Of a DNA stretch of 23,276 nucleotides, positions 1 through 23,276 are shown piece after piece. Each line of letters opens with the position of its first letter. The first letter of the stretch is position 1. The DNA comes from a virus. The translations under genes were made by a program, and so were the position numbers. The stretch lies in the IMG/VR virus record IMGVR_UViG_3300032298_000813, positions 1-23,276 of that record; one strand, given 5' to 3'. The notes beneath the pieces were generated by a model. That model did not search any database and was not told where the DNA came from. It saw only the letters and a program-made list of their open reading frames with translations.

Positions 1-1155
1 AGCGCTTCTTGCTGTAATGCCAAAGTCAGTTGTTGATCCTCCGCTATAAACTTGATTGCCCGTGCCGATGTCTCCTACTGCGGTGCCGTTGTATTGCCAG
101 GTTGAGTATGTTCCGCTGGTTCCGTTGATGAGTAAAGACTGTGTAGCGGTAAACTTTCCGGTTCCCACAACGGTTAAGGCTGCGTCAGGACTCGTAGTGC
201 CAATCCCTACGCGGCCTGATGAATCAATCCTCATCCGCTCCGTAGGACTAGCCGCGCCGTCTGCCGTAGTGGAGAACACTAATCTTGCGGGGTGATCATT
301 TGTACCCCAGTCAGCATCTGCAAATGCACTGATTGATGCGCCACGGCGCATATCAGTACCGTTGGCTGCGGTAAAATAAATTTGACCTAGTAAGTCGTCT
401 GCAACTGAAGCAGTGTATGTACCAACGGATCCGCCTTTGGAGTGGCCAAGGACGAGGCTGGGAGCAGAATCGGCCGCCGTATTAAAGACAGTCAGTCCTA
501 AGTAACCACCTGCACCAGACGTTCCAGTGGATTGAATCTGTGGCTGAACGCCAAACTGGCTAACACTCGTAGATGTACCAACTAAGAGCCTGCCGCCGGT
601 GTCGATGCGCAGTCTCTCGCTAAGACCTGCGCCATTGCGGAAGATTATTGTACCAGGGCCATCGTTATAGATTTGAGCATAATTAGTCCCGTCAACAGCA
701 AAGAAAATACCTTGGTCTGAATATGTGCCGTTGCTGTTAGCTCTTAATGAAATGGCCGCATTTTGATTAATGATGGTAAATGGTTTTGAAAATGTTGCCG
801 CTCCTAACGCAACATTCCCACTCGCATCAATAAACAACCTGCCAGACCCACCAGTGCTGATGGCTACTTGGTCTGCCCCCGGTGAATAAATACCAGTATT
901 GGTATCAGTACCAAAAACTAAAGATGGTGTTGTTGCGCTTGCAAGCGGGATACTGACAACACCACCTGTACCTACAGTTAGTGTGCTACTGGGGCTTGCC
1001 GTTAAAATGCCTACTCGATTATTGGTATCATCAAGATACAAAGTAGCGCTGTCATAATCAAATGGCAGAGATAATTTATCGCCCGTAATGGTGCCATTAT
1101 TGATCTGGCTACCGTTTACGTTTGAACTGGTGGTGACGTTACCAATGTAAGGCAT
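1..1155 (-). CDS. Phage tail fibre protein, partial (3' end beyond window)
   Basis: The minus frame is open from an ATG at 1155 to the left edge, giving 385 residues with no stop, so the C-terminus is missing. It is rich in Gly, Ser and Thr. It repeats the tail-fibre signature seen in phage proteins that often end in a peptidase S74 intramolecular chaperone: RLFIDASGNVALG, RLRIDTGGRLLVG and RMRIDSSGRVGIGTTSP, with NTGIYSPGADQVAIS between. The N-terminus begins MPYIGNVTTSSNVNG. The start lies 2 nt after the TGA of the upstream gene (1158-1529), so translation is probably coupled. The likely role is a distal adhesin that contacts the host surface. An S74 domain past the left edge is an inference from family habit and is not visible here. 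Confidence 0.85.
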   Translation of the reverse strand, partial: MPYIGNVTTSSNVNGSQINNGTITGDKLSLPFDYDSATLYLDDTNNRVGILTASPSSTLTVGTGGVVSIPLASATTPSLVFGTDTNTGIYSPGADQVAISTGGSGRLFIDASGNVALGAATFSKPFTIINQNAAISLRANSNGTYSDQGIFFAVDGTNYAQIYNDGPGTIIFRNGAGLSERLRIDTGGRLLVGTSTSVSQFGVQPQIQSTGTSGAGGYLGLTVFNTAADSAPSLVLGHSKGGSVGTYTASVADDLLGQIYFTAANGTDMRRGASISAFADADWGTNDHPARLVFSTTADGAASPTERMRIDSSGRVGIGTTSPDAALTVVGTGKFTATQSLLINGTSGTYSTWQYNGTAVGDIGTGNQVYSGGSTTDFGITARSA

Positions 1156-1157
1156 GA

Positions 1158-1529
1158 TCAGATCGTATTATCTTGAGGATTCAACATGTAAGACACGGTA
1201 ACATCAACTGAGCTACCAGTGCCTGCATAAGCACGGATAATATCTTCAGATTGAACAATAACTTTATTACCAGTCATGAATTCAAGGGAAGACTGGTTGG
1301 GTACGGTGCCAGAGGTGATGAGTGAACCTGTGATTGTTGCGCCTGATTTAACAAGCTGCACCGTAACGTTTTGCGAGTTGGCAGTTGTATTAGAAACGAG
1401 GATACTAAGAACAACGCCATAAGTACCAGCGGGTACTCCACTTGCGTTTGTGGTGCCGGAAATAATTGCAGTCGGAGAAGTAGACCCGCTGGCAATACTT
1501 TGTCTAACTACAGAAACAAAACGAGCCAT
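1158..1529 (-). CDS. Small virion structural protein, tail-fibre associated
   Basis: This 123-aa protein starts at an ATG (MARFVSVVRQS) and is rich in Ser, Thr, Val and Gly, with alternating hydrophobic residues suggesting a single beta-sandwich domain. The pattern VLSILVSNTTANSQNVTVQLV followed by VIVQSEDIIRAYAGTGSSVDVTVSYML resembles small phage tail or decoration proteins. No catalytic motif is visible. It lies between two tail fibre genes, 2 nt upstream of the partial fibre and 44 nt downstream of the 559-aa fibre. A TATAAT sequence lies about 31 nt ahead of its start. A fibre-associated or adaptor role is inferred from position and composition; no named family was recognised. Confidence 0.7.
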   Translation of the reverse strand: MARFVSVVRQSIASGSTSPTAIISGTTNASGVPAGTYGVVLSILVSNTTANSQNVTVQLVKSGATITGSLITSGTVPNQSSLEFMTGNKVIVQSEDIIRAYAGTGSSVDVTVSYMLNPQDNTI

Positions 1530-1560
1530 TTATTTGCGGAATCCAATTACTGTTTTCTTA

Positions 1561-1566
1561 ATTATA
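1561..1566 (-). promoter_or_regulatory. Candidate minus-strand -10 element (TATAAT)
   Basis: On the minus strand this reads TATAATTAAG, a perfect -10 hexamer 31 nt ahead of the ATG at 1529. A weak -35 (TTGCAC) lies 15 nt upstream, within the last codons of the 559-aa fibre gene. The same TATAATT(A/G)A string recurs ahead of the genes starting at 3253 and 17942. Confidence 0.35.
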
Positions 1567-1573
1567 GACGTAT

Positions 1574-3253
1574 TTAACCAAGTGCAATCGCATAAACAAT
1601 TGCGCTGGTATCTGCGTAACTTTGCGTGGCAACTGGTAAACCACCGATGCTTAGACCGGAGGCAAAAATACCGGACACACCACTGATTACAGCACCGCTT
1701 AAAGTTTGAAAAACACCAGAGGTTCCTTGGATCGTCGTTCCGGTGATTGTGGTACCGCTTAAGGTGCCACTGACAATAACGCCAGAAGCAAACGATCCTG
1801 AACCAAGGACAGATAGATTGCCGCTAACCGTTAAGTTCCCTTGAACAGTATGGCCACTCGTAATTAAAGTCTGGAACGTACCAGAGGTTCCAAGGATGGT
1901 GTTGCCAGTGATTGTCGCACCGGAAAGATTGGTGAATACGCCTGACGTACCACTGACCAAAGCACCGGAAACACTGGTGGTAAACACACCAGCAATACCA
2001 GTCAAGTTTGTAAATACACCCGCATTACCTGTGACGGTTGTACCAGAAACAACTGTGGTGAAGGTACCGGATGCACCTGTAATTGTGGTGGCCCGTACAA
2101 CGTCTCCTGTAATGGTGGCACCAGAAAGAGTCGTTGTGTAAACACCCGAAACACCGGTTACAGAAGTAAACTGCCCAAAGTTTCCGGTAATGGTGGTACC
2201 TGAAACACGGCTAGTAAAGACACCACTAACACCAGTGATATTTGCAAAGCGTCCCGTATCGCCAGTAATTGTGGCTCCAGATAAGTTTGTATAAACGCCT
2301 GAAACACCCGTAATATTTGCGTACCTTCCTACATCACCAGTAATTACAGCACCCGATAAAACTTGTGTAAAGACACCAGAAACACCGCTGACATTACCAA
2401 AGTTTCCAAAAACACCAGTAACAATTGCTCCCGAAACACTGGTTGTAAAAGTCCCGGAGACACCAGTGATATTGGCAAAGCGTCCCGTATCACCTGTGAT
2501 GACAGCACCACTTAAATTTGTTGTAAAAGTTCCAGAAACACCCGTGATACTGGCTGCACGAACGGTGTCGCCAGTAATAGTGGCACCCGAAAGTGTTCCG
2601 CTGACTCGTACAGTGGTGGCAAACTGGGCAAGTCCTGAAACAATCAGTCCACTTTCAACGGTTAGATTGCCGCTCACAACTAGAGCGGGCGTTGCCAGGG
2701 TACCAAAAACACCGCTGGTTGCTGAGACGGTATTACCCGTAATGGTCTGACCACTCAGGTTGACAAAGACGCCGGAAGTACCAGAGATTGTATTGCCTGT
2801 TATTAAGGCACCACTTAACTGGGTTGAAAAATTACCACTGATTGCATTGATAGTAGTGCCAGTAACAGTCGTAGCCGTGACGGTAACACCGTTAACGTTG
2901 GTACCCTGGATGTTTGTACCAGTAACTGTCGTACCGCTAAGCGTGCCACTAACGGTTGCATTTGTTTGTACAACAAGGCTACTGACGGTAACCAAGTTGG
3001 TAACACTTAATCCTGACGTCGTAGTGGTACCAGAAACTGTCAGGTCATTTTGAATTACTACACTGCCACTAATCGTGCCACCAGTGCGCGGCAAATAGTA
3101 AACGTTTAAATACGCCTTGGTTCCAGATATGGTTAGCTTTTTGTTCTTAATTGCAGGGTCAACTTCCGCAACCTGCACAACCGTCAGCAGATCGGCTTCT
3201 GCCAACGCAAGCCCGGCAATTTCTTGTAATTCGCTAATCCTGCGATTTGCCAC
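1574..3253 (-). CDS. Repeat-rich phage tail fibre protein
   Basis: The product is 559 aa from a GTG start. The N-terminal 50 residues (ISELQEIAGLALAEADLLTV, then a Lys-rich stretch and LTISGTKAYL) match the virion-anchoring N-termini seen in many phage fibres. Residues about 218-427 form eight near-tandem units of 25-26 aa with the pattern S-G-x-F/Y-T-x3-S-G-x2-I/V-T-G-x4-F/A-x2-I-T-G-V. Shorter SG/TG units flank them. This periodicity suits a trimeric beta-helical or beta-prism shaft. The C-terminus ends with LPVATQSYADTSAIVYAIAL. Apart from Tyr and Phe the protein is poor in aromatics, and it has no Cys. The likely role is the fibre shaft, with host recognition supplied by it or by the next fibre gene. 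The GTG start is chosen because no in-frame ATG lies near it and the anchoring motif begins directly after. Confidence 0.85.
   Translation of the reverse strand: MANRRISELQEIAGLALAEADLLTVVQVAEVDPAIKNKKLTISGTKAYLNVYYLPRTGGTISGSVVIQNDLTVSGTTTTSGLSVTNLVTVSSLVVQTNATVSGTLSGTTVTGTNIQGTNVNGVTVTATTVTGTTINAISGNFSTQLSGALITGNTISGTSGVFVNLSGQTITGNTVSATSGVFGTLATPALVVSGNLTVESGLIVSGLAQFATTVRVSGTLSGATITGDTVRAASITGVSGTFTTNLSGAVITGDTGRFANITGVSGTFTTSVSGAIVTGVFGNFGNVSGVSGVFTQVLSGAVITGDVGRYANITGVSGVYTNLSGATITGDTGRFANITGVSGVFTSRVSGTTITGNFGQFTSVTGVSGVYTTTLSGATITGDVVRATTITGASGTFTTVVSGTTVTGNAGVFTNLTGIAGVFTTSVSGALVSGTSGVFTNLSGATITGNTILGTSGTFQTLITSGHTVQGNLTVSGNLSVLGSGSFASGVIVSGTLSGTTITGTTIQGTSGVFQTLSGAVISGVSGIFASGLSIGGLPVATQSYADTSAIVYAIALG
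1975..2600 (-). repeat. Tandem 75-78 bp coding repeats in tail fibre
   Basis: These are about eight diverged 25-26-codon units inside the 559-aa fibre gene. The protein pattern (SGxFTxxxSGxxITG...ITGV) is better conserved than the DNA, so this is a structural protein repeat. The boundaries are approximate. Confidence 0.75.
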
Positions 3254-3283
3254 TACCTATTATGCATAAATGCTCTTAAATCA

Positions 3284-3289
3284 ATTATA
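3284..3289 (-). promoter_or_regulatory. Candidate minus-strand -10 element (TATAAT)
   Basis: The minus strand reads ACTATAATTGATTTAAG, 31 nt upstream of the GTG start of the 559-aa fibre gene, in a 55-bp intergenic gap. No convincing TTGACA-like -35 is present at 16-18 nt. The distance and sequence match the element ahead of the gene starting at 1529. Confidence 0.35.
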
Positions 3290-3308
3290 GTTCCGTTAGT
3301 CCAGTACA

Positions 3309-3617
3309 TCACCTAACCTTGATCTCAAGGCGAGGCAATATGTTGGATGCAAAGTGCCAGCCTGCTTGGATTCCGGTTACTAAGCCGCAAGACAACAGGA
3401 TAACCAGTAAAAATTCAGCAACTGTCAAGTTGCGACGAAGATAGACCACCTGAGGTCTTTGCTGGGGAATTGCTACTTGTTGAGCCAGGGTTTGCTGAAT
3501 TGCCATCTCTCTGGCACGCGCTTTCATCTCTGCCAACTGATCAGGAGTGATCTGTGTAGGAATTGGTGATTGGCTGGGGGGTACTTGGTCTTCCATTTGA
3601 GCAACTGGTTTTCCCAT
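3309..3617 (-). CDS. Single-pass membrane protein, function unknown
   Basis: This is a 102-aa protein. Residues 1-60 are hydrophilic and rich in Gln and Pro (three QQ-containing runs, and a likely helix around residues 25-48). Two arginines (RR, 61-62) precede one hydrophobic segment at about 67-86 (AEFLLVILLSCGLVTGI), which is followed by a short basic tail. The predicted topology is a long N-terminal domain in the cytoplasm and one membrane span. It lies upstream of the tail fibres and diverges from the plus-strand HTH gene with a 29-nt gap. A single-span phage protein could be a holin, a spanin-like factor or a superinfection-exclusion factor. Nothing in the sequence decides between these, and the family was not recognised. 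Confidence 0.6.
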   Translation of the reverse strand: MGKPVAQMEDQVPPSQSPIPTQITPDQLAEMKARAREMAIQQTLAQQVAIPQQRPQVVYLRRNLTVAEFLLVILLSCGLVTGIQAGWHFASNILPRLEIKVR

Positions 3618-3646
3618 ACATTAGCATCTAACAAACAGGTGTTGCC

Positions 3647-4063
3647 ATGAATTACGGATTAAGGAAAGGACTAGAAGATATCGCATGGGAGCTGAAGGGG
3701 ATCCGGAATATCCTTGGCTCCATGTGGCACAGCCGTTACCAAGACGGTGAAACGGACGTCTTGAATCCCGAAGCTTTTGCCGATGAGTACATCTCGACAG
3801 AAGAATGTGGCCGCCGTCTAAGTGTTTCCGACCAAACACTGCGTAATTGGATGGCTATGGGACGGAAGAATCCAGAAAAAGGCTGGGTTGAAGGCATCCA
3901 TTACGTCAATGCCTCGCCGGATCCCAACCGAAAAGCAATCATCAGGGTACCCTGGAACCATCTGATACGCTCCTTCGCTAAAAACCGTGATCTTGACGCG
4001 CAAGATTATAGGAAAAAATCATCGCCCATGTATGTGTCCACAGGTTTTGACAGGTTGGAATGA
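3647..4063 (+). CDS. Winged-helix/HTH DNA-binding protein
   Basis: This 138-aa protein opens the plus-strand cluster. Residues about 48-72 (YISTEECGRRLSVSDQTLRN) form a helix-turn-helix of the MerR/excisionase type. A wing-like segment follows (GIHYVNASPDPNRKAIIRVP) and then a Trp-containing helix (WNHLIRSF). The same order (HTH, G-x-H-Y/F, Arg-rich strand, W-N-x5) occurs in the 72-aa protein at 11817-12035, suggesting a shared fold. The likely role is a transcriptional regulator or excisionase-like architectural protein. Its stop overlaps the next start (ATGA), so it is co-translated with the following gene. No integrase was seen, so a regulatory role is favoured over excision. Confidence 0.65.
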   Translation: MNYGLRKGLEDIAWELKGIRNILGSMWHSRYQDGETDVLNPEAFADEYISTEECGRRLSVSDQTLRNWMAMGRKNPEKGWVEGIHYVNASPDPNRKAIIRVPWNHLIRSFAKNRDLDAQDYRKKSSPMYVSTGFDRLE

Positions 4064-4521
4064 TGGCACATCGATTTAAAAACGTAGAGATTGATCTTGT
4101 CACCATCGAGAATCACGAAGATCTTCTGCCAGAATCTTTAATTCGACAAGTAGCAGATTTCTTACCACCAGGGGGTTCGTTCGATGATGGTTGCCTGCGG
4201 CGGTACCTGGAAAACCTACTGAACTACGAAGAGGAAGACGCCAATTCAGGCATGACCTTGGCCAATAGATTACGTATTGCTTTCAAGGACATGACCCCTG
4301 ATACGATCTGTGGTAAATTTCCGCAAGCTGAATTGCCACTAAAACGACGCCTTCGTTGCGTAGCCGAATACCTTATCCGGTCTGGAGAATTTGATAAGGT
4401 AAGAGATGACAATGGTAGGCTCGTCAAAAAACGCGGCATACTAGGCAAGATGGTGGTCTTGTATCAACCGATGCCTAAGCTTTTAGACTCACTTACACGC
4501 CAGGGGCTCTTAACACCATGA
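4060..4521 (+). CDS. Hypothetical phage protein (early/accessory cluster)
   Basis: This 153-aa, mainly alpha-helical, charged protein was not recognised. It begins with ATGATG; the first ATG overlaps the upstream TGA, and a second ATG lies one codon later. Residues about 105-130 (LRCVAEYLIRSGEFDKVRDD) resemble the helix and turn of a small winged-helix, but the match is weak. There are no Cys clusters or nucleotide-binding loops. Overlaps at both ends (ATGA with each neighbour) place it in a translationally coupled set with the HTH protein, the 128-aa protein, the Dam-like protein and probably dCTP deaminase. A role in DNA metabolism or regulation is inferred from context only. Confidence 0.6.
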   Translation: MMAHRFKNVEIDLVTIENHEDLLPESLIRQVADFLPPGGSFDDGCLRRYLENLLNYEEEDANSGMTLANRLRIAFKDMTPDTICGKFPQAELPLKRRLRCVAEYLIRSGEFDKVRDDNGRLVKKRGILGKMVVLYQPMPKLLDSLTRQGLLTP

Positions 4522-4904
4522 ACCGTAGAGAACAACTAATTGCTTCTGTGATCGGTCCAGAGATGGACACGACAAAAGCACGGATGCTCGATGCCACTAT
4601 CAAGTTGATCCTTGGTGATATGGGGGAGCAATACTGCCAGATGTGGGAGCACGAGGGGCCTGGCGTCATGGTGTTTCAACCTGACAATAGTGAACGCTCC
4701 ATGTTTTTCTTGACACTCAAGGAGATGCACTCTGCACAAGAAGAGTGTGAGCGATCAAACGATGGTGATATGGCGGAGACGTTCCGACGTATTCTTAGCG
4801 CAGCACAGAAGATTGATCCCTTAGAAAAAGCGGGGTACATCATCAATGATGGCCAGGGCATTCGCTATTTGGAAATAGACTACAACACCGTGTCTGAAAA
4901 GTAG
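4518..4904 (+). CDS. Hypothetical phage protein
   Basis: This 128-aa acidic, Met- and Glu-rich protein was not recognised. It has an N-terminal helix (MNRREQLIASVIGPEMD), a middle segment with beta character (GPGVMVFQPDNSERSMFFLT) and a C-terminal strand pattern (AGYIINDGQGIRYLEIDY), giving an alpha/beta look. Its ATG overlaps the upstream TGA (ATGA at 4518-4521). Its TAG shares one base with the GTG of the Dam-like gene. The tight coupling suggests it works with, or is dosed with, the Dam-like protein. No catalytic residues can be assigned. Confidence 0.6.
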   Translation: MNRREQLIASVIGPEMDTTKARMLDATIKLILGDMGEQYCQMWEHEGPGVMVFQPDNSERSMFFLTLKEMHSAQEECERSNDGDMAETFRRILSAAQKIDPLEKAGYIINDGQGIRYLEIDYNTVSEK

Positions 4905-5491
4905 TGGGCCTACAAGATATTCATAAACGCTCTGAAGATCTTGAGCTGATTACCAATTACGACTTGGTAGCTGCGGCGCATGCTCTTTTGGATGGCATTG
5001 ACTTAGATGTTGCCAGTTCCAAGACAGCAAATCAGTTTGTTGAAGCAAAGAATTATTTCACACCTTCGGATGATGGGTTGAATTGTCAACAGTGGTTTGG
5101 TAGTGCTTACTTGTTTCCTCCTAGAGGTGCTTACTTCTGGGATAAAAAGAACGACAAGTGGAAGATGACACGTGCTTCGTCACCTACCTTGACATCTTCC
5201 CATGCCGTCTGGTTTCGCAAGATGTATCGTGCGTGGCTAGCAAGGGAAATTAAACAGGGTCTCTACTTCACCAACTGCCCGGACATGATCCGGTACGAGC
5301 AAAAAATCTTTGATTTTCCTATTTGCATCCTGAAAACCCCACCACTTTTAAAGAAGAACACAAGTGAGGGTATTGGGCAGCACAAGACCTGCACCTCGTT
5401 TCTGGTTTACTTGCCACCAATGGATGACCCGACCACAGCCACCGAACGTTTTGTAGATATTTACGGGGAAAAGGGTCGGATTCTCTGCTAG
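4904..5491 (+). CDS. Dam-like (phage N6-adenine methyltransferase family) protein with altered catalytic motif
   Basis: The product is 195 aa from a GTG that shares its G with the upstream TAG. The N-terminal half follows the layout of phage DNA N6-adenine methyltransferases (Dam family). ALLDGIDLDVASSKTANQ (27-44) corresponds to the D-x-A/C-A/S motif, and KNYFTPSDDGLNCQQWFGS (49-67) to the Y-F-T-x3-D-G-L-x4-W segment. At the place of the N/D-P-P-Y/F catalytic tetrad it reads LFPPRGAYFW (70-79). The C-terminal half keeps the family-like IKQGLYFTNCPDMIR and the paired strands FPICILKTPP and TSFLVYLPP. The missing acidic/Asn residue and aromatic of the tetrad suggest lost or altered methylation activity. 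It precedes dCTP deaminase by 33 nt. The assignment rests on by-eye motif matching. Confidence 0.5.
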   Translation: MGLQDIHKRSEDLELITNYDLVAAAHALLDGIDLDVASSKTANQFVEAKNYFTPSDDGLNCQQWFGSAYLFPPRGAYFWDKKNDKWKMTRASSPTLTSSHAVWFRKMYRAWLAREIKQGLYFTNCPDMIRYEQKIFDFPICILKTPPLLKKNTSEGIGQHKTCTSFLVYLPPMDDPTTATERFVDIYGEKGRILC

Positions 5492-5524
5492 GTTTTGTAG
5501 ACTAAAAGACGTTTCAACGCAGCA

Positions 5525-6112
5525 ATGAGCATACTGGCCGACTGGGAAATCAAGTATCTGGCTCAAAACAAGGAGATGATTGCTCCGTTTAAAGATCATC
5601 TTGTTAGTCAACGAGGTGAGCAACGGATCTTAAGTTATGGACTCAGTTCCTATGGCTATGACATTCGCCTGTCGCCTAAACAATGTTTAATTTTTGGACG
5701 CATTCAAGCTGGTGAATGTGATCCAAAAGAATTCAATCCTGAAATTCTTTGTGAAGCAGAATTGCTAGAAGATGAGAAAGGCCAGTATTTCATGCTGCCT
5801 CCTTATGGCTATTGCTTGGGTGTTGCCCAGGAGCGTCTCAAGCTTCCACGGGACGTAACCGTTGTCGCAGTCGGTAAATCTACATATGCACGGTCAGGGA
5901 TCTTGGTTAACATTACCCCTGCAGAATCTGGGTGGGAAGGTTATCTAACTTTGGAAATCAGTAACTGCACCGGTTTGTTTAATCGGATCTACGCTGATGA
6001 GGGCATTACACAACTGTTGTTCTATCGTGGCAACCCCTGTGAAGTTACCTACCAAGACCGTAAAGGTAAGTATCAAGATCAACCAAATAACATTGTGTTT
6101 TCTCAAGTGTGA
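5525..6112 (+). CDS. dcd: dCTP deaminase
   Basis: This 195-aa protein is the usual length for the trimeric dCTP deaminase/dUTPase family. The enzyme deaminates dCTP to dUTP and so feeds dTTP synthesis. Visible motifs are SSYGYDIRLSP (41-51), GKSTYARSGILVN (117-129) with the conserved Ser and Arg, and TPAESGWEGYLTLEISN (131-147), whose Glu144 matches the catalytic glutamate of Escherichia coli Dcd. The Gln-rich tail GKYQDQPNNIVF (181-192) matches the nucleotide-closing C-terminal arm. The ATG start gives the expected N-terminus (MSILADWEI), although no clear Shine-Dalgarno precedes it. It is the last gene of the plus cluster and ends 6 nt from the convergent stop of the next minus gene. The bifunctional deaminase/dUTPase form cannot be excluded by eye. 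Confidence 0.88.
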   Translation: MSILADWEIKYLAQNKEMIAPFKDHLVSQRGEQRILSYGLSSYGYDIRLSPKQCLIFGRIQAGECDPKEFNPEILCEAELLEDEKGQYFMLPPYGYCLGVAQERLKLPRDVTVVAVGKSTYARSGILVNITPAESGWEGYLTLEISNCTGLFNRIYADEGITQLLFYRGNPCEVTYQDRKGKYQDQPNNIVFSQV

Positions 6113-6118
6113 CTTGAG

Positions 6119-6493
6119 TTAAACAAATGCTTTGCCAAATTGGGCGCCTGGTTTGTCAGCATAGTTGGTACTACCAGCCCGCCCAATAGTGTCCCCCATG
6201 CTGGGTAAAGCACTACCAGCAATTGATAGTTCAGTTCTAGGTGTTCTACCGTTAACAGTCGGTTCTGCAATTAAAGAACGCTTTTTGTATTCACCTGCGC
6301 TCTTAGCAGCACGCATGAATTTTCCAATGCGATTTTGATTGTTATTTATTGCTTCAACTGCGCCACGTTCTTCTGGATCTACGCGCCGCATATCTGTATC
6401 GTACGCCTGTTCAGGACGTAAGTCCGAACTTTCAGACGCAGACGTACCCGAGTCTTGACGCGGATCGTAAAGAGCATCAAAGAATTTTGCCAT
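6119..6493 (-). CDS. Hypothetical phage protein
   Basis: This 124-aa protein starts at the ATG at 6493 (MAKFFDALYDPRQDSG). The frame could extend to a TTG at 6520, but that adds only nine unremarkable residues. It is hydrophilic and probably partly disordered: an acidic Ser/Asp-rich N-terminus, a basic middle (NRIGKFMRAAKSAGEYKKRS) and a Gly/Ala-rich end (GSTNYADKPGAQFGKAF). No family was recognised. Similar composition is common in small virion-associated proteins, but that is only suggestive. It lies alone on the minus strand between two plus-strand blocks, convergent with dCTP deaminase and divergent from the gene at 6535. Confidence 0.6.
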   Translation of the reverse strand: MAKFFDALYDPRQDSGTSASESSDLRPEQAYDTDMRRVDPEERGAVEAINNNQNRIGKFMRAAKSAGEYKKRSLIAEPTVNGRTPRTELSIAGSALPSMGDTIGRAGSTNYADKPGAQFGKAFV

Positions 6494-6534
6494 AGTATTA
6501 TTGTAAAAGGAATAAATCAAGCTAGAGAAAAATC

Positions 6535-6906
6535 ATGCACGGCAATAGTGCTGCTGGTTTCTTAGATAGTTTCGTTCAAGACGAAATTAAATGCCGCTGT
6601 CTCGATGAAGACGATTTTGGGCAGCCCATCGATAACGAAGAAAATGATGTACCCTTGTATGACATGTACAACAGGGGTCTAGCGGCATGCGAACAGGGAA
6701 TGGAAAGGACCAATCTGGGTCTGGAAGGGAATCCTGCGTTGGAAGGCCAGAGGCCGGGCATGACGGGTTACATTCCCTCGATGGAGGAAGCACTTGCAAC
6801 GAACCCGGGCTCCTCTCCGCGACCCAAGGTGCTGATGCTGAATCTGAACGGCCCCAGCGAAGAGATGCTGGAGCAGTCGAAAAAACGTCGTGGTTTGAGC
6901 CGGTAG
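6535..6906 (+). CDS. Hypothetical acidic protein, possibly fused by frameshift to DUF3310
   Basis: This 123-aa protein has an acidic N-terminal half (VQDEIKCRCLDEDDFGQ, EENDVPLYDMYN) and a C-terminal half with a regular helix and strand pattern (SMEEALATNP, KVLMLNLNGPSEEMLEQSKK). It was not recognised. Its last 220 nt overlap the frame that encodes the DUF3310 domain. Here the 123-aa frame looks like the genuine one, since the overlapping frame is rich in Gly, Ser and Arg in the manner of a shadow reading. A run of six A's at 6880-6885, just before its stop, is where a -1 shift would join the two products. AGAGAAAAATC before the ATG is a poor Shine-Dalgarno. Confidence 0.6.
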   Translation: MHGNSAAGFLDSFVQDEIKCRCLDEDDFGQPIDNEENDVPLYDMYNRGLAACEQGMERTNLGLEGNPALEGQRPGMTGYIPSMEEALATNPGSSPRPKVLMLNLNGPSEEMLEQSKKRRGLSR

Positions 6907-7190
6907 AAGACAACGGTTGTAAAGATGGGGTATGTCCAGTTCCATGGGCAACCAAACCTTACCGTCCTGAGCTAAAGCCTGATCTAGTCAATCATCCGCC
7001 GCATTACAATGACGGATCCATCGAATGCATCGACGCAATTGAAGCGCAGCTGACGCCAGAAGAGTACCGAGGTTACCTGAAGGGAAACGTTGCGAAATAC
7101 GGCTGGCGTGAGCGCCATAAAGGCGGGACAGAATCACTGAGGAAGGCACGTTTTTACCTGAATCGTTTGATCGAGTTTGACGAAAATTAG
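6687..7190 (+). CDS. DUF3310 (SaV-like) family protein
   Basis: The C-terminal part is a clear DUF3310 domain. VNHPPHYNDGSIECIDAIEA is followed by LTPEEYRGYLKGNVAKYGWR, KGG and LRKARFYLNRLIEFDEN. This roughly 60-aa phage domain is widespread, is usually annotated as unknown or SaV-like, and lies among phage nucleotide-metabolism genes. The start is problematic. The only in-frame standard start before the domain is the ATG at 6687, giving 167 aa whose first 70 residues look like a shadow of the overlapping gene. Typical members begin shortly before the VNHPxHY motif. Either this long overlap is real or the domain is made by frameshifting from the 6535 frame. The stop overlaps the convergent NblA-like gene by 3-4 nt. 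Confidence 0.75.
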   Translation: MRTGNGKDQSGSGRESCVGRPEAGHDGLHSLDGGSTCNEPGLLSATQGADAESERPQRRDAGAVEKTSWFEPVEDNGCKDGVCPVPWATKPYRPELKPDLVNHPPHYNDGSIECIDAIEAQLTPEEYRGYLKGNVAKYGWRERHKGGTESLRKARFYLNRLIEFDEN

Positions 7191-7480
7191 AAAGGAAGAG
7201 CTTCTTCTTCGTCGTCGTCCTCATCTTCGTCACCAATGCAACTGGCAACCAGTTCAGCCAGCTCTAAATCGGTGGGGATATCAAAATCAATCTCGATATT
7301 CTCATCGGCCATCAGCGATTTGACGGCATACCACTCCATTAAACGTTGGTGGTACAGATTAAGGAGCGCGGAATAGAGCTGGTCCCAGGTCATCTCCTGG
7401 GCTTGCAACTCCGCTTTACGCATGGAAAACTGCAGCTCCAAGGGAAGCTCAAACTCCCGGGGTTCAACCGAACGTTCCAT
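7187..7480 (-). CDS. nblA: NblA-like phycobilisome degradation protein
   Basis: This 97-aa protein starts at the ATG at 7480 (a GTG at 7492 would add four residues). Residues 11-57 align without gaps to the NblA/Ycf18 consensus: LPLELQFSMRKAELQ against LSLEQQFKLRAFETQ, then MTWDQLYSALLNLYHQRLM with the conserved Gln, Leu, LY and Gln positions, and a short helix ending in SLM. NblA is a small helical hairpin that binds phycobiliproteins and delivers them to Clp protease, dismantling phycobilisomes. Phage copies are known from freshwater cyanophages. This one has an unusual C-terminal extension of about 35 residues ending in a strongly acidic run (residues 84-94). It is the last gene on the late minus strand, 36 nt after the lysozyme gene. 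Confidence 0.75.
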   Translation of the reverse strand: MERSVEPREFELPLELQFSMRKAELQAQEMTWDQLYSALLNLYHQRLMEWYAVKSLMADENIEIDFDIPTDLELAELVASCIGDEDEDDDEEEALPF

Positions 7481-7516
7481 TCCGCTCTGCACGTCTTCAA
7501 TGCAACTATTCTAATC

Positions 7517-8176
7517 CTAGCTGTTGAAGATACCCGTTAAGCTCTCTTGGGTGTAATCGTCCCACGAAGTATCGTCAATTTGGAATTCGTTGGCAAATTC
7601 TGACAATACATAAGGGCTGACACGTTCTTCTAGGTGACGAATCGCTTTAACCTGATGAGCTGCCGCCGCATAGTTGCGAAAGGCTCGCAACAAAATCTCT
7701 GTTGTGCCCCAGGGGTTTGCATCGGTTTCCTGCAGGAATAGTGCTGCTTCCTCCTTGCGTCTTTCTAGCAGACCACCAATTACTTGATGTTCTTCGTCAA
7801 AAACCCAACGACCAATTTCCTCGGTTGCTGTGCAAAAATCTTCATTCTCAATGGCATCTACAAGATGGCTGTAGAGGAATGATTCCCATCCAACGGAATG
7901 GATGAAAGAAATTAAAGCCTGGCGCATGGAATCATCTAGGCCCAGGTTTAATTTTTCTAGTTGAGTGTCAATAATATTGGTTTCGTGAAACAAATACTCC
8001 AATGCTTTTTCTTTACTGCAGCACTGCCCCTTTTTTACGGGGGCACCGTCAGGGTAAAACTGAGTACCAAAACCGATGGTGTACGGCTCTGCTCCCGTAG
8101 TTGGATCTGGGTACGCGCTTTCGTTATAACCTTCGTATTTACGAATTAGGTTGATAGCATACGAAAAGTCCGACAT
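7517..8176 (-). CDS. Endolysin, GH24 (T4-type) lysozyme
   Basis: This 219-aa protein starts at ATG 8176; an upstream TTG at 8200 would add eight residues and is less likely. The N-terminal region carries the T4-lysozyme catalytic triad pattern: KYEGYNESAYPDP with Glu15 and Asp24 (spacing identical to T4 Glu11/Asp20), then PYTIGFGT with Thr33. The middle contains the expected helices (LDDSMRQALISFIHSVGW, GLLERRKEEAALFL). The last 60-70 residues are an extra helical, acidic extension of unknown role. The enzyme cleaves the peptidoglycan glycan backbone for host lysis. No signal peptide is visible, so release would depend on a holin. It sits downstream of two small basic protein genes and immediately upstream of the NblA-like gene. 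Confidence 0.88.
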   Translation of the reverse strand: MSDFSYAINLIRKYEGYNESAYPDPTTGAEPYTIGFGTQFYPDGAPVKKGQCCSKEKALEYLFHETNIIDTQLEKLNLGLDDSMRQALISFIHSVGWESFLYSHLVDAIENEDFCTATEEIGRWVFDEEHQVIGGLLERRKEEAALFLQETDANPWGTTEILLRAFRNYAAAAHQVKAIRHLEERVSPYVLSEFANEFQIDDTSWDDYTQESLTGIFNS

Positions 8177-8211
8177 AGGGGTAACACTTGTTATCCCCAA
8201 TCATACACAAT

Positions 8212-8337
8212 TTATCGGCCTTGTCCGCGCATTTTTTTACGACCATGATTAGGTAATGAGTTCGAACCCTGCCCTTGTTTTGTTTTTTTCGGCTTGGATT
8301 CAATCTTGGCGCTGGAAGTTGTTTTTGCTTTTGCCAT
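8212..8337 (-). CDS. Small basic phage protein (41 aa)
   Basis: A short frame starts at ATG 8337, only 4 nt after the stop of the 95-aa gene, and ends at TAA 8212. The 41 residues are very basic (MAKAKTTSSAKIESKPKKTK) and end with GRKKMRGQGR. A basic stretch followed by a RGQGR-like ending resembles small proteins I associate with other tailed phages. Close spacing, composition and the absence of a competing gene support it. The function is unknown; nucleic-acid or virion association is inferred from charge alone. Confidence 0.55.
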   Translation of the reverse strand: MAKAKTTSSAKIESKPKKTKQGQGSNSLPNHGRKKMRGQGR

Positions 8338-8341
8338 GGAT

Positions 8342-8629
8342 TTACCAGTTATGCGTACACGCCCAGAATCCGGGAGTTAGCTTGTCCTTCTTCTCGGAAC
8401 AGTTGTGCCTGGCCTTGAAGTTAGCACGTCTTTCCTCATCCTTGTGTGATAGGTAGTCGTCGTAGCCGCGCAGTCCAAACCGTACAATAGCCTCCTTGCC
8501 GTCCTGGCACCCTTTGACAACGTACTTGTGCTTGTCCCCCTTGGGAGCCCGCTGAGGCTTGTTGCATTCCATCTTATCCTTTTGGAAGCGCTTGGCTGCA
8601 GCTGCTGCTTTTTTACGTTTGTCCGCCAT
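8342..8629 (-). CDS. Conserved small basic protein with RxxHNC...FWxC motif
   Basis: The N-terminal half of this 95-aa protein is highly basic and Ala/Lys-rich (MADKRKKAAAAAKRFQKDKM). The C-terminal half has the pattern KYVVKGCQDGKEAIVRFGLR, YLSHKDEERRANFKARHNC and LTPGFWACTHNW. Similar proteins (a strand ending in RFG, then R-x-x-F-x-A-R-H-x-C and a terminal W-x-C) occur in many marine and freshwater phages and in giant viruses, where they resemble the DUF5754 family. The Cys residues and His suggest a small zinc site. The ATG overlaps the TAA of the 894-aa gene (TAATG), so the two are coupled. The function is unknown; a virion or nucleic-acid-binding role is plausible. Confidence 0.65.
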   Translation of the reverse strand: MADKRKKAAAAAKRFQKDKMECNKPQRAPKGDKHKYVVKGCQDGKEAIVRFGLRGYDDYLSHKDEERRANFKARHNCSEKKDKLTPGFWACTHNW

Positions 8630-11313
8630 TAGAGTCCTTTAAACATCGAGGTAAATTCACCAAGAATTTTTTCGCCTGTCTTGGATTTGTAGTTGGTATC
8701 TTCGTCCTCTTCTGATCCTAAGCTGAAAAAGCTTGAGGAAGAAGGCTCTGTTTTCTCATCTGTTGTAGCTGTATCCTCGTCAAGAAAACTTTCAATAGTT
8801 CCAAGGGAGGCAAAGGGATCACTCAGGTCTAGGCCAAAAGATGTAAGCGCAGAATCTTTACCTGATTTTGTTAATAACTTCTGTTCACTTCGGTCTAGAT
8901 CTGGGAAAAAATTATTGTAAAACTCATCTTCTGTTCCTTGATAGCCAGAAGATTGGAACACGTTAAACAATTCAGTTGTCGGCTTTGTCTTCTCATCTTT
9001 AAAATCTTCTGGACGCTCAATATATGTAAGTCCAAGTACCTGCTGCGTAGGGCGTTTGCGCTTTTCATTTAGGTATTTAATTTTCTCTCGTATCTCCTGC
9101 GCCGATCCCGTCCTTAGTGTTTCTTTAATATATTCTTTTAATTCATCTACAGTTCCTTTGAACTCAGTTAAACCATAACGTTGTAACACTTCGTTCCAGC
9201 TAGTTTTGTCTTCTGGGTCTAGACCACGTAACATCTCATCTGCAAACTCTTCTGGCGTAACAAACTGACCAAAGACAGATCCTTGTTTTAAAGCTTCTTC
9301 TTTAAGTGCAGGAAGAATCTTGTTGAAGATTTCATCTTGTACTTTACCTGCGTTAAGGATGTCATCTGCGCCGTCATAGCCTTTGCCTTGTCCTTTAACT
9401 TGGAAGTGCATGCGTGCAAATGCTTGCTTATCGTTTACGTCAACGCCAAAACGATAAGCCTGCTGTGCCCAGTACTCATCTCCTTTCTTAGCGGCTTCCC
9501 AGTCGGATGCAACTGTAGAAGCTTGTTCGGTATAGGCACCTTCACGTGCCTTGTCACCGGTTGGATTGAAGTAAAAATCAGAATTAAAATAACGATCATT
9601 AGTCGCTTTAAGTTGATCTAGGTAAGCTTGCGCCCTTAGGTTTGCAACTTGACTTGTTGCGTTGAGCATATCTTGAGTCTGGAAGGGGTTTTGCTCTTCT
9701 TGACGAACATCAAGATATTCAACAAATTCATCCATCGACTTGGATGTATTGAAACGTGGAATTAAATAGTCGTCAATAAACTGCCGGGCAAACTCTGAGT
9801 CAATTTTAATTTGATCTGTTGCTTCTGCTGTTGTGTAGCCAAGTTCCAGGTCTTGATCGTATTTTGTTTTTAACGCATTATCAAACCATTGTTGCCAATT
9901 GTATGTCGCATTGTTTCTAACACCTGTAATATTTTGAAGGCTTTTCTCCAGGGATTCCTCAGCCTTTCCTGCGGACGTAAAGGAAAGCATTCCACCTATA
10001 CCTGTATCCCCCAAGATTGAATTGGTTAGTGTTTTATTGATATCCATGATTTCACTAAAGCCACCAAAGCCACTCAATAAGCCCAAGGTCTCTTCTTGAG
10101 CCTTGGCTTTTTTCATTTCTTTAATGGTGTCTTGAAGAACGTTCTGGGTTAACGCACCAAAACGTTTGGTATCAACTATGGATTTTTCTCCAACAGCTTG
10201 GTTGAGTGCATCTTCTAACTCAGTAACGCCATAACCAGCATTGACGTTGTAGTTCAAGCTTACTTGTTTGTCTTCTGGACGTTCTGATAAACGAAACAAA
10301 GCAGCAAATTCATCTGGCTTTGAAGGGTCTAAGAACTTTTCCTTGGCTTGTTTAGACCAATACGGATCTCCATTTCGAGCTTTTTCAAATTGTTCTGCAA
10401 TTTCCGGAATATTTAACAAACGTTGTGTCTGTGTTGCTGTGTTGATTCCCAGCTGTAAATCTCTTACGTTTTGTAAATCTTTATCCGTTGGTTTTGTTTC
10501 AATGTATTTATTTGTTTGCTCTGTTATCTCAGCAGCATTGCCACGCAACCCAGCAGCTTTGCCTTGTGTTGTATAGTTTTGTAAGTAAAAATTATTCTTT
10601 CCGTATCGTTCAGTTATATCAATATCATCATTTGATACGGCACTATTCCACTGCTGTGCTGCTGCTGGATTCTGCGCTTCGTAATAGCTGGGATCAAAAT
10701 TACCGTACAATGGTTTTGCACCTAAAGCAGGGTCCCACTGTTGTAATTTTTCTGTGCGGTAAAAAGTTTTATAGTTATCTTGCAATGAAGAAGTTAACTT
10801 GGCTGTTTGCGTTTCTGAGATACCCGCTTCTTTTAATGAATTAGCAATGCCAGCAAGACTGTCGCGTTGGGTAACGTAATCACCACCTTGTGTTTTGGTT
10901 GCAGTGGCAAGTACTGTGTCATAAGCTGAATTTTTAGCTTTATTTTGGTTATTTAAAATCTTATTTTCTTCGTTTATTCTTTCATTAGTTCTCCAGGTTC
11001 CTTGGCTGTTTTTATAAGTATCTGCAACTGTTTTACTGATTCCATTAAGGTCGGTGTTCCCATCAATACCGATTGGAGTGGGATCAGCTTCTATTCTTCC
11101 AACTACAAGACCTGACCATTTACCTGTTGCACGCAAATCCTGGCTGGTTCCAGGGCTTGTGCTATACGTTATAGATTTGGGAAAATAGTTACTAAGGTAA
11201 TTGTAAGTTGTAATTTTATATAGTGTTACCCCTGTTTCATTGGCTTCGTTGTGATCAGTTGTTTCTTTTGATACTTCCCATTTTTTTTTAGAAGCATCGT
11301 AATAAATTCCCAT
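8629..11313 (-). CDS. Large structural protein, probable internal virion/tail protein
   Basis: At 894 aa this is the largest product in the window. It is hydrophilic and rich in Asn, Gln, Lys and Asp, with many helical stretches. Residues about 205-262 (FDPSYYEAQNPAAAQQW ... YLQNYTTQGKAAGLRG) look like the short "Y-x-x-x-N-P-x-x-x-x-x-W" repeat module seen in large virion proteins. A second motif occurs twice: EKARNGDPYWSKQAKEKF (310-327) and EAAKKGDEYWAQQAYRFG (606-623), suggesting duplication. A Gly-rich, weakly hydrophobic patch (GLLSGFGGFSEI) lies near residue 411. The C-terminal 80 residues are Asp/Glu/Ser-rich. It has no enzyme motif and no clear transmembrane helix. Size and position in the late operon fit an internal core or tail-tube-associated protein, or a tape-measure equivalent. 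Confidence 0.65.
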   Translation of the reverse strand: MGIYYDASKKKWEVSKETTDHNEANETGVTLYKITTYNYLSNYFPKSITYSTSPGTSQDLRATGKWSGLVVGRIEADPTPIGIDGNTDLNGISKTVADTYKNSQGTWRTNERINEENKILNNQNKAKNSAYDTVLATATKTQGGDYVTQRDSLAGIANSLKEAGISETQTAKLTSSLQDNYKTFYRTEKLQQWDPALGAKPLYGNFDPSYYEAQNPAAAQQWNSAVSNDDIDITERYGKNNFYLQNYTTQGKAAGLRGNAAEITEQTNKYIETKPTDKDLQNVRDLQLGINTATQTQRLLNIPEIAEQFEKARNGDPYWSKQAKEKFLDPSKPDEFAALFRLSERPEDKQVSLNYNVNAGYGVTELEDALNQAVGEKSIVDTKRFGALTQNVLQDTIKEMKKAKAQEETLGLLSGFGGFSEIMDINKTLTNSILGDTGIGGMLSFTSAGKAEESLEKSLQNITGVRNNATYNWQQWFDNALKTKYDQDLELGYTTAEATDQIKIDSEFARQFIDDYLIPRFNTSKSMDEFVEYLDVRQEEQNPFQTQDMLNATSQVANLRAQAYLDQLKATNDRYFNSDFYFNPTGDKAREGAYTEQASTVASDWEAAKKGDEYWAQQAYRFGVDVNDKQAFARMHFQVKGQGKGYDGADDILNAGKVQDEIFNKILPALKEEALKQGSVFGQFVTPEEFADEMLRGLDPEDKTSWNEVLQRYGLTEFKGTVDELKEYIKETLRTGSAQEIREKIKYLNEKRKRPTQQVLGLTYIERPEDFKDEKTKPTTELFNVFQSSGYQGTEDEFYNNFFPDLDRSEQKLLTKSGKDSALTSFGLDLSDPFASLGTIESFLDEDTATTDEKTEPSSSSFFSLGSEEDEDTNYKSKTGEKILGEFTSMFKGL

Positions 11314-11314
11314 T

Positions 11315-11677
11315 TCAAACCGCCAGTTGTAACGTATCTACCTGATACACAAAGAGGTCTATAGCCTCTTGGGACGTCCAGGTTTTAATTCTATCCATCT
11401 TAGCCTGATTAAAGAATTCTTGTTTTTTGTACCAAGTTTCCATCGGCTCGCTTGCCTTAGACGTATTACAACGCCGACATGCTGGAAGTAAGTTATTCCG
11501 ATTACTAGAGCCTGATTTAAACCGTGGGATGATGTGGTCTAAGCTCGTTGCTTCGTCACCGCAGTAACCACATTTACAGTTCCAGGAGTCGTAGATAGCT
11601 TGTCGAAATCGTTTCTTTGCAAGTTTAGGAGTCAGTTCAAGGAGCAATGCGAGAGGTTCGTGTTCGCAGCTGAACAT
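11315..11677 (-). CDS. HNH endonuclease
   Basis: This 120-aa protein starts at ATG 11677; a TTG two codons upstream is less likely. It has a classic compact HNH core with a structural zinc site: CGYCG (36-40), SLDHIIPRFKSG (45-56) with the catalytic His48, SNRNNLLPAC (58-67) with the central Asn, and CRRCNTSKAS (67-76). It is free-standing, with short helical arms for DNA contact. It ends one base before the start of the 894-aa gene and lies between that gene and the plus-strand HTH gene. The position between two virion genes suggests a homing endonuclease that spreads into late-gene junctions. A role in packaging as a nicking partner of terminase is an alternative, but no terminase is visible here. 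Confidence 0.85.
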   Translation of the reverse strand: MFSCEHEPLALLLELTPKLAKKRFRQAIYDSWNCKCGYCGDEATSLDHIIPRFKSGSSNRNNLLPACRRCNTSKASEPMETWYKKQEFFNQAKMDRIKTWTSQEAIDLFVYQVDTLQLAV

Positions 11678-11760
11678 GCTCAATTTGCAGTTATCTTATT
11701 TTAATTTGACCTCATACATTTTCAACTTAAATATAAAGATAAAAAAACTGTAAACCCCCC

Positions 11761-11788
11761 TTGACAGTTGCCGACACCCTGATAAGGT
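11761..11788 (+). promoter_or_regulatory. Candidate sigma70-type promoter of the moron gene
   Basis: A perfect -35 (TTGACA, 11761-11766) lies in the 139-bp gap upstream of the plus-strand HTH gene. The -10 region GATAAGGTAGAT is weak; TAAGGT at 16-nt spacing is the best-placed hexamer. It points at the ATG at 11817, with no clear Shine-Dalgarno between them. Confidence 0.4.
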
Positions 11789-11816
11789 AGATGCGCACAC
11801 GACTTCCTTCCAAGTC

Positions 11817-12035
11817 ATGACCAAACAACGTGAGTGGGTGTCCGTTCAACAGGCGGAAACACTGCTGGGTATTGACCGCGCAACTCTCTTCAAGTACCGC
11901 GATAATGGTACCCTGAAGCTTGGCCCCCATTTCGCTGCCTTTCCTGGCACCTACTCACGGGACAGCTATCGCTGGAACGTTGCTGCCGTCCGTAAGCACC
12001 TGAGCAAGCAACAAAAGCTTGCTGCTGCTGTCTGA
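11817..12035 (+). CDS. Small HTH DNA-binding protein (moron-like gene)
   Basis: The product is 72 aa. WVSVQQAETLLGIDRATLFK (7-26) is a helix-turn-helix of the MerR/excisionase class. A wing region follows (GPHFAAFPGTYSRDSYRW, 36-53) and then the helix NVAAVRKHLSKQQK. The architecture matches the 138-aa protein at 3647-4063. It is the only gene between the HNH gene and the 594-aa virion gene, and it runs against both. It has its own candidate promoter (TTGACA at 11761) and an intrinsic terminator (12055-12084), so it can be expressed independently of the late operon. The likely role is a regulator of phage or host genes. No target operator can be identified. Confidence 0.8.
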   Translation: MTKQREWVSVQQAETLLGIDRATLFKYRDNGTLKLGPHFAAFPGTYSRDSYRWNVAAVRKHLSKQQKLAAAV

Positions 12036-12054
12036 GCTACATCACTGGAACTCA

Positions 12055-12084
12055 ACGGTCCTGCCTTGTGTAGGGCCGTTTTTT
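12055..12084 (+). terminator. Intrinsic terminator of the HTH gene
   Basis: The stem ACGGTCCT (12055-12062) pairs with AGGGCCGT (12072-12079) with one G-T wobble and a 9-nt loop, followed by six T's (12079-12084). It lies 20 nt after the TGA of the HTH gene. The T-tract overlaps the TAA stop of the convergent minus-strand virion gene. Confidence 0.85.
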
Positions 12085-13867
12085 ATGGCGTGAATGCGTT
12101 GCCTCTTTTGTCAAACATTGTAAAGTTTTGTACTTCGATGTAAGCGGTCGGTACGTTAAGCAGCTTTTGCAAAATTGGGGAAAGTGACGGGGACTGACAG
12201 TTATAAGGCGGTACGTCCATCGTGGATAGTGCTCGCCTGGTAACGCTGAAAGCCTGTGCTTCTTTCTGTTCGCTTTCGGTGTTGTCAACCAATTTTTGTT
12301 CCCAAGCAACCATGCTTCCCATCTCCATGGGGAAATCAGAAGGTTCTGGGGGAAACACCCCATCTTTGAACTTAAGTGCATAGATGTGTTTGCAGTAACG
12401 CATCTCATCTAGCAGGGGTGTCCAGTTGTCAGTCAAAGCTGTGATCTGATCTTGTTTTGAAGAGTAGTCATTGTATGTAGGCATCCCCTCCGGCGTAGAC
12501 CCTTGCACACTAATTGTATTCTCACTTCTTAGATAGGTTGCACCAAATTCCCTATAGATACCAGGGTTGTCCCTGTTGGAATTGATAAGCGTTACGTTGT
12601 TAATAGACGTTGAAAGAGGCGGCGTAAATCCCTGTGGAGCATACACAGTAGTTGTCTTGTTTACGTCAACGCTTGTCATTGCAGCGTTAGATGCAACCTC
12701 AGTTGCTTCAAAGATCTTGGTAACACCGGGGTTAAGGATGGACCCTGCGCCAGCATTACCCAATACTTCATATCTAAAACTAACCCCAGGGTTGACTGCA
12801 AGTACTTGAAAAATTCCATCAGCCACTCCCCCAGTGGTTCCCTCAACATACACAAAGCTATTCAATAAGGGTGGTACTTTAGTGCTTACCGTGACGGATG
12901 AAGCACTGGCTGTGATTGCATCAAAGAGAATTGGTGTAGAAAGCACTGCTTGTGTAGTGGCCTCAAAACGACCGGGCTTAACAGACGCAATGCTTGTTCG
13001 AGGATAAAACTTTTTTGTTCCAGTGGCAGAGGCAACATCCAGCATGAAGCTGTACTCCCTGTGTGTAAAGTCTTGACAAGAGCATGCAAAACGCGCACCC
13101 GTAATCAAAAACCTACCAACTGTAAAAGGAACCGGTGAAGGAGTGATGTATTGTTTATCAGGACTGATATAAACAGAACCAGATTTCTTAATTGTTAATA
13201 TCCCCGAGAAAGGATCGGTGTTTACCAAAACAGCTTGGACGTATCCGTAGCGTTTCTGCGTATTGGGATCGATGGTGTTTAACGTAATAATGTCACCGTT
13301 TTCTTCAATAATGCGATCCTCAAGTATTTCACTATCTAACGGCTTAAGTCCTGTAGTTTGCCCTGGTACTGCAATATAAAAGGGAGGGGGAAGAGGATTG
13401 GCAGCACTCCAACTACCCGCAAGTTTTACATACCAGTTTTGAGAATCGGATGTGATGTATTGAATAGATAGTGTATCGCTAGATATTGGATCTGTTAATT
13501 TATCAGTTCTTGTAGAACCAGCATATCGCCATATGGACCAATGCATGCCAAGCTCTCGGTTGGTCGTCGGGAAACCAACAAAAACCCCCGATACAACTGG
13601 GTTCGGATTGGTTTCCGAACTAGGCGTACCCTCTGGTACAGGCAACTGATAGCTAAAGCGATAGGAGTAGTCGTTGTCGTAGGTATTTGCTGTTGCCAAC
13701 TCATATCCCCTACGCCATCTGGCCCAAGCCGATTCCCTGTTGATCGTTCCGATTGATCCTGGAACAGAACCTTTGGAAAACTCTGTGGTAATTGGAATTA
13801 TTACGTTTGGCTGAAACTTTTCAGTTTTACCAAACGATCCAAAAGAGCTCCCACCCTTTGGGGACAT
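12083..13867 (-). CDS. Virion protein with split SWIM-like CxC...CxH motif
   Basis: This 594-aa, mainly beta-rich protein is probably a tail or virion surface component, judged by its place in the late operon. Most striking is ARFACSCQDFTHREYSFM (258-275) together with DEMRYCKHIYALKFK (487-501). The residues C262-x-C264 and C492-x-H494 and their flanking sequence match the SWIM zinc-finger signature (CxC-xn-CxH, with a CKHI-x-A half). Here the halves are 227 residues apart instead of the usual one to a few dozen. The insert contains an Ig-like stretch (SVTVSTKVPPLLNSFVYVEG to about residue 388). The N-terminal 240 residues are Pro-, Tyr- and Trp-rich with no recognised domain. The start is 2 nt after the stop of the 265-aa gene. 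Confidence 0.7.
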   Translation of the reverse strand: MSPKGGSSFGSFGKTEKFQPNVIIPITTEFSKGSVPGSIGTINRESAWARWRRGYELATANTYDNDYSYRFSYQLPVPEGTPSSETNPNPVVSGVFVGFPTTNRELGMHWSIWRYAGSTRTDKLTDPISSDTLSIQYITSDSQNWYVKLAGSWSAANPLPPPFYIAVPGQTTGLKPLDSEILEDRIIEENGDIITLNTIDPNTQKRYGYVQAVLVNTDPFSGILTIKKSGSVYISPDKQYITPSPVPFTVGRFLITGARFACSCQDFTHREYSFMLDVASATGTKKFYPRTSIASVKPGRFEATTQAVLSTPILFDAITASASSVTVSTKVPPLLNSFVYVEGTTGGVADGIFQVLAVNPGVSFRYEVLGNAGAGSILNPGVTKIFEATEVASNAAMTSVDVNKTTTVYAPQGFTPPLSTSINNVTLINSNRDNPGIYREFGATYLRSENTISVQGSTPEGMPTYNDYSSKQDQITALTDNWTPLLDEMRYCKHIYALKFKDGVFPPEPSDFPMEMGSMVAWEQKLVDNTESEQKEAQAFSVTRRALSTMDVPPYNCQSPSLSPILQKLLNVPTAYIEVQNFTMFDKRGNAFTP

Positions 13868-13869
13868 CG

Positions 13870-14667
13870 TTAGAAGAAACCGCCTTGGGCAGTTACGTGT
13901 GCTCCAGGGATGTAACCAGAAGCGTTAGGACCATCAGGGAACACACCAACGTAGAGACGGTCGCCACGTTCCAGATAAATACCTTTGTTGCGGAGTGGTG
14001 CAGTTGGGCCTAGGCCACTGGTATTGCCTGCATTGACGCTAGGAACAGAAATCTGAGGCAACACATCTGAGCAATCAATAATCGCAGTGTTGGCTGGTAC
14101 TGTTTTGGCAAACAATACTTGATAGTCACCTGATGCAGGAATAGGAACAGTTGTGCCACGTGTGTGGTAAAACACAAAGGTTGCAGCAGGCATATCACCA
14201 TAGGCAATGCCCTGGTAAAGAAAACCAGAAGAGGTGCCACCCGAGTAATTCAGCGCACTATTAATGCCGGTAAGCGTGGTAGCACCTGTGTAGGTGTAGT
14301 AGCCATAACCACTGAAAGGAGCCCCGCCACCAGTTAGCGCTCCAGTAGTGGATATAAGAACAATCTGTCCGCTAACAAGGGAGATTGGTGTGCCAGACGT
14401 TGCAGTACTAACTGTATAGTCAGGTCCACGGTAAAAATTATTGCGGGTGATTGTAATGGAGTCAACTACACCACCGCTATTATTGTCTTCACTCAATTCT
14501 GCGTCCATGTCTACCAGGATCGAAGGAGCCTGGCCGCCTTGTACAAATAAAGTATTGGTGGCAGCGCTACCAACGGTCTGTGTAGTAACACGGACTGAAT
14601 CAAATAAGGGACGGTCAACCAACAGGGGTTGCTTGTTTGTGCTAGTACTAGATATTTGACTTAACAC
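13870..14667 (-). CDS. Virion structural protein, beta-rich
   Basis: The product is 265 aa from a GTG start; no in-frame ATG is close, and the next Met lies about 50 residues in. It is rich in Gly, Ser, Thr, Ala and Val, with repeated short strands (SITITRNNFYRGPDYTVSTA; IVLISTTGALTGG; YYTYTGATTLTG) typical of phage tail or head-fibre beta-sandwich proteins. The C-terminus ends KGIYLERGDRLYVGVFPDGP then GYIPGAHVTAQGGFF. No catalytic motif is visible. It is coupled to the downstream 594-aa gene (2-nt gap). The plus-strand homing-endonuclease-like gene interrupts the region just upstream of it. Confidence 0.7.
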   Translation of the reverse strand: MLSQISSTSTNKQPLLVDRPLFDSVRVTTQTVGSAATNTLFVQGGQAPSILVDMDAELSEDNNSGGVVDSITITRNNFYRGPDYTVSTATSGTPISLVSGQIVLISTTGALTGGGAPFSGYGYYTYTGATTLTGINSALNYSGGTSSGFLYQGIAYGDMPAATFVFYHTRGTTVPIPASGDYQVLFAKTVPANTAIIDCSDVLPQISVPSVNAGNTSGLGPTAPLRNKGIYLERGDRLYVGVFPDGPNASGYIPGAHVTAQGGFF

Positions 14668-14716
14668 CCTGTCTCTGGTAAATTGACAGGGGCCTCCGAA
14701 AACTTCTTTTATTCTA

Positions 14717-15307
14717 ATGGCACAAACAAATTTTCAGTGCACCTGCTGTGGTGTTTTTTATACACGCGTTGGTAACGCAGCAGCTTGGCATAGGAAACGA
14801 CTACGTGACAGGGGACACACCTTTTGCTCAAAAGAATGCGGTTCTTTTAAGCATGGAGGATACAAAAATAAAACAGGCGAGTACGCTTCTTGGAATGCAA
14901 TGAGAGATCGTTGCAACAATTCAAACTCCACATCGTACGCACGATACGGCGGACGTGGTATCACGCACGATCCAGCCTGGGACGATTTTAAAAAGTTTTT
15001 AGAAGATATGGGTCACAAAGAAAATTCAAAACTAGAACTAGAACGCATTGACAACAATAAAGGTTATTACAAAGAAAATTGCCGCTGGGCTACACATAAA
15101 GAACAGACTCGCAACAGAGGAGGAAAACGTGCGACAAGACTTTACACATTTGAAGAAAAAACAATGTGTATTGCCGATTGGGCAAAAGAGATTGGCATCA
15201 GTCCTCAGTCAATGCAAAAACGTCTAAACAACAACTGGCCTTTAGAAAAGGCTTTTTGCAAAGAACGACGCGATGGGAAAGGAAGTAAGCAAGTAAAACC
15301 CAGGTAA
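14717..15307 (+). CDS. HNH-type homing endonuclease-like protein
   Basis: The N-terminal zinc-knuckle-like part of this 196-aa protein contains FQCTCCGVFY (6-15) and TFCSKECGSF (35-44). The core carries the pattern seen in free-standing phage homing-type endonucleases: EYASWNAMRDRCNN (55-68), SYARYGGRGITHDPAW (73-88), LELERIDNNKGYYKENCRWA (106-125) and EQTRNR (129-134). The C-terminal IADWAKEIGISPQSMQKRLN (152-171) is a NUMOD-like helix-turn-helix used for DNA recognition. The gene is richer in A and T than the flanking capsid-side genes and runs against them, which suits acquisition by transfer. It lies between the 265-aa virion gene and the 86-aa gene. The catalytic fold is inferred from motif order and was not shown by search. 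Confidence 0.8.
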   Translation: MAQTNFQCTCCGVFYTRVGNAAAWHRKRLRDRGHTFCSKECGSFKHGGYKNKTGEYASWNAMRDRCNNSNSTSYARYGGRGITHDPAWDDFKKFLEDMGHKENSKLELERIDNNKGYYKENCRWATHKEQTRNRGGKRATRLYTFEEKTMCIADWAKEIGISPQSMQKRLNNNWPLEKAFCKERRDGKGSKQVKPR

Positions 15308-15319
15308 AAGTTACGTACT

Positions 15320-15580
15320 TTATCTGCCAAAACCTGACATGGCATCCGTAAACCCTTTAGGTAGCTGGATGCCAGCCATCAGTGCTGTCTCAGGATTGTT
15401 TTGCAATGCAAGGAACTGTTGAAAGTACTCTCCTGCATCACTACCGGGTTTAAATTTAAATTTTTTATTAGCCATATACGTCATCTTGTCTTGAGGCGAT
15501 GCAGTGCTATCGCTAAGGCCAGCTGAATACACTTGCCCCGGAAGGTAAGAAGTATCTAAATAATCACTAAAACTGGCCAT
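15320..15580 (-). CDS. Hypothetical small late protein
   Basis: This 86-aa protein starts at an ATG 2 nt after the stop of the SleB-like gene, so it belongs to the same late operon. It has a Ser/Tyr-rich N-terminus (MASFSDYLDTSYLPGQVYSA), a basic middle (MANKKFKFKPGSDAGEYF) and a helical end (FLALQNNPETALMAGIQLPK). No family was recognised. There is no membrane span or Cys pair. It is a likely minor virion or assembly protein by context only. Its stop lies 13 nt from that of the convergent plus-strand endonuclease. Confidence 0.6.
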   Translation of the reverse strand: MASFSDYLDTSYLPGQVYSAGLSDSTASPQDKMTYMANKKFKFKPGSDAGEYFQQFLALQNNPETALMAGIQLPKGFTDAMSGFGR

Positions 15581-15582
15581 AA

Positions 15583-16299
15583 CTAAAAGCCCATGGGATT
15601 AATAATGGACGGAATTAACGATTTGATCAGTGCGCTTTTAACGCTACCCAGCAAAGACGATGCTTGTTGATTGACAGCATCAAGACCAGGCTTAGAAGCC
15701 AAACCAAGTGCTGAACCAAGGATTTCTTCCACAGAACGGCGATCTCCTGTTTGTGCACCAGGGACAGGAGGCGGTGGTGTCAGACCTGGTTCAGGAGTTC
15801 CAGCTTGACTAAACAGGCTGGCACCTTTGTTATACAGATCGCCCTGCAAGCCATTGAAGTAGAAATTACTTTGCCCTGGCACAGGCATGTAATCGCCTGG
15901 TTTTTTGTTTCCATAAGCGGAAACACCACGAAAAGATTGTGCACCCTTTGATTTGTTAAACTGCTGTCCAACTAAATCAGGGTTGTTTACAATATCGCGC
16001 AGGCGATTAAACTCCGTCTCACCACCAAGTACCTTTGCGCCAAAAGCAGGGTCAGCCAACTGTGACATGCTGTAGTTATCAACAGCCACATATTGCCCTG
16101 GAGCCTTTGCAATATTGCGAATGTCCCTGCCACCCCATTGACCGCTGAGACGCCTTGCAAGAACGTTTGAAGCAACAGCAGCTACATCAGGACTGTTCTT
16201 GCCGCCACGGAAACCTTCCAGTCCCGACAAGACGGTCAGTGCATTAACCTCTTCAGGTTTTAATCCAAAAAGATTTTGAACAGTTCTGCGGGGCGCCAT
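15583..16299 (-). CDS. SleB-like cell-wall hydrolase, probably virion-associated
   Basis: This 238-aa protein starts at ATG 16299; a GTG at 16329 would add ten residues and overlap a possible 38-aa frame upstream. Residues about 17-75 follow the Hydrolase_2/SleB pattern: ALTVLSGLEGFRGGKNSP with Glu28, VAAVASNVLARRLSG (39-53), a short spacer and IRNIAKAPGQYVAVD (60-74) with the typical P-G-Q-Y/F. SleB-type enzymes are lytic transglycosylases or glucosaminidases acting on peptidoglycan. The C-terminal half is Pro- and Gly-rich (PGLTPPPPVPGAQTG) and then helical. Its place among virion genes, away from the endolysin, suggests a local muralytic role during genome entry. The family call is by eye and moderately secure. 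Confidence 0.55.
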   Translation of the reverse strand: MAPRRTVQNLFGLKPEEVNALTVLSGLEGFRGGKNSPDVAAVASNVLARRLSGQWGGRDIRNIAKAPGQYVAVDNYSMSQLADPAFGAKVLGGETEFNRLRDIVNNPDLVGQQFNKSKGAQSFRGVSAYGNKKPGDYMPVPGQSNFYFNGLQGDLYNKGASLFSQAGTPEPGLTPPPPVPGAQTGDRRSVEEILGSALGLASKPGLDAVNQQASSLLGSVKSALIKSLIPSIINPMGF

Positions 16300-16321
16300 A
16301 AGAATTATTTCATCTTTTTGA

Positions 16322-16438
16322 TCATGCACTTACCCAGTTTGATTCAGCTTTGAGACCAGGGGTAAAAACTGTTTGGGAAACCAGGAACAGACTTACAGCT
16401 GTAGCAAGACGCTTAACAAATTTAGGGCAAAGAATCAT
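16322..16438 (-). CDS. Possible 38-aa membrane or signal-peptide-like microprotein
   Basis: A short minus-strand frame (ATG at 16438, TGA at 16322) lies in the 243-bp gap ahead of the SleB-like gene. It reads MILCPKFVKRLATAVSLFLV then a Pro/Gly turn and LKAESNW. The layout is that of a signal peptide: a basic N-region, a hydrophobic core and an A-x-E/S-type end. Its stop overlaps an upstream GTG of the hydrolase frame by 8 nt. It could be a tiny membrane protein, a displaced secretion signal of the hydrolase, or chance. The rest of the gap (16439-16542) holds nothing I can identify. Confidence 0.3.
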   Translation of the reverse strand: MILCPKFVKRLATAVSLFLVSQTVFTPGLKAESNWVSA

Positions 16439-16542
16439 TGGTTTAATGCAACAACACTGGTCACCGTGAATCAAAAAGATTCGTTATCCAGTAGGTGGGC
16501 TTACGTGCAGAACACTGCCAAGTGATCTTAGTCTATCAAAGG

Positions 16543-17481
16543 TTACTTGATGCGCTGGTTGTACGCCTGACGCAGGAGGCCCAGCTGAGTCTGGTCGAGG
16601 TTTGCAAATTTAGCATTTGCTTCCACTGGGCTTTTCAGGTATGCCGTGATATCAACTGGTGACTTTTCACTAAACGCACCAGGAGCAACCGCAGACCCTG
16701 CTGTAGCAGGACTAAGGCCTGCAATGCCCCCTGGTAAGACGTTGGCCCCATAGGTCTGCTCAATGCCTGGCATGGCACTTGCAGCGGGCATCGCAAAGGA
16801 ACTAGCGGGCATACTACCTGCCATTCCTGTGATAGGGCTTAGGTTTTGAAATGCAGTGGCTACGTCAGAATAACCGGTCTGTCCAGGCTTCATCTTGGCT
16901 GCTAACTGTGGGTTAGTTTGAGCCCAGATTTGCATTCCAATTTTTTCTCTTTCGTCACCTTTGGCAGCGTTGTACTGCTTAGAAAGCTCAGCGACTTGGT
17001 ACTTCTTGAACAGAGGATCCTGCTCAGTTAGTTGCCGAGCACGTTCTTTCTCTGCTGCATAGGCACGATCAGCAGGAGAACCAGTGACAGCATCTTGAAT
17101 AAACCTACTCTGAACACCAGGGGCATTCAAGGCATCCATGGTGGCACTACCACTCCTGGGCGATTGCCAGCCATAGTCTTTACCTGCCCAGACCACAGGC
17201 TTACCGTTTAGTGTTGCTTGGGTTCCATAAGCGCGGCCACCTGCATCTGGTGGTAAACCCGTAGATTGCAATTGTGTGTTGGGAATTAAAGGCCCGGCAA
17301 CAAGCCCAGCAATGGGACCGGATGCCCAGGTTAAAGTTGAGCCGAGTCCTCCTTTTTCCTGTTCTCGTGCAAAATCGTTTAAAGGTTTTCGAATTGCAGG
17401 AGGAATGACATTACTAACTGTCCTGTCAATAGCAGGGCCAAGTTGATTCAATCGTTTTTCAATTGCAGATACAATGTTCAT
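16543..17481 (-). CDS. Ala/Pro/Gly-rich late protein, probable virion component
   Basis: This 312-aa protein starts at the ATG at 17481, which overlaps the TAA of the upstream gene (TAATG); a TTG at 17490 is less likely. The N-terminus is an amphipathic helix (MNIVSAIEKRLNQLGPAIDR). A Gly/Ala/Leu/Ile stretch (SGPIAGLVAGPLIP) could insert into or contact membrane but is short. A charged helical middle (RAYAAEKERARQLTEQDPLF) precedes a low-complexity Ala/Pro/Met/Ser segment and a C-terminal helix (LDQTQLGLLRQAYNQRIK). No enzyme motif is visible and no family was recognised. A minor head or internal protein is inferred from location between the connector-like gene and the hydrolase. Confidence 0.6.
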   Translation of the reverse strand: MNIVSAIEKRLNQLGPAIDRTVSNVIPPAIRKPLNDFAREQEKGGLGSTLTWASGPIAGLVAGPLIPNTQLQSTGLPPDAGGRAYGTQATLNGKPVVWAGKDYGWQSPRSGSATMDALNAPGVQSRFIQDAVTGSPADRAYAAEKERARQLTEQDPLFKKYQVAELSKQYNAAKGDEREKIGMQIWAQTNPQLAAKMKPGQTGYSDVATAFQNLSPITGMAGSMPASSFAMPAASAMPGIEQTYGANVLPGGIAGLSPATAGSAVAPGAFSEKSPVDITAYLKSPVEANAKFANLDQTQLGLLRQAYNQRIK

Positions 17482-17942
17482 TACCGCCAAACCTCATGAA
17501 GATAGATACGTGAACCCACTGCCGTATCAGCGGGGCCAGGAAGTGCCTGGATGAATTCAGCGCCGGAGCGCTCATAACGGTAACGGGCTTGGTACGGATC
17601 CTTGTAGTTAGGTACGTAAAGGATACCGGCAAGACGGTTGGTTTCGTAAAGATAAATCTCGTCCCAAACCTTGAGTGCCTCCCTGGCATTACTTGACCGA
17701 ATAGTACGATCAACGTCACCAGCAATGTTCTCAATACGAGTAGAAGGCGAAGTTGCTACCTCTGTCTTTTTCTCTGCGGTATCACAGCGTCCAATCTGGA
17801 TAGCAATCTTGTCATAGAAATATGAATCCGGAATGGTATTCATACCCTCTTCCAAACGAGCGTAGTCACCCGCTGGAACAGACACAGTAAAGTACCCCAA
17901 ATGGTACCTAACTCTGCTCTTGTCGAAATCCGACAGCTGCAC
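17481..17942 (-). CDS. Putative head-tail connector/adaptor protein
   Basis: The product is 153 aa from a GTG with a good Shine-Dalgarno (AAGGAG, 8 nt upstream), so this start is well supported. The N-terminus (MQLSDFDKSRVRYHLGYF) and the helical middle (EVATSPSTRIENIAGDVDRT, AREALKVWDEIYLYETNRLA) give an all-helical core, then a Tyr/Arg-rich segment (YKDPYQARYRYERSGAEFI). Length, helix content and position shortly downstream of the capsid genes fit head-completion or connector proteins. No diagnostic motif was recognised, so the assignment rests mostly on position. It is coupled to the next gene by TAATG. Confidence 0.5.
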   Translation of the reverse strand: MQLSDFDKSRVRYHLGYFTVSVPAGDYARLEEGMNTIPDSYFYDKIAIQIGRCDTAEKKTEVATSPSTRIENIAGDVDRTIRSSNAREALKVWDEIYLYETNRLAGILYVPNYKDPYQARYRYERSGAEFIQALPGPADTAVGSRIYLHEVWR

Positions 17943-17964
17943 TTCTATGTCTCCTTATCTTTCA

Positions 17965-17970
17965 ATTATA
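17965..17970 (-). promoter_or_regulatory. Candidate minus-strand -10 element (TATAAT)
   Basis: The minus strand reads TTTTATAATTGAAAGATAAGG, 23 nt ahead of the GTG at 17942 and immediately upstream of its AAGGAG. No good -35 hexamer is visible. It shares TATAATTGA with the element at 3284-3289. Confidence 0.3.
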
Positions 17971-17981
17971 AAAGCAAGTAA

Positions 17982-18779
17982 TCAACCAAAGATTCCTTGA
18001 AAGTAATCCCCACTTGCAGCTGAGCGCCCGCTAAGAAAAGGATCGCTTGTTGCATAGGAAGACAAAAAGTTAGAGGGATTTAAAGCTTGAGAAAGTAAAC
18101 CGCCGACCACCTGCTCCTTTAACTGTTGCTCCAGGGTTTTTTCTGGTTGTTGCTGTGATTGCCTACCGTACAGAAAGGCCTTCAAGAGATCTTCGGTGCG
18201 TTGACTTACCTGATCATAAGCTTGTGGCGCACCAGGTAGTGCCAGGGTAGGGGGAGGAGTGCCTAAAACATTGACATCACCTTTTTCTGGGCGATCTATA
18301 TTGCCATGACCAACTCTTGCAATGATACGTCCACTGGGGTCTAATGATTCAGAATAATATCCATAGCCTCCTCCAGAACCTCTTTTTACTTTTCCACCAG
18401 CAACAGCAGGTATGTAGATAGATGCATCTTCTACTGCACCTTTCTCAAACCTACTTTTTCCTTTAAAAGGTGTGTAATAATCAAAAGACTGCCAACCGGG
18501 ATTTTGACTGTGACTATGTGCTCCAGCTGCTTTTTCTAATAAATCTACTTTTTCCGCTAAATTTGCATTTGGATTCCAACGGCGACCAGAAACAGCTGCA
18601 TTAGAAAACTCAATTTCTCTACCTATTGATTGATTTTGTTTTGCAACAGCATCCATCATCTTTACCTTTTCAGCTATTGGTAAAGATTGAAGAAGTTTTA
18701 GGTCTGTGTGGTAATCTGTTGAACCGCCTATTTTTGCGCTAGGCCCGGTAAAGCCAGATCTTTCTGTATAATACGCCAT
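17982..18779 (-). CDS. Late protein with weak M23-peptidase-like layout, function unknown
   Basis: This 265-aa protein is the first gene after the intrinsic terminator. The N-terminal third is helical. The middle reads AHSHSQNPGWQSFDYYTPFK (residues 87-106), then IYIPAVAGGKVKRGSGGGYG and a segment containing ARVGHGNID. The order His...Asp, a Gly-rich strand pair and then a Gly-His-Gly segment resembles M23 (LytM-like) metallopeptidases, but the required H-x-H is absent, so activity is doubtful and the resemblance may be chance. The C-terminus is Gln-rich and then Ser/Gly-rich. It probably belongs to the virion or assembly set. Confidence 0.55.
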   Translation of the reverse strand: MAYYTERSGFTGPSAKIGGSTDYHTDLKLLQSLPIAEKVKMMDAVAKQNQSIGREIEFSNAAVSGRRWNPNANLAEKVDLLEKAAGAHSHSQNPGWQSFDYYTPFKGKSRFEKGAVEDASIYIPAVAGGKVKRGSGGGYGYYSESLDPSGRIIARVGHGNIDRPEKGDVNVLGTPPPTLALPGAPQAYDQVSQRTEDLLKAFLYGRQSQQQPEKTLEQQLKEQVVGGLLSQALNPSNFLSSYATSDPFLSGRSAASGDYFQGIFG

Positions 18780-18806
18780 TATTTTGTTTTATTTTTAATT
18801 CTAAAA

Positions 18807-18830
18807 TAAAAACCCCCGGTTTCCCAGGGG
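18807..18830 (-). terminator. Intrinsic terminator after the HHH gene
   Basis: On the minus strand CCCCTGG and CCGGGGG pair (7 bp, one T-G wobble) around a GAAA tetraloop, followed directly by TTTTTATTTT. It lies 20 nt after the stop of the helix-hairpin-helix gene and closes the portal-to-HHH head module. Confidence 0.85.
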
Positions 18831-18849
18831 CAGTTGAAGGAGATGAGTG

Positions 18850-19260
18850 TTACACCCGAATAAGGTCGGCGGCCAAGAGGGAGTCCCAATCAACACGCTT
18901 GATTTGCTTCAGCTGTTCGAGATTATTAAACCTTTCACCCGACAAGGACATTTGTAGATCTTTGATCTCACGGGCTGTCTTAAGGCCAATACCCTTGACA
19001 TGATCTGCGATCATCTGGGCAGTAGCTGAATTAACATTCAGCCGGTGATCAGGCGGGAAATTGCGAGGCTCCTCTTGGGCTGCCTTATCCTTTACTTGAA
19101 GAGTCTTTACCTTTTTGGTAGCTTCTTCATCGGGACTTAGTTCGGTTTTGTAAGCGGTAAAAAGGCGACCGTCTTGGTCTTCAACCATTGACCAATCGCC
19201 ATTGTCAAACTCACTAATAACCTTGACGCGAGCGCCCGTTTTTTTGTGTTGATAAAGCAT
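18850..19260 (-). CDS. Helix-hairpin-helix (ComEA-like) protein
   Basis: In this 136-aa protein, residues 1-42 (KKTGARVKVISEFDNGDWSM, DGRLFTAYKTELSP) have the strand pattern of a small SH3-like barrel. A charged linker follows (43-70). Residues 73-122 contain a ComEA-type helix-hairpin-helix: RLNVNSATAQMIADHVKGIG, LKTAREIKDLQ and FNNLEQLKQIKRVDW. HHH domains bind DNA non-specifically through the backbone. It is the last gene of the capsid block. A perfect 9-bp hairpin lies directly before its ATG, and a terminator follows it. A DNA-binding head or packaging-associated role is inferred. Confidence 0.75.
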   Translation of the reverse strand: MLYQHKKTGARVKVISEFDNGDWSMVEDQDGRLFTAYKTELSPDEEATKKVKTLQVKDKAAQEEPRNFPPDHRLNVNSATAQMIADHVKGIGLKTAREIKDLQMSLSGERFNNLEQLKQIKRVDWDSLLAADLIRV

Positions 19261-19261
19261 T

Positions 19262-19290
19262 TGGGACCAGAGAGTGATTCACTGGTCCCA
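19262..19290 (-). promoter_or_regulatory. Perfect hairpin abutting the HHH start codon
   Basis: TGGGACCAG (19262-19270) pairs perfectly with CTGGTCCCA (19282-19290) around an 11-nt loop. On the minus-strand mRNA it starts 11 nt after the stop of the 268-aa gene and ends one base before the ATG at 19260. No T-run follows and no Shine-Dalgarno is visible. It could be a translational brake or an mRNA-end stabiliser. Confidence 0.6.
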
Positions 19291-19301
19291 GTTTAGCTTA
19301 A

Positions 19302-20108
19302 TCAGCTGACGGTGCGGTTAGTCAGATATGCTTCGATATCTTCGTACTGAGGAGCAACGTCGGGCTGGACGTAGCAGACTTCCACAACCAGGTAGCCGAC
19401 ACGACCAGCGGCAGAATCACCGCTGGAGATGTAGAAACCACCGGAAGTAGCGGTAGAGTTTGCAGTCTCCTTAGCGTACACCTTAAGGGTGGTAGACGCA
19501 GTAACAGCGTAGTTAACGGTGCCAGGGGCAACGCCAGTTGCGCCGGTAATGGTCAGGAAAGGATTCGTGCCATAAGCGGCGGTAGCACCAGCGAAGAAGA
19601 TTTCGCCAGCCTGAGTACCAGAGACGGTCGAGGTGAGGTTGGCCTGGATCACGCCTTCGCCAACGCCGGAAGCGGCGGTAGGGCTACCAGCGTTGTCGCG
19701 ACCGAACGAAATCACGTTACCTGTAGCGGCATAGACGCCAGAGGCAACACGACCGTCACCCCAGCCAGAAGCCACGGAGATAGCAGCGCGGTACACATAA
19801 GCAGTGTTGGTGCTGTTACCAGAGATCACCATGCCGGTGATATCAGTGCGAGTATCGTCCTGACGATAAGGAGAAGGAACGATAATCGAAGCGGAGGCAA
19901 CGGGGCCAACGCCAGACGTAGCGGTAACAGGAACGTAACCACGTTGCTGGAAATAACGATAGCCGGGGACGGCCAACACAGAAGTGGGGCCGCCTACGGT
20001 GCCATCATTGGTTCCGTCAACAGGGTTTGCGTCGGTGTTTTTGTACCAACCGTTTAAAGCATTTACCCAGTTACCGGGGTAAATCTTTTTAGCAGACAAA
20101 TAAGTCAT
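19302..20108 (-). CDS. Probable capsid decoration/major structural protein
   Basis: The N-terminus of this 268-aa protein is MTYLSAKKIYPGNWVNALNG. The body is rich in Gly, Ala, Ser, Thr and Val, with regular beta strands (VASASIIVPSPYRQDDTRTD, ITGMVISGNSTNTAYVYRAA, VYAATGNVISFGRDN, ISSGDSAAGRVGYLVVEVCY). It ends with a short helix (YEDIEAYLTNRTVS). There are no catalytic residues. It directly follows the major capsid protein, and its codons appear similarly biased to those of that gene (frequent GCN and ACC/GGT), suggesting an abundant virion protein. A head decoration or second capsid protein is inferred from position, composition and size. Confidence 0.65.
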   Translation of the reverse strand: MTYLSAKKIYPGNWVNALNGWYKNTDANPVDGTNDGTVGGPTSVLAVPGYRYFQQRGYVPVTATSGVGPVASASIIVPSPYRQDDTRTDITGMVISGNSTNTAYVYRAAISVASGWGDGRVASGVYAATGNVISFGRDNAGSPTAASGVGEGVIQANLTSTVSGTQAGEIFFAGATAAYGTNPFLTITGATGVAPGTVNYAVTASTTLKVYAKETANSTATSGGFYISSGDSAAGRVGYLVVEVCYVQPDVAPQYEDIEAYLTNRTVS

Positions 20109-20136
20109 TTATTTTACCTAAAGTTATTGTTGATTA

Positions 20137-21297
20137 TCAGATGTCGCCGTCATCAGAGACGAAGCTGAATGCGGTGGTAACGAAATCTTTGTTAAGAATT
20201 TCAAAACCAGCGTACAGTTGCCAAATCAAGATGATAAAGCGGCTGAAGTCATCGTTGTTGTTGATCAGCACCTGAGCGTTAGGACCGCCAATGCCAACGC
20301 CGATTGCCTGAGGACCAAAGAAGTAACCTTGGGCAATTTCTTGTTGAGCAAAAGTGCTGGCGTTAAAGCTAGCGTTAATGGTGCGGTTGGGGAAGTTGGT
20401 CGATTCGAAGAACTTCACACCTTCAAACTGAACGCCAGTAGGCATCACAGGTTCGCCAGCCAGGAAGTAGGCTTGGCCAGCCTGAGGGCCTTGGTAGAAG
20501 CTGGCGTTGTTAGGCATCATGGGGTTACCCATGTACATGCCTTGGCCAGGGTTACCAGCGTAACGAGCAATCTCACGGAAGTCAGGATCACGACGCAGGT
20601 GCATCATGAATGTGGGATCGCAAATACAGCGATACAGACCATCAGCGTAGGTAGGAACGTTGCGCTTGCGCAGGTCCTTAACAACAGTCAGAAGGTCGGT
20701 ACGCACAGAGAACTGCTGAAGATTAGCGGTGTACTCAGTGCTGGTATAAGAGATAGAACCGTTGGAAGCCTTGGTCTTGTTACCAGGGAAGTAGTAACCA
20801 CCTTGGCTTGTAGAAGCTTGGCCGTTTGCTTCTGCTTTCGACAGTTCGTCAATGAAGACGCGGTCGCGCCAACGACGATAGTCATCAAGCAGGGTCAAAG
20901 AACCGATGCTCTGGTGGAACATGTTCAAGTTGCCGGTGTCGAGCAGCAAGCGCTGAGCGGTCACCAGGGTTTCCCGGGCAATCTTGAAGGTGCTGGGCTG
21001 GGTAGGATCACCCGGGTCCGCAGGACCGGTGTATTCCTTAAGGACCACCAGGACTTTCTCCTTGGTGATGTTACGGCTGTTAGCGCTACCAATGGTTTGG
21101 TCGGCAATACGCTCGCGGCTGTCCTTAGTACCAGGGGTTCCCCAGAACTTGTAGCGATCCAGCTGAACGGTTTGACCAGGCTGACGAGTGAAGTCGTGAA
21201 CGACTACGGGCTCAACGGCCATCTCAGCGATGTAAGCGGGGTGGGGACGATAAAGTTCCGCACCCAGGATTTTTGGAAAATCGTTATCAATAAACAC
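20137..21297 (-). CDS. Major capsid protein (N4 gp56-like, HK97 fold)
   Basis: The product is 386 aa from a GTG supported by a strong Shine-Dalgarno (GGAGGA, 9 nt upstream). It has the layout of N4-gp56-type capsid proteins: an N-terminal segment, an extended loop region (GQTVQLDRYKFWG, with R/D/E around 58-66), a helical spine, and GLYRCICDPTFMMHLRRDPD (220-239), which matches the family's Y-x-x-x-x-x-P-x-x-x-x-D/H-L-R-x-D-P hallmark, followed by FREIARYAG. A C-terminal strand-helix (SRFIILIWQLYAGFEIL) completes the fold. It lies downstream of the scaffold-like gene and upstream of the decoration protein. Strong codon bias opens a 391-codon antisense frame that is not a gene. Confidence 0.85.
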   Translation of the reverse strand: MFIDNDFPKILGAELYRPHPAYIAEMAVEPVVVHDFTRQPGQTVQLDRYKFWGTPGTKDSRERIADQTIGSANSRNITKEKVLVVLKEYTGPADPGDPTQPSTFKIARETLVTAQRLLLDTGNLNMFHQSIGSLTLLDDYRRWRDRVFIDELSKAEANGQASTSQGGYYFPGNKTKASNGSISYTSTEYTANLQQFSVRTDLLTVVKDLRKRNVPTYADGLYRCICDPTFMMHLRRDPDFREIARYAGNPGQGMYMGNPMMPNNASFYQGPQAGQAYFLAGEPVMPTGVQFEGVKFFESTNFPNRTINASFNASTFAQQEIAQGYFFGPQAIGVGIGGPNAQVLINNNDDFSRFIILIWQLYAGFEILNKDFVTTAFSFVSDDGDI

Positions 21298-21384
21298 TTT
21301 GTTCTATCCTCCAGTGTCGCAGGAAATGTTTTAACGGGTGAAAGATTCAGACATTATCATGTCTTATCTAACATAAATTTTAGC

Positions 21385-21412
21385 AGTCGGTAATTTACTA
21401 AAACTACCGACT
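21385..21412 (-). promoter_or_regulatory. Hairpin in the scaffold-capsid gap
   Basis: AGTCGGTA (21385-21392) pairs perfectly with TACCGACT (21405-21412) around a 12-nt loop, 5 nt after the scaffold stop. Only a weak run of T's follows on the minus strand (GCTAAAATTTATG), so full termination is doubtful. It may partly terminate transcription or protect the 5' end of a processed, highly expressed capsid mRNA. The rest of the 120-bp gap is AT-rich leader with the capsid Shine-Dalgarno. Confidence 0.5.
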
Positions 21413-21417
21413 AACAA

Positions 21418-22389
21418 TCACTCCATCACAAACAGTTTGTTTGCAACAGTTTGGGGTTGGGCTTGGTTCAGAAGACGCCATGCGTTCTGAGGATCGCGAT
21501 TCATCTGGTCGTTAAAACCACCCCAGAAATTCTCGGGTGCTTGGGGAGCAGAGGCTGCGGGAGGTGCAGGGAACTGGCCCATCTGAGGCTGAGCCACAGC
21601 TTGGGTCGGATAACCGCGAGTCTCCAGTTGAGCTTCGTTCTCGTACACAGGATAAGGACCTTCGGGACCAAAGAACTTCAGCGTGTAATCGCTGAGGACG
21701 TCGGGGTTGGTCAGAATCTCGTTGTAAGCCAGGTTCTCCTGGTGCTCGTTAACAGCGAAGTTGGCGTAACCAGTGATTGCGTTACTTGCGCGGTTTCCCC
21801 ACTGGACGGCGCTGTCCAGCATCTCTTCCAGATTTAGGGCGTAGTTGTTCAGAACTGCCGGAGCTTCGATCCCGAACGCGTCCATCACTTGGCGGCTTTC
21901 CTGGCTCATTCCCACCAGGTCCGCGACGTCCGCTAAGGAGGGAGTCGAGGAGGTTTGGGAATAATTGGGCGAGGATACCTGGTTGGGAGACCAAGTCAGC
22001 GGATCCGATTGTGGCGTAAACTGGCTGTTGGGTTGTCCGTAATTGGCCGGGGTATACGCTGTCGGTGCCTGCGACTGTTGACCCTGGAATGGGGATTGGA
22101 CTGGAGCGCTCAGCAGATTCACCACCTTGTTGAACGCCGACTCCCAAGGATTCCCCGCCGAGTCCGCCACCGGTTGGGATTGGGGGGCGTACTGAGTAGG
22201 GGCTGATTGGTAGCTGGGGGCTGCCTGAGGTACCGCTTGGGGGTAACTCGTACCCACTTGATAAGCCTGCGGAGCTGCCTGGTAGCTGGCCGGTGCTGCT
22301 TGTGGTGCTGCCACCACGTAGCTGCTCGGAGCGACGGCTGCTGGTGCTTGGCTCGTCTGTGGGATCGATTGGACGATAGCGTCCTGCAT
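21418..22389 (-). CDS. Probable capsid scaffolding protein
   Basis: This 323-aa protein starts at ATG 22389 with a good Shine-Dalgarno (AGGAG, 7 nt upstream). Residues 5-75 are low-complexity Ala/Gln/Pro/Ser/Tyr repeats (APQAAPASYQAAPQAYQ). A helix follows (NPWESAFNKVVNLLSAPV), then a second Gln/Ser/Pro-rich linker. The helical core is SLADVADLVGMSQESRQVMD, FGIEAPAVLNNYALNLEEML and SAVQWGNRASNAITGYANFA. The C-terminus is again Pro/Gln-rich and ends in a charged helix. Disorder with helical cores, and a place between portal and capsid genes, are typical of scaffolds. Its first 608 nt also read open in the portal frame. Confidence 0.7.
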   Translation of the reverse strand: MQDAIVQSIPQTSQAPAAVAPSSYVVAAPQAAPASYQAAPQAYQVGTSYPQAVPQAAPSYQSAPTQYAPQSQPVADSAGNPWESAFNKVVNLLSAPVQSPFQGQQSQAPTAYTPANYGQPNSQFTPQSDPLTWSPNQVSSPNYSQTSSTPSLADVADLVGMSQESRQVMDAFGIEAPAVLNNYALNLEEMLDSAVQWGNRASNAITGYANFAVNEHQENLAYNEILTNPDVLSDYTLKFFGPEGPYPVYENEAQLETRGYPTQAVAQPQMGQFPAPPAASAPQAPENFWGGFNDQMNRDPQNAWRLLNQAQPQTVANKLFVME

Positions 22390-23276
22390 AACTCATCTCC
22401 TTTTGTAGAGCTTCTAAAGTGCGATACAGATATGGAGTTAAATCCAATCTCGGATCCGCAGCCATCGGTAAATCCGGTGATTGCGGGTGAGGGGTCTGCA
22501 TCATGCCCCCCACTAGGCGAGCAAACTGAGAATAAGCATTCTGCAGTTCGCCTACCATCCTGAATGGGAAGCCGGATAGCATCCCTGCCCTTTCTTCATC
22601 CGTCTTAGACGGGAAGAGGTATTTCAGTGCTTCAATGCTATCAACACCTAATTCTTGTAGGTTTCGCACCACAATGGAGTTGTTTAGCGTATCTTGCGTT
22701 GAATCTTCGTAGACAGGACCAAGCCAACGCCACTGCATTGTCACGTCACCATCTGGGATCAATCCAAGAACACCAGGTGGAATCTGCTGCGTTTTGAGGC
22801 AGGCCATCATTAGCTGCTTGATTTGGTTCTCAAACCTCCCCATGGCATCTTCGTAGGCCATGATGTCTTCCTGTGGGGCATTCTCGGGAAGTTCTAGGGG
22901 GCGTTCAAGACCTGCAGCTGCTGCAAGCGTCTCACGGAACATGCGTTCTTCTTGAAAAATAATCAGCTCTAAACAACGGCAAACACCATATGTGTAAATA
23001 GAGTTGGCTTTTTTCTTAGAAGTAGCAGAAACACGACCAAACAATGATTTATATTCGGTTGCTGTTACGCCAGCAGAAATAGATAGTTCGTCTACACCAC
23101 CAAGTGCAGTACGAATCTCTTCCCTGTATTGACGTGCAAAAGAATTTTGATCACCTGAGATAGCGTCCGGGACAATGTAACCAACTCGGTCATTGGGTTC
23201 CAAGTTGGCAATCACCCTTGGTACTCGGATCTGACCGTCGACACCACGGGAAATAGGATCTGCTTTAAACCGTGAC
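21782..23276 (-). CDS. Portal protein, partial (5' end beyond window)
   Basis: The minus frame is open from the right edge to TGA at 21782. The apparent GTG start at 23215 is internal, because the frame continues upstream (RFKADPISRGVDGQIRVPRV). Portal-like features include an Arg/Asp-rich strand segment (LEPNDRVGYIVPDAISGDQN), long helices (KKKANSIYTYGVCRCLELII; GRFENQIKQLMMACLKTQQI), a strand pair with WRWLGP, and the wing/crown-type helices EDSTQDTLNNSIVVRNLQEL. It heads the packaging-capsid order portal, scaffold, capsid. The last roughly 200 residues lie inside the scaffold gene in another frame and look like low-complexity shadow (Gly/Ser/Pro/Arg-rich). The true C-terminus may therefore be uncertain. 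The identity rests on gene order plus fold-like patterns. Confidence 0.75.
   Translation of the reverse strand, partial: SRFKADPISRGVDGQIRVPRVIANLEPNDRVGYIVPDAISGDQNSFARQYREEIRTALGGVDELSISAGVTATEYKSLFGRVSATSKKKANSIYTYGVCRCLELIIFQEERMFRETLAAAAGLERPLELPENAPQEDIMAYEDAMGRFENQIKQLMMACLKTQQIPPGVLGLIPDGDVTMQWRWLGPVYEDSTQDTLNNSIVVRNLQELGVDSIEALKYLFPSKTDEERAGMLSGFPFRMVGELQNAYSQFARLVGGMMQTPHPQSPDLPMAADPRLDLTPYLYRTLEALQKEMSYAGRYRPIDPTDEPSTSSRRSEQLRGGSTTSSTGQLPGSSAGLSSGYELPPSGTSGSPQLPISPYSVRPPIPTGGGLGGESLGVGVQQGGESAERSSPIPIPGSTVAGTDSVYPGQLRTTQQPVYATIGSADLVSQPGILAQLFPNLLDSLLSGRRGPGGNEPGKPPSDGRVRDRSSGSSEQLRPKSGRDAGQRRPVGKPRK

Follow-up and report, generated by a model that had tools for sequence, protein, structure and literature searches.

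An NblA-like gene behind the endolysin of S-EIV1-like cyanophages carries an acidic tail with an SSB-type end

The stretch of DNA analysed here (the window) is the 23,276-base virus record IMGVR_UViG_3300032298_000813. Compared with 50,697 phage records, it has a single near match, Synechococcus phage S-EIV1, at 76.2% identity over 27% of the window. On its minus strand, directly downstream of a lysozyme gene, lies a short gene whose product combines a core related to NblA with an additional conserved segment, a run of acidic residues and a C-terminal tip of the kind found on single-stranded DNA-binding proteins (SSBs). The features of the locus are as follows.

7187–7480, minus strand: NblA-like gene, 97 aa, ATG start
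7307–7453, minus strand: NblA-related core, residues 10–58 (Pfam PF04485, hhalign, AlphaFold2)
7232–7306, minus strand: conserved segment, residues 59–83 (ENI..DFDIPTDLELAEL), helix predicted at 71–85
7202–7231, minus strand: acidic run, residues 84–93, ten acidic residues in a row, most of them where the end of the model has low confidence
7190–7201, minus strand: ALPF-COOH tip, residues 94–97, SSB-type end
7517–8176, minus strand: lysozyme/endolysin, directly upstream of the NblA-like gene (Pfam Phage_lysozyme, E value 2.9e-19)
6687–7190, plus strand: convergent DUF3310 ORF (Pfam PF11753, E value 3.4e-17), its 3' end overlapping the end of the NblA-like gene
6119–6493 (candidate), 3309–3617, 1574–3253 and 1158–1529, minus strand: further ORFs past the convergent plus-strand genes

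A gap of 36 nt (7481–7516) separates the lysozyme stop from the NblA-like ORF, as an earlier note made from the sequence had described. An alternative GTG start four codons upstream of the ATG is possible, and the family alignment gives it no support. Scans for Rfam families, tRNAs, promoters and terminators returned nothing above chance; because the terminator scan found no terminator-like site between the two genes, their co-expression is plausible, and expression of the NblA-like gene timed with lysis is a plausible reading of the gene order and the same missing site. The earlier note was wrong to place it at the end of the late minus strand, since minus-strand ORFs resume at 6119–6493, 3309–3617, 1574–3253 and 1158–1529, and the annotated S-EIV1 genome likewise returns to the late strand past its opposing genes. 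The ORF at 1574–3253 encodes a 559-residue, repeat-rich protein without a Pfam match at E ≤ 0.01. Elsewhere in the window, a dCTP deaminase-like gene (5525–6112, plus strand) and an HNH endonuclease gene (11315–11683, minus strand) each have a same-named gene in an equivalent neighbourhood of S-EIV1.

The gene belongs to a family of S-EIV1-like cyanophages with at least 179 loci and at least 109 distinct proteins, collected by IMG/VR searches that started from the window protein, from a divergent relative and from the S-EIV1 protein, and by adding a contig from a metagenome-assembled genome (MAG), S-EIV1 itself and the window. One of these searches contributed the best 80 of 251 relatives, so the sample of 179 loci favours close relatives. 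The window and S-EIV1 are counted among them, some contigs occur twice (for example, L082 and L130), and L253 and L254 are nearly identical. Among the matches listed, 175 of the 179 loci encode proteins of 93–108 aa, and a stop codon is reached in all 179. The remaining four, L150, L170, L177 and L178, fall below 93 aa; L150 and L170 start inside the gene, and the L150 copy, from contig G018, is split by a run of N. Among the matches listed, 174 of the 179 loci have a lysozyme gene upstream in the same orientation, the other five having less than 700 nt of upstream sequence, and the gap between the two genes is 20–80 nt in 173 loci and 792 nt in one. The placement behind the endolysin that the earlier note pointed out is therefore both real and conserved, and this coupling is fixed within the lineage sampled.

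The NblA-like gene is a real gene, and its acidic tail is under purifying selection: dN/dS is 0.029 in the core (codons 1–80) and 0.083 in the tail (beyond codon 80), from 176 equal-length pairs with 2–15% divergence drawn from 147 distinct coding sequences. The S-EIV1 orthologue, AHV82245.1 (KJ410740, 73902–74222), is annotated as ‘hypothetical protein’ and is 64.2% identical to the window protein over 81 residues. It occupies the equivalent place, directly behind a lysozyme gene and facing a convergent gene.

Several comparisons relate the core to NblA/Ycf18 (PF04485; PDB 1ojh), a small host protein that sets off the dismantling of the light antenna and with which it shares an ungapped stretch of 47–49 residues. 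Residues 11–57 of the window protein align without gaps to positions 1–47 of the 50-position Pfam model, and profile–profile comparison with hhalign extends this to 49 ungapped columns (E value 8.9e-6, probability about 83.1–83.9%), in line with the gapless alignment over roughly 47 residues that the earlier note had reported. The highest probability among 100 column-shuffled NblA profiles was 5.0%, and a reversed profile gave 1.2% (E value 0.045). When a profile of the family was searched against 177,635 distinct PDB sequences, the best match was the solved NblA 1ojh (E value 2.5e-4). Two other matches, DUF4030 in Pfam (E value 0.0013; 4 of 29 members) and HRD1 chains in the PDB profile search, were rejected as noise from the charged end.

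The PF04485 match itself sits at the edge of the Pfam threshold. The window protein scores 24.7 bits, short of the gathering cut-off of 25 by a small margin, and a six-frame search gives 25.6 bits, above it; the profile search proposed in the earlier note thus gives a borderline score. Relatives score 25.6, 25.3, 24.9 (25.2 with neighbours), 23.5, 19.4 and 17.4 bits, the last being the S-EIV1 protein, and the G018 copy, split by the assembly gap, gives no match. Across the family, 27 of 29 diverse members match PF04485 at E ≤ 0.01, compared with 4 of 29 for the next-best family, and all 25 members of one alignment (A1) do so at E ≤ 0.1. The window protein has no match in PHROGs or NCBIfam. From these sequence comparisons we conclude that the core is remotely homologous to NblA.

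AlphaFold2 predicts helices at residues 14–28, 32–59 and 71–85, with low confidence from residue 86 on, and we use the model (pTM 0.45) for secondary structure only; a second model is similar, with lower confidence. Over the block of residues 11–60, pLDDT is 86–93 in one model and 75–86 in the other. Two helices are thus predicted in the core (14–28 and 32–59) for the structural comparison with NblA that the earlier note had in mind, but NblA is not among the matches that Foldseek returned from the PDB for either model. A fold search of BFVD gave no match at E ≤ 0.001, and a second look with VIA-align produced a single row (Z 2.5) and led nowhere.

What follows the core sets the protein apart from known NblAs. 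Whereas 1ojh has 65 residues and the aligned plasmid-encoded NblAs with annotated ends have 60–70, the window protein has 97, with an extra conserved segment, an acidic run and an xPF tip. The earlier note had described a strongly acidic tail of roughly 35 residues. There is indeed an extension, of about 39 residues, but only about 14 of these form the strongly acidic part; residues 59–83 are instead a conserved segment with a consensus around E-N-I...D-F-D-I-P-T-D-L-E-L..L, which contains most of the third predicted helix and aligns to no part of the cellular NblAs compared. In those NblAs, the core is followed at a fixed distance by W-x-L or W-x-V in all seven aligned proteins that reach that far, in an alignment of nine rows in which the Kovacikia row is cut at the match and the PaV-LD protein ends earlier. 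Neither motif is in place at the aligned distance in the phage family. At residue 66, 28 of 29 members have an aromatic (23 F, 5 W) and one has I, and this conserved aromatic could be a displaced counterpart of the NblA tryptophan. We treat the W-x-L/W-x-V end as a usual, not a defining, trait of NblA, as the PaV-LD NblA also ends without W-x-L; the phage protein may have lost or changed a contact with the antenna.

The real or reported NblAs of the cyanophages Ma-LMM01, PaV-LD and S-SCSM1, unlike the window protein, have no acidic xPF tail. Those of Ma-LMM01 and PaV-LD score 52 and 45.4 bits with PF04485, and that of S-SCSM1 has no match at E ≤ 1. The profile of our family matched none of the three at E ≤ 10, in a search that had no positive control, and no phage turned up in tblastn with a fragment of NblA, though the PF04485 model detects Ma-LMM01 and PaV-LD. 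The published nblA of S-SCSM1 (L267, 52–216; 54 aa) directly follows tail-fibre and virion genes, and late placement of a phage nblA would therefore not be unique to the lineage studied here.

The window protein ends in DEDEDDDEEEALPF, that is, acidic residues followed by xPF with phenylalanine as the last residue. The acidic tail of the earlier note is real and under purifying selection; its xPF end had gone without mention. This is the arrangement of the SSB docking motif, a C-terminal acidic-xPF (DDDIPF in E. coli) with more than 14 reported partners, in which the carboxylate of the terminal phenylalanine is thought to form a salt bridge with an arginine of the pocket in DnaG (PMC5872125). 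Acidic residues and xPF with a C-terminal phenylalanine are shared with the E. coli tip by the window protein and 73 of 109 distinct proteins among the matches listed; the tip here stands behind an NblA-like core and not behind an SSB domain, for which (PF00436) neither Pfam nor PHROGs gave a match at E ≤ 1 in the window protein, leaving the tip alone in common.

Among the matches listed, all 109 distinct proteins have a net charge of −6 to −13 over their last 20 residues, and 36 of them do not end in PF. In 28 of these 36 the PF is followed by one to four further residues, 27 times in the form DPF, and the eight with neither form comprise one ending in DPLESV and seven from a remote group within L172–L182, with ends such as NCFL and SFAV. 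PF is the end of all 25 proteins in alignment A1. A second alignment, A2, as well as one search query, used the L086 protein, which ends in NPFESV, minus its last three residues, and the invariant PF of A2 is therefore not evidence.

The phages’ own SSBs carry the same kind of end, and the tip of the NblA-like protein resembles this docking tip. The S-EIV1 SSB (PF00436, E value 1.9e-8; PHROG 44) ends in DEPF. Both genes could be paired in 24 genomes or contigs (leaving out 18 of 35 records without an SSB and 8 of 14 without an NblA-like gene), which are not independent because the genomes share ancestry. In 21 of these (S-EIV1 and 14 plus 6 further genomes or contigs) both proteins end in xPF. 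In two, the SSB ends in ETDPF or SEDPF and the NblA-like protein in DPFTPA; their SSBs are remote, with profile E values of 1.6e-24 and 3.8e-21 and Pfam scores below cut-off or none. In the last, the remote contig G024, neither protein has PF; its SSB frame ends in CFQLF, an end that is uncertain because a relative with 97% identity ends in DDNEHF. The phage SSBs L244 and L245, 97% identical to each other, show these same two ends, so one of them may be misassembled or have an altered stop. Another remote-type SSB (L243) ends in HPPF.

In S-EIV1, only 3 of 596 stop-to-stop frames of at least 50 codons end in PF, namely the SSB, the NblA-like protein and a 67-residue hypothetical protein (L083, 14686–14889, plus strand) that ends in RGDDTPF and matches nothing in Pfam or PHROGs at E ≤ 0.01. 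A stricter acidic-PF pattern returned exactly the SSB and the NblA-like protein in G011 (2 of 401 frames) and G018 (2 of 336), the NblA-like protein alone in G001 (1 of 595) and nothing in G024 (0 of 441). This pattern missed the G001 SSB. A relaxed one returned 2 frames in G011, 3 of 595 in G001, 3 of 336 in G018, 0 of 441 in G024 and 4 of 612 in S-EIV1 (scanned as two overlapping pieces); beyond the SSB and the NblA-like protein, these contain one extra each in G001 and G018 and two in S-EIV1. Whole contigs were scanned in 20-kb pieces, with frames cut at piece ends uncounted. In several of these genomes, the SSB and the NblA-like protein stand out among the frames with an acidic-PF end.

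The end of the tail suggests that the protein may be an adaptor that has gained a new partner. The explanation we tentatively prefer, and which as a whole we place slightly below an even call, is that the gene product is a phage version, or a close sister, of the NblA adaptors and that its tail docks at the site used by the phage SSB. We infer that the protein would dimerise like NblA and act as an adaptor of a Clp protease late in infection; its tail would fit the pocket of one or several binding partners of the SSB tip, and the adaptor would thereby be tethered to the replication machinery or compete there. For the docking of the tip, the chances look about balanced, whereas breakdown of phycobilisomes, which distant homology suggests, seems marginally more doubtful. 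Counted against this reading are the 36 of 109 distinct proteins among the matches listed that lack a free terminal phenylalanine, which stand against a strict SSB mimic, together with the PF04485 scores of 24.7 bits (17.4 in S-EIV1), the silence of PHROGs and NCBIfam, the Foldseek matches without NblA, the W-x-L or W-x-V missing from its usual position, the extra frames that the relaxed pattern picks in G001, G018 and S-EIV1 with none in G024, and the shared ancestry of the 24 pairs. Those same 36 proteins would fit a plain viral NblA that breaks down phycobilisomes like that of Ma-LMM01 or PaV-LD, in which the tail serves solubility or tunes binding and its PF likeness is coincidental. The homology of the core in PF04485 and hhalign agrees with this, as do the PaV-LD protein, also without W-x-L, and the reported activity of PaV-LD and other viral NblAs (PMC9602691, PMC5780444). 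We nevertheless consider it unlikely, if the least so of the alternatives: the Ma-LMM01, PaV-LD and S-SCSM1 proteins have no such tail, PF ends all 25 proteins of A1, and the SSB and NblA-like protein stand out as acidic-PF frames in several genomes.

The tail might instead dock on the protease, the acidic linker and hydrophobic tip binding the unfoldase while the hairpin holds a substrate. The tail of the adaptor SspB binds ClpX in this way of working, and the anatomy of the phage protein, a folded core followed by a low-confidence acidic run and a short tip, is compatible with it, as is the report that cellular NblA binds ClpC and phycobilisomes simultaneously (PMC7760959). It would leave the tip shared with the phage SSB unexplained, unless the SSB itself is handed to the protease, and we regard it as improbable. 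Less probable still is a small helical phage protein that is no adaptor, whose core only resembles NblA and which controls replication or packaging through its SSB-type tail. The Pfam score just below cut-off, the absence of NblA from the fold matches and the additional conserved segment at 59–83 would suit such a protein; the ungapped 49-column profile match, far above its shuffled controls, and NblA being the only family that matches nearly all members (27 of 29, the next 4 of 29) argue against it. Returning to the preferred reading of an NblA-type adaptor with an SSB-type docking tail, a bolder version, which we rate a long shot, would have the NblA core kept to recruit Clp, the part after it changed and the SSB docking tip added. 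Late in infection such an adaptor would deliver to Clp the primase, polymerase or nucleases, of phage or host, that bind the SSB tip, or pull them off the SSB, so that replication is shut down before packaging and lysis; it would then link protease and replisome and not be purely an antenna breaker.

If the protein is an active NblA, the S-EIV1 lineage would be a further case of phages dismantling light harvesting. Should the tail dock in the manner of SSB, it would show how a short tail can re-aim a protease adaptor, and peptides offer a direct test of this. Nadel et al. (2025), writing on viral NblA, may already cover the NblA-like family of S-EIV1-like phages, and the novelty of the bare NblA assignment is uncertain. 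Phage nblA as such is well known (PMC9602691, PMC5780444). In one marine survey, the S-EIV1 group ranked fourth in abundance among cyanophage groups, with 3.3% of cyanophage content, and the table of that 2017 survey gives hli and ptoX for the group and does not list nblA (PMC5332604). Among the titles and abstract openings searched, we found no report of an S-EIV1-type NblA-like protein or of its SSB-type tip; the new observation here is the acidic run ending in -ALPF-COOH, like the SSB docking tip. One S-EIV1-like copy of the gene (L086, 5001–5306) comes from a MAG that bears the label Euryarchaeota archaeon SP67, in which its contig is probably mis-binned.

Follow-up and report, generated by a model that had tools for sequence, protein, structure and literature searches.

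A SWIM-type metal clasp carrying a domain-sized loop is the probable explanation for two short, invariant motifs in a 594-residue protein of S-EIV1-like cyanophages, itself probably a component of the virion. The protein is encoded on the minus strand of an S-EIV1-like cyanophage contig, in the window (the whole stretch of DNA that was analysed, 23,276 nucleotides), by an open reading frame at 12083-13867 that begins with ATG; read on the plus strand, the same stretch contains many stops. In the translated frame, C262, C264, C492 and H494 occupy the positions claimed for them in an earlier note on this sequence, and their claimed flanks, ACSCQDF and YCKHIYALKF, are likewise present. Between C264 and C492 lie 227 residues, in a protein that contains only four cysteines and three histidines in total. 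The features on which the argument draws are as follows.

12083..13867, minus strand: 594-aa protein with discontinuous SWIM-like motif; S-EIV1 homologue AHV82237.1
13052..13117, minus strand: first half-motif region, residues 251-272; 73% mean pairwise identity; predicted secondary structure
13076..13084, minus strand: candidate ligand pair C262-x-C264; invariant in 215/215
12395..13075, minus strand: spacer between the candidate ligand pairs, residues 265-491, 227 aa; 122-173 aa in relatives without the module
12701..12946, minus strand: extra beta-rich module, 82 residues, 308-389; window's subclade only, 7/215
12329..12427, minus strand: second half-motif region, residues 481-513; 73% mean pairwise identity; helix in both models; intact protein matches Pfam SWIM weakly here
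12386..12394, minus strand: candidate ligand pair C492-x-H494; invariant in 215/215

Relatives and genomic setting

The only relative among 50,697 phage records is AHV82237.1 of Synechococcus phage S-EIV1 (KJ410740.1), an orthologue of ~49-51% identity that has the same motif and gene order, is annotated as hypothetical, and is without the 82-residue module. Five scans of IMG/VR confirmed 238, 466, 534, 454 and 405 relatives; the last two were queried with the N-terminal part only (~250 residues), and because the query held nothing else, their matches are free of selection for the motif. Just two relatives were returned by a scan of cellular genomes, both on short MAG contigs, and these are probably phage sequence binned with bacteria. 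Lactobacillus phage LP65 orf45, a weak tblastn match, has a translation lacking CxC...CxH, and so was dismissed.

The window and S-EIV1 share a gene order of portal-like, scaffold-like and major head protein genes, several unassigned genes and the 594-aa gene, after which come an HNH nuclease, an 894-aa protein and lysozyme, and then, in the window, tail-fibre-like genes. The major head protein matches phrog_1357 (2.2e-15), and its identity to a reading frame of S-EIV1 is 87%. Of the fetched viral loci, 175/181 carry the HNH gene and 125/145 the 894-aa gene. The gene immediately upstream, whose product matched no PHROG or Pfam family, and the HNH gene are placed as follows.

13870..14667, minus strand: upstream neighbour, 265 aa; upstream in 199/199 loci with room
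11315-11683, minus strand: HNH gene; a further HNH frame lies at 14717-15307 (plus strand)

Orthology and synteny with AHV82237.1 identify the 594-aa gene as a core late gene of S-EIV1-like phages and, because gene order and neighbours are conserved, its product is probably a virion (head-tail or tail) component.

Several features of these late genes merit separate record. The S-EIV1 record KJ410740.1 is without an annotated full-length major head gene; its stretch at 60859-62007 (L348 6860-8008), which is 87% identical to the window head protein (20137-21297), is annotated as a minus-strand hypothetical protein, AHV82227, together with a 156-aa fragment, AHV82228. In the window, a scaffold-like 323-aa reading frame (21418-22389, minus strand) overlaps the portal-like C-terminus (phrog_20475; 21782-23215, minus strand) by 608 nt in a different frame. 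S-EIV1 conserves both frames (78% and 80% amino acid identity overall); there they overlap by ~550 nt, and the record carries no annotation for the scaffold-like N-terminus. The overlap is a long conserved dual-coding region. A probable fibre of 559 aa (1574-3253, minus strand) consists mostly of repeats of the SGVFTTxLSGATITGDxxRxxxITGVSG type; an unbroken alignment to the searched S-EIV1 stretch covers its N-terminal 306 aa and no more. Lastly, the HNH endonuclease frame at 14717-15307 lies on the plus strand amid minus-strand late genes, and is probably a mobile homing-type gene.

Conservation of the half-motifs and variation between them

The earlier note had staked its reading in part on joint conservation of the four putative ligands, and this expectation was borne out: C262, C264, C492 and H494 are invariant in all 215 members of a non-redundant set (27 clusters when grouped at 70% identity; 38% in the most distant pair), and all four are present in 63/63 sequences that were retrieved by N-terminal patterns only. 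Across the 215 sequences Q265 and D266 are likewise invariant, as is K493 in every sequence where that position can be read. C557, the one further cysteine, has been substituted or is missing in 21/215, and is thus ruled out as a fifth ligand. Shuffling the window protein 200,000 times produced the order C.C...C.H in 32 cases, and of 1,070 other distinct reading frames from the fetched loci (at least 150 aa) a single one has it, as a compact unrelated string; the motif stands far beyond chance because its four residues are conserved throughout the homologues.

Since 61 of the 496 well-covered columns are invariant, a metal site cannot be concluded from invariance alone. The pattern of conservation says more: the two half-motifs are peaks flanking a variable spacer. 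Among the 27 cluster representatives, mean pairwise identity is 0.73 in residues 251-272 and 481-513, and the remaining segments have 0.53, 0.42, 0.36, 0.42 and 0.51, making the half-motifs the best-conserved segments of the protein. That both halves are unchanged in all relatives examined suggests a metal ion fastening the ends of the spacer together. In a mean-field covariation analysis, with few effective sequences (68), the best pair linking the two halves ranks 160 of 119,025.

Most of the 215 sequences have 142-158 residues between the pairs, one clade has 171-173 and a single sequence 122; spacers of 226-227 occur solely in the window's subclade (7/215). It is this subclade that carries the beta-rich module, which is inserted after KPGRFEATTQA and matched no Pfam or PHROGs family and no phage record. 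The earlier note's description of all 227 residues as an Ig-like insertion is therefore not upheld, and only the 82-residue module is an insertion relative to kin; as the spacers of relatives are shorter, the remainder is an old, family-wide loop of ~145 residues to which the subclade has added its module. The sequence with the shortest spacer, L325 (122 residues), keeps all four ligands, and as a naturally minimal version of the protein would suit structural studies.

Likeness to SWIM fingers

In SWIM fingers the spacer between the two pairs is usually ~6-25 residues long. The SWIM zinc finger corresponds to Pfam PF04434 (Makarova, Aravind and Koonin 2002, as cited in PMC4381286). The window protein has in common with it the CxC...CxH order and the flanking residues (CxCxDF and CKHIxA types), and may share its layout through a predicted hairpin followed by a helix; it differs in having 122-227 residues between the pairs across the family, where SWIM has a short loop, and in belonging to a phage late structural module rather than to transposases, helicase-associated or ubiquitin-related proteins. 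No account of a SWIM domain in a structural protein of a phage turned up in the collection of papers that was searched.

Against a library of 24,736 Pfam models, in which SWIM has a curated cut-off of 19.6 bits, the intact window protein scores 11.0 bits, in its second half only, and nothing in Pfam or PHROGs matched the intact protein above cut-off. Removal of the spacer, by joining 33 residues around CxC to 28 around CxH (a splice point chosen at the motif, and thus with the motif in mind), raised the window protein above the cut-off, to 21.8 bits, and SWIM was then the sole Pfam match in 14/14 representatives (best E 4.3e-5). In a more divergent spliced set 13/14 match SWIM, the first member reaching only 12.0 bits; weak matches of spliced sequences to phrog_17897 and phrog_1895 were also recorded. 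Shuffles with the four ligands held in place gave a SWIM match in 0/14, and chimeras with one true half (eight with the second half only, eight with the first half only) in 0/16, so both halves must hold specific SWIM-like residues beyond the ligands themselves. By formal tests, the protein is nevertheless not a standard member of the family, because its spacer length and intact score fall outside the family's bounds; it would act as one in a discontinuous form.

Structure predictions were made with AlphaFold2 for the window protein (44 aligned sequences, the S-EIV1 row left out) and for L107, a relative without the module (82 sequences), giving mean pLDDT values of 60.5 and 63.7, respectively. 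The N-terminal domain (~65-260) is modelled with high confidence, and the stretches right after CxC and before CxH with low confidence. Residues 251-272 are predicted to form a beta hairpin (253-256, 259-262) ending in CxC and followed by QDFTxRxY; residues 481-513 read LDEMRYCKHIYALKF...FPPEPSDFP, and CxH opens a predicted helix at 493-502. In both models the two strands end at CxC, and a helix begins directly after C492. A hairpin bearing CxC, and then a helix that begins with CxH, would fit the SWIM layout, at low model confidence around the junctions. Searches of the PDB by sequence gave no match to the full family, and chance matches only for the spliced motif, while Foldseek searches against BFVD and PDB returned nothing usable (TM-scores of ~0.1, normalised to the query). 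Co-conserved ligands, the Pfam match of the spliced halves with its clean controls, and the fitting predicted layout together uphold the resemblance to SWIM that the earlier note proposed. The virion location and receptor-facing module suggested in the same note go further than these data warrant.

A proposed split metal site and its alternatives

In the mechanism that we infer, which comprises metal binding, spatial closure, a clasp role and presence in the virion, the hairpin that closes the N-terminal beta domain would supply CxC, and the conserved helix start would supply CxH. The two pairs would meet to share a single metal ion, in all likelihood Zn(II), the inter-pair loop of a SWIM-like finger having grown to the size of a domain. 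The metal site would then serve as a clasp, tying the base of a 142-227-residue excursion to the confidently modelled N-terminal beta domain, such that the excursion may vary freely or accept an extra module (308-389 here) while the fold is kept.

Two sets of known proteins bear comparison. Metal-bearing phage tail proteins include T4 gp12 (zinc), the lambda tail-tip protein gpL (reported to have an iron-sulfur cluster) and spike tips (iron); there too metal rigidifies virion proteins, with ligand sets and folds that differ from those considered here, and we know of none among them that is of SWIM type. The zinc site of GluRS has been described as a SWIM domain, CxCx24CxH, with example spacers of 24 and 14, and in the E. 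coli enzyme a tyrosine four residues before the third cysteine may replace histidine as a ligand (PMC4381286). Both GluRS and the window protein have a zinc-type site (predicted, in the latter) within a larger protein, and the same motif order, whereas the spacer in GluRS is only ~14-24 residues. The Tyr-x3-Cys ligands possible in GluRS are absent here: the residue four before C492 is E488 (E or Q in the family), which makes that variant impossible and H494 the likely fourth ligand.

It is conceivable that the two pairs never meet, being conserved as disulfides or separately, for example at subunit interfaces, with a likeness to SWIM that is short and convergent. A long intervening region and 61 invariant columns out of 496 leave room for such an arrangement, as do the uncertainty of the models at the junctions and a covariation analysis that lends contact no support at 68 effective sequences. 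We consider it unlikely, however, given that H494, for which disulfides have no use, is conserved just as fully as the cysteines, that C557 is not conserved, and that the Pfam SWIM match requires both halves. A different cofactor bound by the same three cysteines and one histidine, such as an iron-sulfur cluster or iron, would account for the invariance of the ligands, and iron can be ligated by this residue set; against this, the non-ligand residues of both halves match the SWIM profile specifically, and a hairpin bearing CxC with CxH at a helix start is the layout of a zinc finger, such that we regard another cofactor as improbable. Cys-His catalysis, in a thiol enzyme (a virion protease or hydrolase) with C492 and H494 in its active site, seems to us barely credible: an invariant cysteine and histidine in a phage late protein could be read in this way, but an adjacent CxH would be an unusual geometry for a dyad, no enzyme family matched, and the motif fits a structural zinc finger.

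The SWIM-type clasp with a domain-sized loop is thus the reading that we prefer. A broader proposal, which we advance only tentatively and hold to be possible rather than likely, is that a discontinuous SWIM finger is a family-wide feature of this virion protein, and that its loop, closed by one zinc ion, acts as a fixed docking base for outward-facing modules that are swapped or added, the 82-residue module of the window's subclade being an example.

S-EIV1-like phages are widespread, and most of their structural genes are without a family assignment; one marine survey (PMC5332604) attributed ~3% of its cyanophage content to the genus-level group to which S-EIV1 belongs. The invariant candidate metal site offers a first, testable way into the mechanism of a core protein of these phages. 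It would add to the short-looped SWIM fingers a split form whose loop exceeds 120 residues and, because profile searches with intact sequences miss the split form, other split fingers in phage proteins may have been overlooked.
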